From Enterococcus rotai (GTDB lineage Bacteria > Bacillota > Bacilli > Lactobacillales > Enterococcaceae), in assembly GCF_001465345.1 (NCBI RefSeq), contig NZ_CP013655.1, positions 3,349,091 to 3,413,090 on the forward strand: a stretch of DNA of 64,000 bases, read 5' to 3'. Shown here one piece after another: positions 1-64,000 of the stretch. The notes under the pieces were generated by a model, which saw only the letters and a program-made list of their open reading frames with translations, was not told the DNA's origin and made no database searches. Within the stretch, counting starts at the first letter, position 1; each line of letters opens with the position of its first letter. The position numbers and the translations under genes are program-made.

Positions 1-283
1 GGATTTTAACTTTTTGATCGATCACTTTACTTGCCTGTCTTGCCATAATCGTACAAAACCAAGTTAAAAAATAGCTTGGTTCTTTTAATGAGTGAATCGA
101 TTTTATCGACTGGATTGTGGCCTCTTGCATAATATCTAACGCATCTTCCTTATTCCCAATATAGATGTACGCCATTTTATATAGATATTCATGATTTTTC
201 TGTAATAGTTTACCTAATGCTTGGACATCTCCTTTGATCGCTTTTTTGACCAATAAACGTTCTGAATAACTAAACTTCCCCAT
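1..283 (-). CDS. ECF-type RNA polymerase sigma factor, partial
   Basis: The gene reads leftward out of the window, so only its first ~94 codons are visible. They begin MGKFSYSERLLVKKAI after a GGTGAAGAGGTGAGGAA leader. The visible part has the sigma-70 region 2 layout of extracytoplasmic-function sigma factors: a short helix (GDVQALGKLLQ), then NKEDALDIMQEATIQS and the aromatic stretch around SYFLTWFCTIMARQA that contacts the -10 element. Region 4 and any anti-sigma gene lie outside the window. It could be SigV-like (lysozyme/envelope stress), but that cannot be decided from the N-terminal half. Confidence 0.8.
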   Translation of the reverse strand, partial: MGKFSYSERLLVKKAIKGDVQALGKLLQKNHEYLYKMAYIYIGNKEDALDIMQEATIQSIKSIHSLKEPSYFLTWFCTIMARQASKVIDQKVKI

Positions 284-406
284 TTCCTCACCTCTTCACC
301 CTAATAGTGTAAAAAAATTGTATTTAGGTTTCAATAAAAATAAAAAAAGAGCTAAAACTTTCTAAGTTTTAGCCCAGATACTAGAATTACATTAAATGAT
401 ACCCAT

Positions 407-1009
407 TTATTCAATTTCTTTATGATGACGACGAATTCCTGTCATCGTTGTAGGGGTAAATAGCTTAGGATCGATTCTAAGAAGCAATAGCAGCACAACT
501 GATGTTACAATTGCAGTTGCTACCCCACTTAACCCATTCATTACAAATGAAAACAACCATGGATTCATTCCCCAAAGTGCAAAGCTCCCCCAGAAAATCA
601 CGCCGGCTATAAAGTGCCAAATATAACGCATCAGTGTGCCAAAAAATGAAGCATAGATAATGATGCGGCTACTCTTCTTATATTCTTCATTTCGAATTGC
701 TTGTTGCAACTTGTCACTATAAACGCCTGCGACCCCTGCAAAACCAAAAGCTAAAATATACTCAATAATCACTTGGGCTGGCATTAAATAATAGACTTGT
801 GCTAAAGGAAAGTGTAACAATCCCCAAATAAATGCTGAAAAGAAGCCAGCTTTGGTTCCTCTCCGTAAAGCATAAAGCGTGATAGGGATCATCCCTAATG
901 ATATTGAAAAACTACTACCAATATTCGTTGGAATAAAGGACAACACCATTGCAATAGCTGCCACGATCGTTCCTTCGATCCAAACTCGTAACTCTGATGT
1001 TCTTTGCAT
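407..1009 (-). CDS. thiT: ThiT-like thiamine S-component of an ECF transporter
   Basis: A 200-residue, very hydrophobic protein with about six membrane segments, the size and layout of ThiT (YuaJ), the substrate-binding subunit that captures thiamine and docks on the shared EcfAA'T module. The segment VIIEYILAFGFAGVAG has the conserved Glu-Tyr pair of the thiamine pocket. No ATPase or T-component is nearby, as expected for a solitary group II S-component. The start follows GGGAGGA, seven bases upstream of ATG. The TPP riboswitch directly upstream on the same strand strongly supports the function and predicts repression when TPP is plentiful. Confidence 0.9.
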   Translation of the reverse strand: MQRTSELRVWIEGTIVAAIAMVLSFIPTNIGSSFSISLGMIPITLYALRRGTKAGFFSAFIWGLLHFPLAQVYYLMPAQVIIEYILAFGFAGVAGVYSDKLQQAIRNEEYKKSSRIIIYASFFGTLMRYIWHFIAGVIFWGSFALWGMNPWLFSFVMNGLSGVATAIVTSVVLLLLLRIDPKLFTPTTMTGIRRHHKEIE

Positions 1010-1039
1010 AAAAAAATCCTCCCTCTAGAACGACCGATT

Positions 1040-1162
1040 CACAAAGGAGGAGTAAAAGTTGCTATTTACTCCATCACAATTCCTACGCTCGTACTAACGA
1101 ACAGGTTCGAAGGGTTTAGAGTTATTACTCATTCTCAGCCATGGCTCCCCTTTGTGATGGGT
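1040..1162 (-). promoter_or_regulatory. TPP riboswitch (thi box) upstream of thiT
   Basis: On the minus strand the aptamer runs from about 1160 down to 1072, with the conserved CTGAGA near 1138-1133 and GAACCTG near 1105-1099, closed by a helix of complementary ATCACA/TGTGAT ends. Downstream, 1072-1049 forms a GGAGTAAA/TTTTACTCC hairpin followed by CTCCTCC, which is complementary to the GGGAGGA ribosome site of thiT. No U-run follows, so control is probably at translation, by sequestering the ribosome site when TPP is bound (inference). Confidence 0.93.
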
Positions 1163-1311
1163 TCTATTTAATTTTTAGTGGTCATCATTTTCTGACAACA
1201 CTAAAAGAGTAACATGTTGTTCAAAAAAAGTAAAGAAGCGACTTTAATAAAAAAGCGTGAGCTTTCTCTATATCAATACGGTAAAATAGAATTAAACTAA
1301 GGAGGTATCGT

Positions 1312-2403
1312 ATGAAAAAAAAGGTAAAAAAAGTTGGTTCTATTTTGATTTCATTAGGGTTAGGAGGCATAGGTGGCTATTTTGGGGGATATCTAATTGC
1401 AAAAAATAATCTTGATTTATCTGTTTTAGACATACTTATTTTTGTCTTTGCGCTGATTCTTTCTTATATCCTTCATATCATTATCCACGAAGCAGGTCAT
1501 GGCATTTTTGGGAAATTAACTGGTTATAAAATGGTGAGTTACCGAATTTTCTCTTTTATGTGGGTTTGGCAAACGAATGGTGGAGTTGTGTTTAGACGCT
1601 TCAACGTTCCCGGTACCCTTGGACAATGCTTGATGGCACCTCCAACCTATGAAAAGGGGAAGTTTCCTTTTCGCCTATATTTATTAGGTGGTGTTTTAGC
1701 AAATGTGATTATTTCTGGTATCGTTTTGATTTCATTTGGATTTCACTCGCTGATTGCTATGGCATTTATTGTTACTGGGCTGTTTACGGTTCTTACAAAT
1801 GCTATTCCAATGGGATTTAATGATGGTATGAGCTTAAAAACAGCTACCTCTAGTGAAGAACAGCAATATTTATTATACTTACAATTTGAAGTGAACTCTC
1901 TTTTAAATCAAGGCTTTAGTTACATTGAACTACCAAAGGTCTATTTTGAATTAGTTCCAGCTATTCCTAAGCAAACGTATTCTAATGACTACCAACAATT
2001 TTTAAAAATGGCTCGTTTTTCAGAAGAGATGGATTGGAAAAGCTTAAATGAAGCGATGGAATCGTTATGGCATCGTAAAGATGAGTTGATTTCTATCTAT
2101 CAAATTGAAGTGAAAAAAGAGATGATCTTTTCGCTGGCGATTACTAAACCAGACGATTCACGACTGACTGAGTTATGGTCTGATAAAAAAGTACAAATGA
2201 GCTTGAAGCAACCTTTGATGGGGAATAAGCGTATCGAAGCTACCTATTACTATTTTGTAGAAAATGATGTTAAAACAGCTTTAGATTGCTTAAAAAAAGG
2301 GAAATCTTTCGTTAATAAAGCACCGAATCTTGGGGATGCCAAAGCCGAGCTGACGTTAAATGATTGGCTTTACAATGAAATTTTAGCTAATCATAATAAA
2401 TAA
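1312..2403 (+). CDS. M50-like (site-2 protease type) membrane metallopeptidase
   Basis: This 363-residue protein has two N-terminal membrane segments (about 10-30 and 38-57), the zinc motif HEAGH at residues 59-63, and further membrane helices around 120-165 that end in TNAIPMGFNDG. That last stretch resembles the NxxPxxxxDG motif supplying the third zinc ligand in M50 intramembrane proteases. A soluble C-terminal part of about 190 residues has no recognised domain. The start follows AAGGAGG with good spacing. It stands alone between the divergent thiT leader and a terminator. The substrate is unknown; it could cleave membrane-anchored regulators or small peptides. Confidence 0.7.
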   Translation: MKKKVKKVGSILISLGLGGIGGYFGGYLIAKNNLDLSVLDILIFVFALILSYILHIIIHEAGHGIFGKLTGYKMVSYRIFSFMWVWQTNGGVVFRRFNVPGTLGQCLMAPPTYEKGKFPFRLYLLGGVLANVIISGIVLISFGFHSLIAMAFIVTGLFTVLTNAIPMGFNDGMSLKTATSSEEQQYLLYLQFEVNSLLNQGFSYIELPKVYFELVPAIPKQTYSNDYQQFLKMARFSEEMDWKSLNEAMESLWHRKDELISIYQIEVKKEMIFSLAITKPDDSRLTELWSDKKVQMSLKQPLMGNKRIEATYYYFVENDVKTALDCLKKGKSFVNKAPNLGDAKAELTLNDWLYNEILANHNK

Positions 2404-2410
2404 TTTGATC

Positions 2411-2459
2411 AAAAAAAGTGATCAGAGCGATCTTGAAAAATCGTTCTAATCACTTTTTT
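2411..2459 (+). terminator. Rho-independent terminator after the M50-like gene
   Basis: AAAAAAGTGAT and AGAGCGA arms pair with TCGTTCT and ATCACTTTTTT around a short A-rich loop, just after the stop at 2403. It ends in a T-run on the plus strand, and its A-run flank would also let it act on the minus strand. Confidence 0.8.
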
Positions 2460-2507
2460 ATTTAGAGTATATCCAAACTTGTCCTTCATTTAGATATCAA
2501 AGAACGC

Positions 2508-2969
2508 TTAATACTCTCCTTTAATCACAAAGAATGACCCACGAATGGTACCTGCTAATTTTGATTTTTGTCGAGCAAATTTGAATTTCCCTTCAAACTC
2601 AGCTGGAATGTCCATACCATCCGATAATTTAAAGCCAACTGCACGTTTCCCACCTTTTTCAAGGGTATACATAACATTTACCGCTAAGCCATTTTCGTAA
2701 AAAACATAAGCCATCTTGATACCATCGACTTCAAAGCTAGAAACCTCTAATGGTTTATACGGAAAGTTCATCTCACGTTCTGCTAAAATCTTCTCGACCC
2801 AAGCTAAGGTTTCAGGATCATCACTTGCTGGTACAGTTACAAATTCATGTTTGTATTTATTCCAATAATAGCGAGCTTCATTCGCACGTAATCCGGCCAG
2901 TGCAACGGCCACTGGAGACGTTTCAAGACCAACGGTTGATACCTCTTTAAACTCTACTTTATAAGTCAT
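2508..2969 (-). CDS. Conserved-looking protein of unknown function
   Basis: I do not recognise this 153-residue protein. It begins MTYKVEFKEVSTVGLETS, is mixed alpha/beta in appearance with many charged residues, and has no signal peptide, membrane segment or familiar motif. I chose the ATG at 2969 because GAGGAGC lies seven bases upstream. A longer reading from a TTG at 3029 is excluded because that TTG is the -35 box of a perfect promoter. It appears to be transcribed alone, toward the terminator after the M50-like gene. The function is open. Confidence 0.75.
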   Translation of the reverse strand: MTYKVEFKEVSTVGLETSPVAVALAGLRANEARYYWNKYKHEFVTVPASDDPETLAWVEKILAEREMNFPYKPLEVSSFEVDGIKMAYVFYENGLAVNVMYTLEKGGKRAVGFKLSDGMDIPAEFEGKFKFARQKSKLAGTIRGSFFVIKGEY

Positions 2970-3000
2970 TTGGGCTCCTCTTTTCTTCTTGTATAGGCCT

Positions 3001-3029
3001 ATTATAGGGGATGAAGGAATTAGTGACAA
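3001..3029 (-). promoter_or_regulatory. Consensus sigma-A promoter for the unknown 153-aa gene
   Basis: The minus strand shows TTGTCA (3029-3024), a 17-base spacer and TATAAT (3006-3001), with the ATG about 32 bases below the -10. It is a near-perfect housekeeping promoter, implying strong expression. Confidence 0.8.
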
Positions 3030-3189
3030 ACAATAAAGATTAAATGATATTCTTCACAAAAATGTGGGAATTTACTTTCCATTCACTATGATTAGGGTGT
3101 AAAATGATAACCAAGAACTTAATAGATTCAATTCATCTACTATAACTCTAGATAATCTAATACGGTTCTTATTTTAAGGAGGTTTTAAA

Positions 3190-3642
3190 ATGAACATTTT
3201 TTATATTTCAATTTCGGGTAACACTCGTTCATTTGTCCAGCGTTTAGCGACATATGCTACTGATAAATATAATACACAGATCAACATCAAAGAACTCCAT
3301 GAAAATTCAGTTTTTGAAGACGAGCATGCTCCTTTTTTCACTTTTGTCCCAACTTATTTAGATGGCGGGAACGGGGTCGATAATGGTGATACAGAAATAC
3401 TGACTGAAACAATGCGGGAGTATTTAGAGTATCATGGTAACTATCGGTATTGTCTTGGTGTTGTTGGTAGTGGGAATAAGAATTTTAATCATCAATACTG
3501 TTTGACAGCAAAACAATATGCTCAAAAATTCGGCTTTCCTTTTTTAGCAGACTATGAATTACGTGGAACGCAAGAAGATTTAGAGCGTGTTTATACTGTA
3601 ATGGCCGAAACCATTAAAAATCCACCAGTCTCTGATTTATGA
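3190..3642 (+). CDS. nrdI: NrdI-like flavodoxin for class Ib ribonucleotide reductase
   Basis: This 150-residue protein has the NrdI flavodoxin pattern: an N-terminal FMN phosphate loop ISISGNTRSF, a mid segment TFVPTYLDGGNG, and a C-terminal GVVGSGNKNFNHQYC region that forms the second FMN loop. NrdI supplies oxidant to assemble the dimanganese-tyrosyl cofactor of NrdF. Unlike many genomes, nrdE, nrdF and nrdH are not adjacent, so it must serve reductase genes elsewhere. The start follows AAGGAGG and the gene has its own terminator overlapping the stop, so it is a single-gene unit. Confidence 0.88.
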   Translation: MNIFYISISGNTRSFVQRLATYATDKYNTQINIKELHENSVFEDEHAPFFTFVPTYLDGGNGVDNGDTEILTETMREYLEYHGNYRYCLGVVGSGNKNFNHQYCLTAKQYAQKFGFPFLADYELRGTQEDLERVYTVMAETIKNPPVSDL

Positions 3643-3660
3643 GATTGGCGGATTTTTTTT
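3616..3660 (+). terminator. Terminator overlapping the end of nrdI
   Basis: AAAATCCACCAGTCTC pairs imperfectly with GAGATTGGCGGATTTTTTTT; the stem begins inside the last codons of nrdI and ends in an eight-T run. Confidence 0.85.
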
Positions 3661-3828
3661 ATTCTTATTGAACTGGCGCTTTGTTTGATTGTAACCACTT
3701 GCTTCACCAAGATCGATATGATCTAAAATGCCACCACAAAAAAAGAGCAGCATTGTCGTTGTTATGTTTGTAATCGACCGTTTACTTTGATTTGAGTTTA
3801 CCCATCCAATCTTCACGTTAAGCAAGTG

Positions 3829-3864
3829 CAAAAAAGAGAATGTTCTGATCAACATTCTCTTTAA
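3829..3864 (-). terminator. Terminator of the diaminopimelate dehydrogenase gene
   Basis: On the minus strand AAAGAGAATGTT, a six-base loop and AACATTCTCTTTTTT form a perfect 12-bp stem with a T-run, just after the stop at 3880. The DNA between this and nrdI (3661-3828) holds no gene I can support. Confidence 0.85.
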
Positions 3865-3879
3865 ATTCACTGTAAAAAA

Positions 3880-4851
3880 TTACAATAACTCTTTTCTTAA
3901 TTCTTCATCTGTTCGATCAGACAAATATTTAGGGGCAATATCTAAAACAGTATAGGCCCCAAATTGTTTTTCTTTTGCTAACCGAACACAAGCTCTAGCA
4001 TATGCAACTAAGACACTTGCTGTAAATTCTGGATTACTTTCCAGTTGTAAGTTATATTCAATGACTTGTTTCGTATTCTCATGTGTCGTTCCAGTATGCA
4101 AAACAGTCCCTCCATGGGGCATTGCTTTATGATTTTGGTCTAAATCTGCTTGGGAAATAAAATGAACTTCTGTATCATACTCAACAAAGTAATTTGGCAT
4201 TGAAACAATTTCTTCTCGAATTTTTTCTGGATCAAATTCATCCTCTAAAACCACAAAACATTCTCTAAAATGTTTATCCCGAGTGGTTAAAGTTAAGTGT
4301 TCCCCCGCTTTAAGTTTCTCGATCACTTCACTATTAGGAATCGTATATTGCACGGCATCTGCTACGCCTTCGATTCGTCGTAATGCATCAGAATGCCCTT
4401 GGCTAACGCCTTTTCCCCAAAAAGTATTCGTCTCTCCAACTGGCAAAATACTTTGTGCGTATAAACGATTTAAACTAAATAAGCCTGGATCCCATCCCGT
4501 TGAAATAATTGAGGTCGTCTGATTTTCTTTTGCTACGCGATCTACTTTAGCAAAGTGTTCTGGAATCTTCGCGTGCGTGTCAAAACTATCGATTGTATTA
4601 AATAAATGCGTCCATTCTGGTGTTTGCGTTGGTAAATCCGTTGCTGAACCACCGCATAGAATACAAACATCGATCTCCCCTTTTTTATCCTTGAGTTGGT
4701 CCATGGTGAAGGCTTGTGCACCTTCTGTTTGAACCGTCTCTGGCGCTCTTCTTGTATAAACACCTACTAGTTCCATATCTTTTTGTTGTTTTAGTGATCG
4801 TTCAACCCCACGTCCCAGGTTCCCGTACCCGATAATCGCTACTTTGATCAT
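3880..4851 (-). CDS. ddh: meso-Diaminopimelate D-dehydrogenase
   Basis: This 323-residue protein is close to the usual family length. It has the N-terminal Rossmann signature VAIIGYGNLGRGVE and conserved blocks STGWDPGLFSLNR, WGKGVSQGHSDALRRI and PHGGTVLHTG, which identify NADPH-dependent meso-DAP dehydrogenase. The enzyme aminates tetrahydrodipicolinate to meso-DAP in one step (or runs in reverse), bypassing the acylated branch of lysine synthesis. It appears monocistronic, with its own promoter (TTGTCA, 18 bases, TATAAT) and terminator. The gene choice is notable if the host has lysine-type peptidoglycan, because DAP would then be only a lysine precursor or catabolite. Confidence 0.93.
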   Translation of the reverse strand: MIKVAIIGYGNLGRGVERSLKQQKDMELVGVYTRRAPETVQTEGAQAFTMDQLKDKKGEIDVCILCGGSATDLPTQTPEWTHLFNTIDSFDTHAKIPEHFAKVDRVAKENQTTSIISTGWDPGLFSLNRLYAQSILPVGETNTFWGKGVSQGHSDALRRIEGVADAVQYTIPNSEVIEKLKAGEHLTLTTRDKHFRECFVVLEDEFDPEKIREEIVSMPNYFVEYDTEVHFISQADLDQNHKAMPHGGTVLHTGTTHENTKQVIEYNLQLESNPEFTASVLVAYARACVRLAKEKQFGAYTVLDIAPKYLSDRTDEELRKELL

Positions 4852-4880
4852 ACTTACATTCCTCCACTTCTATAAATCAG

Positions 4881-4910
4881 ATTATACCAAAGGAGAAAGT
4901 AGTCTGACAA
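4881..4910 (-). promoter_or_regulatory. Promoter of ddh
   Basis: TTGTCA (4910-4905), 18-base spacer and TATAAT (4886-4881) on the minus strand, about 30 bases above the ATG at 4851. Confidence 0.7.
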
Positions 4911-4945
4911 TCGGAAGTTTAGAAATAGCATTTAACCAACTATCT

Positions 4946-6526
4946 TTACGGTAAATTCAATTGTTGCTTTAATTCTGTTGTCACTTTCTCTTTTTCTTCC
5001 TCTGAAATACTTTGATAGGAGATACCTTCTTCACCTGTATAACCATCTCCAGTAAAACCTTCGCCCTGCATCTGATAACTTTCAATGTTGTTTAAGGCTT
5101 TCTGATAATTTTTCATCAATAAAATCATTTGATCGAGTGTCATATCCGTTTGTCCGTTTTCGCCAATGACATCTAATAATTCTTGATATCGAAGAACACT
5201 CTTCATTGAAGTTAATTCTTTCGTCAGCTGAATCGTGACCTCTCGCTGCCTTTTTTGTCTGCCGTAATCACCTAACGGATCTTCATAGCGCATTCTTGCA
5301 TATTGTAATGTTTCCCAACCGCCTAAATGCTGCTCCCCTTTTGGATAATGAATTCCTTCTGCATCAAACTCAAAATCATTATTGACTGTAACACCGCCAA
5401 CTGCATCACTTAACGCAGCCAAACCATCCATATTGATCACAAAATAATGATTGATTGGGATATCTAAGTAGTGCTCAACAGTCTCGATCATCATTTCGTC
5501 ACCACCAAATGAATGTGCATGATTGATTTTGTCATACACACCGTCTTTTCCAATAATTTCTACATAAGCATCTCTGGGAATACTCGTAATGGTTGTTTTC
5601 TTCAATTGATTATTAACCGTGACAACCATTATCGTATTTGCCCGAAAATCAGTTTTACGCTTTGAATCATTCGCAATTCCTAAAAGTAAAAAGCTCACTG
5701 GCTCACTTTTATCTAATTCCACAGATTTATTTTTTCGATTTAAAGGTTGATAGATCTTATCTGCTGTTTTTTGAACATTATTAAAAACCGTAGCACCATA
5801 AACCGAAGCACCTGCAACGATAAGTAAAAGTAATGTTAAAGAACTTAAAATTGTTTTTTGGATAAAGCGTTTTTTGGAGTCTGGCGTTGCAAATGTTCTA
5901 TTCAGGAAAAATCGTTGAAGACAAACATACGAAAGATTTACCCAAGCATAGCTTAAAAGAAAACCACCAATCACATCACTTGGATAATGTACTCTTAGGT
6001 AGATCCGGCCTAAACCAATCAAAAGAACATAAATAATTAGGATTTTTTTTTCTCTGTTATCATTTAGGGTTTGCCTAGAGTAAATGGTTTTGACACTCAA
6101 AATAAGCGAACAAGCCAAACACATTGCTAAAAGTGAATGTCCACTAGGAAAGCTATAAGACGTTTTTTCCACTAATTGTGCAACATCAGGTCTTGTCCGT
6201 GCAACGAAATGCTTCAGCACAAATCCTAATGCACTAACGACTAAAACATTGCTACTCATCCAGACTGCCAACAATTTATGCTTATTTCGCCACAACCCAA
6301 ATGAAACCAGTAAACTTATGATAAAAACTGGAATGATCGTAGCAGTCTTAGCAATCAACGCCACAACATTCGTGATAAGCCCATTAGGCTTCCAATCAAA
6401 TCGATAGATTGCTGAATCTAAATCGTGAAACCACTGAACATTCCTGACAACTAAAAAAGTTAGCGCTGTAAACAATATGATACTTAAAACAGCTGGCGTG
6501 AATTTCTTTTCTTTCAACGTATTCAT
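4946..6526 (-). CDS. PAP2 phosphatase fused to a LytR-CpsA-Psr (LCP) domain
   Basis: This 526-residue membrane protein joins two envelope enzymes. Residues ~10-205 form a multi-spanning PAP2 lipid-phosphate phosphatase with all three motifs: KHFVARTRP (105-113), PSGH (127-130) and RVHYPSD (178-184). A further membrane helix near 225-245 leads to an extracellular LCP domain (~275-440) with FLLLGIANDS, the SIPRDAYV block and YARMRYEDPLGDYGRQKRQ, the Arg/Asp residues that hold the polyprenyl pyrophosphate. LCP enzymes attach glycopolymers to peptidoglycan and release undecaprenyl phosphates; the PAP2 part could recycle that lipid carrier in cis (inference). Its ribosome site is weak (GAAGGG). 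An M-box riboswitch with terminator lies 220 bases upstream on the same strand. Confidence 0.88.
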   Translation of the reverse strand: MNTLKEKKFTPAVLSIILFTALTFLVVRNVQWFHDLDSAIYRFDWKPNGLITNVVALIAKTATIIPVFIISLLVSFGLWRNKHKLLAVWMSSNVLVVSALGFVLKHFVARTRPDVAQLVEKTSYSFPSGHSLLAMCLACSLILSVKTIYSRQTLNDNREKKILIIYVLLIGLGRIYLRVHYPSDVIGGFLLSYAWVNLSYVCLQRFFLNRTFATPDSKKRFIQKTILSSLTLLLLIVAGASVYGATVFNNVQKTADKIYQPLNRKNKSVELDKSEPVSFLLLGIANDSKRKTDFRANTIMVVTVNNQLKKTTITSIPRDAYVEIIGKDGVYDKINHAHSFGGDEMMIETVEHYLDIPINHYFVINMDGLAALSDAVGGVTVNNDFEFDAEGIHYPKGEQHLGGWETLQYARMRYEDPLGDYGRQKRQREVTIQLTKELTSMKSVLRYQELLDVIGENGQTDMTLDQMILLMKNYQKALNNIESYQMQGEGFTGDGYTGEEGISYQSISEEEKEKVTTELKQQLNLP

Positions 6527-6742
6527 GTAATAAATCCCTTCATTTTCATAATCAAGCTGGTCGTTGGCTCAAAGTTATTCCTTCCCCCCTTAGAGCAAAG
6601 AAAAAACCACTAAACTCACGCTCCTAAGTAAAATAGCAGCGAAACATCTAGCGGTCATTTCCGTCAAACTACACTCCTAAAATACACAAGCAGGTACTAC
6701 GACGGTAAAAATGAAGTAAACAGGCAAGCCATTTACTCAACT
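6527..6742. other. Leader region between M-box terminator and PAP2-LCP gene
   Basis: About 215 bases on the minus strand with no gene I can support. The longest reading is an 11-codon ATG frame (MACLFTSFLPS) near 6732-6697 without a convincing ribosome site. A run of five to six G (minus strand) at ~6590 is not followed by a usable start. Confidence 0.5.
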
Positions 6743-6944
6743 AAAAAAAGCCAAACATTTTTTTCCTAGACGTTTGACTTTTAATCAATCTCATCGTCTG
6801 AGTTTTAGCACTATACAACGTAAAGAAGATCTCTTAGCTATTTTATGAAAAGCCTTAATTCGACAATTCCTGTTTTACACATTGGCGTCTTTCGACGTTT
6901 CTGCGCAATAGCCTGTGTTTGTATAGGAGCCTCACCTAACAAGG
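6743..6944 (-). promoter_or_regulatory. M-box (ykoK) Mg2+ riboswitch with terminator, upstream of PAP2-LCP
   Basis: The minus strand from 6944 to ~6792 carries the M-box signature: TTAGGTGAGGCTCCTATAC, then an internal core with GACGCCAATG, then GAATTGTCGAATTAAGGC and the closing CGTTGTATAGTGCTAAAAC. Most of this stretch is close in sequence to the copy at 59683-59837 above mgtC, which confirms the call. It is followed by an intrinsic terminator (6783-6743): AAAGTCAAACG pairs with TGTTTGGCTTTTTTT. The expected logic is transcription stop at high Mg2+. The next gene on this strand is the PAP2-LCP fusion, 220 bases on. Confidence 0.9.
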
Positions 6945-7130
6945 TTATTTTTCTATTTATTTTTTTAAATAATAACGCTAGCATAAAACTTTTTCAAGTT
7001 GTTTTATGACTCTTTAACTTTTCTTAATTTAAAATCAATTATTTTAAACTGACAAACAGTTATCATCTTTCTCCAACTATAAGAGATAGCTGTCGTTAGG
7101 CTTTAACTATTTAAACACTTCCAGCAACGA
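6945..7130. other. Intergenic region between M-box and ABC operon
   Basis: A+T-rich DNA that should hold the promoter for the M-box transcript. On the minus strand a TTAAATAGTTAAAG...TATAGT arrangement around 7115-7075 is suggestive but not clear enough to call. No gene is seen. Confidence 0.35.
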
Positions 7131-7174
7131 AAAAAAGCTAGAAAAGACTAACTACGCCTTTTCTAACTTTTTTT
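7131..7174 (-). terminator. Terminator of the MarR-ABC operon
   Basis: On the minus strand TTAGAAAAG and CTTTTCTAGC pair around a nine-base loop and run into TTTTTT, about 50 bases after the stop of the second ABC gene. Confidence 0.75.
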
Positions 7175-7221
7175 ATAAGACAATCGAATTTCGCTTAACT
7201 TAAATGACTAAATTACTTTGC

Positions 7222-9063
7222 TTACTCATCCAACTCTTCAAATTGTGAGTTGTAAAGTGAGGCATAATAGCCACCTTCAGCGAGTAATTCTTCATGTGTT
7301 CCTTGTTCTTTAATATCGCCATCTTGCATGTAAAGAATCTTATCTGCATCTTTGATGGTTGATAAACGGTGAGCGATAACGAATGACGTACGACCTGCCA
7401 TCAAGTTATTCATTGCGCCTTGGATCAACCCTTCCGTTCTTGTATCAACCGATGATGTTGCTTCATCAAGGATCAAAATTGGTTTATCTGCTAAAATTGC
7501 ACGAGCAATTGTTAATAGTTGTTTTTGACCTTGTGAAATATTGGAAGATTCTTCATTCAATTCCATGTTATAACCACCAGGTAAGGTTTGAATAAAATGA
7601 TGTACGTGAGCCGCTTTTGCTGCTTCGTAAACTTCTTCATCTGTTGCATCCAAACGACCATAACGAAGGTTTTCCATAATAGTTCCTTTAAATAACCATG
7701 TATCTTGTAAAACCATGCCAATATTTTTACGTAAATCTGCACGATTGAAGTCTTTAATATTGTGTCCATCGATTTTAATCGCTCCAGATGTTACATCATA
7801 AAAACGCATCAATAATTTAACCATCGTCGTTTTACCAGCTCCCGTTGGTCCAACAATTGCGACAGTTTGGCCTGGATCAACATGTGAACTGAAATCATTA
7901 ATAATAATTTTATCTGGTGTATAACCAAAGCGTACGTGTTCAAAATCAACCATACCTTTGGCTTTATCGATTTTAACTGGATTTGGTACAGTTTGTGCTT
8001 CTTCATCTTCTTCAAGAAATTCAAAGACACGCTCTGCCGCCGCAGCCATTGATTGCAGCAAGTTGGATACTTGAGCTAATTGCGCAATTGGTTGTGTCAA
8101 GTTACGTACATATTGGATAAAAGCTTGGATATCCCCAACCGTAATCGTACCATTATAGGCTAAAATCCCACCGAAAATCGCAACAGCAACATAGCCTAGA
8201 TTTCCAACAAAGTTCATGATTGGCTGCATCAAACCAGAAAGAAATTGAGACTTCCAAGCTGATTTGAATAAAACATCATTTTGCGTTTTAAATTCTTTTA
8301 AAGAATTTTCTTCATCGTTGAATAGACGGACGATATTGTAACCGCCAATTGTTTCTTCCACTTTACCATTGATTACACCAAGGTATTCTTGTTGTGTTTT
8401 AAAATATTTTTGTGAATTTTTTACAACGATCATAATCAAAATCATTGAAATAGGTACGATCAAAATAGCGATACCTGTCATTTGCACCGAGATCGATAAC
8501 ATCATGACGATAACCCCGATGATCGTGAATACGGAAGTGATCAGTTGTGTGATCGATTGGTTTAGCGATTGGCCTAAGGTATCTACGTCATTGGTTATTC
8601 GTGACAATACTTCACCAGTTGTCCGACTTTCAAAATAATTCATTGGCATGCGATTGATTTTTTCTGAAATTTCTTTCCGCATCCGATACGTGATTTTTTG
8701 CGAAATCGTTGACATGATCCAGCCTTGGATGATCCCAAAAGCAGATGCCACCAAGTACAGTCCTAGCATGAATAGTAAAATCCCGCCGATTTTATTAAAA
8801 TCGATCCCGCCAGTTCCTTGATATTTTTTGATCAAGCCATCAAATAATTCTGTAATAGCACTAGATAAGATTTTTGGTCCCCAAATGTTGAAGACGGTTG
8901 AAGCAATCGCAAAGATCATTACAAAGAAAACAGGTATTTTATAAGCACCAATATAGGAGATTAATTTTTTTAGTGTTCCTTTAAAATCTTTGGCTTTCTC
9001 TACTGGAGCGCCTTGTCCAGGTCCGCGTCCGCCACGAGGGCGATTTTGTGTTTGTTCTGCCAT
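7222..9063 (-). CDS. ABC exporter half-transporter, second subunit (LmrD/EfrD type)
   Basis: This 613-residue protein has an N-terminal six-helix ABC exporter membrane domain (~40-340) followed by a nucleotide-binding domain with Walker A GPTGAGKTT, Q-loop GMVLQDTWLFKG, signature NISQGQKQ, Walker B ILILDEATSSVD and switch IAHRLSTI. The ABC signature here is SQGQ and the catalytic Glu after Walker B is present. It follows the 793-aa partner with a 15-base gap, so the two should form a heterodimer in the membrane for multidrug or peptide export. It begins MAEQTQNRPRGGRGPG, a short Arg/Gly-rich cytoplasmic lead. The substrate cannot be read from sequence. Confidence 0.9.
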   Translation of the reverse strand: MAEQTQNRPRGGRGPGQGAPVEKAKDFKGTLKKLISYIGAYKIPVFFVMIFAIASTVFNIWGPKILSSAITELFDGLIKKYQGTGGIDFNKIGGILLFMLGLYLVASAFGIIQGWIMSTISQKITYRMRKEISEKINRMPMNYFESRTTGEVLSRITNDVDTLGQSLNQSITQLITSVFTIIGVIVMMLSISVQMTGIAILIVPISMILIMIVVKNSQKYFKTQQEYLGVINGKVEETIGGYNIVRLFNDEENSLKEFKTQNDVLFKSAWKSQFLSGLMQPIMNFVGNLGYVAVAIFGGILAYNGTITVGDIQAFIQYVRNLTQPIAQLAQVSNLLQSMAAAAERVFEFLEEDEEAQTVPNPVKIDKAKGMVDFEHVRFGYTPDKIIINDFSSHVDPGQTVAIVGPTGAGKTTMVKLLMRFYDVTSGAIKIDGHNIKDFNRADLRKNIGMVLQDTWLFKGTIMENLRYGRLDATDEEVYEAAKAAHVHHFIQTLPGGYNMELNEESSNISQGQKQLLTIARAILADKPILILDEATSSVDTRTEGLIQGAMNNLMAGRTSFVIAHRLSTIKDADKILYMQDGDIKEQGTHEELLAEGGYYASLYNSQFEELDE

Positions 9064-9078
9064 TATTTTCGCTCCTCC

Positions 9079-11460
9079 CTACTCAGCTTCTTCTATGCCT
9101 AATTCAGCATTGCTCAATTGTGACTGAGCAATTTCTTGATAGACAGTGGATGATTTCATTAACTCGTCGTGCGTTCCATGATCGACTACACGTCCTTCAT
9201 TTAATACAATGATGTTATCCGCATGAAGGATCGTTGAGATTTTTTGAGCGACGATGATTTGAGTTGCACCTTTGATATTTTCAGATAAAGCTTTACGTAA
9301 CGCCACATCAGTCTTATTGTCCAGTGCTGAAAATGAATCATCGAAGATCAAGATTTTAGGATTTTTTGCTAAGGCACGGGCAATTGATAAACGTTGTTTT
9401 TGTCCACCGGAAACATTGGTTCCGCCTTGAGAAATTTCTCGGTCATACCCCTTTTCATTAGAATCGATAAATTCTTCTGCTTGAGCAATTTCAGCTGCTT
9501 TTCTCATACGTTCATCCGTTATATCTGCATCGCCAAATTTAATATTTGAGGCAATATCCCCTGAGAATAAAACACCTTTTTGCGGGACAAATCCAATGAT
9601 TTCATGTAATTTGTGTAAGCTCATTTCACGTACATCGATCCCATCGATCGTGATTCTACCGCCTGTTACATCAAACAGTCGAGGAATCAAGTTAACGATC
9701 GTTGATTTACCTGAACCGGTTGAGCCGATCAAAGCGGTCGTTTGACCTGGTTTGGCTGTGAAATTGATATGATGCAAGACATCTTCATCAGCATCCCCAT
9801 AACGGAATTCAACTGCTTCAAATTTCACTTCACCTTTAAAGTCATAATCATCTTTTGGATGTTCTGGGTCTTTGATAGTTGGTTCTGTTTCAAGCACTTC
9901 TTCAACTCGACCTGCTGCGACATTGGCACGAGGTAAAATAATTGAAACCATTGATAACATCATAAAGGCCATTACAATTTGCATTGTGTATGTGATGAAG
10001 GCCATCATATCACCGACTTGCAATTGCCCGTTGTTCATATTATGTCCGCCGACCCAAACGATCAAAACAGAAATACCATTCATCAATAACATCATTACTG
10101 GCATCATAATCGACATTGCTCGGTTCACGAATAATTGTGTTTTCATTAAATCAGTATTGGCACGATCAAAGCGTTTTTCTTCAAATTTTTCACGAGAAAA
10201 AGCTCGAATAACTGGCAATCCTGTGATGATTTCACGAGAAACCAAGTTCACTCTATCCACTAAGTTTTGTAAAGCTTTAAACTTAGGCATCGTTGTTAAT
10301 AGCAAGCTTAGGACTAAAACTAAAACAGCCGCTACAGCAACACCTACGATCCAGCCCATACCTGTTCCTGTTTGATAAACATTATAGATCCCGCCAATAC
10401 CTAAGATCGGCGCATATAACACAATACGCATGATCATCACGATCCCCATTTGCATTTGTTGGATATCATTAGTATTACGTGTGATCAACGAAGCAGGAGA
10501 GAATTTTTCCATTTCGGTATTTGAAAATTGTAACGTACGTTCATACTGTCCAACACGTAGATTCCGACCAACTGATGCTGCTACTAATGAAGCAATCAAT
10601 CCGACAATGATCGCAGCTACAGCTGAAACAAGTGTTAAAAGAACCATTTTTGTTCCTGTTTTAACCATATAATCAGTTTGGATTTGCTGGGTATTCATGT
10701 CCAGTGCTTTATATTCAGCCAGTGTTAATTGAATCCCCACGGTTTTCATTGAATCTGCACCTAGATCACCTAAGCCTTTTTTAGTTGCTTTACGAGCTGC
10801 TTCAACTTTAGCCGGCATAGCATCAGTCGTTGTTTTGATTGAATCAGCTAAGGTTTTTGCTTCAGCCCCCTTGGCTTGTGCTTGAGCAGCTAGATCCTGT
10901 GCTTTTTGTCCTTGTTCCATTGCAGTTGCCGCATCTGTTGCAGATGCCGCTGTACTTCCAGCCGCTTTGGCTTGCTCCCCTAAAGTTGTAGCTTCTTCTC
11001 CAAGTTGTTTGGCTTTTGCAGCATCTTCTCCAACTTTTTTATAGTCTTCGATAATTGCTTTGGCTTCACTACCACTTGATGAATCTTTTGATTGAGAAGA
11101 CGCTAGCATCATCATTGGCAGATTAAAAATATCTGCTAGTTTTGCTTCTGTCATCCCGTCTTGAAGATTTAACTTATACACTTCAACTTCTTTACCATCG
11201 ATTTTTTCAGTTGTTAGTTTATAGTTGTCTTCAATTGTTTTTTTCTCATCATCTGTCATGAACATTTCTATTCCCTGAAGAGTTGTTTTCCTGATTTTTT
11301 CAGGTGTGGAATATTCAAGCCCTCCTTGTTGAATACCGACATCGACGATACCCGATGTTAATTTTGGTAAGCTTAAATCACTATTTGCCTGTACAACTAA
11401 AAGCACAAGAACTGCGATGACCGCATACCAGTATTTGCCAAGATATTTAAAAATCTTCAC
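9079..11460 (-). CDS. ABC exporter half-transporter with large extracellular insertion (LmrC/EfrC type)
   Basis: This 793-residue partner is about 200 residues longer than a usual half-transporter. After the first membrane helix (14-30) comes a soluble stretch (~35-265) rich in Ala, Lys, Glu and Gln (around TKQLGEEA-like heptads, 145-235), probably an extracellular coiled coil, before helix 2 at ~275. The C-terminal ATPase has Walker A GSTGSGKST, signature NVSGGQKQ and Walker B ILIFDDSFSALD. Asp replaces the catalytic Glu after Walker B, the pattern of the degenerate site in heterodimeric exporters. The start is GTG, overlapping by one base the TAG of the MarR gene, so translation is probably coupled. 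Confidence 0.9.
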   Translation of the reverse strand: MKIFKYLGKYWYAVIAVLVLLVVQANSDLSLPKLTSGIVDVGIQQGGLEYSTPEKIRKTTLQGIEMFMTDDEKKTIEDNYKLTTEKIDGKEVEVYKLNLQDGMTEAKLADIFNLPMMMLASSQSKDSSSGSEAKAIIEDYKKVGEDAAKAKQLGEEATTLGEQAKAAGSTAASATDAATAMEQGQKAQDLAAQAQAKGAEAKTLADSIKTTTDAMPAKVEAARKATKKGLGDLGADSMKTVGIQLTLAEYKALDMNTQQIQTDYMVKTGTKMVLLTLVSAVAAIIVGLIASLVAASVGRNLRVGQYERTLQFSNTEMEKFSPASLITRNTNDIQQMQMGIVMIMRIVLYAPILGIGGIYNVYQTGTGMGWIVGVAVAAVLVLVLSLLLTTMPKFKALQNLVDRVNLVSREIITGLPVIRAFSREKFEEKRFDRANTDLMKTQLFVNRAMSIMMPVMMLLMNGISVLIVWVGGHNMNNGQLQVGDMMAFITYTMQIVMAFMMLSMVSIILPRANVAAGRVEEVLETEPTIKDPEHPKDDYDFKGEVKFEAVEFRYGDADEDVLHHINFTAKPGQTTALIGSTGSGKSTIVNLIPRLFDVTGGRITIDGIDVREMSLHKLHEIIGFVPQKGVLFSGDIASNIKFGDADITDERMRKAAEIAQAEEFIDSNEKGYDREISQGGTNVSGGQKQRLSIARALAKNPKILIFDDSFSALDNKTDVALRKALSENIKGATQIIVAQKISTILHADNIIVLNEGRVVDHGTHDELMKSSTVYQEIAQSQLSNAELGIEEAE

Positions 11461-11906
11461 TATTGGTCACCTTCCTCTTTCTGGGAAATTTGTTGAGAGT
11501 AGTCCACGAATTTCGCAGTTAGCTCGATAAAGACTTTTGTATCAGCTTCTCCCATTAGTTTAAAAATCTGCACGATTTTATCACGCATTTCTTTCTTTTG
11601 CAGCTTAGCAGCTTCCTTACCGCACTCGGTCAAGGTAACATGAATGCGTCGACGGTCGTCTGGATCCATCTTACGTTCGATTTGTCCCTTTTTTTCTAAA
11701 CTCCCTAAAACAACAGCAATCCGAGCGCTGGACAGGTTCAATGACTCAGCTAGATGTTTTGGACTAGTTGGTTCGCCGTAACGCTCGAGAAATTTGATGA
11801 CAATACTTTCACCTTGATTACTCTTTTCTAGTCTGCTAAATGCGCTATGTCGATTTTGAACCATTAGACGCATCAGCTCTTGTTCGGCTTCTTCTGCGTA
11901 TGACAT
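11460..11906 (-). CDS. MarR-family transcriptional regulator
   Basis: A 148-residue winged-helix protein, first gene of the exporter operon. The recognition region reads PTSPKHLAESLNLSSARIAV and is followed by the wing IERKMDPDDRRRIHVTLTE, the DRR motif typical of MarR. The start is preceded by AAAGGAGGAG. It most likely represses its own operon until a drug or metabolite ligand binds; a palindrome between the promoter and the gene fits this. Confidence 0.9.
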   Translation of the reverse strand: MSYAEEAEQELMRLMVQNRHSAFSRLEKSNQGESIVIKFLERYGEPTSPKHLAESLNLSSARIAVVLGSLEKKGQIERKMDPDDRRRIHVTLTECGKEAAKLQKKEMRDKIVQIFKLMGEADTKVFIELTAKFVDYSQQISQKEEGDQ

Positions 11907-11942
11907 GTGACTCCTCCTTTTTTCAAAATAATTACTTCTACC

Positions 11943-11971
11943 ATTAATAGCTAACAGCGTTAGTAACTAAT
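11943..11971. promoter_or_regulatory. Probable MarR operator
   Basis: An imperfect 29-base palindrome with outer ATTA/TAAT and inner TAAC/GTTA half-sites lies just downstream of the -10 element of the MarR-ABC promoter, where a bound repressor would block transcription start. Its link to the MarR protein is inferred from position. Confidence 0.6.
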
Positions 11972-11979
11972 GCTGTTTG

Positions 11980-12008
11980 ATATTAACGCAAATAGCTTTC
12001 GATGTCAA
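11980..12008 (-). promoter_or_regulatory. Promoter of the MarR-ABC operon
   Basis: Minus strand TTGACA (12008-12003), 17-base spacer, TAATAT (11985-11980). Confidence 0.75.
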
Positions 12009-12096
12009 TAGTCTTGGTTCAAAAAAAATAATGAATACGGTTTTATTGCTAAATCTTAAAAAAGTGTTCTGAAAATGAAACCACGACTTAAGTTTT

Positions 12097-12157
12097 CGCA
12101 AAAAAATATAGTTTAGTAATGTCAAAGAGTAACATTACTAAACTATATTTTTTTGCG
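12097..12157. terminator. Strong bidirectional hairpin
   Basis: A perfect ~23-bp stem (AAAAAAATATAGTTTAGTAA and its complement) around a nine-base loop, with A-runs and T-runs on both flanks, so it can terminate from either side. It overlaps the last codons of the Lrp-like fragment. Confidence 0.85.
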
Positions 12158-12340
12158 ACTTCCCAAGACTGAATCTACGCTACAACGAGCCCATTTGGAT
12201 ATTTTTTCAATAAATACTTTTAATCGAGGTTGGTTAAAATGCGCTACTACTAGATAACAAGCGGGACCACTCACTTTGTAAAACTCATCAATCCCTTTAA
12301 ATTCATTGATGACTCTCTCAATTGTCACGGGAAGAATCAC
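12143..12340 (-). pseudogene. Remnant of an Lrp/AsnC regulator (C-terminal part)
   Basis: This 65-codon frame reads RVINEFKGIDEFYKVSGP then ACYLVVAHFN and ARCSVDSVLG, which matches the end of an Lrp/AsnC effector (RAM) domain: the strand-turn with SGxxxYLV and the final helix-strand before the C-terminus. No helix-turn-helix or upstream coding sequence is found in any frame before the esterase gene, and the only start is a GTG without a good ribosome site. I take it as the surviving 3' end of a deleted gene. A short functional RAM-only protein is possible but less likely. Confidence 0.5.
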
Positions 12341-12419
12341 GTTTATTTAAAACTCTTTTTAAACTGATTTGACCTATATGCCTTCTTCTTTGCAACAGTT
12401 TTTTAGCTCAACGCTACTG

Positions 12420-13412
12420 CTATTTAGAATGATAATTCTCTAAAAACCAAATTGTTTTTTCGACAGCTTGACTTGAAGCCTTTGTTTCCATGTTTAATTG
12501 ATAGCCATGTCCAACTGTTTGTTGACCATCAAAAAATAACGAAACAACTGGTACCTCTTCTTTTTTCAACTCACCAACATATTGCTTGGCTTGTTTTGTA
12601 AATGTTTTAGTATTCCCATCCGTAATAAATATGGGTGGGAAATCTTTACTGATCAGCTTTCTAAGATCAAGTAACTGACCTAATCTGTGATCCTCTTTCC
12701 AATTCTTTTCTCCTGTCAGCCCCCAACCCATTTTACTTAGTAGATAATTTGTTGCTAGATTCCCTTGGTATGTTTGAAATTCGGATAAATCGAATACTGC
12801 ACTATATAGTAATAAACTATTGATTCTAAGGTTTTCTACAGGTTGAATTGCGATTTGTTTAGCATACTCTTTATTATGATAGGCTGACAATAATTGCAAT
12901 GCTAAGAATCCACCTGCTGATGATCCAGATAGGTTGATTTGTGTTGGATCAAACTGATACTTTTCAGCGTTTTTGGTCACAAATGCTAAGGCTTGATTGA
13001 CTTGCCTTACTTGATCAAAAATAGTTGCATCAGGCACTAGATGATAGTTGATGCTGACAAAAGCATAGTCGCCATTAGATACAGTTGGCCCGAAGTACTG
13101 AGCCATCTTTTTATCACCTTTAAAAAAGCCACCCCCATGAACAAAAACAATCACTGGTATTTTTGAGTTCGTTTTTTTAGGAAGATAGAGATCTAAGGTA
13201 CTTTCAGGATATTCCTTTGAGTATGAAATGTCATTGATCGTTTTTACACGATCTTCAATTTGTTGATAACCATTCGGTTTGGTAAGTTTAGCTTCGATTG
13301 GCAAGCCTTGGACCAACTTAAATAATGGCTTAGGAGTAAAATATAAAGTACCAAGGCAAATAATAAGAATAGCGAAGATACTAACGAGTATTACTAATAC
13401 AAACTTTTTCAT
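12420..13412 (-). CDS. Membrane-anchored alpha/beta hydrolase (HGGG esterase family)
   Basis: The 330-residue protein starts with one hydrophobic helix (~5-24) and has the oxyanion motif VFVHGGGFF and nucleophile elbow SGSSAGGFL of hormone-sensitive-lipase/BD-FAE-like esterases; the catalytic His is probably in VGHGYQLN near the end. I start at the ATG at 13412, where TGGAGG lies six bases upstream; the longer reading from 13472 lacks such a site. It is probably exported and anchored, acting on acyl or acetyl esters outside the membrane. It is a single gene with no obvious partner. Confidence 0.83.
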   Translation of the reverse strand: MKKFVLVILVSIFAILIICLGTLYFTPKPLFKLVQGLPIEAKLTKPNGYQQIEDRVKTINDISYSKEYPESTLDLYLPKKTNSKIPVIVFVHGGGFFKGDKKMAQYFGPTVSNGDYAFVSINYHLVPDATIFDQVRQVNQALAFVTKNAEKYQFDPTQINLSGSSAGGFLALQLLSAYHNKEYAKQIAIQPVENLRINSLLLYSAVFDLSEFQTYQGNLATNYLLSKMGWGLTGEKNWKEDHRLGQLLDLRKLISKDFPPIFITDGNTKTFTKQAKQYVGELKKEEVPVVSLFFDGQQTVGHGYQLNMETKASSQAVEKTIWFLENYHSK

Positions 13413-13597
13413 TCTAACCTCCATAATAATCATAGCTAAATTATACCTGTTAATTAGCATCACAACAATCATTGGGCTACTGTTTTAATGAACATTTTTT
13501 TGCTCCGAAACTATTTTAATTAAAAAAACTTTCTAAATAATCATTTAAGTATGAATGTCCTCTAAAAATAAACGAACCGACACAAACTCGCCGATAC

Positions 13598-14704
13598 TTA
13601 AACAGGATGATTATGACAAAATTGAATAAGTTCTTGACCATGTTGACTCAAAAAAGTTTGGAAGCCACAATAAGTCTCTTTTTTATCGAGATACATTGAA
13701 TGTTTCATTCGTTTACATCCACCCATACACATTGAGCGAAAAGGACAGTCTTGGCACTTTTGCGGAAACTGTTTTGGTTCAAATAAAAAATGCTTCATTA
13801 CGTAACTTTTATACAATTCTATCAACGAGTATTCTGTGATATTGCCCATCAAGTATTGATCTAAAACGTAAAAATCACAGGGATAGACATTTCCATTAGA
13901 CTCTATCACGTATTGTGGCTGACATTGTCCGATCAAGCCACAAGCTGTCACTCGTTGTGCTTTAAATAAATGGACTAAATCATCAAAAAACTTAATGCTA
14001 CGATAGTTACCCGTTGCATATTCTTTTATCCATAAATCCCAGAGTACGTGGTAGAAGTGATAAAAGCGTTGTGGGGTTAACGCATAAACAGACTTTGTAC
14101 CGTTTAAATCGCCTAAACAAGGAATGAATTGAATGTATTGAATCTTTTCTTGTTTCATAAATTGATACATTTTTTGTGGGTGACGAGCTAGTTCATTTGT
14201 CAACACACATAATACATTATACTGAACCTGATATTTTTCAAATAGCTGCTTTGTTTTGATCACCCGGTGAAAGGTTCCTTTCCTTTTAGGATCAATGCGA
14301 TTCTGATCATGGATCGACTGATAGCCGTCGATAGACAGTCCAACTAAGAAATGATGCTCATAAAAAAAACGACACCACTTTTCATTGATTAAAAGACCAT
14401 TGGTTTGAATCGCATATTGAATCATTGCTTTTTTCGTATTTTTTTCCGTCACGTATGCAACAAAAGACTGAAAATAGGTGAATCCAGCCAGAGTTGGTTC
14501 CCCACCTTGAAACGTAATTGTTAATTGGTCTTGATTGGTTAAATCCAATAGTAAATGATCAATCATTTTTCTCATGATTTCAGGCGTCATCTTCCCATAA
14601 GAGTTAACCGCTCGACTATCGGCTACATCTGCATAAAAACAGTACTTACAGCGTATATTACACAAGGCAGAAGCAGGTTTGATCATAACAGCTATTTTTC
14701 GCAT
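13598..14704 (-). CDS. Anaerobic sulfatase-maturating enzyme (radical SAM, SPASM)
   Basis: This 368-residue enzyme carries the radical SAM motif CNIRCKYC (C15, C19, C22) near the start and C-terminal SPASM cysteines (CGLIGQCQPQY, YPCDFYV, CQDCPFRSMCMGGCKR) that bind two auxiliary iron-sulfur clusters. It matches anSME, which oxidises the active-site Cys or Ser of sulfatases to formylglycine without oxygen. The target is almost certainly the sulfatase at 15677. It follows an FGE gene with a 30-base gap, so two activators of different chemistry are encoded for one sulfatase. Confidence 0.92.
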   Translation of the reverse strand: MRKIAVMIKPASALCNIRCKYCFYADVADSRAVNSYGKMTPEIMRKMIDHLLLDLTNQDQLTITFQGGEPTLAGFTYFQSFVAYVTEKNTKKAMIQYAIQTNGLLINEKWCRFFYEHHFLVGLSIDGYQSIHDQNRIDPKRKGTFHRVIKTKQLFEKYQVQYNVLCVLTNELARHPQKMYQFMKQEKIQYIQFIPCLGDLNGTKSVYALTPQRFYHFYHVLWDLWIKEYATGNYRSIKFFDDLVHLFKAQRVTACGLIGQCQPQYVIESNGNVYPCDFYVLDQYLMGNITEYSLIELYKSYVMKHFLFEPKQFPQKCQDCPFRSMCMGGCKRMKHSMYLDKKETYCGFQTFLSQHGQELIQFCHNHPV

Positions 14705-14736
14705 TGTCCTCTTTGCTCCTTTCAGTCAGCTTTATC

Positions 14737-15576
14737 TCAGCAATCTTTGGCACAGCGAAAACCCATATTACTTGTTGTATTCTCTCGATAAGATCCATTT
14801 CTGGAAAACACTCGATATCGTTTACAATAACTTTGATGACATAAAAACGAGCCTCCTCGAATTGCGAACTCATCTTTGATTGGTCCAGTTTTCGACTGCC
14901 CAGTTGCTAATTCTGACAACGGAATTTTACTCGGATTCGCACACCATTCCCAGATATTGCCAATCATTTGATATATTCCGTATTGATTTACTTCAAAAGA
15001 TTTGACAGGTGCCGTCCCAAGAAAACCATCTTCTTGCGTATTTTCAAACGGAAAATTTCCTTGCCAAATATTACAATGATGTTGATTTCCTTTTAGCAAC
15101 TCCTCTCCCCACGGATACAGAGCATCTTGTTTATTTCTAGCAACATATTCCCATTCTACTTCCGTTGGTAATCGTTTATTTGCCCACTTACAATATGCAA
15201 TAGCATCATCATAAGAGACATGAACAACAGGATGATCCATTCTTTCTTTAATATCACTTGTCGGTCCTTCTGGATGCTTCCAGGAAGCTCCGGGTACGGT
15301 CAACCACCAAAACATTTTTCCGACGCTTTGGTAATCTTTTCTGTTTACCTCTGGAATCAGTAGATAAAAAACACTTGAGTTTCCAAATCGTTCGGCATCA
15401 GTCTGATATCCCGTTTCGTTAATAAAAGTTTGAAAGCATTTATTTGTCACACTTGTTTCATCCATATCGAAACAAGCGACTGTCATTAGCTGTACCGGCG
15501 TTTCAGCATCTTCAAAAAAACCATTTTCTAAGCTAGTATTGCCCATGACAAAGGTACCACTTGGAATCCGTTTCAT
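14737..15576 (-). CDS. Formylglycine-generating enzyme (FGE/SUMF1 family)
   Basis: The 279-residue protein opens with the family motif RIPSGTFVMG and has KRLPTEVEWEYVAR, GNIWEWCAN and GFRCAKD blocks. The segment GGSFLCHQSYCKRYR keeps both catalytic cysteines of true FGE (CxxxxC, copper-binding in the aerobic enzyme), which is lost in many non-catalytic SUMF relatives. It should convert the Cys of CxPxR sulfatases to formylglycine using O2. The ATG at 15576 follows GGAGGAAATAAGA; the upstream TTG reading is less likely. It lies between the sulfatase and anSME genes. Confidence 0.88.
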   Translation of the reverse strand: MKRIPSGTFVMGNTSLENGFFEDAETPVQLMTVACFDMDETSVTNKCFQTFINETGYQTDAERFGNSSVFYLLIPEVNRKDYQSVGKMFWWLTVPGASWKHPEGPTSDIKERMDHPVVHVSYDDAIAYCKWANKRLPTEVEWEYVARNKQDALYPWGEELLKGNQHHCNIWQGNFPFENTQEDGFLGTAPVKSFEVNQYGIYQMIGNIWEWCANPSKIPLSELATGQSKTGPIKDEFAIRGGSFLCHQSYCKRYRVFSRNGSYRENTTSNMGFRCAKDC

Positions 15577-15602
15577 TCTTATTTCCTCCAAATTCTAAGA
15601 GC

Positions 15603-15667
15603 TTGGGACAAAAGCATTCATTCGGGATCAGCGTGTTTAACAAAAAGAGAACCGACTTTTGTCCCAA
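15603..15667. repeat. GGGACAAAAG inverted-repeat element between sulfatase and FGE genes
   Basis: Minus strand TTTGGGACAAAAG pairs with CTTTTGTCCCAA around a ~40-base inner part that holds GGTTCTCTTTTTGTTAAACA. It looks like an enterococcal intergenic stem-loop. It could stabilise the 3' end of the EII-sulfatase message or lower expression of the two maturases. Confidence 0.6.
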
Positions 15668-15676
15668 ATTCTTTTT

Positions 15677-17173
15677 TTAAATAGTGTCCTCGTAACCTAA
15701 TCTAATAAATTCTTCTAGCGGTGCACCGACATCTTTCATTTTTTGAACTAATTTTTGATCTAATTGTTTTTGCAGTTCTCGATCTTTTATTGGCGAATCT
15801 TGCTCTGGATCTGTTTGATGATCAAAAATCAATGAGCCGATTTCGTAAGAATTGCTAAACGAAGTGTTCAAGGGAACTTTTAAACAGGGGAAACCATTAG
15901 TGAACGAATCCCCTTCATACAACGCTAGATTTTTTAATGAATTTTCTGGATAAAAACCTCTAATCACTGTTGGCATCAATGTATAATTGACTAAAGGCAG
16001 ATTTTCTTTATTTGCGGAGGCTTTCATATAGGTATATCGTCCATCAAACAAATTAACATGTCCACCATTTGTGCCGAATAAAATACTTTGATGGGGAATC
16101 TTTTGCTGATTGATGAGACCGAATAATGAGCGACCATCCATATTTTCAAAGGCTTCAATTCCAAAATATTCTGCTAAGGTGGGCGGTAAATCAATCGTTT
16201 GACATAATCCATCAACTCTTTGACCATTTAATTCATGATGAGGTACATGCATAAAAAATGGGATGTGAACAATTTCTTCATACATAGGTGCAACATTTTT
16301 ACCTAACCAGTTATGCTCCCCTAATAAGAAACCATGATCTGTGTTAACGATCAGTAATGTATCCTCCCACATTTCTTGCTCATCCATAAAATCTAAAACA
16401 CGCCCTAAATGATAATCACACATACTGATTAACGCGGCATATTCTTTCTGCATTTCAGCAATATCCCCTTGATATTGAGCCTTATCTTCAGCTGATAAAT
16501 GCTGGTAGACTGGCCAATACAGAATATCTTGTGTTTCTGTCAGGCGATAAAGATCTCGATATTTTTCTGGCACGAAAAATGGTTCATGAGGATCGAAACA
16601 CTCTAGTTGTAAAAACCAGTCATCCTTCTCGTGATTTTTCTGTAAAAAATCTAACCCACGATCAATCACTTGAACGCTAGACATATCAGATTCCTGCTTT
16701 ATTTGGCTACGATTGGCAAGATGTTGAATTCTTGAAATAGAATCTGCTGGTTTATTCAATGGTTGGGTATTATGATCTGCCCAATCACCCAACCTAGGAA
16801 TCCAACGATCTCCTTCCTGACCTCGAAATCCTTCCCAAGATGAATAACGATTATGATACGTAGCGCCGCCATCTTCGAAATAATGAGAATGATCTGTAAT
16901 TAGATGGGTATAGATATTTTCCTGATTTAATTTTTCAAAAACAGAATAATCAAACGCTTCTAATGGTCCCCAACAGCGATGTAAAAAATTATACTTTCCT
17001 GTATGCAATTCCCTTCTTGCTGGCATACAGGGCATACTTCCACCATAAAAATTGTCAAACGTTATACATTTTTCTCTAAGTCGATCGAAATTAGGCGCCT
17101 GGACCCAATTATTTCCATAGTTTGGTAAATAGGCTTTAGATAATGTATCAAACATAAGCATAATAGCTTTCAT
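15677..17173 (-). CDS. Cys-type sulfatase, cytoplasmic
   Basis: This 498-residue protein has the sulfatase activation motif CMPAR (49-53; consensus C-x-P-x-R) in SMPCMPARRELHTG, whose Cys becomes formylglycine. The early MLMFDT segment supplies a metal-binding Asp and VNTDHGFLLGEHNW supplies the distal Asp-His pair. No signal peptide is present, so it acts in the cytoplasm, consistent with desulfating a sulfated sugar delivered by the PTS gene just upstream. I start at the ATG at 17173 with GGGAG nine bases before. The real substrate (sulfated hexosamine or uronide-derived sugar) is an inference. Confidence 0.9.
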   Translation of the reverse strand: MKAIMLMFDTLSKAYLPNYGNNWVQAPNFDRLREKCITFDNFYGGSMPCMPARRELHTGKYNFLHRCWGPLEAFDYSVFEKLNQENIYTHLITDHSHYFEDGGATYHNRYSSWEGFRGQEGDRWIPRLGDWADHNTQPLNKPADSISRIQHLANRSQIKQESDMSSVQVIDRGLDFLQKNHEKDDWFLQLECFDPHEPFFVPEKYRDLYRLTETQDILYWPVYQHLSAEDKAQYQGDIAEMQKEYAALISMCDYHLGRVLDFMDEQEMWEDTLLIVNTDHGFLLGEHNWLGKNVAPMYEEIVHIPFFMHVPHHELNGQRVDGLCQTIDLPPTLAEYFGIEAFENMDGRSLFGLINQQKIPHQSILFGTNGGHVNLFDGRYTYMKASANKENLPLVNYTLMPTVIRGFYPENSLKNLALYEGDSFTNGFPCLKVPLNTSFSNSYEIGSLIFDHQTDPEQDSPIKDRELQKQLDQKLVQKMKDVGAPLEEFIRLGYEDTI

Positions 17174-17187
17174 TTCTATCAACTCCC

Positions 17188-18606
17188 TTAGTTAGTCTGA
17201 TGCTCTTTCCAAAAAACAAAAGTTAAAATAAATGCTACGATGAAGGCTGCAATGATCCCAATCAAACTCCCATAAAAGCCCATATCTAAACCATTTTCTG
17301 AAATACGATTTGGCAAAGCAAAAATCCCCATTCCACCTTGAGTATAGGTTTTAGATCCAGCAAATCCCATGATCGTCCCCCCCACTGCTCCAGCAATCAA
17401 CGTACAATAAAATGGTATTTTTCTAGGTAGCGTAATACCGTAGATCGCGGGTTCTGAGATACCGAAAATACCCGTAATAAAACACGGTGCACACAATGAC
17501 TTCACCTTCTTATCCTTGGTTTTCAGCATAACTCCCAATACTGCTCCCATCGTGGCGAATGGAACTGCAAACATTAACGCCATAACAGGATCATAACCAA
17601 ACGATTGAATGTTCAATAACCCGATTGGAATAAAACCCCAATGCAAGCCAAACATTACTAAAACTTGCCACAAACCACCAATGACCGCACCTGCTAAAGG
17701 TGGACTTACATTATAGATCCAAAGAACTGCTGAACTCAGTAACGAACTAGCCCAAGTTGCAATTGGTCCAATCATGATAAAGGTCAGCGGAATCACAATG
17801 ATTAAGGTGAAAAATGGCACAAAAAACATTTTAACCACATCGGGACACACTTTTTGTAGCCAGCTTTCTAACTTCGCCGCACAAAATGTCGCCAAAATGA
17901 TTGGAATAACTGATTGGCCATAACTCATCATAAGTACTGGGATACCTAGAAACTTAAAGTAGACTGGCGCTTCAAATAGTGTTCCTTGAAACATAACAGA
18001 AGGTGCGGGAGTTCCAATCAAATTGGCTAAATTTGGATACAATAAAGCAGAGCCAATCACAATCCCTATAAGTGGGTTCAAATTGAATTTTTTTGCAGAC
18101 GTATAACCTAAAGCTACTGGAAAAAAATAAAATAATGCATCGCCTACGGCCCATAATATTTGATAAGTCCCTGAATCTGGTGTAACAACACCTGTTACGA
18201 GTAAAACGGCAACAAGACCCTTGATCATTCCGGAAGCTGCTAAGATTCCCAAAATGGGAGTAAATACACTTGAAATAATATCAATCAACCGATTGAATAA
18301 ACTTTCCTGCCCTTGATCATCCGCTTCTGTTTCTGTACCCAAGTGCGGATCCGCTTGCATTAGAGCTAACTCTGATAAAACATACTCATAAACCTGACTG
18401 ACATGAGTACCAATAACAACCTGATACTGCCCCCCACTTTGCATGACCGTCACCACACCATCCAACTGATTGATCGCTTCAGTATCAGCTTTCTCTTCAT
18501 CTTTCAATTTGAAACGCAACCGAGTTGCACAATGCGTGACACTTTTAACATTTTCCTTTTGACCAATAAGTTCAACAATCGTTTTAGCTAATGGTTCATA
18601 ACTCAT
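17188..18606 (-). CDS. PTS sugar permease, EIIBC (glucose/beta-glucoside superfamily)
   Basis: The 472-residue protein has an N-terminal EIIB domain with phospho-cysteine C26 in SVTHCATRLRF, then an EIIC domain with about ten membrane segments including the conserved GISEPAIYG motif. No EIIA domain is fused, so a free EIIA must donate phosphate. It is first in an operon with the sulfatase, FGE and anSME and divergent from an RpiR regulator, which points to uptake and phosphorylation of a sulfated amino sugar or disaccharide; that substrate is inferred only from neighbours. The start follows GGGAGGG. Confidence 0.92.
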   Translation of the reverse strand: MSYEPLAKTIVELIGQKENVKSVTHCATRLRFKLKDEEKADTEAINQLDGVVTVMQSGGQYQVVIGTHVSQVYEYVLSELALMQADPHLGTETEADDQGQESLFNRLIDIISSVFTPILGILAASGMIKGLVAVLLVTGVVTPDSGTYQILWAVGDALFYFFPVALGYTSAKKFNLNPLIGIVIGSALLYPNLANLIGTPAPSVMFQGTLFEAPVYFKFLGIPVLMMSYGQSVIPIILATFCAAKLESWLQKVCPDVVKMFFVPFFTLIIVIPLTFIMIGPIATWASSLLSSAVLWIYNVSPPLAGAVIGGLWQVLVMFGLHWGFIPIGLLNIQSFGYDPVMALMFAVPFATMGAVLGVMLKTKDKKVKSLCAPCFITGIFGISEPAIYGITLPRKIPFYCTLIAGAVGGTIMGFAGSKTYTQGGMGIFALPNRISENGLDMGFYGSLIGIIAAFIVAFILTFVFWKEHQTN

Positions 18607-18630
18607 TTTGATTCCCTCCCAATCTAAAAG

Positions 18631-18735
18631 CTAAAAGAGCTCGTTTAGTCTTGATAGGAAAAAATACTTGAGGTGTTCTTTACCTCACTTATTTTTTATC
18701 TTTTTCCCGAAAGACTAGCTCTTGAAGCTAGACAA
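18631..18735. repeat. Nested stem-loop repeat, copy D (EIIBC 5' leader)
   Basis: Three-tier inverted repeat: outer AGTCT/AGACT, middle GGAAAAA/TTTTTCC and inner TGAGG/CCTCA arms, ending in GAAGCTAGA. The same architecture recurs three times at 25575-25928. It lies in the leader of the EIIBC operon. Confidence 0.65.
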
Positions 18736-18769
18736 CTCTATATGCTCATAAAATTTAAAAACCCTTCAT

Positions 18770-18784
18770 CGGAAAGCGCTTCCC
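18770..18784. promoter_or_regulatory. Possible CcpA (cre) site
   Basis: CGGAAAGCGCTTCCC fits the core GAAAGCG-CTTNC of catabolite-responsive elements and lies between the divergent EIIBC and RpiR genes, where it would give glucose repression of sulfosugar use. Confidence 0.45.
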
Positions 18785-18871
18785 GTATTTATCATAACTA
18801 TGGTAAGATAAAAAAGAAATACTTCATACAACCTTTGGGAAGGTTCCCAAGTTGTTGGGAAAGGATAAAAC

Positions 18872-19636
18872 ATGAGATTCCAGCAGCTTTTACAAAATAA
18901 AATCAACCATTTTAGCGAGACGGATAAGACGATTTGCGCTTATGTATACAACCACCAAGAGTTGATTCCTGAAATCAGTATTACAATATTAGCTGAAGCC
19001 AGTTATACATCTAAATCCTCCGTCTTAAGATTTGTGCAAAAATTAGGGTTTAAAGGGTTTAGTGAGTTTAAATATTTGATTGATTGGTACGGTGTGCAAG
19101 ATAATTTAAAAAAGCCCCTTTCAATTGAGGATGTGTCAGAACATTTAAACAGTGTCTTTTCTACTATTGAAGAAAAGAGCTTAAGCAATTTTTTTGAATT
19201 ATTAAGAAATACTCCTAGAATCTATCTTTTAGCGACTGGAACAGATCAACAAATTCAAGCTCAAAATTTTGCTCGCGCTTTTTTAAAGATGAATATTGTC
19301 TGCACCTTGATTCCTGGAAATAGTAATATAGAACTTGCTAGTATTGTTTTGGATAATATCAATAAAAATGATCTTATTATTGTTTTTTCTGGTTCAGGAA
19401 ATAATGTACAAATCAATGAATTGCTCTCGATACCACTTTTGAAAAAAACACCTATTGTGTCGATCACTGTGACACAAAAAAATTGGTTACAGGAACATTC
19501 TGATCTAAATTTTTCGATTTTAAAAAAAGATGCTGAACTAATGATGGGCTTTTCTTCCGGATTTTGTCATTTGTTGATCGATTTTTTGGCGATTCGTTTC
19601 AGACTTTATATCGAAGATTTATTAATTGAACAATAG
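18872..19636 (+). CDS. MurR/RpiR-family regulator of the sulfatase-PTS locus
   Basis: A 254-residue regulator with the RpiR helix-turn-helix at ~1-75 (ETDKTICAYVYN, then SYTSKSSVLRFVQKLGFKGF) and a SIS sugar-phosphate-binding domain at ~115-245 (YLLATGTDQ, IIVFSGSGNN). It is divergent from the EIIBC operon, so it should sense a phosphorylated sugar made by that permease and switch the operon. The ATG lies inside the stretch AAACATGAGATTCC with GGGAAAGG upstream. Confidence 0.9.
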   Translation: MRFQQLLQNKINHFSETDKTICAYVYNHQELIPEISITILAEASYTSKSSVLRFVQKLGFKGFSEFKYLIDWYGVQDNLKKPLSIEDVSEHLNSVFSTIEEKSLSNFFELLRNTPRIYLLATGTDQQIQAQNFARAFLKMNIVCTLIPGNSNIELASIVLDNINKNDLIIVFSGSGNNVQINELLSIPLLKKTPIVSITVTQKNWLQEHSDLNFSILKKDAELMMGFSSGFCHLLIDFLAIRFRLYIEDLLIEQ

Positions 19637-19687
19637 TTAACCGATCGTAATAGAGCTTTTCTTTTTAAATTAGAACATTTTGAAACC

Positions 19688-19731
19688 AAAAAAATCCAGT
19701 AACGTTCGTTTCAACGCTACCAGATTTTTTT
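19688..19731. terminator. Bidirectional terminator between rpiR-type gene and NADH oxidase
   Basis: AAAAAAATCCAGTAACGTT pairs with AACGCTACCAGATTTTTTT, with a small loop and A/T-runs on both sides; it separates two convergent genes. Confidence 0.85.
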
Positions 19732-19781
19732 AGACTAACATTACAAAATGATCGTCATAAACGCTATTGATTATTTTATAA

Positions 19782-21110
19782 CTATTTTGCATTTAAGGCT
19801 GCCATCGTAATGTAATTATACGGCTGATTAAAATGAGGTAAAAAGAATAAGTCGAGTAGTTTCAATTCATCAATCGTCATGCTTTTTTGGATTGCAAGTG
19901 AGAATAAATGAATGCCCATTGAAATATCTGTACGCGAGGACATTTGTGCACCGACAATTCGACGAGTTTCTTTTTCATAAACGATTCGAATCGCAACTGA
20001 ATCATTTTCTGTCATAAAGGCTGGCTTTTGTAAATCCGTATAGTCTGTATACAAAACGTCTATCCCGTATTTTTTGGCTGCTTCTAATGAAATTCCTGTT
20101 GAAACCATATTTAAACCAAAAATAGAAATCCCATTTGAGCCTTGGACTCCGATTGAAGCAAGAGTTGTTCCGCCAACAATATGACCAGCAACAATGCCCG
20201 TTCTGACTGCGTTGGTTGCTAAGGCAATATACGTTGTTTTCTCTAGTGCATTCGAATAAAGAGTAGCACAATCTCCTACAGCATAGACAGCAGGATCACT
20301 TGTTTGCTGATATTCATCAACAAGGTAAGCACCATTTTCAAACAATTCTAAATGATTTTTACCTAATTCATTGTTGGGTAAAAAGCCAATCGCATTAATC
20401 ACTAAATCAACTGGATATTCCCCTTTATTTGTGACGATTGCTGCTACTTTTTTTAGCCCTTTATAAGCAGTAGCTATTTCATCAAAATGTAATTCAATTC
20501 CATTTTCAGATAAATTCAGATCCATTTCATCTGTAAAATCTGGATCATAATAACTTGATAAGGAACGTGGAGCGCCGTCAAAAAGTAATACGTCTTTCCC
20601 ACGTCGTTTAATTGCCTCAGCGATTTCAACACCAATATAGCCGGCACCAATCACAGCAACTTTCCTAACTGAGTCCATTGCCACTAATTGATCTACGGCT
20701 TGTCCATCTTGAAACTTCTTTAAAAAATGGATATTTTCTAGATTATTTCCTGGTATCTGTGGCGTGATTGGAATCGATCCTGTCGCTAAAATCAATTTGT
20801 CATATTCTTTGCAGAATTGTCTGCCATCACTTGTCTTGCAAAATACTTGTTTCGCGTAAAAGTCAATTCGTTCAACTGCTGTATCTAAATAGACTTTTGC
20901 GCCCTTTTCTTCAAATTCTTCTTTATTCGTATAAAATAATTGTTCATATGATTCAATTTGTCGACCTACCCAAAGTGCTGTTCCGCAACCTAGGTAACTA
21001 AGATTGGAATTTTTATCAATCATCGTCACTTCTTGATCTGGGTAATTTTCTAATAATGCATTCGCTGCAGCAATTCCTGCATGGTTTGATCCAATGATAA
21101 TTGTTTTTTT
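19782..21110 (-). CDS. nox: NADH oxidase (FAD-dependent, CoA-disulfide reductase family)
   Basis: The 442-residue flavoprotein starts MKKTIIIGSNHAGIAAA (FAD-binding fold), has a single redox Cys (C43) in NLSYLGCGTALW, an NAD-binding fold at VAVIGAGYIGVEIAEA and the FAD-closing YAVGDCATLY. This is the pattern of water-forming NADH oxidases of lactic bacteria. The ATG at 21110 has GAAGGAGG upstream; the longer reading from 21152 runs through a terminator hairpin. It lies just after the choline operon on the same strand but behind that operon's terminator, so co-regulation is uncertain; it could supply NAD+ or scavenge O2 near an oxygen-sensitive enzyme. Confidence 0.88.
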   Translation of the reverse strand, partial: KKTIIIGSNHAGIAAANALLENYPDQEVTMIDKNSNLSYLGCGTALWVGRQIESYEQLFYTNKEEFEEKGAKVYLDTAVERIDFYAKQVFCKTSDGRQFCKEYDKLILATGSIPITPQIPGNNLENIHFLKKFQDGQAVDQLVAMDSVRKVAVIGAGYIGVEIAEAIKRRGKDVLLFDGAPRSLSSYYDPDFTDEMDLNLSENGIELHFDEIATAYKGLKKVAAIVTNKGEYPVDLVINAIGFLPNNELGKNHLELFENGAYLVDEYQQTSDPAVYAVGDCATLYSNALEKTTYIALATNAVRTGIVAGHIVGGTTLASIGVQGSNGISIFGLNMVSTGISLEAAKKYGIDVLYTDYTDLQKPAFMTENDSVAIRIVYEKETRRIVGAQMSSRTDISMGIHLFSLAIQKSMTIDELKLLDLFFLPHFNQPYNYITMAALNAK

Positions 21111-21133
21111 CATTTGGTACCTCCTTCTATTGA

Positions 21134-21180
21134 ATAAAAAAGAGCCCAGCAAAAACTAAAGATTAGTTTATTTTGGGCTC
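21134..21180 (-). terminator. Terminator of the choline microcompartment operon
   Basis: Minus strand GAGCCCA pairs with TGGGCTC around an inner AACTAAT/TTAGTTTT hairpin and runs into TTTTTT. It stands between the last shell gene and nox; 21183-21329 holds no gene. Confidence 0.85.
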
Positions 21181-21329
21181 TAAATGTAAATAAATGGCGA
21201 GAAAAAAGCAGACTACGCTATGCTTCGATCACATTGTTGCAAATTACTGTGAATTATGAAGAACAATATGATTCGATGTTGCACAACTTAAAGTATCTGA
21301 AAATTATTTTTATCCTAACCGTTTTTTTA

Positions 21330-21611
21330 TTATGCTTGCGTGATTGGCAAGATATTTTCAACTTCTGAGTGTGGACGAGGGATTACATGAACTGATAATA
21401 ATTCCCCTACACGTTGAGCTGCAGCTGCACCTGCGTCTGTAGCTGCTTTAACAGCACCTACATCACCACGTACCATAACGGTCACAATACCACCGCCAAC
21501 TAATTCTTTTCCTACTAATGATACATTAGCCGCTTTGACCATTGCGTCTGCTGCCTCGATTGAACCGATTAATCCTTTTGTTTCGATCATTCCTAGTGCA
21601 TCTGATTTCAT
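21330..21611 (-). CDS. BMC-H hexameric shell protein (PduA/CmcA type), last gene
   Basis: A 93-residue single BMC domain: [20 protein letters not shown], the hexamer-edge Lys motif near [10 protein letters not shown], and the pore loop [13 protein letters not shown]. It is almost identical to the first shell protein of the operon (36187-36462), differing mainly at a few positions and the C-terminus, so the operon is bracketed by a recent duplicate pair. It should form facets of the compartment shell. Confidence 0.95.
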
Positions 21612-21638
21612 TATAATTTCCTCCTAAGATTCTATATG

Positions 21639-22301
21639 TTATTTTTTGATCACGATTTTAGTATTGGGTGTTATCCCAAGTGCATTTGCTTCTTCTGTAT
21701 CAATGTGACATTCCAAACCAGAGTTTTCAACGGCTCTAATTATGACATTGGATAAGCTGCCACCACGTTCTCCTGAAAACTCAATTGTTACTGCTTGGCC
21801 ATCATGGACACCAAATCGAACGGCTTCTGCCGGCAACATGTGGATATGACGTTTGGCAACGACAACTCCTTCACTTATTTCCGCAGAACCTTTTGGCCCG
21901 ATCAATGTGATATTCCCCGATCCAGCAAGATCTCCTGATAAACGTAACGGAGCTTTCACGCCCAGTTTAAATGAATCACTTTGTAAGATTTCTACTTGTG
22001 TTTGTTTTCTAACTGGACCTAAGATACGAACTTTTTCAATTGCACCTTTTGGTCCACAAATCATCACAGTTTCTTTACAAGCATATTGTCCAGGCTGAGA
22101 AAGATCTTTTAGCTTGGTCAATTGATACCCTTGACCAAATAATTTATCTACTTCTTGCTGAGATAAGTGAATATGACGGTTAGAAATCCCCACTGGAATC
22201 TGCTGATTATCCGTTAATTTTGTTGGTTGGATCTGATCTGTTGGAGCCAATTTTTCCAATAGTTTAGTTAGTAACTCTTCATAATTATCTATCTTGCTCA
22301 C
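21639..22301 (-). CDS. pduL: Phosphate propanoyl/acetyltransferase PduL
   Basis: The 220-residue protein has the two PduL zinc-site motifs, VGISNRHIHLSQQE and VVAKRHIHMLPAEA, in the two beta-barrel halves. It converts acetyl-CoA to acetyl phosphate and recycles CoA inside the compartment. The N-terminus, YEELLTKLLEKLAPT after the first few residues, is an amphipathic helix with the look of an encapsulation peptide. It follows the aldehyde dehydrogenase gene by 11 bases, the expected pathway partner. No acetate kinase is in the operon. Confidence 0.93.
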   Translation of the reverse strand: MSKIDNYEELLTKLLEKLAPTDQIQPTKLTDNQQIPVGISNRHIHLSQQEVDKLFGQGYQLTKLKDLSQPGQYACKETVMICGPKGAIEKVRILGPVRKQTQVEILQSDSFKLGVKAPLRLSGDLAGSGNITLIGPKGSAEISEGVVVAKRHIHMLPAEAVRFGVHDGQAVTIEFSGERGGSLSNVIIRAVENSGLECHIDTEEANALGITPNTKIVIKK

Positions 22302-22312
22302 TTCTTTCTCTG

Positions 22313-23833
22313 TTAGTTCATACTTGCTAACACTTGGCGAACTACATTTGCTAGTGTCTCTACATCAACATCATTTGCAGACGCAGAAGCAATCGTTTGA
22401 GTCGACTGGGTTGAAACTGCTGTGCGTTCTTGTGCTTCTATCTTTTCACAAGTAAAGGTTGGATCGTCTTGAACTAAAGTGGTGACTTCTTTTAAGCCAT
22501 AAGCAACTTTTTTGATGTTCAATAGATGTTTTGGTCCAACATTTTCAGAAACAGAGCTACCACCAAATGTTCCACAACCTAAGGTAAAGGAGATCGGTAA
22601 ACCGGTGCTGATCCCTGTTCCTCCTTGGCTGCCACCCGTGTTAACTAAAATTCGTGAAGCTGGTTTAGCAGCAAATTTTAGGACAATATCACGATCATTA
22701 GTATGCAAACTCATGGTATGACCAATACCGTTTTGTAATAGTTCAATGCTTAAATCACACGCTTCTTCCCAATTGTTTACAACATAGAAAGCTAGAACGG
22801 TCGTTAATTTTTCAAACGACAATGGATAACCCGCACCTACACCGCCTTGTGGACCAATCAATACTTTAGTCCCTTCTGGAACGGTAATTCCTGCTGCTTT
22901 TGCAATGACTAATGCACTACGTCCTACAAATTTTGCATTCATAGCATAACCATTTTTAAATAGTAATTGGCAAACTTTTTCAGTTTCAGCCTCTGACATA
23001 AAGTAGCCGCCTTGCGCTTTCAATTCACGAACAACTTCATCTTTATTGATTTCTTCGCAGATGATCGATTGTTCAGAAGCACAAATAGTACCATTATCAA
23101 AGGTTTTTGAAGCTATGATTTTAGCTACTGCACTTTTCACATCCGCCGTTCTCTCGATATAAGCAGGTGAATTTCCAGCGCCCACACCTAAAGCTGGTTT
23201 GCCTGAACTGTACGCTGCTTTGACCATCCCTGGTCCACCAGTTGCAATAATCAAACTCACTTCATTTGCATGGAGTAATTCATTAGTGCCAGCCATCGTT
23301 GGAATCGATAAACAGCTGATAATTCCATCAGGTGCCCCTGCTGCTACTGCTGCCCGATTCAATAAATCTGCTGCTTTTTTGGTACAATTAACAGCTGTTG
23401 GATGTGGTGAGAACACAATAGCATTTCGTGATTTCAAGGCAATCATCGCTTTAAAAATAACTGTAGAAGTTGGATTAGTTGAAGGAATAATCCCTAAGAC
23501 TAAGCCCACTGGTTCGGCAACATCGAAGGTACCTTTTTCCATATTTTCTGCTATGATCCCAACTGTTTTTTTATTTTTAATTTCTTCATATAGTAATTGT
23601 GAGGCTGCATGGTTTTTATAGGTTTTATCTAACACTTTTCCAAAGCCTGTTTCTTCTACTGCTCGTTCAGCTAGACCTACAGCATACTTACTTGCAGCAT
23701 TTTTCATATTTTGTAAAATTTGGTCAATTTGTTCTTCTGAAAAAGTAGCGATTTGATCTGCTGCAACTTTTCCTTTACGAGTCAAATCACGTGCTTCTTG
23801 AACAGAACGTAAGTCTTTATCGAACATTTCCAT
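22313..23833 (-). CDS. CoA-acylating aldehyde dehydrogenase (EutE/PduP type), active form
   Basis: This ~506-residue enzyme has the family blocks VGLVLGIIPSTNPTSTV, the catalytic Cys in FDNGTICASEQS, and GTGISTGLPISFTLGCGT. It oxidises acetaldehyde from choline cleavage to acetyl-CoA with NAD+. The C-terminal tail DVETLANVVRQVLASMN, after a Ser/Thr/Gln-rich linker, is a likely encapsulation helix. The ATG at 23833 has AGAGGA seven bases upstream; the frame reaches up to an ATG at 23851 inside the preceding gene. A second homologue at 32780 lacks the catalytic Cys. Confidence 0.93.
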   Translation of the reverse strand: MEMFDKDLRSVQEARDLTRKGKVAADQIATFSEEQIDQILQNMKNAASKYAVGLAERAVEETGFGKVLDKTYKNHAASQLLYEEIKNKKTVGIIAENMEKGTFDVAEPVGLVLGIIPSTNPTSTVIFKAMIALKSRNAIVFSPHPTAVNCTKKAADLLNRAAVAAGAPDGIISCLSIPTMAGTNELLHANEVSLIIATGGPGMVKAAYSSGKPALGVGAGNSPAYIERTADVKSAVAKIIASKTFDNGTICASEQSIICEEINKDEVVRELKAQGGYFMSEAETEKVCQLLFKNGYAMNAKFVGRSALVIAKAAGITVPEGTKVLIGPQGGVGAGYPLSFEKLTTVLAFYVVNNWEEACDLSIELLQNGIGHTMSLHTNDRDIVLKFAAKPASRILVNTGGSQGGTGISTGLPISFTLGCGTFGGSSVSENVGPKHLLNIKKVAYGLKEVTTLVQDDPTFTCEKIEAQERTAVSTQSTQTIASASANDVDVETLANVVRQVLASMN

Positions 23834-23843
23834 GTGGATTCCT

Positions 23844-24377
23844 CTATTCATTTATTATTAAACTGTCACTCAGCGCTTTTACCAGTTTTTCTTTATTTGT
23901 ACGATGGATGTTTTTTTGTGGAATGCTAAAATTGGGTTGTTCTTTTGCCAATTTTCTCAGCTCAGTGACTTTCATTTCCTGCAATTTTTGAATTAGTGTT
24001 TCTTTCGGATCGATTTCCACTGTTTCAGGACCTTCTGCTAGTTCGATCTGTTCTACGATCACCGGCTCTTCGGGTTGGCTCTCTATGGGTTCAGGTTTTC
24101 CCGCTTGATCGATAAACGCTTCAGCTGCAATATCCGGTCGTGGAATGACATGTGAAGCAGTTAAAAGTCCTGCGCCTAACCGTTGAACACTTACAACAGC
24201 GGCTTGGATAGCTGTTTCAACTGCTGCAACATCCCCTGTGATAATCACGGTATTTAATCCACCACCAACTTGCTTTTTCCCTATACAGTGAACTTCAGAA
24301 GATTTTAGCATTGTATCTGTCGCTTCGATCATTGCCAATAATCCTTTGGTTTCAATCATGCCAATCGCTTGATTCAT
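23844..24377 (-). CDS. BMC-H shell protein with C-terminal Rho-N/SAP-like domain
   Basis: Residues 1-90 form a standard BMC domain ([38 protein letters not shown]). An acidic Pro/Glu linker (~98-130) follows, then a ~45-residue helical unit with MKVTELRKLAKEQPN and RTNKEKLVKAL. That spacing resembles Rho-N or SAP/HeH folds, which bind nucleic acid. EutK of the ethanolamine compartment also carries a helix-turn-helix tail, so such extensions have precedent. Whether the tail faces in or out is unknown. The gene starts four bases after the EutQ-like gene. Confidence 0.88.
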   Translation of the reverse strand: MNQAIGMIETKGLLAMIEATDTMLKSSEVHCIGKKQVGGGLNTVIITGDVAAVETAIQAAVVSVQRLGAGLLTASHVIPRPDIAAEAFIDQAGKPEPIESQPEEPVIVEQIELAEGPETVEIDPKETLIQKLQEMKVTELRKLAKEQPNFSIPQKNIHRTNKEKLVKALSDSLIINE

Positions 24378-24380
24378 TTG

Positions 24381-24989
24381 CTAGCCCCCTTGTTTCAATT
24401 TTCCAGATAAAATAGTGGCTTTGCTTGGAGTAGACCACTTAATAGTAGACGCTTTTGGAACGAAAATTATATCGCCTTGGCTGGCATCAAATGTTATATC
24501 ATCGATTGTTACTTGAAGCCCACCCTTAACTACGTAATTTACTGACTCCGGCATATCTTCTTCACAAAAGTGACTATGATCAATTTCTAAGATCCCTAGC
24601 TGAAAATGACTTTCTTCTGATAGTAAAATTTCCTGATAACTCACACCTTCATTCCCAGCTCTTAAGGGTGAGAGTTTCACTGTGGAACCTCGGATGATTT
24701 TTAAGCCGCTTGCATGCTTTTGATACTCAAATGGAGCCTCAGCCAAACCAGACATACCTGCTTCGCTTAAAAGATTTTTTAACAAGGTCACTAAATATTC
24801 TTTGGTAATATTCTGTGTGTCAGATAAATCATTAAATTTTTCTGACAACCCTTTTTTGAAGGGCATATGATATTCGTCCGCTAAGTCTCTAGCTGAAGGT
24901 GTGATAATCGTGTCATTATCGATCAAGATGACTTGATCGCCTTTGCTCTTTAGCGTTTCGACATCTTCTGCACAAATTAGCTTTTTCAT
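24381..24989 (-). CDS. eutQ: EutQ-like cupin protein
   Basis: A 202-residue protein with a short N-terminal segment (KKLICAEDVETLKSKG, then TPSARDLADEYHM shared with EutT/EutQ proteins) and a C-terminal cupin barrel (~95-200; YVVKGGLQVTIDD, GDIIFVPKASTI). EutQ is a common compartment accessory, reported in Salmonella to have acetate kinase activity; in this operon, which lacks another acetate kinase, it could complete the acetyl phosphate to acetate step (inference). Confidence 0.85.
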   Translation of the reverse strand: MKKLICAEDVETLKSKGDQVILIDNDTIITPSARDLADEYHMPFKKGLSEKFNDLSDTQNITKEYLVTLLKNLLSEAGMSGLAEAPFEYQKHASGLKIIRGSTVKLSPLRAGNEGVSYQEILLSEESHFQLGILEIDHSHFCEEDMPESVNYVVKGGLQVTIDDITFDASQGDIIFVPKASTIKWSTPSKATILSGKLKQGG

Positions 24990-25004
24990 TTTGTCTCACT
25001 TTCT

Positions 25005-25268
25005 TTAGACAGATTCACAACTCTCATCAATGATTCCAACAACTGCAGCATCTACAGGAATAGAATCATCTTCTAACATACGTCTGGCGGCTGTCCCTGT
25101 GGCAACGATGACCCGATCCCCAATTCCGGCACCGATCACATCACAAACAATCATTCGTTCGCCATCTCGTGAACCACCAGAAACTTCTGCTAGCATTAAT
25201 TTTAATCCGTTTAGTTTTTCTGATTTTCGCGTCGCCCAAATCGTATCCATTAGTTTAGCAGTTACCAT
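25005..25268 (-). CDS. BMC-P pentamer vertex protein (EutN/CcmL family)
   Basis: The 87-residue protein has the EutN/CcmL pattern: an N-terminal strand with VTAKLMDTIWATRKSE, the mid block GERMIVCDVIGAGIGDRVIVATGTAAR and the end VDAAVVGIIDESCE. Pentamers cap the vertices of the shell. It is the only BMC-P gene in the operon and overlaps the preceding BMC gene by seven bases. Confidence 0.95.
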   Translation of the reverse strand: MVTAKLMDTIWATRKSEKLNGLKLMLAEVSGGSRDGERMIVCDVIGAGIGDRVIVATGTAARRMLEDDSIPVDAAVVGIIDESCESV

Positions 25269-25555
25269 AAGCGATCATGTTCCTTTTTCTTGATCTCATC
25301 CATTGCAGCGGTAACCGATGCTGTATCGCCAAAAATTGCCAATAAAATCATATTTTGAGGACAACTTCCGCGAATATCTTCTACCGTTACACCGACTGCT
25401 TTTTCTGCAATGTCGGCAGCACAGACCATTTCGATGAGTTTCCCTTGAACTAACCCAACCGCATCGGGAATCCCTAAACTATCTTTTGAGCCTTTTCGAC
25501 GATTTAAAATAGCCAATGTTCCTTCACCGGGCGACTTAATAATCCGACAATCCAT
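25262..25555 (-). CDS. Permuted BMC-H shell protein, GrpU/PduU-like with pore-side cysteine
   Basis: A 97-residue BMC protein in the circularly permuted order (N-terminal strand CRIIKSPGEGTLAILNRR before the core DAVGLVQGKLIEMVCAADIA). The loop DIRGSCPQNMILLAIFGD places a Cys-Pro where permuted hexamers line the central opening; GrpU proteins of glycyl-radical compartments bind an iron-sulfur cluster at such a site. That cluster binding is a family-based inference here. A GGAGGAAG ribosome site lies just upstream. Confidence 0.85.
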   Translation of the reverse strand: MDCRIIKSPGEGTLAILNRRKGSKDSLGIPDAVGLVQGKLIEMVCAADIAEKAVGVTVEDIRGSCPQNMILLAIFGDTASVTAAMDEIKKKEHDRLW

Positions 25556-25927
25556 TTTGCTTCCTCCTTATTTTAAAAGCGTAGCGGGCTCGTCCAGTCT
25601 CGACAGGAAAATAGGAAAAATCGATTGAGACGCTTTTTGTCTCACTCTATTTTTATCTTTTTTCCGAGAGACTAACCCGTGAAGCTAGATAACACTAAAA
25701 GCGGAACAAATCGCTTAATCCTGTAGAAAATTAGGAAATTGGCATTGAAACTCTCTTCGTTTCACTGACAATTTATCTATTTTCCTAAGGATTGATTTGT
25801 GCAGCTAGATATTGTAACAACGTTCCGTTCCGCTTCACCTTATAAAAAATGAGGAAATTGGCATTGAAACGTTTTTTGTTTCACTGACGATTCATCTATT
25901 TTCATAAGGATTGATTTGTATAGCTAG
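25556..25927. repeat. Three tandem nested stem-loops (copies A, B, C) inside the operon
   Basis: This 370-base gap between eutJ and the next shell gene holds three elements: about 25575-25692, 25711-25814 and 25843-25928. Each has outer arms (CAGTCTC/GAGACT or AATCCT/AGGATT), middle AGGAAA/TTTCCT arms and an inner TGAGAC/GTCTCA or TGAAAC/GTTTCA hairpin, and each ends in a GCTAG-containing tail. Copy D is at 18631. They could be processing or stability elements that tune the two halves of the operon. No gene is seen. Confidence 0.75.
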
Positions 25928-26767
25928 CTAAGTTAAGACTTGATCCGTGCAACTCAAAGCAATGCCTAACGGTGTAACAAACATTGGATTTGTTGGTTTG
26001 TATGTTGGGATTCCAGTCACTTTTTCTATAATTGTTTCAATATTTTTAAGACAAGCAGTACCACCTACCAAATAGATACCTTCGACGTTATAGCCTTGTG
26101 TCTGCTGAATAATAATTGAAGAAATTTTTTCGATCACAGGTTTCAAAACGGTCAACAATTCATCATGGTTCTTCTGATTTCGCTTATATTTTTCTGCTGC
26201 TTCAAAGCTAAATTTATAAGCGCCAGCAATTACCAGAGACAAATGTGTACCGCCAGTCGCTTCATCAGCTACTTTAATAACTTGACCATTTTCCAAGATA
26301 GAAATCCCTGTAGTTCCACCACCAATATCGACTACTGCCCCATCAGTAACGTTGAGCAATTGGTTGGCTGCTGTCGGTTCATCTAATAGATTGGTCAATT
26401 CAAAACCAGCACTCTGAACCACATTTTTGATTGCACCGCCATCTAATTCATCTGTTCCAGGTGGTAATGACGCTGCCGCATAAATTAGTTCCGTACCTAA
26501 TTTTTGTTCCAGTTCTTCTTTAAGTTCTCGAACAAGTTCAACTGCACCAATATAATCAACGACCATACCGTCTCGAACAACATCCGCATAACGATAAGCG
26601 CCTGCCACAGGTTGATAGTTTTCATCTAAAATAGCTAGCACAACACAAGCGGTTCCTAAATCGACTCCAGTATAGTAGGTTTTTGAAAGATGTTTTTTGG
26701 GTTTTTTGATCACTTTTTCAAAATCTGCAACAAACTGATTACATACTTCCATTGATTGTCTTTTCAT
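25928..26767 (-). CDS. eutJ: EutJ-like actin/Hsp70-fold chaperone
   Basis: The 279-residue protein has phosphate loops GVDLGTACVVLA and VVDIGGGTTGISI, the DEPTAANQL block and adenosine motif IYLVGGTACLKN of the actin/Hsp70 ATPase fold, without a substrate-binding domain. EutJ is a routine compartment gene, thought to be a chaperone or reactivation factor. It overlaps the upstream EutT-like gene by 29 bases, showing tight coupling. Confidence 0.9.
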   Translation of the reverse strand: MKRQSMEVCNQFVADFEKVIKKPKKHLSKTYYTGVDLGTACVVLAILDENYQPVAGAYRYADVVRDGMVVDYIGAVELVRELKEELEQKLGTELIYAAASLPPGTDELDGGAIKNVVQSAGFELTNLLDEPTAANQLLNVTDGAVVDIGGGTTGISILENGQVIKVADEATGGTHLSLVIAGAYKFSFEAAEKYKRNQKNHDELLTVLKPVIEKISSIIIQQTQGYNVEGIYLVGGTACLKNIETIIEKVTGIPTYKPTNPMFVTPLGIALSCTDQVLT

Positions 26768-27299
26768 TCGTTTCTCCTGCTAGTTGTTTCTTTAGTTCAA
26801 TTATTTTAATCGTTGCTTTAATAAGTATCTGACGATATTGAGGGTATTCTGCTTGAATCAAATGAATGATGCCGCATACTTTTTTTAGCTTGATCAGTAA
26901 TGAACCTTGTTCGCTGAAAATATGCACAGCTTCCAATTGAAATTCTTCTATTTCAGCCAAGCTAGTCTCTTCATCAGAACTACTTTGTCCTAAAGCTTGG
27001 GTCAATGTTTTTTCTATGTCGAAGAGCCTTTGACTTATGCTCAACTGCAGATCCATAGCTAAAAGTGCCGCTTCTAAAAGTTCTGAAGATAATACTTCTT
27101 TATACCCATCTAAGGTTGTTAATTGCTTTAGTGTTTCACCTTTTTGCTGCATTTGCGCTTCAGATAGAATTGGAATTTTATTATCTAAAAGAAATTGCTT
27201 TGCTCCGGGTGTTAACCGTAATTGATTATTTAAATAAAATTGTGTAAAAGCCTCTTTTCCAAATTTCGTTCGAAGCTCACTTTCTGTCACAAAATGCAT
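26739..27299 (-). CDS. EutT-like protein (N-terminal part related to cobalamin adenosyltransferase)
   Basis: The first ~45 residues (FVTESELRTKFGK, then LRLTPGAKQFLLDNKIPI) match the start of EutT/EutQ-family proteins. The rest (70-180) is helical, like the adenosyltransferase helix bundle, but I cannot identify the ATP or corrinoid residues. The choline pathway uses a glycyl radical rather than B12, so an adenosyltransferase would have no obvious job and a structural or regulatory role is more likely. It shares its start base with the stop of the alcohol dehydrogenase gene. Confidence 0.6.
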   Translation of the reverse strand: MHFVTESELRTKFGKEAFTQFYLNNQLRLTPGAKQFLLDNKIPILSEAQMQQKGETLKQLTTLDGYKEVLSSELLEAALLAMDLQLSISQRLFDIEKTLTQALGQSSSDEETSLAEIEEFQLEAVHIFSEQGSLLIKLKKVCGIIHLIQAEYPQYRQILIKATIKIIELKKQLAGETNEKTINGSM

Positions 27300-28441
27300 T
27301 AATAACCACCTCTTAGCAACCTCTTATATAGTTGTTCTAACTCTTGTAGGTTCGGTTTTCGTGGATTTGTAATCGTACATTTATCATCCATCGCTTTTAC
27401 GGCCATTTCTGGAATCGCTGCTAAAAATTCTTCTGAATCAATCCCATAGTCTGTAATTAAACTTGAAATGCCTAATTGTTTCAATTGTCGGTTCAATCCG
27501 TTGATCATAGCATGAACTGTTGCTTTGGGTGTTCCAGCTTGAAAGCCTAAAATATTCGCAATTCTTTGATAGGTTGCTAAACTAGGCTTTTCTTTTTCTA
27601 ATTCTAACCCTGCATTGTAGCGAATAACATGTGGTAATAACAGTGCATTTGCTCGACCATGCGGAATATGAAACGTTCCACCTAAGGCGTGAGCTAAGCT
27701 ATGACAAATTCCTAATGAAGCCTCACTAAAAGCAATTCCAGCTAAACAAGATGCATTATGGACTTGTTCCCGAAGCGCTAAATTTTCCCCGTCGTTCACG
27801 ACAGCAACTAAGTCTTTCCATATGATTTTTAAAGCTTTTTCACTGGCAGCATCTGTAAAATCAGTCGCATCCGTTGACGCTAAAGCCTCCATGCAATGAG
27901 TAAAAACATCGATTCCAGTATCAGCTGTTACACTTTTTGGTACACTCACAATCAATGTCGGATCTAAAATTGCTAAATCTGGGATCATTTGATCATTTAC
28001 TAGTGCATATTTACTTTGATTTTTTGGATCAGAAATCACAGCAAAAGAGGTTACTTCACTACCTGTTCCACTTGTTGTAGGAACACAAATGAGCTGCATT
28101 GAAGTATTCTTTTCCGCTATTGTGTAAATATGACGAATAACTTTGGCTGCATCCATTGCTGAACCACCGCCTAAGGCAATTAGTCCATCTGGCTTTAATT
28201 TAATTGCCGCCATTAAACCTTTTGTAACAACTTCAATCGTCGGATCAGGTATGATCTCTGAAAAAATACTGCAGCAAACATTTTTTTCTTGTAATGACTG
28301 ACTAATTTTCTCAGCAATTCCATTTTCTTCCATAAATGGATCGCACACAATTAAGACTCGTTTAAGTGAAAGAGTTTGAATCGTCGCTAATGCATCTACT
28401 CCTGTTATAATTTTTGCTGCCATTTTGAACTGTTTTAACAT
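27299..28441 (-). CDS. Iron-containing alcohol dehydrogenase of the compartment (PduQ/EutG type)
   Basis: A 380-residue group III alcohol dehydrogenase with NAD-binding GGGSAMDAAKVI and the iron motifs TSGTGSEVTSFAV, HCMEALAST and HSLAHALGGTFHIPHGRANA. It reduces acetaldehyde to ethanol and regenerates NAD+ for the acylating dehydrogenase in the same shell. I start at the ATG at 28441 because AAAGGAGGAG precedes it by seven bases; the reading from 28459 is a GTG that overlaps the upstream stop. Confidence 0.92.
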   Translation of the reverse strand: MLKQFKMAAKIITGVDALATIQTLSLKRVLIVCDPFMEENGIAEKISQSLQEKNVCCSIFSEIIPDPTIEVVTKGLMAAIKLKPDGLIALGGGSAMDAAKVIRHIYTIAEKNTSMQLICVPTTSGTGSEVTSFAVISDPKNQSKYALVNDQMIPDLAILDPTLIVSVPKSVTADTGIDVFTHCMEALASTDATDFTDAASEKALKIIWKDLVAVVNDGENLALREQVHNASCLAGIAFSEASLGICHSLAHALGGTFHIPHGRANALLLPHVIRYNAGLELEKEKPSLATYQRIANILGFQAGTPKATVHAMINGLNRQLKQLGISSLITDYGIDSEEFLAAIPEMAVKAMDDKCTITNPRKPNLQELEQLYKRLLRGGY

Positions 28442-28455
28442 ATACACTCCTCCTT

Positions 28456-28887
28456 TCACCTAATTTCTTCAACAAACCCCTGAATTTCTTCTTTGTCTAA
28501 ATGAAGGAAAAATTGTCGTTCTGTACAGCCAATTTCCTCTAAACTATTTTTTGCAGTTATTTCTTCACTCATCTTCTGTTCCTTCGTTTCAAAAACCGCA
28601 ACACCGATCACTGGCACTCGTTGCGCCTGAGCAAAGTTAGGTGGATAGCTTTTTTTCATACTAGGAATGGGCACCAAAAAAAGAACTTTACTAGCTTTTT
28701 GCTGCAATGAAATAATATGCTTGTGCATCCACGGACTTTCTAAATAGGAACTTGGAACAATAATCGTTTGCTCAGTAAACAAGATATTAGCCACTTTGCG
28801 TATCGGCTGGCTTGATTGTTCAATAGCTTGTGCGATGATATTCGTATGTCGAGGATTCGGTCCAATAATTAAAATACGTTTCTTCAT
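28456..28887 (-). CDS. EutP/PduV-like protein with degenerate P-loop
   Basis: This 143-residue protein aligns by layout with EutP/PduV GTPase-like proteins: RILIIGP at the start, IIVPSSYLESPWMHKHIISL (the former switch II and first helices), VLFLVPIPS and VPVIGVAVFETKEQ (NKxD-like region). The Walker A motif should be GxxxxGK[ST], but here it is GPNPRHTN, so the Gly-Lys-Ser/Thr is replaced by His-Thr-Asn. The protein is unlikely to hold nucleotide in the usual way. Four-base overlap with the next upstream shell gene. Confidence 0.75.
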   Translation of the reverse strand: MKKRILIIGPNPRHTNIIAQAIEQSSQPIRKVANILFTEQTIIVPSSYLESPWMHKHIISLQQKASKVLFLVPIPSMKKSYPPNFAQAQRVPVIGVAVFETKEQKMSEEITAKNSLEEIGCTERQFFLHLDKEEIQGFVEEIR

Positions 28888-29234
28888 GTTTTGCTCACCG
28901 GCACGATGTCATAGTTTAATTTTTCTTTTAAAATCGTTACGACAGCTTTCAAGGCAACTTCTACGCTTTGAACATCACCACTAACCAAAACAGATCCTGT
29001 AAATCGATCTAGGAAATCAACTTCGACACCCGCACTTTTCCCCGCTACATCGGCAGCAATAATAGCTGCTTCCACCGGTGAAATCGTTAAAATACCGATA
29101 GCTCCTTGTGCTTCGATTCCTAATGATTCGTATACTTCTGGAATCGGTGCCGCAATCACATGTGCTAAAGTCACTTGTTTACCTGGAACAGATTCTTCAA
29201 TGACTCGTCTTGGAGCGTCTTCTTCCATTTTCAC
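28884..29234 (-). CDS. Permuted BMC-H shell protein, PduU/EutS type
   Basis: The 116-residue protein begins with a free tail (MKMEEDAPRR) and the strand VIEESVPGKQVTLAHVIAAP, then GAIGILTISPVEAAIIAADVA and FTGSVLVSGDVQSVEVALK, the order of circularly permuted EutS/PduU hexamers, whose N-terminal strands make a small barrel over the pore. It follows cutD directly. Confidence 0.92.
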   Translation of the reverse strand: MKMEEDAPRRVIEESVPGKQVTLAHVIAAPIPEVYESLGIEAQGAIGILTISPVEAAIIAADVAGKSAGVEVDFLDRFTGSVLVSGDVQSVEVALKAVVTILKEKLNYDIVPVSKT

Positions 29235-29246
29235 GACACATCCTTT

Positions 29247-30197
29247 CTAATGACGGACAACTCGAACTGGGAACTCATATTCTTTGATCCAGCCTTCAAT
29301 CTGATCTAACTCTTCATCAGATAATGAAGGATCACCAGCTACCGGATATTCCATCCCTAACTGTCCGTATTTATTGACCCCGAGTTTATGATAAGGAAGT
29401 AAATCAATTCCTAGAAAGTTTGGATAGTCTTTGTATGGAAGTAAAAAATCAATAATTTGTTGAATCTCTTTACGACTATCATTAATCATTTTCAACATTG
29501 GCATCCGGATTTGAACTTGATGTCCGGCTTCTAAAACCTCTTTCAGGTTTTCTAGAATTTTTTCATTACTAATACCTGTTAGTTCATTGTGGCGAACAGA
29601 ATTCATATGTTTTAAATCAAATAAAAACAAGTTGACGTATTCGGCTATTTTCATTAGTCGATCCATTCTTGAATGACCACAGGTTTCAATCGCTGTATTG
29701 ATTCCATCTGCACGGCAAGCTTGCAATAAAGCTAATGCGGCTTCCGGTTGAGCTGTACATTCACCGCCACTAAGCGTAACGCCGCCGCCAGATTGTTCAT
29801 AAAAAGCATCATCTTCATGAATCACTTCCATCAATTCAGAAATGGTTTTGATCTCACCTGTAATATTCAAAGCCTTCATCGGACAGACATCAACGCAGGC
29901 GCGACAACCGTTACAGGCTATGTCGCGTCGTACTTGATGATGATCATTTTCATCCATGTAATGAATACCCATCGGACACACATCGATGCACGCACGACAA
30001 TCACTACAGACGCTTTCTTTGTACATTACTTCGAATTTCCGTTCAAGTCCTTCTGGATTGGCACACCATTGGCATCTCAGTGGACAGCCTTTGAAAAAAA
30101 CGATCGTACGAATCCCAGGACCATCGTATAAACTATATTTTTGTACATTAAAGATCATCGCTTGCCGTTCAATTGTCGTTGTGTTTTGAGTATTCAT
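29247..30197 (-). CDS. cutD: Choline TMA-lyase activating enzyme CutD (radical SAM)
   Basis: The 316-residue protein has the GRE-activase radical SAM motif GCPLRCQWC (C38, C42, C45) preceded by SLYDGPGIRTIVFFKG, then two ferredoxin-type clusters CSDCRACIDVCP (C64-C74) and CNGCRACVDVCP (C95-C105) typical of two-cluster activases. It takes a hydrogen from Gly821 of CutC. It lies 17 bases after cutC, the standard pairing. The reaction requires strict anaerobiosis. Confidence 0.95.
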   Translation of the reverse strand: MNTQNTTTIERQAMIFNVQKYSLYDGPGIRTIVFFKGCPLRCQWCANPEGLERKFEVMYKESVCSDCRACIDVCPMGIHYMDENDHHQVRRDIACNGCRACVDVCPMKALNITGEIKTISELMEVIHEDDAFYEQSGGGVTLSGGECTAQPEAALALLQACRADGINTAIETCGHSRMDRLMKIAEYVNLFLFDLKHMNSVRHNELTGISNEKILENLKEVLEAGHQVQIRMPMLKMINDSRKEIQQIIDFLLPYKDYPNFLGIDLLPYHKLGVNKYGQLGMEYPVAGDPSLSDEELDQIEGWIKEYEFPVRVVRH

Positions 30198-30214
30198 TTC
30201 TTCATCTCCTGCTA

Positions 30215-32755
30215 TTAAAACTTCGTTAACATTGTTCGGCTGATGATTTCATCTTGAACATCCTTACATAACTCAACGAAGAACGCACTGTATCCTGCTA
30301 CCCTAACGATTAAATCACGGTATTCTTCTGGATGTCTTTGAGCTGCTAACATTGTTTCATTATCTAAATAGTTAAATTGCATTTCACCATTACCTAAAAT
30401 GCTGGCTGTTTTTAATAAAGTGATCAAACTTTCTTCACCTTCAGGAGTATTTAATAAACCTGACATGATCTTGAAGTTATGCACCATTCCCATGTTCATT
30501 GTGTCGTTCGCCATTTTAGAAATAGATTTCACAATTGCTGTCGGTCCTTTAAAGTCCGCTCCTTGTGATGGGCTAATACCATCAGACAACGGAATCCAAG
30601 CTTTACGACCATTTGCCGAAGCACCAGTCATTTGGCCTAGAGGTGTGTTATTTGAAATCGATAATGTTCCATGACATAGTTCTGAATACAACGTTTTGTA
30701 TTGACGGTGTTCTGCTTCTGTAAAGTGAATCAATTCCGCTGCAATTAAATCTGCGTAATCATCATCATTGCCATATTTTGGTGCATTTAAGCAATCGGTA
30801 CGAATTTGCTCATAGCCAACAAAATCAGCTTTCAAGGCACGGTTTAATTCTTCTAGTGTATATTTTTTGTCATCGAAAACTAGTTTTTTGATAGCCGCCA
30901 TTGAATCCGCATAAGTCGCTAATCCAGACCAAACAACACCTGGTCCAAAGTTATACATTGCGCCACCTTCGGAAACATCTTTACCATTTTCCATACATCC
31001 TTCGTACATCAATGACATTAATGGCTTCGGTGCTAAATCGCGATGAACTCGTTGCGTAATGACCGTAGCAACGGATGACCATTTTGTAATATATTTGATT
31101 TGCCCTTTAACGGCTTCCTCAAATTGTTCGTATGTGGTAAATTGAGAAATATCCCCCATATCTGGACAAACTTCTTTGCCGTACCATAACGGTACACCAC
31201 GATTTAAAACAAGTTCGATACAGATCGGCCATTGTGTATAAGCTGTTGAAGTCCACTGATATAAGCGGCCTGCTTTTTGCGGTTCAACACAGCCCATTAA
31301 ACAATAATCACGGGCATCTTCGATTGACACCCCTTTTGCTAGCATCATTTTGATATGTGTATCATCAAAGTGACAAGCTGGGAAACCGATCCCTGCACGA
31401 ACAACGTCTACAATTTTCTTCAAATATTCACGTGGTGAGCGATTATGGATTCGACAAGCTAATGATGGTTGATAAACTTTGACATGACGAACTGCATCCA
31501 TTAATAAGTAAGTTAGTTCATTTGTAGCATCGTGTCCTTCACGGGTCACGCCACCAACACACATGTTAACAAATGGTTGATAGCCAGCGAAGAATTTAGA
31601 ACCGCCTTCACTTGTGATCCACATCATTTCAGACATTTTAATCAACATACAACCCGCTAATTCAAATGCTTCAAATTCATTCATTTTACCTTTATCTAAA
31701 TCATTTTTGAAAAATGGGTACATATATTGATCCACACGGCCAATTGACATCCCAGTTTGATTTTCCTCTACAACAAGTAATGATTCAATTGTCCAAACTG
31801 CCTGAATCGCTTCCCAGAAAGTTTCTGGTTTGTGTGCTGGAACTTTTGCATTTATTTCAGAAATTTTTTGTAATTCAGCTTTACGTTTAGGATTTGTTTC
31901 TTGTTGCGCTAATTGTGCTGCGTATTCAGACATTCGACGGGCATAAATCATGACACCTTCAGTTGTATCGATCAATGATTTATAGAAATAAATTTTTTGA
32001 ATGTCATCAGGATTTTGATAGTCTAAGTTTGCTAAATGTTCTTGCGCTTCTTTTTGAATATCCAACATGCCTTTTTTCATTAAAATAACATCATAGCCTG
32101 GATTAGAATCGCCACCACCATTTAATTGATGGTATGAACAATCGGAAACAAATGACTCCCCAGATAATTCCCAAACCCCTGCTTCGCGGAATTGATCTTC
32201 GCAATATTCATCAATTGATCTGCCCTTCCAAAATGGAAATAGCTCTTCGCGCATAATCCGTTTATCTTCATCGGAAATATAGAACGGATCTTGGGGGCGA
32301 CTTGAAATCGTATCGATTTCCTCTTCCATCCAACGCCAAGCGATGTCTGGAGAAAAAGCGCCTGCTCGTGGTGCGCCATTGGGTGCTCCTACGATCAATT
32401 CATTATCTTGAATAACTAAGGGAGCTGTTTCACAACATCGTTTAAATGATTTTGCTCTTAAAACATTTTTGGGCATTCCTGGATTTTCTTTGGCAAGTTC
32501 AGTGATTACTCTTGCACGATGCGTTGTGATCGTCGGTTTTTGTTTTAAATAATTTGCCTTTAAAGCTTCTAAACGACCCGTAATCCCATTGGGAATTGCC
32601 GATTCATTGTCAGAAGCAAAGCCACCACTTGTCGAACTAGTTTCTGTTGTATCATCTGCAACGGTTGCAAACATTTTCATCAAGGCACTACGTTCTTCTG
32701 AACTTAGTTCTTTGGTTGCTTCGGCTAATTTTGCCGAAAATTCTTTAATATCCAT
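30215..32755 (-). CDS. cutC: Choline trimethylamine-lyase CutC (glycyl radical enzyme)
   Basis: The 846-residue enzyme is the same length as the short GRM1-type CutC and its catalytic and choline-site residues fall at the positions I know from Desulfovibrio CutC: Cys489 and Glu491 in GCVEPQK, Gly821 in RVAGYSA, Asp216 in LNGGGDSN, Tyr208, Phe395 in GYQPFVN, Thr502 and Tyr506 in [10 protein letters not shown]. It cleaves choline to trimethylamine and acetaldehyde in the compartment. Residues 1-30 ([17 protein letters not shown]...) form an amphipathic helix, a likely encapsulation tag, then a Ser/Thr-rich linker. This residue match excludes propanediol dehydratase and pyruvate formate-lyase. 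Confidence 0.97.
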
Positions 32756-32779
32756 TTTATTCCCTCACTTTACAACAAA

Positions 32780-34216
32780 TTATTTTTCCATTATTTTTTT
32801 TAAGATTTTTTCTAATACTTCTGTATCCAAGCCGTTTTTGGGCTCTGTTGTCTTATCTTCTACGATCGAATCCATTGGATAGCTGATTTCTCGAACATAC
32901 GTCAAATCTTTTGCAGAAATGTTTTTGGCACTAATCCCGCGTCCTGTGGTAAAGCCACCAAGAATAATTGATACCGGTAAAGTCGAATTCAATCCCAAAC
33001 TTGCCGTACTCGCCGGTGCATTCACAATCATGCGTCCTACAGGTTTTTTTAAGGCAAATTCTTTCAAAACTGACTTGTTTTGCGAATGAATTGCTAGTGT
33101 ATGTCCGTTATTTTTTTCTTTTAATAATCGGATCGATTTTTCACAGGCATGCATCCAATCTGGTTCTAAGTAAAAAGCCAAAACTGGACACTTCATCTCA
33201 TTTGCAAAGGGATCTTCGTCATACATATAATGTTGCTCTGAAACCAAGACTTTCGTCGATGGGGCTACATTGATTTTTGCTGCGTTAGCTAACCAAAGAG
33301 CATTTTTTCCAATACAAGCTGGATTGATTTGATTATTTTCTGGTTGTAGCAACTCTAGTAAATTGTGTTCTTCTTCTTTTGACAAGAAATGCGCACCTTG
33401 TTGCAACAACAAGTCTTTAACTTCAGATGCAATGACTCCTTCTGCTATTAAATATTGTTCTGTCGCTGGTAATAACCCGCAGTCATATGCACGACTTGTT
33501 ATAATTGCTTCAACTGCTTGTTTTACATTTGCTGAACGTTCAATAAAAACTGGTGTTGCACCTGATCCGCCATAAATGATCGGCCGTTGGTAATTGGCTG
33601 CGTTGATATAGTTTTGATTACCAATAGCTAAAATCATTGAAATGTCTGGACTGGCTAGGATCTCGTTTACACCATTTTCTGTTAATGAACTGATACAGCC
33701 TAAGTAGCCTTTAGGCAACCCATTCTTCTCGCAAATTTCTTTCACTTTTTGAAAAACTAGCTGAGTTGTTTTTTGGGCTTTAGCATGAGGGATCAGGAGC
33801 ATCGCATTGCCTGATTTTATGCCGATCGTTAGACTATAGATAACATTTAATGCCGCATTTTCTGCTGGTAATAGAACTGGAATTACCCCAAATGGTACGC
33901 CAACTTGTAGAACATTCCCCGCTGAATCTTCTACGATATTTCCAACACAAAGCTGCGGCTCCAACTCATTAGATAACGCTTCCAAAAACTCTGCTGTCAG
34001 TAGCTCTTTATCTTTGTAGCAGCCCATATTGGTTTCTTCGACCTCAGCTGCTAAAAAATGGCTAATTTCTGGTTTAATTTTCTCAAGTAGTTGTTTTATA
34101 ATAGCATCAAGATTTTTTTGCTCGTAGTCTTTCACTAATTGTTGTGCATCACGTGCCGTTTCAACTAAAATACGAGCCTCTTGAATTGATAATAGATCTT
34201 CGTCTACATATTGCAT
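32780..34216 (-). CDS. Aldehyde dehydrogenase homologue lacking the catalytic cysteine
   Basis: This 478-residue protein aligns along its length with EutE/PduP dehydrogenases (GVIPVLLPAENAALNVIYS, GGSGATPVFIERSANVKQA). At the nucleophile site, where the active paralogue reads FDNGTICASEQ, it reads YDCGLLPATEQ: the Cys is Pro250, and the only nearby Cys (246) is four positions earlier. It is therefore probably inactive as a CoA-acylating enzyme. The C-terminal VLEKILKKIMEK is a clear encapsulation-type helix, so it is still cargo. A structural, scaffolding or regulatory role is possible. It lies just upstream of cutC. Confidence 0.85.
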   Translation of the reverse strand: MQYVDEDLLSIQEARILVETARDAQQLVKDYEQKNLDAIIKQLLEKIKPEISHFLAAEVEETNMGCYKDKELLTAEFLEALSNELEPQLCVGNIVEDSAGNVLQVGVPFGVIPVLLPAENAALNVIYSLTIGIKSGNAMLLIPHAKAQKTTQLVFQKVKEICEKNGLPKGYLGCISSLTENGVNEILASPDISMILAIGNQNYINAANYQRPIIYGGSGATPVFIERSANVKQAVEAIITSRAYDCGLLPATEQYLIAEGVIASEVKDLLLQQGAHFLSKEEEHNLLELLQPENNQINPACIGKNALWLANAAKINVAPSTKVLVSEQHYMYDEDPFANEMKCPVLAFYLEPDWMHACEKSIRLLKEKNNGHTLAIHSQNKSVLKEFALKKPVGRMIVNAPASTASLGLNSTLPVSIILGGFTTGRGISAKNISAKDLTYVREISYPMDSIVEDKTTEPKNGLDTEVLEKILKKIMEK

Positions 34217-34219
34217 CTA

Positions 34220-34540
34220 CTATGCATCTCCCTCCTCAACAGGTAAAAGATTACTTAATTGATAACGGTCAATCATTTTATTTAAATCGCCGTGAGGACT
34301 TGCAATCACGACTGAGCTGTAAACTTTCGCACCGAGCTTTTCAACAGCGGTAATGCCTGCTTCAACAGCCGACTGACATGCAGCAACATCTCCTTGCACG
34401 ATCACAGAAATGTATCCTGAGGCAACATTTTCATACCCAACCAATTCAACATTTGCAGCCTTGCACATTGCATCACAAGCCTCTAAAACAAAAACTAAGC
34501 CAAATGTTTCGATTGCACCAATTGCTTCATAGGTCTTCAC
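34220..34540 (-). CDS. BMC-H shell protein (PduA-like) with short C-terminal extension
   Basis: A 106-residue BMC domain (AIGAIETFGLVFVLEACDAM; ASGYISVIVQGDVAACQSA) with a ~20-residue tail ending in LLPVEEGDA. Its pore loop (ENVASGYISVI) and edge differ from the near-identical bracketing pair, so it probably forms a distinct facet tile. Three bases separate it from the next gene. Confidence 0.93.
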   Translation of the reverse strand: MKTYEAIGAIETFGLVFVLEACDAMCKAANVELVGYENVASGYISVIVQGDVAACQSAVEAGITAVEKLGAKVYSSVVIASPHGDLNKMIDRYQLSNLLPVEEGDA

Positions 34541-34557
34541 TCATCTTCCTCCTTATA

Positions 34558-34854
34558 TTAGCTATCAATATCATGAACTGAAACAATATCACCAACATAT
34601 GAAATTGGTCGTGGCATCACATTTTGTGCTGTTAAATTACCAATCTCTGCTGCCGCTTTGGCCCCCGCTGCAACAGATGCTTCAACCGCTGCAATGTCTC
34701 CTTTGATCATGATCGTTACTAGAGTAGAACCAATATTTTCATAAGAAATCAGTTCAACATTTGCAGCTTTCAACATTTCATCAGCAGCCTTTAGCGCTGG
34801 AACTAACCCTGTTGTTTCGACTAAACCTAAAGCTTCTTCGCCACGATATCTCAA
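34558..34854 (-). CDS. BMC-H shell protein
   Basis: A 98-residue BMC domain (ALGLVETTGLVPALKAADEM; GSTLVTIMIKGDIAAVEAS). The pore loop is ENIGSTLVTI rather than VGGGIVTV, hinting at a different pore chemistry. Spaced 17 bases from the next shell gene. Confidence 0.94.
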   Translation of the reverse strand: MRYRGEEALGLVETTGLVPALKAADEMLKAANVELISYENIGSTLVTIMIKGDIAAVEASVAAGAKAAAEIGNLTAQNVMPRPISYVGDIVSVHDIDS

Positions 34855-34866
34855 TGTGTTCCCTCC

Positions 34867-35160
34867 TTACACTAAACGATATTTTTTATCAACATATTTA
34901 TCGACGGTTGCTCTACCTTCATCGGTAATTCTGTAGTAAATGACTAATTTATCATGCTCATCCAAATCATAAGTTGCTAACTCAACCATTCCGTTAGCTT
35001 CTAGTGCCATCATATGTTCTAGATACATCGCTTCGTTAAATTGTTTTTCTTGCCCATATTGAGGGGCTAATTCCGCCATAATCTGAGCAACATCTATTTC
35101 TCTTTGGTCATACATTTGGTTTAAAACAGCAGTTCTACTAGGTAAAAGCATCTTATGCAT
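34867..35160 (-). CDS. Small winged-helix-like protein of the choline operon
   Basis: I do not recognise the family with confidence. The 97-residue protein looks like a winged helix: helices at ~8-20 and ~22-33, a third around YLEHMMALEANGMV, then two strands VELATYDLDEHDKLVIYYRIT and a final helix TDEGRATVDKYVDKK. It resembles small PadR/MarR-like folds that read DNA, but an HTH recognition helix is not clear. It overlaps the transporter gene by eight bases, so it is firmly part of the operon and may be a local regulator. Confidence 0.6.
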   Translation of the reverse strand: MHKMLLPSRTAVLNQMYDQREIDVAQIMAELAPQYGQEKQFNEAMYLEHMMALEANGMVELATYDLDEHDKLVIYYRITDEGRATVDKYVDKKYRLV

Positions 35161-36157
35161 CCCCCTTTTTAAGTAAATCTAACGGGTTCATTGTAACTAG
35201 AATTGCACCGATCACAATAATAATCGAGCCCATCACCATTGTTGGTGTCAGCGTTTGACCTAAGAAAATGACACTAAATAGGACACCCCAGAATGCATAG
35301 GTTACATTCAATGACATTCCGATCGCCGTTCCCACCATCGCATTAGCCTTGTACCAAGTTAAGAAGGAAACAGCTGCACTTAATCCAGATAACACTAACC
35401 ATAAAACAGGCGTTACTGCTGCAAGTGTTCCAAATAATAAGTTAAAAGCACCAACTGCTGGTACGACAATAATCAAAACAACCAAACCAGAAATCAATTG
35501 ACGTAAGTTTACTGCTACATCGGTATCAATCATTGCACCACCAAAACTTGAAAATACACCTTCTAATCCCCAAGCAATTGCAGCTATCAACGCACAGATG
35601 ATTCCTAGCGTAAAGTTAGGAGCTCCCTCTGGTTTTACCATATTAATCGTAATTGCTCCAGCTACGACTATCACCATTCCTAGAACAATTCGGGCAGTTG
35701 GTTTCTGCTTTAAGAAAATCCAAGAAAACAAAGCCCCAAACAAACTACAAGTTGCTGAAATAGGAATGGCATAAGCGCCAGCCATTGCTAACCCGACAAG
35801 ATAAGCCCCATTCGCAATCGGTCCACCTAATAGAAATCCTATGACTAATAATTTCCCAGGCTTTGTATGCAAGGTTCTCATCAATTCTTTTAATCTACCT
35901 TGTTTTGCGTTATAAAATAAAAGTAAAATTCCTGCAAAAAAATCATTTAACCCAGAACAAACAAAAGGTGCCGCCAAGAACCCCGCTGCACTAACTAATG
36001 GATCATAACCACTAGCTACAACAACTAATGTTGAATAAATGCCATACGTGATACCAGAAATAATCCCATTACTGATTCCTTTCACTCGGAAGCCTTTTTT
36101 TGCTTGATCCATCTTAACGTCTGCATTGGTACAAGAAATATTTTTTCCGCTTTCCAT
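35153..36157 (-). CDS. EamA/DMT-family transporter, probable choline-pathway permease
   Basis: A 334-residue protein with about ten membrane helices in two EamA repeats (first ~30-170, ending in the conserved IFLKQKPTARIVLGMVIVVAGA; second ~185-325 with SVIFLGQTLTPTMVMGSIIIVIGA). Position after the first shell gene suggests it imports choline or exports trimethylamine or another product; the sequence cannot tell which. A 28-residue N-terminal cytoplasmic lead precedes helix 1. Confidence 0.82.
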   Translation of the reverse strand: MESGKNISCTNADVKMDQAKKGFRVKGISNGIISGITYGIYSTLVVVASGYDPLVSAAGFLAAPFVCSGLNDFFAGILLLFYNAKQGRLKELMRTLHTKPGKLLVIGFLLGGPIANGAYLVGLAMAGAYAIPISATCSLFGALFSWIFLKQKPTARIVLGMVIVVAGAITINMVKPEGAPNFTLGIICALIAAIAWGLEGVFSSFGGAMIDTDVAVNLRQLISGLVVLIIVVPAVGAFNLLFGTLAAVTPVLWLVLSGLSAAVSFLTWYKANAMVGTAIGMSLNVTYAFWGVLFSVIFLGQTLTPTMVMGSIIIVIGAILVTMNPLDLLKKGDA

Positions 36158-36186
36158 ATTTACTTCTCCTCAATCGTTATTTTCAA

Positions 36187-36462
36187 TTATCTATTTGGTA
36201 AAATATTTTCAACTTCACTATGTGGACGTGGAATAACGTGTACAGATAATAACTCGCCAACACGTTCAGCTGCCGCAGCACCTGCATCGGTTGCAGCTTT
36301 GACCGCACCAACATCTCCTCTGACCATAACAGTGACAATACCGCCACCGACAAATTCTTTTCCAATTAGTGAAACATTGGCAGCTTTGACCATTGCATCT
36401 GCTGCTTCGATCGATCCAATCATTCCTCTTGTTTCTACCATTCCTAATGCATCATGTTTCAT
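36187..36462 (-). CDS. BMC-H hexameric shell protein (PduA/CmcA type), first gene
   Basis: A 91-residue BMC domain ([39 protein letters not shown]) that is nearly the same protein as the last gene of the operon (21330). As promoter-proximal gene it is probably the most abundant tile. The ATG follows GAGAGGAAG. Confidence 0.95.
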
Positions 36463-36515
36463 GTTTTTCTTCCTCTCATTTTCAAATTAAAAAACGCTTT
36501 CTTTTTGACAAAACC

Positions 36516-36547
36516 ATCGTATCAGATGACCTTAAGGGCGTAGTCAA
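36516..36547 (-). promoter_or_regulatory. Probable MerR-type promoter of the choline operon
   Basis: On the minus strand TTGACT (36547-36542), an overlong 20-base spacer and TACGAT (36521-36516). The spacer has a CCTTAAGG palindrome in its middle. Long spacers with central dyads are the mark of promoters that MerR proteins remodel and activate, and a MerR gene is the next gene upstream. The spacer is one base more than the classic 19. Confidence 0.55.
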
Positions 36548-36566
36548 TCTATTTTTTCAATTCTTT

Positions 36567-36592
36567 TCTGTGTATAACACAGATCAATCTGT
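36567..36592. promoter_or_regulatory. Two overlapping palindromes upstream of the choline promoter
   Basis: TCTGTGT-ATA-ACACAGA (36567-36583) is a perfect 17-base palindrome; ACAGAT-CA-ATCTGT (36579-36592) overlaps it. They lie 20-45 bases above the -35 box, an activator position. A Crp/Fnr- or Rex-like redox or energy regulator is possible but not shown. The rest of 36593-36890 has no gene. Confidence 0.45.
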
Positions 36593-36889
36593 ACTAACAC
36601 AAGACATATTCTCATTTAGTTGCTCTAATTAAGAATAATATTGGAGATCGTTGCGATAACATTTATTTAAACAGAAGTGAGAATTATTCTTATTCTAATT
36701 CGTTGCTTTAATAACTGTATGTGCACTAGTACACCTCATGATCATTTTTTCACATGAAGTGTCCCAACCCGAACTTTAAATGCGTCTATATTTCCGATGA
36801 TTTTCAATTTCTATTAAAATTCAATAACGTAAACAATAGACAGAAAGGCTATTATTATAGTCACATAACTCTATATTTAATAACAAAAA

Positions 36890-36980
36890 TAAAAGGTTAC
36901 CCCATAGGGCAACCTTTTGAAAATTTATTCACAATAAAAAGGAACGACAGTCTTTCGCACTTCAGACTACTGTTCCTTTT
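36890..36980 (-). terminator. Terminator hairpins after the MerR gene
   Basis: Minus strand: AAAAGGAACAGTAGTCT pairs with AGACTGTCGTTCCTTTTT (36980-36935), followed by a second hairpin AAAAGGTTGCCC/GGGGTAACCTTTT (36919-36891). Together they insulate the MerR gene from the choline promoter. Confidence 0.8.
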
Positions 36981-36985
36981 CACTC

Positions 36986-37843
36986 TCACACCCTAATTTT
37001 TTCTGCTGGAATCAACAACTCAACCACAAAATTATCGACATTCATTGTTGACCAGTAATCAATGACATAGCGTTGATAGACTTCATTTTTGCATTGATAA
37101 TTATTTTCTTTTGCCCAGGCTTGCATCTTTTTGTATTGTTGTGCCAAGTTAGCCAAATTTCCAATATGATAACTGGATAAAAACATTTGCCCACCTATGT
37201 TCCGTCTTGGCATCTTAGGATTTGGTACACCAATCGGTTTTTGCATGATCATCATTTTTGAACATTGAAAATCACCTGCTTCACAATCCTCAAATCGAAG
37301 AATGACCGGTCCAGTAATCGCACAGTTTTGTTCTTCTAAATAGTTTACCCAAGGAATATTGATCACAGCATCCATATAGTTATGGCAAAACTCTTGCTCT
37401 AAAAATACATAGTTTTCCTGCTCAAAATATTTAACGTTCACACTCTGTAATTTGTTTTCACTGGCTAAAGTGCCTTCTCTAATCAAACCTAGCCAATCTG
37501 AAACAGCGGTATAGCTATTACGGATTCTTCGTTCTTCAAGCTTTAATTCCTCTAATTTCGTTAAGAATATATTTTCTTGAAAGAAATAGTCCCCTGAATG
37601 TTGAACCCCTTTCATTTCCTGTAGCTTAAAACCCATTTGTTTGTAATATTTGATTACAGGAATACTGTTCATTGTTTCTTCTGTGTAATACCGATAACTA
37701 TTTTCCTCACTTACATGATCTGGTTTCAATAATCCTAATTGCTCATAAAAACGTAATGTTTTGCGGGAAACATTACATAATTTGGCAACTTCACCAATTG
37801 AGTACATTTGATTAGTCTTTTTACATATTTTTGTATTATTCAT
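36986..37843 (-). CDS. MerR-family regulator, likely activator of the choline operon
   Basis: The 285-residue protein has a MerR DNA-binding head (MYSIGEVAKLCNVSRKTLRFYEQLGLLKP, residues 13-41, with the wing NSYRYYTEE), a dimer helix to ~115, and a ~165-residue C-terminal domain like GyrI/BmrR effector-binding folds (RFEDCEAGDFQ; ENNYQCKNEVYQRYVIDYW). The ligand could be choline, acetaldehyde or trimethylamine (inference from position only). The ATG follows TGGAGATG. The gene has its own promoter and terminator. Confidence 0.85.
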   Translation of the reverse strand: MNNTKICKKTNQMYSIGEVAKLCNVSRKTLRFYEQLGLLKPDHVSEENSYRYYTEETMNSIPVIKYYKQMGFKLQEMKGVQHSGDYFFQENIFLTKLEELKLEERRIRNSYTAVSDWLGLIREGTLASENKLQSVNVKYFEQENYVFLEQEFCHNYMDAVINIPWVNYLEEQNCAITGPVILRFEDCEAGDFQCSKMMIMQKPIGVPNPKMPRRNIGGQMFLSSYHIGNLANLAQQYKKMQAWAKENNYQCKNEVYQRYVIDYWSTMNVDNFVVELLIPAEKIRV

Positions 37844-37871
37844 TAGACATCTCCATTACTCGCAGCCACTT

Positions 37872-37902
37872 ATATTATTGATAATCTCTGCACAATTGTC
37901 AA
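37872..37902 (-). promoter_or_regulatory. Promoter of the MerR gene with 19-base spacer
   Basis: TTGACA (37902-37897), 19 bases, TAATAT (37877-37872) on the minus strand. The 19-base spacing is typical of MerR-controlled promoters, so autoregulation is likely. Confidence 0.6.
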
Positions 37903-38352
37903 GTGAATATCTGAGATATCTATATTTTAGTGCATTTTAAATAACAATCGGAATGTTATGATACGCTATCATTTTCTTTCATAACTATTGATGCAGGATT
38001 TTTTATTTTTTCTTGTAGAAAAGCACCTAAGAAAAAACGATTAACAAAGAAGCGGACATGTGTGATAAAACAAGTATAATTCACTGAATTGTATCGATTT
38101 CTTGGCGAAATGAGTATCAAAACATGTTTACGATTGTAGCGACTAACTTAGCCTTTTTCACCCCATCCTGATCTTCATTTTTGTCTGGCTGAGCAGTGAT
38201 TCAATAAATGGAACTCCTAAATACTTTTTCGTTCGTAGTCTCTGTTATTTATTTATTCATAGCTTAAATCTATTTTTAAAAATTAGTTTTGTAAATTGAT
38301 ATAGTTATCTAAAATAAGTCATGGTATAATCATTTTGTAATAAAATTATATC
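37903..38352. other. Intergenic region without a supported gene
   Basis: About 450 bases of A+T-rich DNA between the MerR gene and the small membrane protein gene. I see no frame with a ribosome site or protein similarity. A TATAAT-like TATAAT at ~38328 (GGTATAATCATTTTG) could be the -10 of the next plus-strand gene. Confidence 0.4.
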
Positions 38353-38373
38353 TTGAAAAGAGGAATTGAAAAA

Positions 38374-38634
38374 ATGAAAAATGTGGTTGGTAAATTTGTC
38401 AAAGTTCTTTGCATTATTGTAATTATTTTAGACATTATTGGTAGTGTCGCTTTATTTTACGCAATGAACAAATATGATGCTGTAGGAATTTTTATTAGTA
38501 ATTGGCAAAATAATCTGTTTAATCTATCGAATTCAGATGCCAGAGCGATGAATTCGATGATCCTATTTCTAGTTGTACCAATTGTTATATTACTCCTTTT
38601 ACCCAAAAAAGAAAAAGTTAGTACGGGAGTGTAA
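38374..38634 (+). CDS. Small two-helix membrane protein, unknown
   Basis: I do not recognise this 86-residue protein. It has a hydrophobic helix at ~8-29 and another at ~63-79, joined by a polar stretch (SNWQNNLFNLSNSDARAMN), and a basic C-terminus (LLPKKEKVSTGV). The ATG at 38374 follows AAGAGGAATTG; a TTG eight codons upstream is less likely. Its stop is four bases before the lipoprotein pseudogene, so the two were one operon. Confidence 0.65.
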   Translation: MKNVVGKFVKVLCIIVIILDIIGSVALFYAMNKYDAVGIFISNWQNNLFNLSNSDARAMNSMILFLVVPIVILLLLPKKEKVSTGV

Positions 38635-38638
38635 TTAG

Positions 38639-39418
38639 GTGAAAAAAATATCGATTGCTTTATCTCTATTAGCTGCGTTAGTTTTACTTGGCGCTTGCGG
38701 TCAGTCTGAAAAGAGCAAAAATGAAGAACTAACTAAACAAGCGGAAACCGTTTTAAAAGGAAAAGTCGAAATTCCTGAAACATATTTTAAAACAAAAGAA
38801 CAAGTGACTGCTGAATTTGATTCTGTCGGACTAAAACCAAAATTCGTCGTTGCCAATTTTGATGATGCTGCACAATACAATAAGCGATTCCTAAGAAAAG
38901 ATGAGTGTGATCAAATCTCTAGTGACCAAGGTGCTGTTACTTATTATGATACGAAAGCAGTTGGTGATAAGCATGGCTTTTACGCAGATAAAGGAGCAAC
39001 TATCATCGTCGGTTAATCGGATCACGACTACGATGGAACGCAAAATAAAGAAAGTACAACGGAGGAATCTACTTCCTCTTCCAGTAAGAAAAACAATGAA
39101 GTCGTTACCTCTCAAGAATCAGAGTCACTGGCTTTTGAAGCTAAAGATGTGTCAGACGAAACGATAAAATCAATAAAAACGTATGAAGATTATTTAAATA
39201 TGTACTAAGCAATCATCAATAACTATTTCTCCGATTATGAAAGTATGATAAAGGATACGATTTTATATAATCAAACCTCGTTTGACGAACAAAGAAAGCA
39301 ATTTGAAAAATATGGCAATAAACGCCTATTTGGTAAGGATTCTTTAGTTGACTTTTTAATTGACTATCGAGACAGTCTGAAGGAGATTACTGATAATTTA
39401 GCAAAGACTTTACAATAA
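38639..39418 (+). pseudogene. Secreted lipoprotein gene broken by two in-frame TAA codons
   Basis: The frame starts GTG with MKKISIALSLLAALVLLGACG, a signal peptide and lipobox (LLGAC). It continues through a PASTA-like stretch (TAEFDSVGLKPKFVVANFDD) to TAA at 39014-39016. The same frame then reads on without interruption (SDHDYDGTQNKEST..., a Ser/Glu-rich linker) to a second TAA at 39206-39208 after YEDYLNMY, and on (AIINNYFSDYESMIKD...) to the final TAA at 39416-39418. Both stops look like single-base changes (for example TAT or AAA/CAA to TAA) in an otherwise intact ~259-codon gene. The first fragment could still be secreted. Confidence 0.85.
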
Positions 39419-39673
39419 ACAATCGGAGAGAAAAAAATTTCTTGCTAGAAAATCATACTATCTAATTGGAAAACATTTATCAATTAAATACAGGGCTTTT
39501 TTTGAAACTAATGAATAACTTGATAGTTCTTCAAAAAGTAGTGAGATCAGAGAAAGTTAATTTTTTTACTATTCTGAAGCTAAGAAGAGGTTTACAAAAT
39601 TTGTACTTTCCATTTTGAATTTCTGCATTTTCTTCTAAACTACTCCTTTTACTACCAGCATTATTAAGATTTT
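39419..39673. other. Intergenic, no supported gene
   Basis: A+T-rich DNA after the lipoprotein pseudogene. No reading with a ribosome site is seen. Confidence 0.4.
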
Positions 39674-39735
39674 ATGCGCATGAGACTAGGAATAACTTGA
39701 AGAGTTATATCCCAACCTCATGCGCATTCTTTATT
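39674..39735. repeat. Long stem-loop (TGCGCATGAG element)
   Basis: ATGCGCATGAG pairs with CTCATGCGCAT; inside, ATAACT pairs with AGTTAT. The tail TTCTTTATTT is a weak T-run, so it may terminate plus-strand transcription, but it also looks like one of the intergenic repeats of this genome. Confidence 0.65.
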
Positions 39736-39887
39736 TAACACCCAAAAAGAAACAGCAAAAACTTTTCGGCTCTTCTATAATTGGATAATGAGAGTCTGAT
39801 TCCATATTTTTTAAACAAAAAATGATTGCTCGTTGTTTTTCGATTACCTTGCAGCACTTTTCATGAAATAGTTAAGCTCATTTCCGT

Positions 39888-42434
39888 TTAATGTTTAACA
39901 AAAGAGTGAATATTAGAAGCAACGGCTAAACTTTCAATATAATCATATACTGATTCTTCATTATACCCTTCCCTAATTAAGGCAGATGCTATTAGTGAAT
40001 ACTCATTCACCAAATTCGTTTGAAAAATGCTACTATCATCTGTATTAATGGATATAGGAAGATTAAATACTCTAGTTTCATTATTATCTTCTATATGTTT
40101 ACGATTTAGATTCAGTGAAGGTAGCTTGATATACTGATCAACATAAGAAATTTTTTTATTTGATGTTGGGTTTGATTCAATAAAGACTCTCATCTTCAAT
40201 ACTTTTCTTTTAATTATTTGTTGCACGTTCTCCAGACAGTGAATAAAAACAGGAGTGACCACCATCCCTATAGACTGATCAAATTTATTTCTAAACGCTT
40301 CAGAAAATGAATAGTTCAAAAATAAATTCCTTGCCTTGTCATTCATAAAGGCTGATTCATGCCATTGATTTTTATAATTCAGCTTGTATTCAAATTGACG
40401 GCACACTTTCTTATAAGACATCTGCTCATTATATTCTATATGTGCATCTGGGCAATCTCCTCTTAAAAAATAAAAATTAAAATAGTCGGCAAATGATACC
40501 AGGTTACTTTGATCAAATAGTAAATGATTGTATTTTGTATATTCCTTTTTTAAAAATAATAAATTGCTGTCTTCTTTATACTGATTATCTTCTATTAGTA
40601 CAGAGTACATCCAAACTAAATCATCTAGATAATCTCCAATAGAACACATCACCTTCTTTCGCTTGGTTTCATAGTAATCAGCCACATTGATTCCTAATGC
40701 TAACGCATGACCTAGACGATCATTAGAACGATAATCGCAAAAAGTTAGCACTTCATCTACTGCTCGTATGCCATTACTTAACGTTGAAAACTCTTCCCCC
40801 ACATGATAAGTAGCGTATAAGCTTTCACTATTTTCAGCTAACTGTCTGATTTTTCTAAAATACAAAGAATATAATGTCGGTCTATTTTCTAATTCATAAT
40901 TTGCAGTATCTATTCCTAATATTCTATGTTTAAAAGAGTCTACCTCTGACACTAAACTTAATTCATTAATTTTAACTAATGTTTCTAATAGTATATTGGT
41001 TTGATGTTCTATTCTCTCTCTCTTCGTCTCTTCTGTTTTTACTGTAGTTTCACCACTTATTCCAAGTGTTTTAATAAAATGAATAATTAAACCAAATTGA
41101 ATTTCCGCTGGTGTTTCCAATCCTTGCTTTTTCATTCTACTTTCTGCTAGCTGATGCTCCTTCTTATTTAATCTAATCATTCTGCTAAGTTCTTTTAAAT
41201 AGTCATCTGGCGTTTCTTCTGGACCAATTCTAAACTCAATTCGTTTAACATATCGCTCACAATAGTATTTATGAAATACACTACGAATAACATCTTCTTT
41301 ACTTTTCTTATCTTGAATAAACCAGCTTTTATTGTCTTCTTTCTCTTTAAATTTAGCAAATCCCATTCCTAAGTTATCTTGTACGAATTGAAACTTTAGA
41401 TCAGTCATACCACAAATATATAAATTGAAAATGAATAAGAATACTTTATGATATTCTAAATTTCTATCCGTACTTAATAGTATCATCATCTTTTTTAAGA
41501 AGTGTAATTCAGAAGAAGCATAATTTGTTACATCACCTTTATTGTCAAAATCTGACCACGCATCTTTAAACTCTTCCAACAAGATTTCCAAGTCAACAAG
41601 ATGCCTTATTTCAATTATCGTCTGTAACATATCATCGGATAAAAGAACCTGCATAATAATATCAATCCAGTCAAAATCTGATAGAGGATATTTCGCAAGT
41701 TTTGCTTCTAAAATCAAACGAATAACTTTGAATTTCAATATAAAGTGCACTTTCTCAGACACATTTTTGTCAGACTTTACAAGTGTCGCATAAACACCCT
41801 CAGTTCTGACAAAATCAGCATAGTCATTCACAGCAAATAAAGAGCATTTTATGAAAGAATACCAGTTAATATCCGTAATATAACCTGAAGCCTTTAGGTG
41901 CATATGATTTTCTGATAAACCAATCCGCTTGAATATATCATAAAGGCGTTTGTTATTATGATTCAATGTACTTGTTAACAAATTTGTATCGTTATTAACA
42001 TGATTGGAGACAAGGTAAGCCGCAATAAATAACTTGATATCAACTTTATTAATCAATCCATCCCATTCTAATAAATCATCAAAATGGATATAAATACCTT
42101 CTATCCCTTGACAAATGATTGAATCAGTAACTAAAAAGATTAAATATAGAGCATTACTACTATCATACTTATCTAGTAACTGTTGCGTTACCAAGTTTAA
42201 TATAAAATCTAAATCATTGGTATTATAGTTATTGGGATATAATAGTAGATATTTATTTTTAATTGTTGTTCTCAAAGATGTACTACTCAAATCAAAACAT
42301 TCATCTATCTGACTTAAACTCGATTTATCATAAATAGTAGATTGATATAAATGATCATTAAATGATAATTCCTTGTATACAATACGGATAATTCGATCAA
42401 TTTCTTTGTACAATACAGTGCTTTCTTGCTCCAT
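39888..42434 (-). CDS. rdrB: RdrB-like giant adenosine deaminase (RADAR system)
   Basis: This 848-residue protein holds every adenosine deaminase motif, spread over a much longer chain than a metabolic deaminase (~340 aa): metal ligands H177/H179 in ENHMHLKAS, H544 and catalytic E547 in ATYHVGEEF, H576 in NDRLGHALALG, FIESNPTSN (753-759) and the distal D799/D800 in SINTDDSS. Large insertions sit between motifs. It follows the P-loop ATPase gene by one base. Size, motifs and partner match RdrB of RADAR, which assembles into large shells and deaminates ATP/adenosine on phage infection. The region is more A+T-rich than its neighbours. Confidence 0.85.
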   Translation of the reverse strand: MEQESTVLYKEIDRIIRIVYKELSFNDHLYQSTIYDKSSLSQIDECFDLSSTSLRTTIKNKYLLLYPNNYNTNDLDFILNLVTQQLLDKYDSSNALYLIFLVTDSIICQGIEGIYIHFDDLLEWDGLINKVDIKLFIAAYLVSNHVNNDTNLLTSTLNHNNKRLYDIFKRIGLSENHMHLKASGYITDINWYSFIKCSLFAVNDYADFVRTEGVYATLVKSDKNVSEKVHFILKFKVIRLILEAKLAKYPLSDFDWIDIIMQVLLSDDMLQTIIEIRHLVDLEILLEEFKDAWSDFDNKGDVTNYASSELHFLKKMMILLSTDRNLEYHKVFLFIFNLYICGMTDLKFQFVQDNLGMGFAKFKEKEDNKSWFIQDKKSKEDVIRSVFHKYYCERYVKRIEFRIGPEETPDDYLKELSRMIRLNKKEHQLAESRMKKQGLETPAEIQFGLIIHFIKTLGISGETTVKTEETKRERIEHQTNILLETLVKINELSLVSEVDSFKHRILGIDTANYELENRPTLYSLYFRKIRQLAENSESLYATYHVGEEFSTLSNGIRAVDEVLTFCDYRSNDRLGHALALGINVADYYETKRKKVMCSIGDYLDDLVWMYSVLIEDNQYKEDSNLLFLKKEYTKYNHLLFDQSNLVSFADYFNFYFLRGDCPDAHIEYNEQMSYKKVCRQFEYKLNYKNQWHESAFMNDKARNLFLNYSFSEAFRNKFDQSIGMVVTPVFIHCLENVQQIIKRKVLKMRVFIESNPTSNKKISYVDQYIKLPSLNLNRKHIEDNNETRVFNLPISINTDDSSIFQTNLVNEYSLIASALIREGYNEESVYDYIESLAVASNIHSFVKH

Positions 42435-42435
42435 G

Positions 42436-45117
42436 CTAACTGTCTCCTTGGCGTTCCAATTCTGTCACTATTTTTTCTAAATAGCTTACTTCTAATCCCG
42501 AAATTTGGTTTCGATTGCTTGGTCTTATAGTATCTGTTGCACGTTCTTTTTCTCTGTGAGTCATTGAACTTGGCCAATTTCTATACACAGCCCAATAGCT
42601 TCTCAAAAAGTCTTTAACTATATTAACATTTATGTTATAAGCATTCGGTTCATCATTATACATGTCAACAAAGCGATTAATATTTTGTTTAGCTTCATCT
42701 AATAGTTCAGATTCATCTATCAGCGTTTCCTCTTCCTTCGCTAATTTTAATTTTTCTATGTCAATTAACGGTTTGAAGACAGAACTCACAGCACTGGATT
42801 TCACCACTATAGGAATTGACATGTTAGCACGTAAACTGATTTCGTCACTAGTGTTTAATGTATTAACAAAAATATCATTTACTTTATCTAAAGCGTAATT
42901 AAATGGATTTTTTTCATTTTGTCGTGTATAACTTTTGCGAACAAAAAAGTCCAAATCAAACATATTATAAAATAAATATTCTTTTAATTCCTTCCCATAA
43001 CAAATATGATGAAATACCTCTAATACATAACTCATATCAGTCAAACTAGCAAAAGGATCTACTAAATAATTATATCCATTAACAAAAACTCTTTTTTCGA
43101 AAAAATTCCTAAATTTAAAACTATAATATTTTTGACTAGGTTGATAGACAGGCTGATCTTCCCCAAATTTTCTAATATCTCCTGAGGCTGAAATATCACT
43201 AAAAAACAGTCTTTGAACATAATATAAATTAAAATTTGTTTCAGCATACTTTCCATTTAATTTATCATTATAATAAAATGTATCTGGCATGATTTTTCCT
43301 TTAACCAGCATGAAATACTGTTCTAATCCAATCTCTTGTATAATTTGTCTCAGTGGCTCGATACTTTTATCATGCTCAACAGTATTAGAATTAGGAGCAG
43401 ATACTATATTACTTAAATTAAGCTCTTGCATTGACTCATCATAAATCCCCTTCACTGCTTCACTACTACAAAATTTATTAAGCGATTTTGTTAACAACAG
43501 TAAATTTTCAATTGAGTATAGTATTTTTAATGCATAAAGAAAATTCAAAGCTTGAACATTTCCGTAATATTTTGTTTTAAAACGTTCAAAAACCGTGAAC
43601 ACATTTCCTAATGTCACATTATAAGCTGACTTATGATAAAGATTCATCTCATATTCTGATAAAAGCATATCTTCATGTTGGACTTTACTACTTTCAACCA
43701 AATCTAGTAAGCCAGTTACCACCAAACTGTTACGCGAGCTATAGTCACGTTCTAACCAACTGTCAATTATATTCATATAAATTTTATTCAAACTGTCTCT
43801 AAACTTTGAAATTAAAAAGTATTTTAATGATTTAATGTTTTTTCTCATGAGAGGCAAGCTAACTTCCAATTTTTCATCACGGTCAATAGCTTCTTGAAAT
43901 GGGTGAAAATTATGAATAATTTCTAAATACTGCAATAATCCTCTCAACTGTCTTGGATAAACTAAATCAGTGATTTCAATCTGATCCATTGGTTCTATAA
44001 CCAATCTTGTTTGTTTTCGCACCTCTTCCTTCATAAAATCCGTAATAGTCTTATTTCCAAACACATCGTTTATTTGTGGTTTTTCAGCTATAAAAGGACC
44101 AAGTATATCTTTAATTTTTGTTTGTTTATTAATTAATAAGTAGGTTCTTTGTGCACGAGGCAATCCTTTTTCAAGCATGTTTGTAGCTTGCTCTTTAATT
44201 TCTTCTGCAGTAATAAAAGGTGTTCTACCAGTATCAAATATCGTAGAAAATTCCGATTGACTTACCAAAATATTTTTATTATCTACCAATAAATTCGATA
44301 CTACGGAGTTAATTAATTGCTCTTCTCTATAGGCTAAAAATAGCACAACTTTTTTTTGATACTGTAAAAATTTGAAAATATCCTGCAATGTTTCATATGC
44401 AATTTCATTAGGTACTAAATCCAAATCATCAATAAATAAACAGATGTGCGAATATTCTTTCTCACTTGTCATATTGATAACGTCTAGATAATGATCAATT
44501 AATTCAGTAATATTTTTTCTAAATTCCATTTGATTTTGTAAATTATCCAAGACTTCTACCCGTGTTTTATTTTCCGCATAAGAACTCTTTTCGATACGCA
44601 TATCTTGCAAAAGTTTTACAATTTCTTTTATTTTTTTATCAAATCGTACTTTTCCATAAATTGATTGATCTTTCAAAGAATAACGACCATCATTTTGGCA
44701 TGCAAGATCTACTTTATTTTTCATCATTGCTAAAACAGACTCTATCAACTTAATTTTCCCTGCAAATAGGCTAGGATCAAGTGTTGGAAAACAATACAAA
44801 TTAGTGTGCGTCTGTTCAAAAATCATATTTCTTTCAATCGAATTTCTTAAAGTATTGATAAAAGAACTTTTTCCCACCCCACGTTCACCAACGATACTAA
44901 AAATATTATTTGTTCCTTGATTCTTACTATCCTGTTTCTCAGTGTCAACACATTCATCCGAACGAAATGCTTGAAGCCACTTAATGGTTTGTTGAAATGG
45001 CATGCTATAAAGATAATCACTATTCTCGATTTCTTTAACACTTTTAAAGGCTTGATGTTGATATTCTTTACTTGCTTTTGACCAATCAATTGAAATTTCT
45101 TGGAAACTTTTGTACAT
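42436..45117 (-). CDS. rdrA: RdrA-like P-loop ATPase (RADAR system)
   Basis: The 893-residue protein has Walker A GERGVGKSS (77-85) and Walker B HICLFIDDLDLVPNE (D230/D231) with the pattern of KAP/STAND-like ATPases, followed by a long helical C-terminal region (~300-893) without a familiar domain. It has no signal peptide and no clear membrane helix. Together with the deaminase gene that starts one base after its stop, it fits RdrA, the ring ATPase that senses infection and activates or feeds RdrB. The ATG follows GGAGAG. A separate terminator isolates it from the phosphoesterase unit upstream. Confidence 0.85.
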   Translation of the reverse strand: MYKSFQEISIDWSKASKEYQHQAFKSVKEIENSDYLYSMPFQQTIKWLQAFRSDECVDTEKQDSKNQGTNNIFSIVGERGVGKSSFINTLRNSIERNMIFEQTHTNLYCFPTLDPSLFAGKIKLIESVLAMMKNKVDLACQNDGRYSLKDQSIYGKVRFDKKIKEIVKLLQDMRIEKSSYAENKTRVEVLDNLQNQMEFRKNITELIDHYLDVINMTSEKEYSHICLFIDDLDLVPNEIAYETLQDIFKFLQYQKKVVLFLAYREEQLINSVVSNLLVDNKNILVSQSEFSTIFDTGRTPFITAEEIKEQATNMLEKGLPRAQRTYLLINKQTKIKDILGPFIAEKPQINDVFGNKTITDFMKEEVRKQTRLVIEPMDQIEITDLVYPRQLRGLLQYLEIIHNFHPFQEAIDRDEKLEVSLPLMRKNIKSLKYFLISKFRDSLNKIYMNIIDSWLERDYSSRNSLVVTGLLDLVESSKVQHEDMLLSEYEMNLYHKSAYNVTLGNVFTVFERFKTKYYGNVQALNFLYALKILYSIENLLLLTKSLNKFCSSEAVKGIYDESMQELNLSNIVSAPNSNTVEHDKSIEPLRQIIQEIGLEQYFMLVKGKIMPDTFYYNDKLNGKYAETNFNLYYVQRLFFSDISASGDIRKFGEDQPVYQPSQKYYSFKFRNFFEKRVFVNGYNYLVDPFASLTDMSYVLEVFHHICYGKELKEYLFYNMFDLDFFVRKSYTRQNEKNPFNYALDKVNDIFVNTLNTSDEISLRANMSIPIVVKSSAVSSVFKPLIDIEKLKLAKEEETLIDESELLDEAKQNINRFVDMYNDEPNAYNINVNIVKDFLRSYWAVYRNWPSSMTHREKERATDTIRPSNRNQISGLEVSYLEKIVTELERQGDS

Positions 45118-45176
45118 TATTTTTCTCTCCGTTCAGTTTATTTATAAAAAATAGTCAATTATTTGTATACATTCCA

Positions 45177-45205
45177 AATATATCAATTAAAAGCCTAAAA
45201 GTAAA
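45177..45205 (-). promoter_or_regulatory. Candidate promoter of the rdrA-rdrB operon
   Basis: Minus strand TTTACT (45205-45200), 17-base spacer, TATATT (45182-45177), 60 bases above the ATG. The sequence around it is so A+T-rich that alternatives exist. The remainder of 45206-45390 holds no gene. Confidence 0.45.
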
Positions 45206-45390
45206 TAAAACATTATAAATCGAAAAATACATAGGGTGAACATTTTTCTTCTAATGTAATAAAAGAATTTGTAATTATTGCTAGTTCACCTATATTTCCA
45301 TAGTAAAAACCACTATTTTAAAGTATCTGAAGAGACAAAATTATTCACCAAAATACATAAAAAAAATGATTGCACAGAACCATTCCTTTT

Positions 45391-45447
45391 AAAAAAGAAG
45401 AATTTCACAAAAAATGGAAATACCATTTTCGTGAAATTCTTCTTTTT
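45391..45447. terminator. Bidirectional terminator between phosphoesterase unit and rdrA
   Basis: AAAAGAAGAATTTCAC and AAAATGG arms pair with CCATTTT and GTGAAATTCTTCTTTTT around AAATA: about 24 bp with A/T-runs on both flanks. It shows that rdrA is not simply read through from upstream. Confidence 0.85.
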
Positions 45448-45488
45448 CTGGTGTTAAGATCTCTATTCAAACTTCATTTAATAAACTA

Positions 45489-47213
45489 TTACTCTATTTC
45501 TAAATTTTCATCTTTCATAGAACTAGCATTTATAAGATTCATCAATTCAAATCCAGTATTCAATTTAGAATAAATCGAACAAACAACAAATAGTTCTTTC
45601 CCTGCAAATGTTACCATCTTATATCGTCCAGAAGACGCTGGTATATGATGATGACCATGAATAGCGCCAATTATATTGTACTCCTCAAACAGCTTTTCGA
45701 TTTTCAATTCTGAACAATTATATTCTTTATTATAAGCTGTACTTTTGGGTGAAAGCATACTTAGTTCATTGAACAATGGCGTATGAGAAACAATTACAGT
45801 GGGTATATCATATTCGTTGTTTAGTAACTGAGTCAATGCCTTAAAGATAAATTTTTGTAGTGCTTTTTTTCGTCTCACTAATACAACTGGGATCGTCAGT
45901 CCGATATAGCGAATACCGTTATGAATAATGCTATTATTATGTAACACGTGCATTTTGGGAAACCGTTTTTCAAGTTCGACTTTTACACGTTCATAATAAA
46001 CATGATTGCCTATAGGTAACTTGGACCAAGACTCATCTGGATGTTGCATAAGATCTTGAAACCACCTGTTTTTGAAAAACGGTTGCCATTTCTCCCTTTC
46101 TTCATTTTCTATATTCTGATCTTTTGGCAGTACATTTGCTAAGTCATGATTGCCTATAACATAAAGCCCCTTAATAGTTTCATTCACAACATGAGAGTCA
46201 GAAATATCACCCACTAAAATATTAAAATGGTCATTCGTAAATGCAAATTCTCTATCAATTGTATGAATGTCAGAAACAACATTTATTAAATGGTTATTTT
46301 CTGTTGGAAGTACATTTTCAAAATAGTGTTCTAGCTCTCTTGGATCTACACTATGAGCCACGTATTTTTTCCGAACTTCAGATAGCTCTTTACCAAATTC
46401 TGATCGTAAAAGCAGTCTATTATTTGGCGATACAGTTTGCTTGGTGGTAACGATCGCTCTTTCTAGCGTTTCTTTGACGTCTTGAGGAAGTAAAGCTAAA
46501 GCTGGTTGAATATCCGTGCCTAATGTTAAGTATCTATCTGACATAAAACCTTCTTGGTCCTGTGTTTTTAATAGTTGAACACCTTTCCCATCAGTCATTA
46601 TAGGAAAGGTTTGAGTCAACTGAACAACAAAATTTAAGTATTCTGAAACATAGCCTGATATTCCTGTTTTTACATTTTCACTAAATAAAAATTTCCCTGC
46701 CAGATTAGCAGAGAGAGCACCTGTTTCATCATGTTGAAGTAAACGTCCTAGAATTTGAATCTCGAATAAGGGATCTTCGAATATCGCATTATAAGCTTGA
46801 ATCACTTCAGAAGAATGCTCGTCCACCTTTTTGTTCGTTACCTGGAAAATACTTAACTTAAGATAGGTTTTTAGATTTTCTTGATGGGATTCGATATATT
46901 GACGAGCTGCTTCTGGATAAAGTAAATACTGAATTGCGGCACGTTGTATATAGTTTCTAGCAGTGTCATATGGAATCGCCGAATAAACAAGCTCACCTTT
47001 TGACGATATATTCAACGAGTTTTCTTTTATATTATAGGTTAATTGAAAGTAATCATTTTTAAACAACGTTTTATTGACTGGTCGTCGCTTATTTTCTGGG
47101 TACAAATCAAGGCGAGTTGCAAGTTCTGTTGGTAGCCCTATTTCATCTATTTCAGGTGATAATGTGCTTTGTATTTCAACTAATGAAGACTTTTTACGCT
47201 TACTTGATGTCAT
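45489..47213 (-). CDS. Two-part calcineurin-like metallophosphoesterase, defence-associated candidate
   Basis: The 574-residue protein has an unrecognised, mostly helical N-terminal part (~1-300, with RNYIQRAAIQYLLYPEAARQ) and a C-terminal calcineurin-like phosphoesterase with all metal motifs: SDIH (D315, H317), GDISD (D336), GNHD (N355, H356), SHTP (H477) and GHHH (H521-H523). Such enzymes cut phosphodiesters in nucleotides or nucleic acid. It follows a small membrane protein gene by 31 bases and is read toward RADAR. It could be an unknown accessory or an independent system; nothing in it identifies the substrate. Confidence 0.8.
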   Translation of the reverse strand: MTSSKRKKSSLVEIQSTLSPEIDEIGLPTELATRLDLYPENKRRPVNKTLFKNDYFQLTYNIKENSLNISSKGELVYSAIPYDTARNYIQRAAIQYLLYPEAARQYIESHQENLKTYLKLSIFQVTNKKVDEHSSEVIQAYNAIFEDPLFEIQILGRLLQHDETGALSANLAGKFLFSENVKTGISGYVSEYLNFVVQLTQTFPIMTDGKGVQLLKTQDQEGFMSDRYLTLGTDIQPALALLPQDVKETLERAIVTTKQTVSPNNRLLLRSEFGKELSEVRKKYVAHSVDPRELEHYFENVLPTENNHLINVVSDIHTIDREFAFTNDHFNILVGDISDSHVVNETIKGLYVIGNHDLANVLPKDQNIENEEREKWQPFFKNRWFQDLMQHPDESWSKLPIGNHVYYERVKVELEKRFPKMHVLHNNSIIHNGIRYIGLTIPVVLVRRKKALQKFIFKALTQLLNNEYDIPTVIVSHTPLFNELSMLSPKSTAYNKEYNCSELKIEKLFEEYNIIGAIHGHHHIPASSGRYKMVTFAGKELFVVCSIYSKLNTGFELMNLINASSMKDENLEIE

Positions 47214-47244
47214 TTACAGCCTCTTTCTTCTAACTTTAATACAT

Positions 47245-47598
47245 TCAGTTGAACGATTTTACGATTTTCCTTTTTTTATCAATAACAACTAGCTCAGCTA
47301 CAAGCATAGAGCTCAATCCATATACTAAATAAGCGATACGTATAGTATGCATAGTCACCGAGTTTATCATTTGTTTATCAAGTAATGTAAATAGAATCAG
47401 AAAAATCAAACTCCCAATATACATTGTTGCTCCAAAACTTCTGTTGGAATATTTATAGACGAAAGGGCGATCCTTTTGATTTGATACTAAAAAAAGAATT
47501 CCTTTATACCCTAGTTGACCATGACGATCAGGGTAATAAGATGAAACAAAACACAAAAAAGATAAAACAATCATACCCATCGCAATGTTTACTTCCAT
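47245..47598 (-). CDS. Small membrane protein upstream of the metallophosphoesterase
   Basis: The 117-residue protein has about three membrane helices (~3-20, 54-70, 80-103) and a basic tail ending KKRKIVKSFN. I start at ATG 47598, with GAGGAGGGAATTTAT before it; the longer frame to 47712 has no ribosome site. I do not recognise the family. RADAR loci sometimes carry small membrane proteins (Csx27-like or SLATT); I cannot match this one to either. Close spacing indicates one unit with the phosphoesterase. Confidence 0.65.
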   Translation of the reverse strand: MEVNIAMGMIVLSFLCFVSSYYPDRHGQLGYKGILFLVSNQKDRPFVYKYSNRSFGATMYIGSLIFLILFTLLDKQMINSVTMHTIRIAYLVYGLSSMLVAELVVIDKKRKIVKSFN

Positions 47599-47766
47599 AT
47601 AAATTCCCTCCTCAATGAATACAAACACGTTATAAGTCAAACTGGTCTCAAAAAAAGAAAACGCATTAAATCCTATTACTCTAATTGTAGTATGCATCAT
47701 TGAACAAATCAAATCATTTTTGCTATATCTAGTGTTTTTCGCTCTATCTTCCTTACGCTATGGATA

Positions 47767-47813
47767 GAAAAAAACTGAGCATGTCCTTATTTAGAACATC
47801 ACTCAGTTTTTTT
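47767..47813 (-). terminator. Terminator of the yhf operon
   Basis: AAAAAAACTGAG and GATGTTC-type arms pair (ACTGAG/CTCAGT plus ATGT/ACAT) and run into TTTTTT on either strand. A degenerate copy of the same element is at 60107-60155. Confidence 0.8.
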
Positions 47814-47851
47814 AACAATCATCTAGAAGGAAATCGTCTCCCAATGGAAAA

Positions 47852-49063
47852 TTAGTCGTACAATCTCTGCAAAAACGACTGTCCATTTTGCGGCATTCTA
47901 ACATCAAAAAACTCTGCCACTGTTGCTGCAACATCCGCCATTGTTTCTCGTTCACCAATCACTTTTCCCTCAATTGCTGGACTATAAACCAATAACGGAA
48001 CAAATTCTCTGGTATGCTGACTATGACCGATTGTTGGGTCATTTCCATGATCAGCCATCACAACCAATAAATCACCCTCATTTAAAAGAGTGAGCAACTC
48101 TCCTAATTTCTTATCACTGACTTCTAAACGATCAGCATACCGTTCGACATCTTCTGCATGTCCAGCCAAATCCGTTTCTTGGATATTGATAAAGAATAAT
48201 CCATTTTCATTTGCTTTTACTTCTGCAATCAGCTTATCGTATAACTCTTCTGTATTCACCCCTGGAAAAAGCTTTTCACTGGAGGTCTGAATAATATCCG
48301 CTGCTTTTCCAAATAAGGCTACTGGAATACCTGCTTGATCTAATATCGTAGGAATTTGAACGTTGGGATTGATCCCGTAGCCAAGATGAATAACATGATA
48401 GTCATTATTGTAAACACCTGATTTTGGTGCGTCTACTCCAGCAAATTTTCCAATCACTGTTCGAGCAGCTAACAAGTCCTCTAAATGAATACCATGTCCA
48501 CCAAAAGTGATCACTCTAGAGACTTTGACTACTTCTCGAACTGCCTTTCCTAAAGCGATCACCTCTTCAAATGAAATATCATCTAGCGCTGCCGACACAT
48601 TAAAAACCTGTCCCAAATCTGTTTCTAAGTTATCGCCAACAGTCGCCACTTCATTCACGACTAAAATCTTAGGTTCATCTATTTTGCCTACATAGCGAAC
48701 TTGGTACCCTTTTGTTTTCAAATGATTGAAAACTTCATCGATCACTTCATTGAATGCTTGATTCAATGGCTCTTTTGGTGTCGTTCCAGAAATCTCCTGA
48801 TGTCCTAAAAATGAATCTGCACCATGATGAGTTAAATTTGCTTTTCCATAATTTGCTTTTGATGAAAATATTAGTTCTTCTGTTTCAAATTCAAGAATAT
48901 TCATCAATCCAAGTTTTTCTAAGGTAGGAATGCTAATGGTAGGAATTTTTTCTATAATATGTTTTGCTGTATTTGAGCCATTATCTGCCGGTCTGACAAG
49001 CGGTACATCTCTCATTGCCCCTACACCAAAACTATCTAAAACATTAATAATAAATCGACTCAT
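47852..49063 (-). CDS. yhfW: YhfW-like phosphopentomutase-family enzyme
   Basis: The 403-residue protein has the alkaline-phosphatase-fold metal motifs of phosphopentomutase: NVLDSFGVGAM, DNGSNTAKH, the phospho-acceptor Thr region EISGTTPKE and ADHGNDPT with HSQHTREFVPL. In the yhf operon it is the last gene. It could move a phosphate on a pentose or related sugar in a pathway not yet defined. It begins two bases after the YhfX stop. Confidence 0.88.
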   Translation of the reverse strand: MSRFIINVLDSFGVGAMRDVPLVRPADNGSNTAKHIIEKIPTISIPTLEKLGLMNILEFETEELIFSSKANYGKANLTHHGADSFLGHQEISGTTPKEPLNQAFNEVIDEVFNHLKTKGYQVRYVGKIDEPKILVVNEVATVGDNLETDLGQVFNVSAALDDISFEEVIALGKAVREVVKVSRVITFGGHGIHLEDLLAARTVIGKFAGVDAPKSGVYNNDYHVIHLGYGINPNVQIPTILDQAGIPVALFGKAADIIQTSSEKLFPGVNTEELYDKLIAEVKANENGLFFINIQETDLAGHAEDVERYADRLEVSDKKLGELLTLLNEGDLLVVMADHGNDPTIGHSQHTREFVPLLVYSPAIEGKVIGERETMADVAATVAEFFDVRMPQNGQSFLQRLYD

Positions 49064-49065
49064 TT

Positions 49066-50217
49066 TTAAATCCTTCTTCCTTGACTATCAAAAATTCCGA
49101 CGATCTCTGGCTTACCTGTGCTAATTCCTTTTACAACTGCTACATTGCTTCTCGTGACAAAAATTTGTGTACGAAAAGCGGCAATCACAGTTGCTCCAAT
49201 AGTATGTTCTGTTGAAGTAGAAAGATAATAATCGATACTTTCATCTGAAAACGACTCGACCTTGTCCTCTACACGAACATTAGTGTCAGCAATTAAGGTT
49301 GAATGTAAATGTCCTCTACGATAGTAACCACCACCATAGAAATACGATTTCCCTTTAAAATTATGGGATATTTCACTTACATATACTAAGGCCGGTTTCT
49401 CTGGTTGTACTTTATACGCGTGTAACGGTGTTGTTCCAGTTAGCGCATGGCCTGGCTCTGCTTGTGTTCCACCGATTTCTTTGATAAATGGAAAGGTTTC
49501 GCTACATGAAGCAGACGGAACATTTAGTTCTGGCACCGCAAACCCTTCTTGCCGCAAAATCACTCTAGCCTGTTCAATCGTTTTCACATTATTTGTTTCC
49601 GATAATGTCGTGTACGTTTCATCGAATAAAAAACAGGGAAAAGAAGTAATACCACTGAACTCGACTGCCGAGAACTTATGAAATACTTTACTTTGTTCGG
49701 CAAGATCTGCTAATAAAAAACCGCCAAACTGCCCGTCGTACATTTGATCATTTTCTGCAACTACTTTTAACAAGACTTTTTGCTTAATGCCAATTTTTTT
49801 AGCTATGGTATTGATTTGTTCTAATTTTTCAATGGAAAAAACGGTAATATATTCTGTCCCATAGACCATAATTTTTTCTAAAAGCTGATCTGGTATTTGA
49901 ACTAAGTGTCCCACGTTACATAACGGAATCTGATGATCCATCATAACCAAAGCTTCTTTAAAATCAACTACCACTGCACCACGATAACCAATCGCCATTA
50001 ATTCTTTTGCAATCAGTGGATTTCGACCCATTTGCTTCAACATAAAAAATAGGTCAATACCCATTTCATTGGCACGTTCTAACATTACTGCACCATTTAC
50101 ACGAATCGTATCTAAATCTAAAACATAGGTATCGGGAAGAATCTGACCTGTTTGGTGTAAATAAATTCCTGCGTCGATCAACTCAGGATTAGCTTGTTTC
50201 ATCATCGGTAGAAACAA
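49066..50217 (-). CDS. yhfX: YhfX-like PLP protein (alanine racemase fold)
   Basis: The 383-residue protein has an alanine-racemase N-terminal barrel: DLDTIRVNGAVMLERANE and the probable PLP Lys in FFMLKQMGRNP, with AEPGHALTG and GGGYYRRGH in the C-terminal half. YhfX is a conserved member of the yhf operon with no established reaction; amino acid racemisation or decarboxylation is conceivable. Confidence 0.85.
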   Translation of the reverse strand: MFLPMMKQANPELIDAGIYLHQTGQILPDTYVLDLDTIRVNGAVMLERANEMGIDLFFMLKQMGRNPLIAKELMAIGYRGAVVVDFKEALVMMDHQIPLCNVGHLVQIPDQLLEKIMVYGTEYITVFSIEKLEQINTIAKKIGIKQKVLLKVVAENDQMYDGQFGGFLLADLAEQSKVFHKFSAVEFSGITSFPCFLFDETYTTLSETNNVKTIEQARVILRQEGFAVPELNVPSASCSETFPFIKEIGGTQAEPGHALTGTTPLHAYKVQPEKPALVYVSEISHNFKGKSYFYGGGYYRRGHLHSTLIADTNVRVEDKVESFSDESIDYYLSTSTEHTIGATVIAAFRTQIFVTRSNVAVVKGISTGKPEIVGIFDSQGRRI

Positions 50218-50230
50218 ATGAATCCCTCCC

Positions 50231-50584
50231 TTACTGCTCTTTCTTCAATATATTAATAATATGCATATAGACAAACCACAGCTCATCTGAACTAAAATTT
50301 GTTGAAGAATACCGAGACAATTCTTGCCATAACGCCTTTGACTCCGCTAGCTTCTCATCTTGTTGAATCTCAGATAAGATAAACTCATCCATGCTGATTA
50401 CAGGTTCGTTCTTTTTCTGTCTCGCATCAGCCATAGCAATATGAGTTAAAAACATATCGAGATGCTCTTCACTATCAATGACATTTTGTTCCAGCAAATA
50501 GCTATTCACAGCTAACACAAATCGCTCTGTCTCTTCATCTATCAGATTTGACTCTTTTAAAATTCCTAATTTTTTTCCAATCAT
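50231..50584 (-). CDS. yhfY: YhfY-like PRD-domain protein
   Basis: The 117-residue helical protein matches the position and size of YhfY, a free-standing PRD-like module (DMFLTHIAMADARQKKNEP contains the His expected in a PRD). It may transmit a PTS phosphorylation signal to the operon regulator next to it, an inference from the PRD fold. It begins 13 bases after the YhfZ gene. Confidence 0.7.
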   Translation of the reverse strand: MIGKKLGILKESNLIDEETERFVLAVNSYLLEQNVIDSEEHLDMFLTHIAMADARQKKNEPVISMDEFILSEIQQDEKLAESKALWQELSRYSSTNFSSDELWFVYMHIINILKKEQ

Positions 50585-50597
50585 TTTAAACGTCCTT

Positions 50598-51521
50598 TTA
50601 ATAATGAGGGATCATTTTACCGTCCAATACTTGCTTTTGTACCGATAAAATGTTTGTTTCATCTATCACACTCATCAGTATTTTTTTTAATAGTAGATTC
50701 TCTTTGTGAACGACACAAACTGCTGTGCTGGCTAAATCATCTTCCACACTGCCTTCAAGAAACTGATAATTCAGATGGTCTAATTTCCGATCCTTGATTT
50801 CATCATAGTTCCAAATCCCCACATCGATCATTCCTTGCTCTAGAGAATAAATCAATTGATGGCTTGGGACTTCAATAAATTCAACTTTTTTACCAGCAGT
50901 TGCGTTTTCAGTTAAAATCTGTTGATCATATGAATTATGATCAATGCCCACTCGCATTTGATCTTCAATTGTAGAGCTTTTCGGATTTGAAAAGATCATT
51001 ACATGATTGGACAAATAGCTGCGTGGGCCAAAATCTTTAAAGATCTCCAGCTCACTACCTGCTTTTATTGCTTGGATCGCAGCTAATTTTGAGACAATCG
51101 AAAAATGCATTGTTTTTTCACTTGTCAAATCCATTCGGTCTTTCGAACCTCTGACATAAGCCATGCTTAAAGGAATTTCTGCATGATGAAATACTTCATA
51201 TAAACCGGTAGCAAACCCTTCGTATGTCTTGGAATATGGTAACGGCATTGTCCCCCGAATCGGTCCTTCGATCACAATTTTTTGTAATCGTTGGTAGTCG
51301 ATTGTGGTCAAAATTGTTCCTTGACGCCCTTGACTTACTGTGCGAATTATTTTTTCCTCTTTCAAGTAGTTCAGAGCATTCTGAACCGTTCCCCGTGACA
51401 TCCCATATTTTTCTTGAAACTCTGAAATCACAGGCATACGGCTACCTTCAGATAATAAAATCAACTCACCTGATAGTTGTTGAATTGCTTTTCCCGTTTT
51501 ATTTAGAAATTCCTCTTGCAT
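50598..51521 (-). CDS. yhfZ: YhfZ-like regulator with GntR-type HTH and solute-binding-like domain
   Basis: The 307-residue protein has a winged helix at ~8-75 (PVISEFQEKYGMSRGTVQNA, then IIRTVSQGRQGTIL) and a C-terminal domain of periplasmic-binding fold (ATGLYEVFHHAEIPLS; MIDVGIWNYDEIKDR), as in YhfZ. It is the only clear DNA-binding protein of the operon and the best candidate to bind the two TACA palindromes before yhfU. Confidence 0.8.
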   Translation of the reverse strand: MQEEFLNKTGKAIQQLSGELILLSEGSRMPVISEFQEKYGMSRGTVQNALNYLKEEKIIRTVSQGRQGTILTTIDYQRLQKIVIEGPIRGTMPLPYSKTYEGFATGLYEVFHHAEIPLSMAYVRGSKDRMDLTSEKTMHFSIVSKLAAIQAIKAGSELEIFKDFGPRSYLSNHVMIFSNPKSSTIEDQMRVGIDHNSYDQQILTENATAGKKVEFIEVPSHQLIYSLEQGMIDVGIWNYDEIKDRKLDHLNYQFLEGSVEDDLASTAVCVVHKENLLLKKILMSVIDETNILSVQKQVLDGKMIPHY

Positions 51522-51526
51522 TGGCT

Positions 51527-52621
51527 TTAATTCCCTTCTATTGACTCTTTTATAATTCTAATGATCGTATCTGCACCTGCTCTCATCGGATTGATTCGAA
51601 TCATCGTTTTTGTACTTTCTGGCGACGCTGCTCGAAAGGTTCCTGAAAGTCGATAAAACATCGGTACAAATTCATATTTTGATTCAGCTCCCACTGGATT
51701 TGGGGCTGCTCCTCGTTTTTCTGCTTGTTTTAACACGTCAGCGGCTATCGGCTGATCAAATTCTACAATGATCACTTTAGATTGGGCATTAGCGATAAAA
51801 GCTTGTTTGACCCCATTCACTTCACCTGTATTTAAACGTATTGCCACTTCTTCTGATACTTGAGATGAAATCGCTAAAGCAACTGGCGCATAAATCAAGC
51901 CTTGCAACACAGCGATTGCTTCAAACCCCTGTACTTGTAATCCGCCAGAATAATTTTCTTTGCGTAACTCTTTGATCAACTCAGCGTTGCCTACAATACA
52001 GCCTACTCCTTCTGGACCTAATAATTTAAAGGTTGAGAAACAAGATAAATCAGCACCACACTCTACACCGATTTTTGGTACTTTTAAAGTTGAATAATTG
52101 TCATCTGTAATGATTACGATATTTTTATTTTGTCCTTTTATTTGTTCAATAACGGCTTCTGGTTGATAAGAATCATTCGGCTTTTGTCTTGTAAATTGAA
52201 CGATTGCTAGTTGAATGTCATTTTCGGCGATCACAGACTCCAGTCTCTCTGGTCGATTAAAATCTGCTACAACTGTTTTCAAGTTTAGCATATCAATAGA
52301 AGTTTGAGTCGTTGGATAAACAGGTGCATCATGAACCAGTACCGTTTTTCCATATTTTTTACTCGCCGCATGCAAGGACAAGCGAATCGCCATCGTTCCT
52401 GCGCCACGCACTAACATAGCAGCTTCAGCTGCAAAAATATCTTGCAAGACATGTTCTACTTTATTCGTCGTGATTGGTTGATTAAAGCCTGGCACAACAC
52501 CTAAATCGCCACGTGTTAAGATTTCCGAACCTTCAAAGTTTCTCGTAACACAATCAACAATTTGAAATTGCTTTTTAGTGGCCTCTTCCAAATTCATTGT
52601 TTCTAAAGGAAAAGTTTTCAT
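51527..52621 (-). CDS. yhfS: YhfS-like PLP-dependent aminotransferase-fold enzyme
   Basis: The 364-residue fold-type I PLP protein has the cofactor Lys in CFSTFKLLGPEGVGC, preceded by the Asp of IIITDDNYST, and a Gly-rich phosphate-binding segment (MLVRGAGTMAIRLSL). It resembles cystathionine gamma-synthase/selenocysteine synthase relatives. Reaction unknown. It begins two bases after the phosphotriesterase gene's stop. Confidence 0.83.
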   Translation of the reverse strand: MKTFPLETMNLEEATKKQFQIVDCVTRNFEGSEILTRGDLGVVPGFNQPITTNKVEHVLQDIFAAEAAMLVRGAGTMAIRLSLHAASKKYGKTVLVHDAPVYPTTQTSIDMLNLKTVVADFNRPERLESVIAENDIQLAIVQFTRQKPNDSYQPEAVIEQIKGQNKNIVIITDDNYSTLKVPKIGVECGADLSCFSTFKLLGPEGVGCIVGNAELIKELRKENYSGGLQVQGFEAIAVLQGLIYAPVALAISSQVSEEVAIRLNTGEVNGVKQAFIANAQSKVIIVEFDQPIAADVLKQAEKRGAAPNPVGAESKYEFVPMFYRLSGTFRAASPESTKTMIRINPMRAGADTIIRIIKESIEGN

Positions 52622-52623
52622 AC

Positions 52624-53511
52624 TTATTTCACTCCTTGTCTAAAGAAACGTTGCGGATTATGAATCAGCATTTTTTCAACTGTATCGTTCGAAATCCCTG
52701 CTTCTTTCATCATTGGTACAAACGTATCTAGTAAATACGAATAACCAATGCCATTTTTATATTTCATATTTGATTTTCGGGTAATATCCATTGATAAAAA
52801 GACTTGATCTGCCAATCCTCTTTGTTCAATTTTCTTTAACATCGATACACGGAGTGCATCTGGTTGATAGTTTTCTTTTCCTATTGTATCAAATTCCACA
52901 TAAACACCTTGGTCTAACATTTTCAAAATGTACTCAAGATTGCCACTTAAATCAACATGTCCAATCACAACTGAAGCTAAATCAACATTATTTTCTTTAA
53001 AAAACTGAACTTGTTCATGCCCATTTGTCCCAAGTGTAGTATGAGTAGTAATCGGGATACCCGTTTCTTTATGAGCAATCACAGATGCATCAAAAACTTT
53101 TTTCTCATTTTCCGTCCAACCGTCTTTACTTGAACCGATTTCACCAATGATCTCAGCTTTGATCTCTGTATCTGCGATACCGTCTTGGATCTCCTTGATC
53201 ATTAATTTCCCTAGTTCTGCAACTGTCCAATCTGTCACAATATCAGGTAGAAATTTTTCAGTATAAAAGCCCGTCGCTTGCACGATATTGATGCCTGATG
53301 CTTCTGCCACTTTTTGAACATATAAGGGATTTCTTTTCATATCTAAATTTGTGACATCCACAATATTACGAACGCCTTTATGATAAAGTTCTTTAAATTC
53401 TTTGACTGTTTCTTCAAAACAATTTAAGTTTGTATCGTCAATATTTTTTATACGAGACAAATCAATTGTCGTATGTTCATGCATATAGGTTATTCCATCT
53501 ACTAAGCTCAT
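52624..53511 (-). CDS. php: YhfV/Php-like phosphotriesterase homology protein
   Basis: The 295-residue TIM barrel has the binuclear metal site of the family: HEH (H11, H13), E124 in IIGEIGSSKD, H157 in ITTHTTLG, H185 in VIGHVDLSG and D242 in LSMDITRKS. A Glu replaces the carboxylated Lys of true phosphotriesterases, as in E. coli Php. Family relatives hydrolyse lactones or phosphoesters; the natural substrate here is unknown. Confidence 0.9.
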   Translation of the reverse strand: MSLVDGITYMHEHTTIDLSRIKNIDDTNLNCFEETVKEFKELYHKGVRNIVDVTNLDMKRNPLYVQKVAEASGINIVQATGFYTEKFLPDIVTDWTVAELGKLMIKEIQDGIADTEIKAEIIGEIGSSKDGWTENEKKVFDASVIAHKETGIPITTHTTLGTNGHEQVQFFKENNVDLASVVIGHVDLSGNLEYILKMLDQGVYVEFDTIGKENYQPDALRVSMLKKIEQRGLADQVFLSMDITRKSNMKYKNGIGYSYLLDTFVPMMKEAGISNDTVEKMLIHNPQRFFRQGVK

Positions 53512-53534
53512 TTCGTTGTCGTCTCCTAAAATTT

Positions 53535-54866
53535 TTAAAGTCCTGGTGGTGTCATTAGATTAAGCAATACTAAAATATTTGAAATCACACCGACTAATAA
53601 GGCCCCCACTGGTCCAATAGCTAGATCGACCATTTTCTTTTTGAATGTGCCATTTAATACGTAAAGTCCAACAACGAATAACCCCCCCCAAGCTGGAGCA
53701 ATTGCTGTTGCTGCTATCACACCACCAACAAGCAAGGCGATTTCCAAGACTTTTGTGATCGCTGTTCGAATATTATCGCCAGCATCACGCATTCCTGGGA
53801 ACCGATCGAGCAATACAGAAAATTTCGTTAAGAGTAACACTTCAATTGACATCCAAATACCGCCTGCAACAAAGGCTAAAAGCGGTTGTCCCATCGCTGC
53901 ACCGATCGAGCCGATCACAAATACCATCTTGATGCCAGCTGGCGAATAGGTGCCTGTAGCAATTCCTGTTGTTACAACTAATGGAATAAAGCCAACAACT
54001 CGTGCTAATTCGGTCAAAGCAGCTGAATTAAATTGACCTTCTTGGTATAATGGAGCTGAGAGTGCAGATTCCGTTACAATTGACATCGAAGCCGCCAAAG
54101 CAATCAATGCGCCGGATAAGGCAAATAAGTACCAATATTTCTTAATTTGTTTTACTCGTTCCGCAAAGATATTTGCCAATTGTGCCTGAGAATCTGTTCT
54201 TTCTCTTTTATCATTCATCGCATAGCTGATCATAAAAATCATCCCAACAAGTAACGCAATCGCATTCGCATTAATGACGATCGTATTACCATTTGCTAAA
54301 TTAAACGAACCAAATTGTGTCGTCACCACTTGAGCCAACACTGTTGCCGAAAAAGTGATCATCCCTTTTTTCCAACCATATTGAAGAGCGACAACTAAGG
54401 CTGGGAAAACAGCAAATGCTACTAAAACAACAGACGATACTTGACCGAGACTATCTAGGAAATTATAAGGAAGAATTTCAAATACTTTTTGAATTGTTCC
54501 TAGACCTGCCCCCATCACAACACCATAAACTCCGCCAGCTGCTCCTGCTATCCAGATAGAATATTTTTTATCATCTGGCAAATAGCTACCAATAATATCT
54601 GTTCCCAATAAAACAACATGAATGATAATTACGCTGGACGCAATAGACTGTGGAATAAACCCAACGATATACCCGATTCCAAAAGCAAGTGCCGTAGTTC
54701 CTAATGCTGATTTTGTGACTCTCTTTTCACGGTACTCTAAAACGATCGGTCTTAACGCATCATTAAAAACAGCAATTTTCGTATTCGCCATAATCGTTGT
54801 AACAGCACATAATGCTGCCATGATTACTATGTTTAAAGCCATTTCATTACTCCCCCTTATTTTCAA
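53535..54866 (-). CDS. yhfT: YhfT-like membrane transporter
   Basis: The 443-residue protein has about 11-12 membrane helices with Gly/Ala-rich packing (GAAGGVYGVVMGAGLGT; IAPAWGGLFVVGLYVL), the size of YhfT. It presumably imports the substrate of the yhf pathway. It overlaps the end of yhfU by 20 bases. Confidence 0.85.
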   Translation of the reverse strand: MKIRGSNEMALNIVIMAALCAVTTIMANTKIAVFNDALRPIVLEYREKRVTKSALGTTALAFGIGYIVGFIPQSIASSVIIIHVVLLGTDIIGSYLPDDKKYSIWIAGAAGGVYGVVMGAGLGTIQKVFEILPYNFLDSLGQVSSVVLVAFAVFPALVVALQYGWKKGMITFSATVLAQVVTTQFGSFNLANGNTIVINANAIALLVGMIFMISYAMNDKRERTDSQAQLANIFAERVKQIKKYWYLFALSGALIALAASMSIVTESALSAPLYQEGQFNSAALTELARVVGFIPLVVTTGIATGTYSPAGIKMVFVIGSIGAAMGQPLLAFVAGGIWMSIEVLLLTKFSVLLDRFPGMRDAGDNIRTAITKVLEIALLVGGVIAATAIAPAWGGLFVVGLYVLNGTFKKKMVDLAIGPVGALLVGVISNILVLLNLMTPPGL

Positions 54867-55215
54867 GCGCTTTCATCACATTTGAAATGATAAACTCCAT
54901 ATCTTGCGAAGTGAAACCAAAAGCAATTTTACCTGCCGCAACACTTTGATTGATTTCTTCTTCAGAAGCAGTCTTACCTGGCATTCCTAAAGTTGCCGTT
55001 TTATCTCCGCCTAATAATGCAATCGCCATTGCTAATGCTCCGCCACCGCCTGTGTTACAAGCACCAAAATAGTAGTCAGCCGTGCCGTTTTTTAAGGCCA
55101 TCGCCGCATCAATATCAGTTTTTACGGTGATTTCATAGTTCCCCTTTCCATATTTTTGTAGTAGTTCTTCAATTGCTCCTTTTTCGATTTGTCCACCTAT
55201 AACAATTTTTTTCAT
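54847..55215 (-). CDS. yhfU: YhfU-like DUF2620 protein
   Basis: The 122-residue protein (MKKIVIGGQIEKGAIEEL...) with GACNTGGGGALAMAIALLGG matches YhfU (DUF2620), first gene of the operon. The Gly-rich loop may bind phosphate or act with the YhfT permease. The ATG at 55215 follows AAAGGAGAG; a start at 55236 would lie inside an operator. Confidence 0.85.
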   Translation of the reverse strand: MKKIVIGGQIEKGAIEELLQKYGKGNYEITVKTDIDAAMALKNGTADYYFGACNTGGGGALAMAIALLGGDKTATLGMPGKTASEEEINQSVAAGKIAFGFTSQDMEFIISNVMKALENKGE

Positions 55216-55231
55216 GATAACTCTCCTTTCG

Positions 55232-55245
55232 TACAAAATTTTGTA
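55232..55245. promoter_or_regulatory. Operator 1 of the yhf operon
   Basis: TACAAAATTTTGTA, a perfect 14-base palindrome between promoter and yhfU. A matching site is centred 35 bases away. Probable YhfZ target. Confidence 0.6.
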
Positions 55246-55266
55246 TATTTAAACCAAAAATAAAAA

Positions 55267-55280
55267 TACAAAAAAATGTA
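55267..55280. promoter_or_regulatory. Operator 2 of the yhf operon
   Basis: TACAAAAAAATGTA, the second TACA-N6-TGTA palindrome, about 18 bases below the -10 box. Confidence 0.6.
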
Positions 55281-55297
55281 TTCTTATTTTCACGGTT

Positions 55298-55326
55298 ATT
55301 ATAGCACCTTTATTTTCGAATGTAAA
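55298..55326 (-). promoter_or_regulatory. Promoter of the yhf operon, overlapped by a cre-like site
   Basis: Minus strand TTTACA (55326-55321), 17-base spacer, TATAAT (55303-55298). TGTAAACCCTTTCC at 55321-55334 resembles a CcpA cre site and covers the -35 box, suggesting carbon catabolite repression (inference). Confidence 0.65.
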
Positions 55327-55378
55327 CCCTTTCCAATTTATAACGATTATACTGCTACTTTTTCCCAATTATTTAGAA

Positions 55379-55420
55379 ACTAACATTGATAAGCAATTTC
55401 TATGGCTTATCAATGTTAGT
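55379..55420 (-). terminator. Hairpin after mgtA
   Basis: A perfect 16-bp stem (ACTAACATTGATAAGC with its complement) and ten-base loop, about 95 bases after the mgtA stop on the minus strand. The tail is T-rich but broken, so efficiency is uncertain. Confidence 0.55.
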
Positions 55421-55515
55421 ACAAATAAACTTGTATTAAAAAGGATACCTTTTTAGTTCAATCTTATTTTTAACATCCTACATTTATCTTGTCGTTAAAA
55501 CACTAGTTTCCTGCT

Positions 55516-58170
55516 CTATAGCAATTCTTTGTAACGTTGAATATAGAAGCGTTTTACAACCGTTACTAGTGTTAAATAGGCCACGATTGTACCAACTAAC
55601 CATAACCAATAATTAGACGGTAAAACAGCCATTCCTAAACTTTGTCCAAATGCTGTAAAAGGCAAGACTGTTCCGATCACAATCCCTAGCGACGTAATGG
55701 TCGTCATAATAAACGAACCACTACTTTGAATAAACGGAATTTTAGGTGTACGTAAGGCGTGTAAAACCAACGTTTGTGACCATAATGATTCCACAAACCA
55801 ACCTGCATGGAACACGGCAATAAAGGCAACTTGCTGAGAAGCATTCAGTGTATGGAAATCTCCTCCTACAACTGCTGGGCAAATAATGAAATACATCAAT
55901 AAATAGGTAGTAATATCAAATACCGAACTTGTAGGGCCTAACCAAACCATAAATTTTCCAATGCTGGATGCTTGCCAACGCTTAGGTTTCTCCAAATATT
56001 CTTTGTCCATATGATCCCAAGGAATAGATACGCACGAAATGTCGTAAATCAAGTTTAAGAATAAAATTTGCAGTGGTAACATTGGCAGAAATGGTAAAAA
56101 GGTACTGGCAACTAACACTGAAAACATATTCCCAAAATTTGAACTTGCTGTTGCTTTTATATATTTCATGATATTTCCAAATGTTTCTCTACCTGAAATA
56201 ATCCCTCTTTCTAAAACCATCAAATCTTTTTCCAATAAAATGACATCAGCGGATTCTTTGGCAATGTCCACCGCTGTATCGACTGAAATACCAACATCTG
56301 CTGCTTTCATTGCTGGTGCATCATTGATCCCATCGCCAAGGAAGCCAACAGTATGTCCATTTTCTCTCAAAATGCTCGTAATTTTTTGTTTTTGTTGCGG
56401 ATTTAATTTTACAAATACATTGTGCTTTTCAACTAATTGACTTAATTTATCATTGGATATATTCATAATATCTTCGCCATTGATCAATTTTTCAGCACCC
56501 AAACCAACTTGTTTACATACAGATCGAGTTACCAAAGCGTTATCTCCTGTTAGAACTTTCACTTCAACGCCATGTGCTTTTAACGTTTCTAGTGCTTGTT
56601 TTGTCGTTTCTTTTGGCGGATCTAAGAATGCTAAATAGCCAATCAGTACCATCTCAGATTCATCCGCTACTGAGAATTCACCAACAACACTTGGATTCGT
56701 TTTTTGCGCAACGCCGATTACACGCAAACCATCCTCATTTAGCTCATTTACTTTTTTCAATACTTCTTGTCTAACCTCATCCGTTAACACAGTAACCTTG
56801 CCTTTGAAATCGACAAAACTCGAAATACTCAACATTTCTTCGATGGCACCCTTAGTGATCATTTGTGTCTTTCCGCTAGGATCTTCTACGACAACGCTCA
56901 TTCGTCTACGATCAAAATCAAAGGGAATTTCATCCACTTTTTTATACGTAATTCCTGTTGTATTCAATTCCGTTTTGGCAGCATCAATAATTGCGACATC
57001 TAATAAATTTTTTAATCCGGTTTGATAGTAACTGTTTAAATAGGCATGACGTAAGACACGATCATCTTCTTCACCAGCCAGATCCAAATGATATTCCAGT
57101 ATAATTTTATCTTGTGTTAGCGTGCCTGTTTTATCCGTGCATAGAACATCGATTGCACCAAAGTTTTGAATAGCATTTAAGTTTTTAATCACCGTTCCTT
57201 TTTTAGCCATACCTGTTGCACCTTTGACTAAGTTGGTCGTAACGATCATCGGTAACATTTCTGGTGTCAACCCAACGGCCACGGATAAGCCGAACAAGAA
57301 GGCTTCCATCCAATCCCCTTTTGTAAAACCGTTGATTACAATAACCGTTGGCGCCATCAATGCCATAAATTTGATAAACAAGAATGACGTTTTGCGAATA
57401 CCTAATTCAAAACTTGTTTGTACCGGTTTAGTAGATAATGATTTGGCCACATCTCCAAACAGTGTATGATTTCCAGTGGCGATGACCACACCTTCAGCAC
57501 TTCCGCTTATAACGTTGCTGCCCATAAACACTAGATTCTCATAACTCGTTTCATTGCTATCTTGAGTAATGATTGCCTCTGCCCGTTTTTCAACAGGATA
57601 ACTTTCTCCCGTCAGTGCAGACTGAGAAATAAATAAATCTTTAGTGGCAATCAAGCGAATATCTGCTGGAATCATATCTCCTGCTGATAATCTGACAATA
57701 TCTCCACACACAATATCTTCCATAGGAATTTCATCATATTTATTTTTCCGTTTTACTGCTGCGGTGACTTTAACCAATGATTTCAATTTTTCAGCCGCTT
57801 GATTTGAGCGCACAGATTGAATGAGTGTCATCGTCCCACTGATCAAGACCATAGTGAATATAATACCACTACCAAAATAGTCACGATCTTCCGGTGCAGC
57901 GATAACTACATCTGTAATAAAGGACATAATGCCTAAGCCAATTAGAACAAGGGTAAACGGTGTAATATAGGCTTTTAAGATTTCTATGAATAAAGGTGTT
58001 TTTTTCCCGTAGGAAATAGTATTGTCTCCATATTCATCTCGAGCCATAACTGCTTGAACTTCAGATAGTCCTTTTTTGGATGTTTGAAATGTTTCAAAAA
58101 TATTTTCAACTGTTTTTCTAGCCATTAAGCCATAATTTATCTCTTGAATTGCTCTTTTTTTTCTTTCCAT
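55516..58170 (-). CDS. mgtA: P-type Mg2+-importing ATPase MgtA
   Basis: The ~884-residue P3B-type ATPase has the phosphorylation site [13 protein letters not shown], the TGES actuator ([10 protein letters not shown]), nucleotide motif TKGAIEEML and hinge [18 protein letters not shown], with about ten membrane helices. It imports Mg2+ at the cytoplasmic membrane when Mg2+ is scarce. I start at ATG 58170, after GGAGAGAAGG; the longer frame to 58215 adds 15 residues without a better site. It lies downstream of mgtC and a GNAT gene, all below an M-box. Confidence 0.93.
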
Positions 58171-58370
58171 TTTGTTTCCTTCTCTCCAAAAAAATCCACC
58201 ATGATCCTGCGCCAATAACTAAACGTATAACCATTTTTCCTAGTGTTTTTACATTGCTCCCTATTTGCAGGGGCTTGGAGAAAAAAGGGCACTAAAAACA
58301 AATAGATAATAATAATCGACTCCTTTTTAGTACAACTCTTTCCTGTGACCCCTGTTGCCTCGAACTACTG

Positions 58371-58844
58371 TCATCCATTTGTTTTCAACTCCCTCTGATT
58401 TGTAAAATGTCTTATGTCTAACATACTTTTTTTAAATACTTTTAAGAGTAACTCGTCTTCTTGATAGGCTTCCGTCAAACTACCATAGCCTAGTTTTTCA
58501 TAAAATCCCCAGGCCTGCTTTCGACCTGTCAAAAAAATAGTGGCATAGTTTAAATTTCGAGCAACTTGCTCAGCATAAACGATTAATTTCTTTCCCAACC
58601 CTTGACCTTGAAAATCTGGACTTAGTGCAACTTGTTTTATTTGGATACAGTTTGAATCACAAGGATGCAAAAGAAGAGTGCCAACCACACGATCCTCTTT
58701 TTTGACGACTAAGTGAATATCGTGTTTTTCTTCTACAGCAGATTTCGTTAGAAAGGGTTTGCCTGCGCTTGCTTTTAATACTTGATTGCGTAAGGCTAAG
58801 GTTTCTCGATAAATAGGACTATCCCACCTGATTAAAGTGAACAC
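58371..58844 (-). CDS. GNAT-family N-acetyltransferase
   Basis: The 157-residue protein has the GNAT acetyl-CoA motif VALSPDFQGQGLGKKLIVYA and the end motif GFYEKLGYGSLTEAY, the small-molecule or antibiotic-resistance-like type. It starts four bases after the mgtC stop, so it is cotranscribed with Mg2+ genes; the reason is not evident. The 155 bases to mgtA contain an imperfect GTTTTTAGTG/CACTAG stem but no clear second riboswitch. Confidence 0.85.
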   Translation of the reverse strand: MFTLIRWDSPIYRETLALRNQVLKASAGKPFLTKSAVEEKHDIHLVVKKEDRVVGTLLLHPCDSNCIQIKQVALSPDFQGQGLGKKLIVYAEQVARNLNYATIFLTGRKQAWGFYEKLGYGSLTEAYQEDELLLKVFKKSMLDIRHFTNQRELKTNG

Positions 58845-58848
58845 TGTT

Positions 58849-59535
58849 TTACCATGATTCTTCCTCCTTTGATAATTGATACACTTCCAATACCTCTTTG
58901 TTTTTTGATAACTGTGTAATGATCTCTTTCATGGCCAATTCACGATTCGAATTTGGTTCGATTTCTACCTGTAACTGGACATTATTTCCTGCAAGATCCA
59001 GACATAAAAAATGACAAAAGGATAAATAGTAGCGGTCTAGCTGTGTCATCATTTCTGTTCGTAATGCGACCTCCGCAGTTGATTTTCCAGTGACGATCAA
59101 AAATGAATTTTTCATTTTCACTTGCTCTTCTGGTCGATAACTCTCCGTCATTTGATCAAATCGTTGCGAAGCAAAACGAATCACACTATTTACCAGCATG
59201 ATAACGATGGCGGCTAAAAACCCTTCTTTAATAAAACTGGCGCCGATCATTGCACCCACTGCCGCCGTACACCAGAGAGTCGCAGCCGTATTTAGCCCAG
59301 TCACACTAAAGCCGTCTCGTAAAATAATTCCTCCTGCCAAAAAGCCAATGCCACTAACAACTTGTGCAGCGATCCTCGTTGGGCTTGTATCTGTTGTGAC
59401 CATGGTAGATATGGACACAAAAAGAGTTGCGCCAAGCGAGACCAAGATCATGGTACGTACGCCGGCTAATTTTTTTCGCCATTGCCGTTCAATTCCAATC
59501 AAACTGCCTGCTAACAAGCTCATTGATAACATCAA
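58849..59535 (-). CDS. mgtC: MgtC/SapB-family membrane protein, start region disturbed
   Basis: The protein has the MgtC membrane core (LLAGSLIGIERQWRKKLAGVRT, SGIGFLAGGIILRDG, LNTAATLWCTAAVGAMIG) and a C-terminal ACT-like domain. In frame, only a TTG (59535) or the next ATG (59532) is available, both far from the GGGGG ribosome site. The well-placed ATG (AAGGGGGAATGTATATG) runs into TGA after four codons. One additional T in the T5 run that follows would join that ATG to the mgtC frame as MNFLLMLSMSLLAG. MgtC helps survival and Mg2+ balance in low Mg2+. Confidence 0.85.
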   Translation of the reverse strand: MMLSMSLLAGSLIGIERQWRKKLAGVRTMILVSLGATLFVSISTMVTTDTSPTRIAAQVVSGIGFLAGGIILRDGFSVTGLNTAATLWCTAAVGAMIGASFIKEGFLAAIVIMLVNSVIRFASQRFDQMTESYRPEEQVKMKNSFLIVTGKSTAEVALRTEMMTQLDRYYLSFCHFLCLDLAGNNVQLQVEIEPNSNRELAMKEIITQLSKNKEVLEVYQLSKEEESW

Positions 59536-59599
59536 TAAAAATTCATATACATTCCCCCTTGACTATTATTGAACATAAAATCCGATTTTCTTAGACGCA

Positions 59600-59837
59600 A
59601 AAAAGGTGACTTTTCGCACAAAAACTCCGCGAAAAGTCACTCTATATTCACCAAAAAAGCATGACAAATTAAGACATTGATCTAGTCGTTGAGTTTTGGC
59701 ACTATACAACGTAAAGACAAACATCTTAGCTACCTTATGAAAAGCCTTGTATTCGACAATTCCTGTTCTACCCATTGGCGTCTCTCGACATTTTTGGGCA
59801 GTAGCCTATGTTTGTATAGGAGCCTCACCTAACAAAT
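59600..59837 (-). promoter_or_regulatory. M-box (ykoK) Mg2+ riboswitch with terminator, upstream of mgtC
   Basis: The minus strand from 59837 to ~59683 shows TTAGGTGAGGCTCCTATAC, CTACTGCCCAAAAATGTCG, AGACGCCAATGGGTAG, GGAATTGTCGAATACAAGG and the closing CGTTGTATAGTGCC. An intrinsic terminator follows at 59640-59600: GTGACTTTTCGC pairs with GCGAAAAGTCAC and runs into TTTTTT. It should stop transcription of mgtC-GNAT-mgtA when Mg2+ is high. Confidence 0.95.
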
Positions 59838-60106
59838 CATATTTTATATTCACTAACAAACTAACAGAAGAAGAAATTATTGTCAAGTAGGATTTTGGTG
59901 GTGGGTGGGAAATTGTTGTTTATTTAGGTCTCAGTATGTCTTTTGATATCGGTAAAAGTTAGGGAAGAATTAATCAGTATTACTATATAATATAAAGATT
60001 TTTAACAATCGATAATCTATGAAAAATTTTAAATTGAACATCACTCCTTACTTTAGTACTTTTTAATTTTATGTATTTTTTTACATTTAGTTTATATAGC
60101 GGAAAC
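59838..60106. other. Intergenic region upstream of the M-box
   Basis: A+T-rich DNA expected to hold the promoter of the mgt operon. No gene is seen. Confidence 0.4.
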
Positions 60107-60155
60107 AAAAAAAAGCTGGGCAAGTCCTGATTCTGAACATTACTCAACTTTATGA
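60107..60155. repeat. Degenerate copy of the 47767 terminator element
   Basis: The order AAAAAAA-CTGGGC-AGTCCT-GAACAT-CTCAAC follows the stem-loop at 47767-47813 with several mismatches; probably a decayed terminator. Confidence 0.45.
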
Positions 60156-60187
60156 TAATTAACTAACTGACATCTTTTTTCTAGCTA

Positions 60188-60300
60188 AAACTTAAATGGT
60201 CTTAAAAATAGTAACGACTTTACGTACAGGTAAGCCAATAGGAATTGAATCATTCGCTTTCTTTGATATCGTGCCTTTTATACTATAACTAGAAACGAAA
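60188..60300 (-). pseudogene. Possible 3' remnant of a lost gene
   Basis: On the minus strand a short open frame reads YSIKGTISKKANDSIPIGLP and then VRKVVTIFKTI before a stop. It looks protein-like (regular codon use, hydrophobic alternation) but has no start or upstream continuation. I cannot name the family. Confidence 0.25.
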
Positions 60301-60302
60301 AC

Positions 60303-61235
60303 TTATTTCTCTAAAAAATATGTAATTGTTTCTACTATTTTTTCAGATTGCGTGTGGTGTAAATAGTGGCTACCTTCCAAAATCTTTATCTCAGACTTTT
60401 GACTCTCTTTTATCATCGCTTCATGAAGTGCCACCCACTTATCATCTGGCTCAACACTTTCAGAGGCTAAGAAATATAAGACTGGCAGCTGAACTGGATA
60501 CGTTAGGTTAGCTACTTTTTCAAAGTTCTTTTGCATTTCTTCTCCTTCATTCATTGTTGCGTTGTTGCCAACATTCTTCAAAGAAATATATTTAAACTGT
60601 TCAGCATCTTCTTTCGATAACTTAGGTGCATTTAAAAAAGTCGGATCGGCATCAGCGAGCAGACGATAGATACCTGATTGGCTCAATGACTTAATTATCC
60701 CACCTTGATTATCAGCTGCTCCGCCTTGGTCAGGTAAACTACTATCAATACCAATAAAGCTTTTCACTTCATTTGGATATTCATTAATATAAGCAAGTGA
60801 GTAGACTCCAGAAATAGAATGTCCTACCAAGTGATACGAGCTGATATTCAACTGCGTCAACGCTTGATGAAGCTCACTCGTTAAATTCTCAATTGAACGT
60901 ACTTTATCCGTATCATCACTTAACCCATAGCCGAAGGGTTCCACCACCACGACCTGATATACTTTTGATAACTCATTCACTAGTGGTTGAAAATCAAGTA
61001 CAGGAGAAGCTGTTAGATAACCTGGCAGTAATACCATTGTTTCTTCACCTTTTCCAGTCACTTGAACACGTAAAGATTTGTTATCTACTTTCACTTCTTG
61101 ACCATAAGGAATAATTTTTTTAGATTCTTTTTTTAGTTGGATTTTATTGTTTGCGTAAATTCCGATAAAAACAAGAAGCACGATTACTACTAAACTTCCG
61201 ACTAAAATACCGAAAATCTTCACTATTTTTTTCAT
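60303..61235 (-). CDS. Membrane-anchored alpha/beta hydrolase, paralogue 2
   Basis: The 310-residue protein has one N-terminal hydrophobic helix (~5-28), the oxyanion region MVLLPGYLTASP, nucleophile elbow VGHSISGVYS, acid region and His in LEGSHYLHHTQSEKI. It is close kin of the gene 18 bases upstream (same PFGYGLS, SVENI-like and HYLHHTQ blocks), so the two arose by tandem duplication. Substrate unknown. Confidence 0.88.
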   Translation of the reverse strand: MKKIVKIFGILVGSLVVIVLLVFIGIYANNKIQLKKESKKIIPYGQEVKVDNKSLRVQVTGKGEETMVLLPGYLTASPVLDFQPLVNELSKVYQVVVVEPFGYGLSDDTDKVRSIENLTSELHQALTQLNISSYHLVGHSISGVYSLAYINEYPNEVKSFIGIDSSLPDQGGAADNQGGIIKSLSQSGIYRLLADADPTFLNAPKLSKEDAEQFKYISLKNVGNNATMNEGEEMQKNFEKVANLTYPVQLPVLYFLASESVEPDDKWVALHEAMIKESQKSEIKILEGSHYLHHTQSEKIVETITYFLEK

Positions 61236-61253
61236 CTACATTCCTCAAATCTG

Positions 61254-62210
61254 TTAGTTTTTCAAAAAATTGCTTGTTTCTTTTACGATTGTTTCCATTT
61301 GTGTGTGGTGTAAATAATGAGCACCTGATAGTTGAATCAATTCGCCTTTATCTAAACCATTCACTTGATCTTGATGCATCTCAAGCCATTTTTTTTGATT
61401 CCTATCATTATCTGCCACAAATAATAAAACTGGCATATTTTTAGGATAGGTTAAGCCACGAGAATCCGAGAAGCTGTTACTTAATTCTTGAAGCTCATCT
61501 TTCATCGCAGGACTACTCATGTTCTTCATTGTCAATAACTTGATCTGTTCAAAGTCAGGATTATCTTGACTCACGCCTAACCCCTTCTCTGGATTAACTT
61601 TAATTAATGCTCGAAAGACGCCTGCTGTTTTTAAGAAGTCAAAGACGGTCATATCAATACCAGGCCACGGCTGTTCTGGTGTACTGGAATCAATTCCCAC
61701 AAAACCTTCCATTTCATTTGGGTAAGCTTGAGCATAATTCACTGCATAAAGACCTGCAATCGAGTGTCCCATCAATGTGTATTTAGAAATGTTCAGTTCT
61801 TTCGCTACTTGATGGATTTCTTCTACAATATTTTCAACGCTGCGACGTCGATTCGTTTGACTACTTAATCCATAGCCAAATGGTTCGATCGTAACTACAC
61901 GGTACTCTTTCTTCAACTCATCGATCATTGGTTTAAAATCTAGATAAGGACTAGCTGTTCCTTGCCCAGGTAGGAGTAAAATTGTTTTCTTGCCTTCTCC
62001 TTCATCGACAACATTCATCTCACCATCAAAGACTTTTATTTTCTCACCATAAGACTCAATTCGTTTTGCTTCACTTTTCAAACTTATCTGGTGAATCGTA
62101 AAAGTAATCAACAAGGTCACAATTAGGATAGTGATTAGACCTAAGATGACTTTGCCCATTCCTTGTAATAATCTGACAAGAAATGATTTAGTTTTCAGTT
62201 GTTTGGTCAT
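61254..62210 (-). CDS. Membrane-anchored alpha/beta hydrolase, paralogue 1
   Basis: The 318-residue protein has a basic start, a hydrophobic helix (~18-40), ILLLPGQGTASPYLDF, nucleophile elbow MGHSIAGLYAVNYA and HYLHHTQ. It overlaps the TetR gene by 23 bases, so it is in the TetR operon and probably induced by the TetR ligand. Esterase or haloperoxidase-like function is possible. Confidence 0.88.
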   Translation of the reverse strand: MTKQLKTKSFLVRLLQGMGKVILGLITILIVTLLITFTIHQISLKSEAKRIESYGEKIKVFDGEMNVVDEGEGKKTILLLPGQGTASPYLDFKPMIDELKKEYRVVTIEPFGYGLSSQTNRRRSVENIVEEIHQVAKELNISKYTLMGHSIAGLYAVNYAQAYPNEMEGFVGIDSSTPEQPWPGIDMTVFDFLKTAGVFRALIKVNPEKGLGVSQDNPDFEQIKLLTMKNMSSPAMKDELQELSNSFSDSRGLTYPKNMPVLLFVADNDRNQKKWLEMHQDQVNGLDKGELIQLSGAHYLHHTQMETIVKETSNFLKN

Positions 62211-62880
62211 TTAATTCTGCCACCTTTAGCATAATTTGTTGGTCAAGTTTCTCTAAAAAGCCATCATTGATAATTGGCATTCCAGTATTCTCAAGCATTG
62301 TTTTAGCCGCCATGATTTTTTCAAAAAAGGTCTCCGCTGTATTGGGAAATAGCGCTTGAATAAACCACGTACTTAAAATCAAAATCGCTAATTCAGCCAT
62401 TTGTTTCGGTTGAGCAACGGTGACTGATCCATCACTATTTCCTTCGATTAAACAGGTTTCTACTAAAGGAGCCATGATTTCATTCGTCGTCCGAATATAC
62501 ATTGAAAAGAATTTGGGATTATCTAACAAGGTAAAACTAAGGATTCGAGATTGACTGGCCTCACTATTGAACATTCCTTCAAATAAAAGTGCCTGAATTT
62601 TTTCTAATCCATTTAATTTATCTTTTTCCATAATTTCTGTCAGGGCTGTCTCGTTGGGAATAAATCGTCTGACAACCGCATCTATGATCTCATCTTTTGA
62701 CGCATAGTGATGATAAACGGCTCCTTTGGTTAAACCATCTAATCCTTTTACGATATCTGAGATGGATGTTTTTTCGTAGCCTTTTTCGATAAATAGTTCT
62801 GTTGAAACGTCTAGAATTAATGATTTGGCTTCCTCTGCTGTATATTTTTTGGTCATTGTGGTCTCTCCTTTAAAAAACAT
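62188..62880 (-). CDS. TetR/AcrR-family regulator
   Basis: The 230-residue protein has the TetR helix-turn-helix STELFIEKGYEKTSISDIVK then GLTKGAVYHHYASKDEI at residues ~25-65 and a helical ligand-binding part. The ORF begins at 62880, but M9 (MTKKYTAEEAKSL, 62856), after GGAGAGACCAC, is the more likely start. It heads an operon with the two hydrolases; an operator overlaps its -10 box. Confidence 0.9.
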   Translation of the reverse strand: MFFKGETTMTKKYTAEEAKSLILDVSTELFIEKGYEKTSISDIVKGLDGLTKGAVYHHYASKDEIIDAVVRRFIPNETALTEIMEKDKLNGLEKIQALLFEGMFNSEASQSRILSFTLLDNPKFFSMYIRTTNEIMAPLVETCLIEGNSDGSVTVAQPKQMAELAILILSTWFIQALFPNTAETFFEKIMAAKTMLENTGMPIINDGFLEKLDQQIMLKVAELNDQTTEN

Positions 62881-62887
62881 TCAATCG

Positions 62888-62925
62888 GTATGTTTTTATC
62901 ATACGCTTTTTTTGGGGAATGTCAA
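62888..62925 (-). promoter_or_regulatory. TetR promoter and operator
   Basis: Minus strand TTGACA (62925-62920), 16-base spacer, TATGAT (62903-62898). GTATG-N7-CATAC (62888-62904) is a perfect inverted repeat lying across the -10, the expected site for autorepression. Confidence 0.7.
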
Positions 62926-62977
62926 ATTATATTGATTTGATACTCAAATTAAGCTGAGTTTTATATCATTTGATTTA

Positions 62978-63661
62978 TCAAATTGAAATAGACCGTTGTT
63001 TCTCATTTACGTAACTCAAAAATACCTCTAATGGTGTCTGGTAGTTCAATGAGTTTCTTGGTATATAATTTCTTTTTGGAAGAAGCTGCTTAATCAATCG
63101 CTTGACCAAAATCGTTAAAATCCATTCATTTTATAGATCCATCTTTACATGACGGGCTATTAGAATACTAACTAAGTTTGCATTATGACGATTTTCTAGG
63201 ATCTGCAAAGTAGATAGAATTATCATTGGCGTTACTCCCATTTTTCCGATTAGAAAACACTTTACCACAATCAAAACTAATTGATTTAAATAATTTTTTG
63301 AAACATTCTGTAACTATTCAGTCGTCTTTTTTCAATATCAGCTGCTTCCGACTTTCTGGTTTTAGGGTAATAATGACTTTCGAAAGGTGCTCAATTAGAC
63401 TGATAATGACATCTAGTATCCAGCCTTTGTTTGAATGTATTCATGCTGCCCTGTAGAGAGATCAGTAGAGGGTGATCACAAAGTATTTTCTTTTCCTTAC
63501 ATTGTTGGGACTAGACACTAATAGTTTTTCCTCATTTGAGAAAGTTATAAATATTGTAGATAGTACGTCTAGAACGATTTAAAACCTTAAAAGTAACGTA
63601 ACCGGTTAATACTGGTTGAAATAAGTTTCTATCATTTTGGTGTAAGATGAATATAAGTCAT
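62978..63661 (-). pseudogene. Decayed IS30-family transposase
   Basis: Reading leftward from ATG 63661, broken frames give MTYIHLTPK, then RRTIYNIYNFLK (the IS30 HTH), GWILDVIISLIEH and FKSISFDCGKVFSN (catalytic Asp regions), SIYFADPRKS, and finally RNSLNYQTPLEVFLSYVNE with a stop at 62978. The order and spacing match an IS30-family transposase, but many stops and frameshifts interrupt it. Terminal inverted repeats are not recognisable. The plus-strand frame at 63226-63456 is only its antisense. Confidence 0.8.
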
Positions 63662-63769
63662 TTATATTCACTCCTTGTAATTCTTTAGTCGGGACTATTT
63701 TGAGTGTGTCATAAATTACTTATTTAGTTATCTAGCTTAATTTTTACTATCGGCTCACATAGAAATACA
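63662..63769. other. Former left flank of the IS30-like element
   Basis: No gene. GGGACTATTTTGAGTGTGTC near 63693 may be a remnant of an inverted repeat. Confidence 0.3.
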
Positions 63770-63812
63770 AAAAAGCCCTTTTCTTCTCAAATATATTTTG
63801 AAGAAAGAGCAG
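63770..63812. terminator. Hairpin between IS remnant and the partial gene
   Basis: AAAAAAGCCCTTTTCTTC and TCAAA arms pair imperfectly with TTTTGA and GAAGAAAGAGC; on the minus strand a T-run follows, so it can terminate the partial gene at 63880. Confidence 0.55.
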
Positions 63813-63879
63813 ATATTATTTGTCTTAAAACTAGTTTTCGGTTATTTAAAAACTTTATTGAGATACACATTTTTCTATT

Positions 63880-64000
63880 TCAACTATCTTTTAGATTATT
63901 ATACGTGAAGTAGTCTTTTATCAGATTTTTAAATACAGCCATCCCATTTTTTTGATAGTCAGTAAAAATATCCCGATAAAGTTTATAGTATTCTTCAAGT
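63880..64000 (-). CDS. 3' end of an unidentified gene, cut by the window
   Basis: The last 40 codons on the minus strand read LEEYYKLYRDIFTDYQKNGM, AVFKNLIKDYF and TYNNLKDS before TGA at 63880. The helical, aromatic pattern would suit the end of a TetR-type regulator, but that is only a guess. A hairpin terminator lies ~70 bases further on. Confidence 0.6.
   Translation of the reverse strand, partial: LEEYYKLYRDIFTDYQKNGMAVFKNLIKDYFTYNNLKDS

Follow-up and report, generated by a model that had tools for sequence, protein, structure and literature searches.

Combining sequence and profile searches, alignments, predicted structures, trees and empty-site comparison, we conclude that two adjacent genes of Enterococcus rotai very probably form a complete RADAR operon, rdrA-rdrB, which most likely arrived as a compact insertion and which, judged by homology, would convert (d)ATP into (d)ITP. 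Both genes lie in the window, by which we mean the whole stretch of 64,000 nucleotides analysed. The system itself is already known as RADAR; what is new is a divergent Gram-positive example of it. A sequence-only reading of the window had recognised RADAR in this two-gene pattern, and the RdrA and RdrB sequence matches, the fold matches and the gene order all support it.

The gene pair and its place in the RADAR family

The ORF list of the window holds, as the sequence-only reading had it, two long ORFs on the minus strand spaced by one base: rdrA (42436-45117, 893 aa), a KAP/AAA+ ATPase according to Pfam, phmmer searches of the PDB, alignment and Foldseek, and rdrB (39888-42434, 848 aa), an adenosine-deaminase-family protein according to PADLOC, NCBIfam, phmmer, alignment and Foldseek. 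The single base separates the rdrA stop codon from the rdrB ATG, and GGAG-like stretches resembling ribosome-binding sites can be read in the sequence ahead of both start codons. This tandem of rdrA followed by rdrB is the RADAR gene arrangement, which is published for all known RADAR systems (PMC9994260).

The rdrB frame is full length, with no internal stops, and its product carries all four of the deaminase motifs previously claimed for it (HMH at 177-179, HVGEE at 544-548, LGH at 574-576 and NTDD at 797-800). Its 848 aa, set against the 326-376 aa of the best-matching adenosine deaminase chains, bear out the statement that it is over double the length of a metabolic deaminase. As judged by spacing only, the insertions that distinguish RdrB from metabolic deaminases (N-terminal, inside the core and after the last histidine) are present, the motif spacings being 177/367/32/223/49 in the window protein and 154/346/32/218/51 in the E. 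coli-type one. The zinc/catalytic-type residues H177, H179, H544, E547, H576, D799 and D800 are identical in all 12 aligned RdrB rows, and the first five (H177, H179, H544, E547, H576) align with E. coli H152, H154, H498, E501 and H530, i.e. with the histidine tetrad (H152, H154, H498, H530) and the catalytic glutamate (E501) of the E. coli protein (PMC9994260); in the E. coli-type row of the alignment the numbers are larger by two, its frame beginning two residues earlier.

The following lines of evidence place the deaminase with RdrB and not in an ordinary purine family. First, the PADLOC RdrB model matches it at 1.8e-23. Second, the NCBIfam RdrB model gives 134.9 bits (cut-off 800) versus 23.7 bits for the adenosine deaminase model TIGR01430 (cut-off 216.55), and Pfam A_deaminase yields 24.1 bits, under its cut-off of 27. 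Third, a phmmer search of the PDB at E-values up to 1 matched only two sequences, both of them E. coli RdrB (8fnw/8fnv, 2.3e-14). Fourth, a seven-RdrB profile, which is not independent in that it includes an Aliivibrio row annotated as RADAR, matches 8fnw at 7.7e-87 and metabolic deaminases at 1.6e-10 or weaker. The curated NCBIfam cut-offs are not reached by the window pair (134.9 of 800 bits for RdrB, no match for RdrA). These cut-offs are narrower than the RADAR family, since a system almost identical to the solved E. coli one likewise stays under them (RdrB 116.2 of 800, RdrA 134.1 of 600). With this prophage-borne RdrB (locus L067, 1775 bits to the solved E. coli protein) as a yardstick, the window RdrB is the better scorer with the NCBIfam RdrB model (134.9 vs 116.2 bits).

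As for the ATPase, both motifs claimed for it are present, GERGVGKSS at 77-85 (Walker A, with K83) and LFIDDLD at 227-233 (Walker B, with D230/D231), and Pfam KAP_NTPase matches at 2.8e-10. A phmmer search of the PDB returned S. suis RdrA (8fnu) at 5e-27 over residues 72-745 of 893 and E. coli RdrA at 6.9e-5; a six-RdrA profile, again not independent as one row (Aliivibrio) is annotated RdrA, matched 8fnu at 1.5e-50 and the E. coli chains at about 1e-35. Among solved structures the ATPase thus matches RdrA, with S. suis as the best match. The search with curated models, proposed as a check along with the sequence-only reading, held for one gene of the two: RdrB models match the deaminase, whereas no RdrA HMM of either PADLOC or NCBIfam matches the window RdrA. 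Nor do these models match the RdrA of the relative G147, which is similar to S. suis RdrA at 1.8e-55, or the open part of the Enterococcus alcedinis RdrA; as a control, the PADLOC RdrA models do match the E. coli-type, Aliivibrio and Aureibacter RdrAs.

In RdrA, K83 of Walker A is found in all 12 rows covering that position, and D230, D231 and the sensor-2-like R392 in 13 of 13; their E. coli counterparts in the alignment are K82, D221/D222 and R377, described as the Walker A, Walker B and sensor-2 residues (PMC9994260). The sensor-1 column (E. coli D253) holds an aspartate in nine of the 13 rows, a glutamate in the window, E. alcedinis and L070, and a lysine in Aureibacter, with a two-residue alignment gap at that place. 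The crown residues (E. coli K150, E151 and R162) read K, V and K in the window and vary across the 13 rows.

Comparison of predicted folds with solved structures points the same way, at low confidence. The AlphaFold models have a mean pLDDT of 56.3 for RdrB and 43.3 for RdrA, and they were built from shallow alignments (4 and 5 rows) whose E. coli-type rows favour a RADAR-like outcome. Against the PDB, Foldseek found eight matches for RdrB at E<=0.001, all of them RdrB/RdrA-RdrB chains (8fnv, 8hr7), the next being Cad1 at 0.037. For RdrA it found 20, all RdrA/RdrA-RdrB chains with S. suis first, the next being ClpX at 0.081. Both models thus match only RADAR chains at this threshold, with low TM-scores (0.21-0.37 by query), and the fold details of the poor RdrA model (pLDDT 43.3) outside the ATPase domain were left unused.

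The same searches bear on the proposal that the 848-aa protein is some other deaminase effector, either a metabolic adenosine/AMP deaminase or a Cad1/CARF-ADA-like protein, encoded beside an unrelated ATPase. Its weak matches to A_deaminase (24.1 bits) and CARF_ADA (E 0.011) and the place of Cad1 as next Foldseek match (0.037) would agree with this, but RdrB models and structures outscore these matches by far, residues 72-745 of the neighbour's 893 match RdrA, and a similar pair stands at all 12 other loci examined. The proposal is already contradicted, and we give it next to no credence. Cad1, the CARF-adenosine deaminase of type III CRISPR, is akin to RdrB as a defence deaminase described as making ITP; it differs by a CARF sensor domain of its own, and the window RdrB reaches it only at 0.037 by Foldseek.

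With the pair assigned to RADAR, the solved systems can be set beside it. The RADAR of S. suis SS993 (8fnu) shares the tandem rdrA/rdrB, and its RdrA is the solved structure that best matches the window RdrA, in sequence (5e-27) as well as in fold; the two RdrAs, to which this comparison is confined, are distant, aligning only over 72-745 of 893. The E. coli RADAR (8fnt/8fnv/8fnw, 8hr7) resembles the window pair in gene order (as at L067), in the histidines, glutamate and aspartate pair of RdrB, and in the Walker A/B and sensor-2 arginine of RdrA, at identities in the alignments of 22% for RdrB and 15% for RdrA. It differs in its three-glutamate interface, which was not found in the window, in its sensor-1 aspartate, replaced by glutamate, and in crown residue E151, which is not conserved.

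Parallel divergence of RdrA and RdrB among relatives

Searches with the single RdrB protein found rdrB in one of 22 genomes of the genus, one of 105 of the family and two of 395 of the order, the genome of the window being counted in each of these overlapping samples, as in those that follow. A profile search found a long RdrB in three of 398 class genomes (the window's own, G567 and G600) and in one of 398 phylum genomes (the window's own). The profile matched 29 class genomes altogether, the other 26 only between profile positions 733 and 843, with frames of 174-383 aa, and 33 of the 398 phylum genomes, where only the window's own has a long RdrB. Such a wide profile also picks up ordinary deaminases, and short matches were left out of the RADAR count. 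A scan of genome contigs found one relative, Enterococcus alcedinis. Among 50,697 phage records there was no RdrB match, and among viral contigs the single-protein query gave seven pattern matches and no relative; of 72,556 plasmid records, seven have an RdrB-like gene and one an RdrA.

At all 12 other loci whose upstream DNA was inspected, rdrB is directly preceded by a long RdrA-like P-loop gene; the set takes in four of the seven plasmid matches and leaves out the other three, L068 and L069; for Cetobacterium, Rhizobium and G567b, the likeness to RdrA comes from alignment and weak BLAST matches. The order of the two genes is therefore retained at these loci, though the E. alcedinis copy of rdrA carries a stop. 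The E. alcedinis locus (L002) has the closest RdrB found (48% in the alignment) and the same gene order as the window, and it differs by this in-frame stop and by flanks in which no likeness was detected. The stop (in L002:7176-7652) lies just before the P-loop, with rdrB open, and reflects either a decayed gene or a sequencing error.

Trees were built from 12 RdrB rows and, with L070 and the partial sequence of E. alcedinis set aside, from 11 RdrA rows. The starred groups common to both trees unite the window with G147; the E. coli-type sequence with L071, Rhizobium and Aliivibrio; and Cetobacterium with G567a, G567b and G600. Aureibacter joins the window group in the RdrB tree (91/95, not starred), and the RdrA tree does not settle its placement. 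RdrA and RdrB have thus diverged in parallel, the trees agreeing save for this one fork.

Several of these loci have features of their own. Genome G567 holds two rdrAB pairs that differ from each other and are separated by about 26 kb (L072:4380-10020 and L073:4490-10728), with RdrBs of different subgroups. The IMG/VR contigs L067 and L071 carry rdrAB amid phage genes, and L068 and L069 probably do so as well. At L067, which is nearly the solved E. coli system, the pair is flanked by an exonuclease VIII-like gene and by a CI-like repressor with O-like and DnaB-like replication genes; at L071 it stands beside anti-repressor and terminase/portal/head genes. A 2022 survey describes RADAR as almost never found on prophages (PMC9090908). 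In Rhizobium leguminosarum, an annotated adenylosuccinate synthetase (L022:8992-10593), possibly linked to inosine nucleotides, lies 0.9 kb downstream of rdrB.

The probable insertion and its surroundings

Two congeners, G003 (L025) and G004 (L013), lack rdrAB and have its two neighbour genes adjacent to each other. Homology to both flanks ends 178 bp apart in G003 and 195 bp apart in G004, where the gaps between the lipoprotein and metallophosphoesterase ORFs measure 157 and 156 bp, respectively; positions 39423-45546 of the window (6,124 bp, 29.3% GC) have no counterpart in either genome. These are two of the 14 other genomes of the genus that have the metallophosphoesterase gene; the stretches compared from the remaining 12 gave no match to the left flank as far as 39422. 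Insertion is the most likely origin of this segment of about 6.1 kb, and a better account than repeated loss because rdrB occurs in one of 22 genus genomes, alongside two empty sites. The description of the pair as an acquired island draws its support from these empty sites, and less from base composition.

The DNA is indeed unusually A+T-rich, as had been noted, rdrA and rdrB (29.7% GC each) being the two lowest of 45 ORFs measured (mean of the other 43, 37.4%, sd 2.5); of 52 ORFs reaching 120 aa, seven that overlap others, run antisense or are broken had been left out of this sample. Low GC is nevertheless a weak sign of foreign origin, because the RADAR genes are also below their surroundings at five of five other loci (L002, L023, L072, L073 and L074), by 3.5-8.5 percentage points; those of E. 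alcedinis have 28.9% GC versus 37.4% around them. Low GC may be a property of the RADAR genes themselves.

Apart from rdrA and rdrB, the segment 39423-45546 holds only ORFs of up to 87 aa, and hence none of integrase size. No tRNA was found in the window, no Rfam family at gathering threshold in its 36-50 kb part, and no direct or inverted repeat of at least 14 nt at both segment ends (searched with an 11-nt seed, which short target duplications would escape). An inverted repeat (22 nt, loop of 12 nt) at 45392-45447, ending in a T-run on the minus strand, is a probable terminator between the metallophosphoesterase gene and rdrA, and is absent from the terminator-scan list. Downstream of rdrB, the core of an imperfect inverted repeat of 18 nt (39674-39727) occurs once in the genome at up to three mismatches. 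Promoter-like sites number 40, versus 40.3 in shuffled sequences, which provides no promoter evidence.

The setting had been given as between a broken lipoprotein gene and a metabolic operon. The first half stands: the lipoprotein gene (38639-39422, plus strand) is broken relative to its homologues in G003 and G004, which are open (270 and 276 aa). The second half needs correction: rdrA adjoins a metallophosphoesterase gene (45489-47213, minus strand, 574 aa), and the operon lies beyond, with a metalloenzyme-superfamily gene, probably a phosphopentomutase, and then YhfX/Z/S/T-type genes. The metallophosphoesterase was rejected as a third RADAR component, being a gene of the genus outside the system (in 15 of 22 genomes, versus one of 22 for rdrB); in addition, the right flank of the window has no match in L002 or L023. 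The plasmid RADAR loci L022 and L021 have annotated metallophosphoesterases downstream of rdrB, at distances of about 4 and 6 kb, and flank comparison found no match between these and the window's gene. An accessory membrane gene was likewise sought and rejected, the gap between rdrB and the lipoprotein gene having no ORF of at least 60 aa; in Aureibacter a SLATT-domain gene overlaps the end of rdrB (L019:9252-9959), and in Cetobacterium a VanZ-family gene follows it (L020:8513-8944).

The wider site is variable. As named by eye, L024 and L025 have PTS, 6-phospho-beta-glucosidase-like and antiterminator-like ORFs there, L024, L027 and L029 have DoxX-like ones, and L027 also has an ABC-transporter pair. 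The flanks on either side of rdrAB in L002 and L023 have nothing detectable in common with those of the window, which fits mobility. Elsewhere in the window, a pyruvate-formate-lyase-like glycyl radical enzyme, an aldehyde dehydrogenase family gene and a microcompartment shell-domain protein (30215-36462) probably make up a glycyl-radical microcompartment locus.

The decay of the adjacent lipoprotein gene raises the question of whether rdrAB is itself a decaying, non-functional remnant, as would also fit its presence in one of 22 genus genomes, the only one from which the operon is known here, and the stop just before the RdrA P-loop in the E. alcedinis relative. Both window ORFs are however full length, catalytic-type residues are retained, and ribosome-binding-site-like sequences precede both starts, and we consider a remnant very unlikely.

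Predicted mode of action and significance

We infer the assembly, the substrate, the infection trigger and the defence role of the E. rotai system from the published systems of E. coli, C. rodentium and S. suis. According to PMC9994260, assembly and deamination were shown for E. coli RADAR, ITP and dITP also accumulate with C. rodentium RADAR, and the S. suis system protects E. coli from T-even phages. By analogy, RdrA would form ATP-driven rings, which would detect some feature of phage infection and attach to a shell built of RdrB; this second protein, a predicted zinc deaminase, would then turn ATP/dATP into ITP/dITP, poisoning the nucleotide pool in such a way that phage replication would fail and the infection be aborted.

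A different mode of action for the same system is that RdrA loads RNA onto RdrB, and that RADAR acts mainly through A-to-I RNA editing. RNA editing was first proposed for C. rodentium RADAR (in the original report as described in PMC9994260), PDB entries for RdrA rings carry the title 'RNA-loading state', and a weak editing signature, about 4% at ssrA, is given for C. rodentium RADAR (PMC9994260). Against this, the same paper describes no strong A-to-G signature for E. coli RADAR and, in vitro, the conversion of ATP into ITP without RNA editing, and the window RdrB aligns with mononucleotide deaminases. We hold editing as the main activity to be very unlikely, and retain nucleotide deamination by a RADAR operon as the preferred reading. 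What counts against the RADAR identity is the missing match to the RdrA HMMs, the low confidence of the models, the lack of the three-glutamate interface and the glutamate in place of the sensor-1 aspartate.

The interface deserves attention, as PMC9994260 calls the E. coli triplet E595-E597 (interface 3) conserved and needed for the E. coli RdrB shell and for defence. In our 12-row alignment, which is gappy in this stretch, these glutamates are not found in the window RdrB, and the full triplet appears only in the E. coli-type row. The triplet was not treated as RADAR-defining, since the Aliivibrio RdrB, annotated as RADAR, also lacks it. Given the missing interface, the window RADAR may assemble otherwise than that of E. 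coli. We tentatively raise the possibility, which we think more doubtful than not, that one lineage, comprising the window, E. alcedinis and G147 (joined by S. suis, through the similarity between G147 RdrA and 8fnu), is a distinct RADAR subtype, jointly marked by an RdrA that escapes both the NCBIfam and the PADLOC RdrA models and by an RdrB shell without the E. coli three-glutamate interface.

The distribution given in the sequence-only reading, mainly Enterobacteria with some Streptococcus examples, proved too narrow, 270 RADAR systems from 75 genera and 7 phyla having been published (PMC9994260). RADAR is a rare system, present in 135 of 22,818 RefSeq genomes (quoted in PMC13327615). Among the papers searched, titles and the starts of abstracts yielded no enterococcal RADAR, and the supplementary table of the 270 systems (PMC9994260) may include Enterococcus.

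The E. rotai operon is a further full-length RADAR from a Gram-positive, one that can be compared cleanly with empty sites. As the curated models tested are narrower than the family, surveys relying on them probably under-count RADAR. If the tentative subtype were real, assembly or phage sensing may differ in this lineage, and RADAR would be under-counted in Gram-positives. Comparison with the E. coli RADAR could separate the essential from the lineage-variable parts of this giant assembly.
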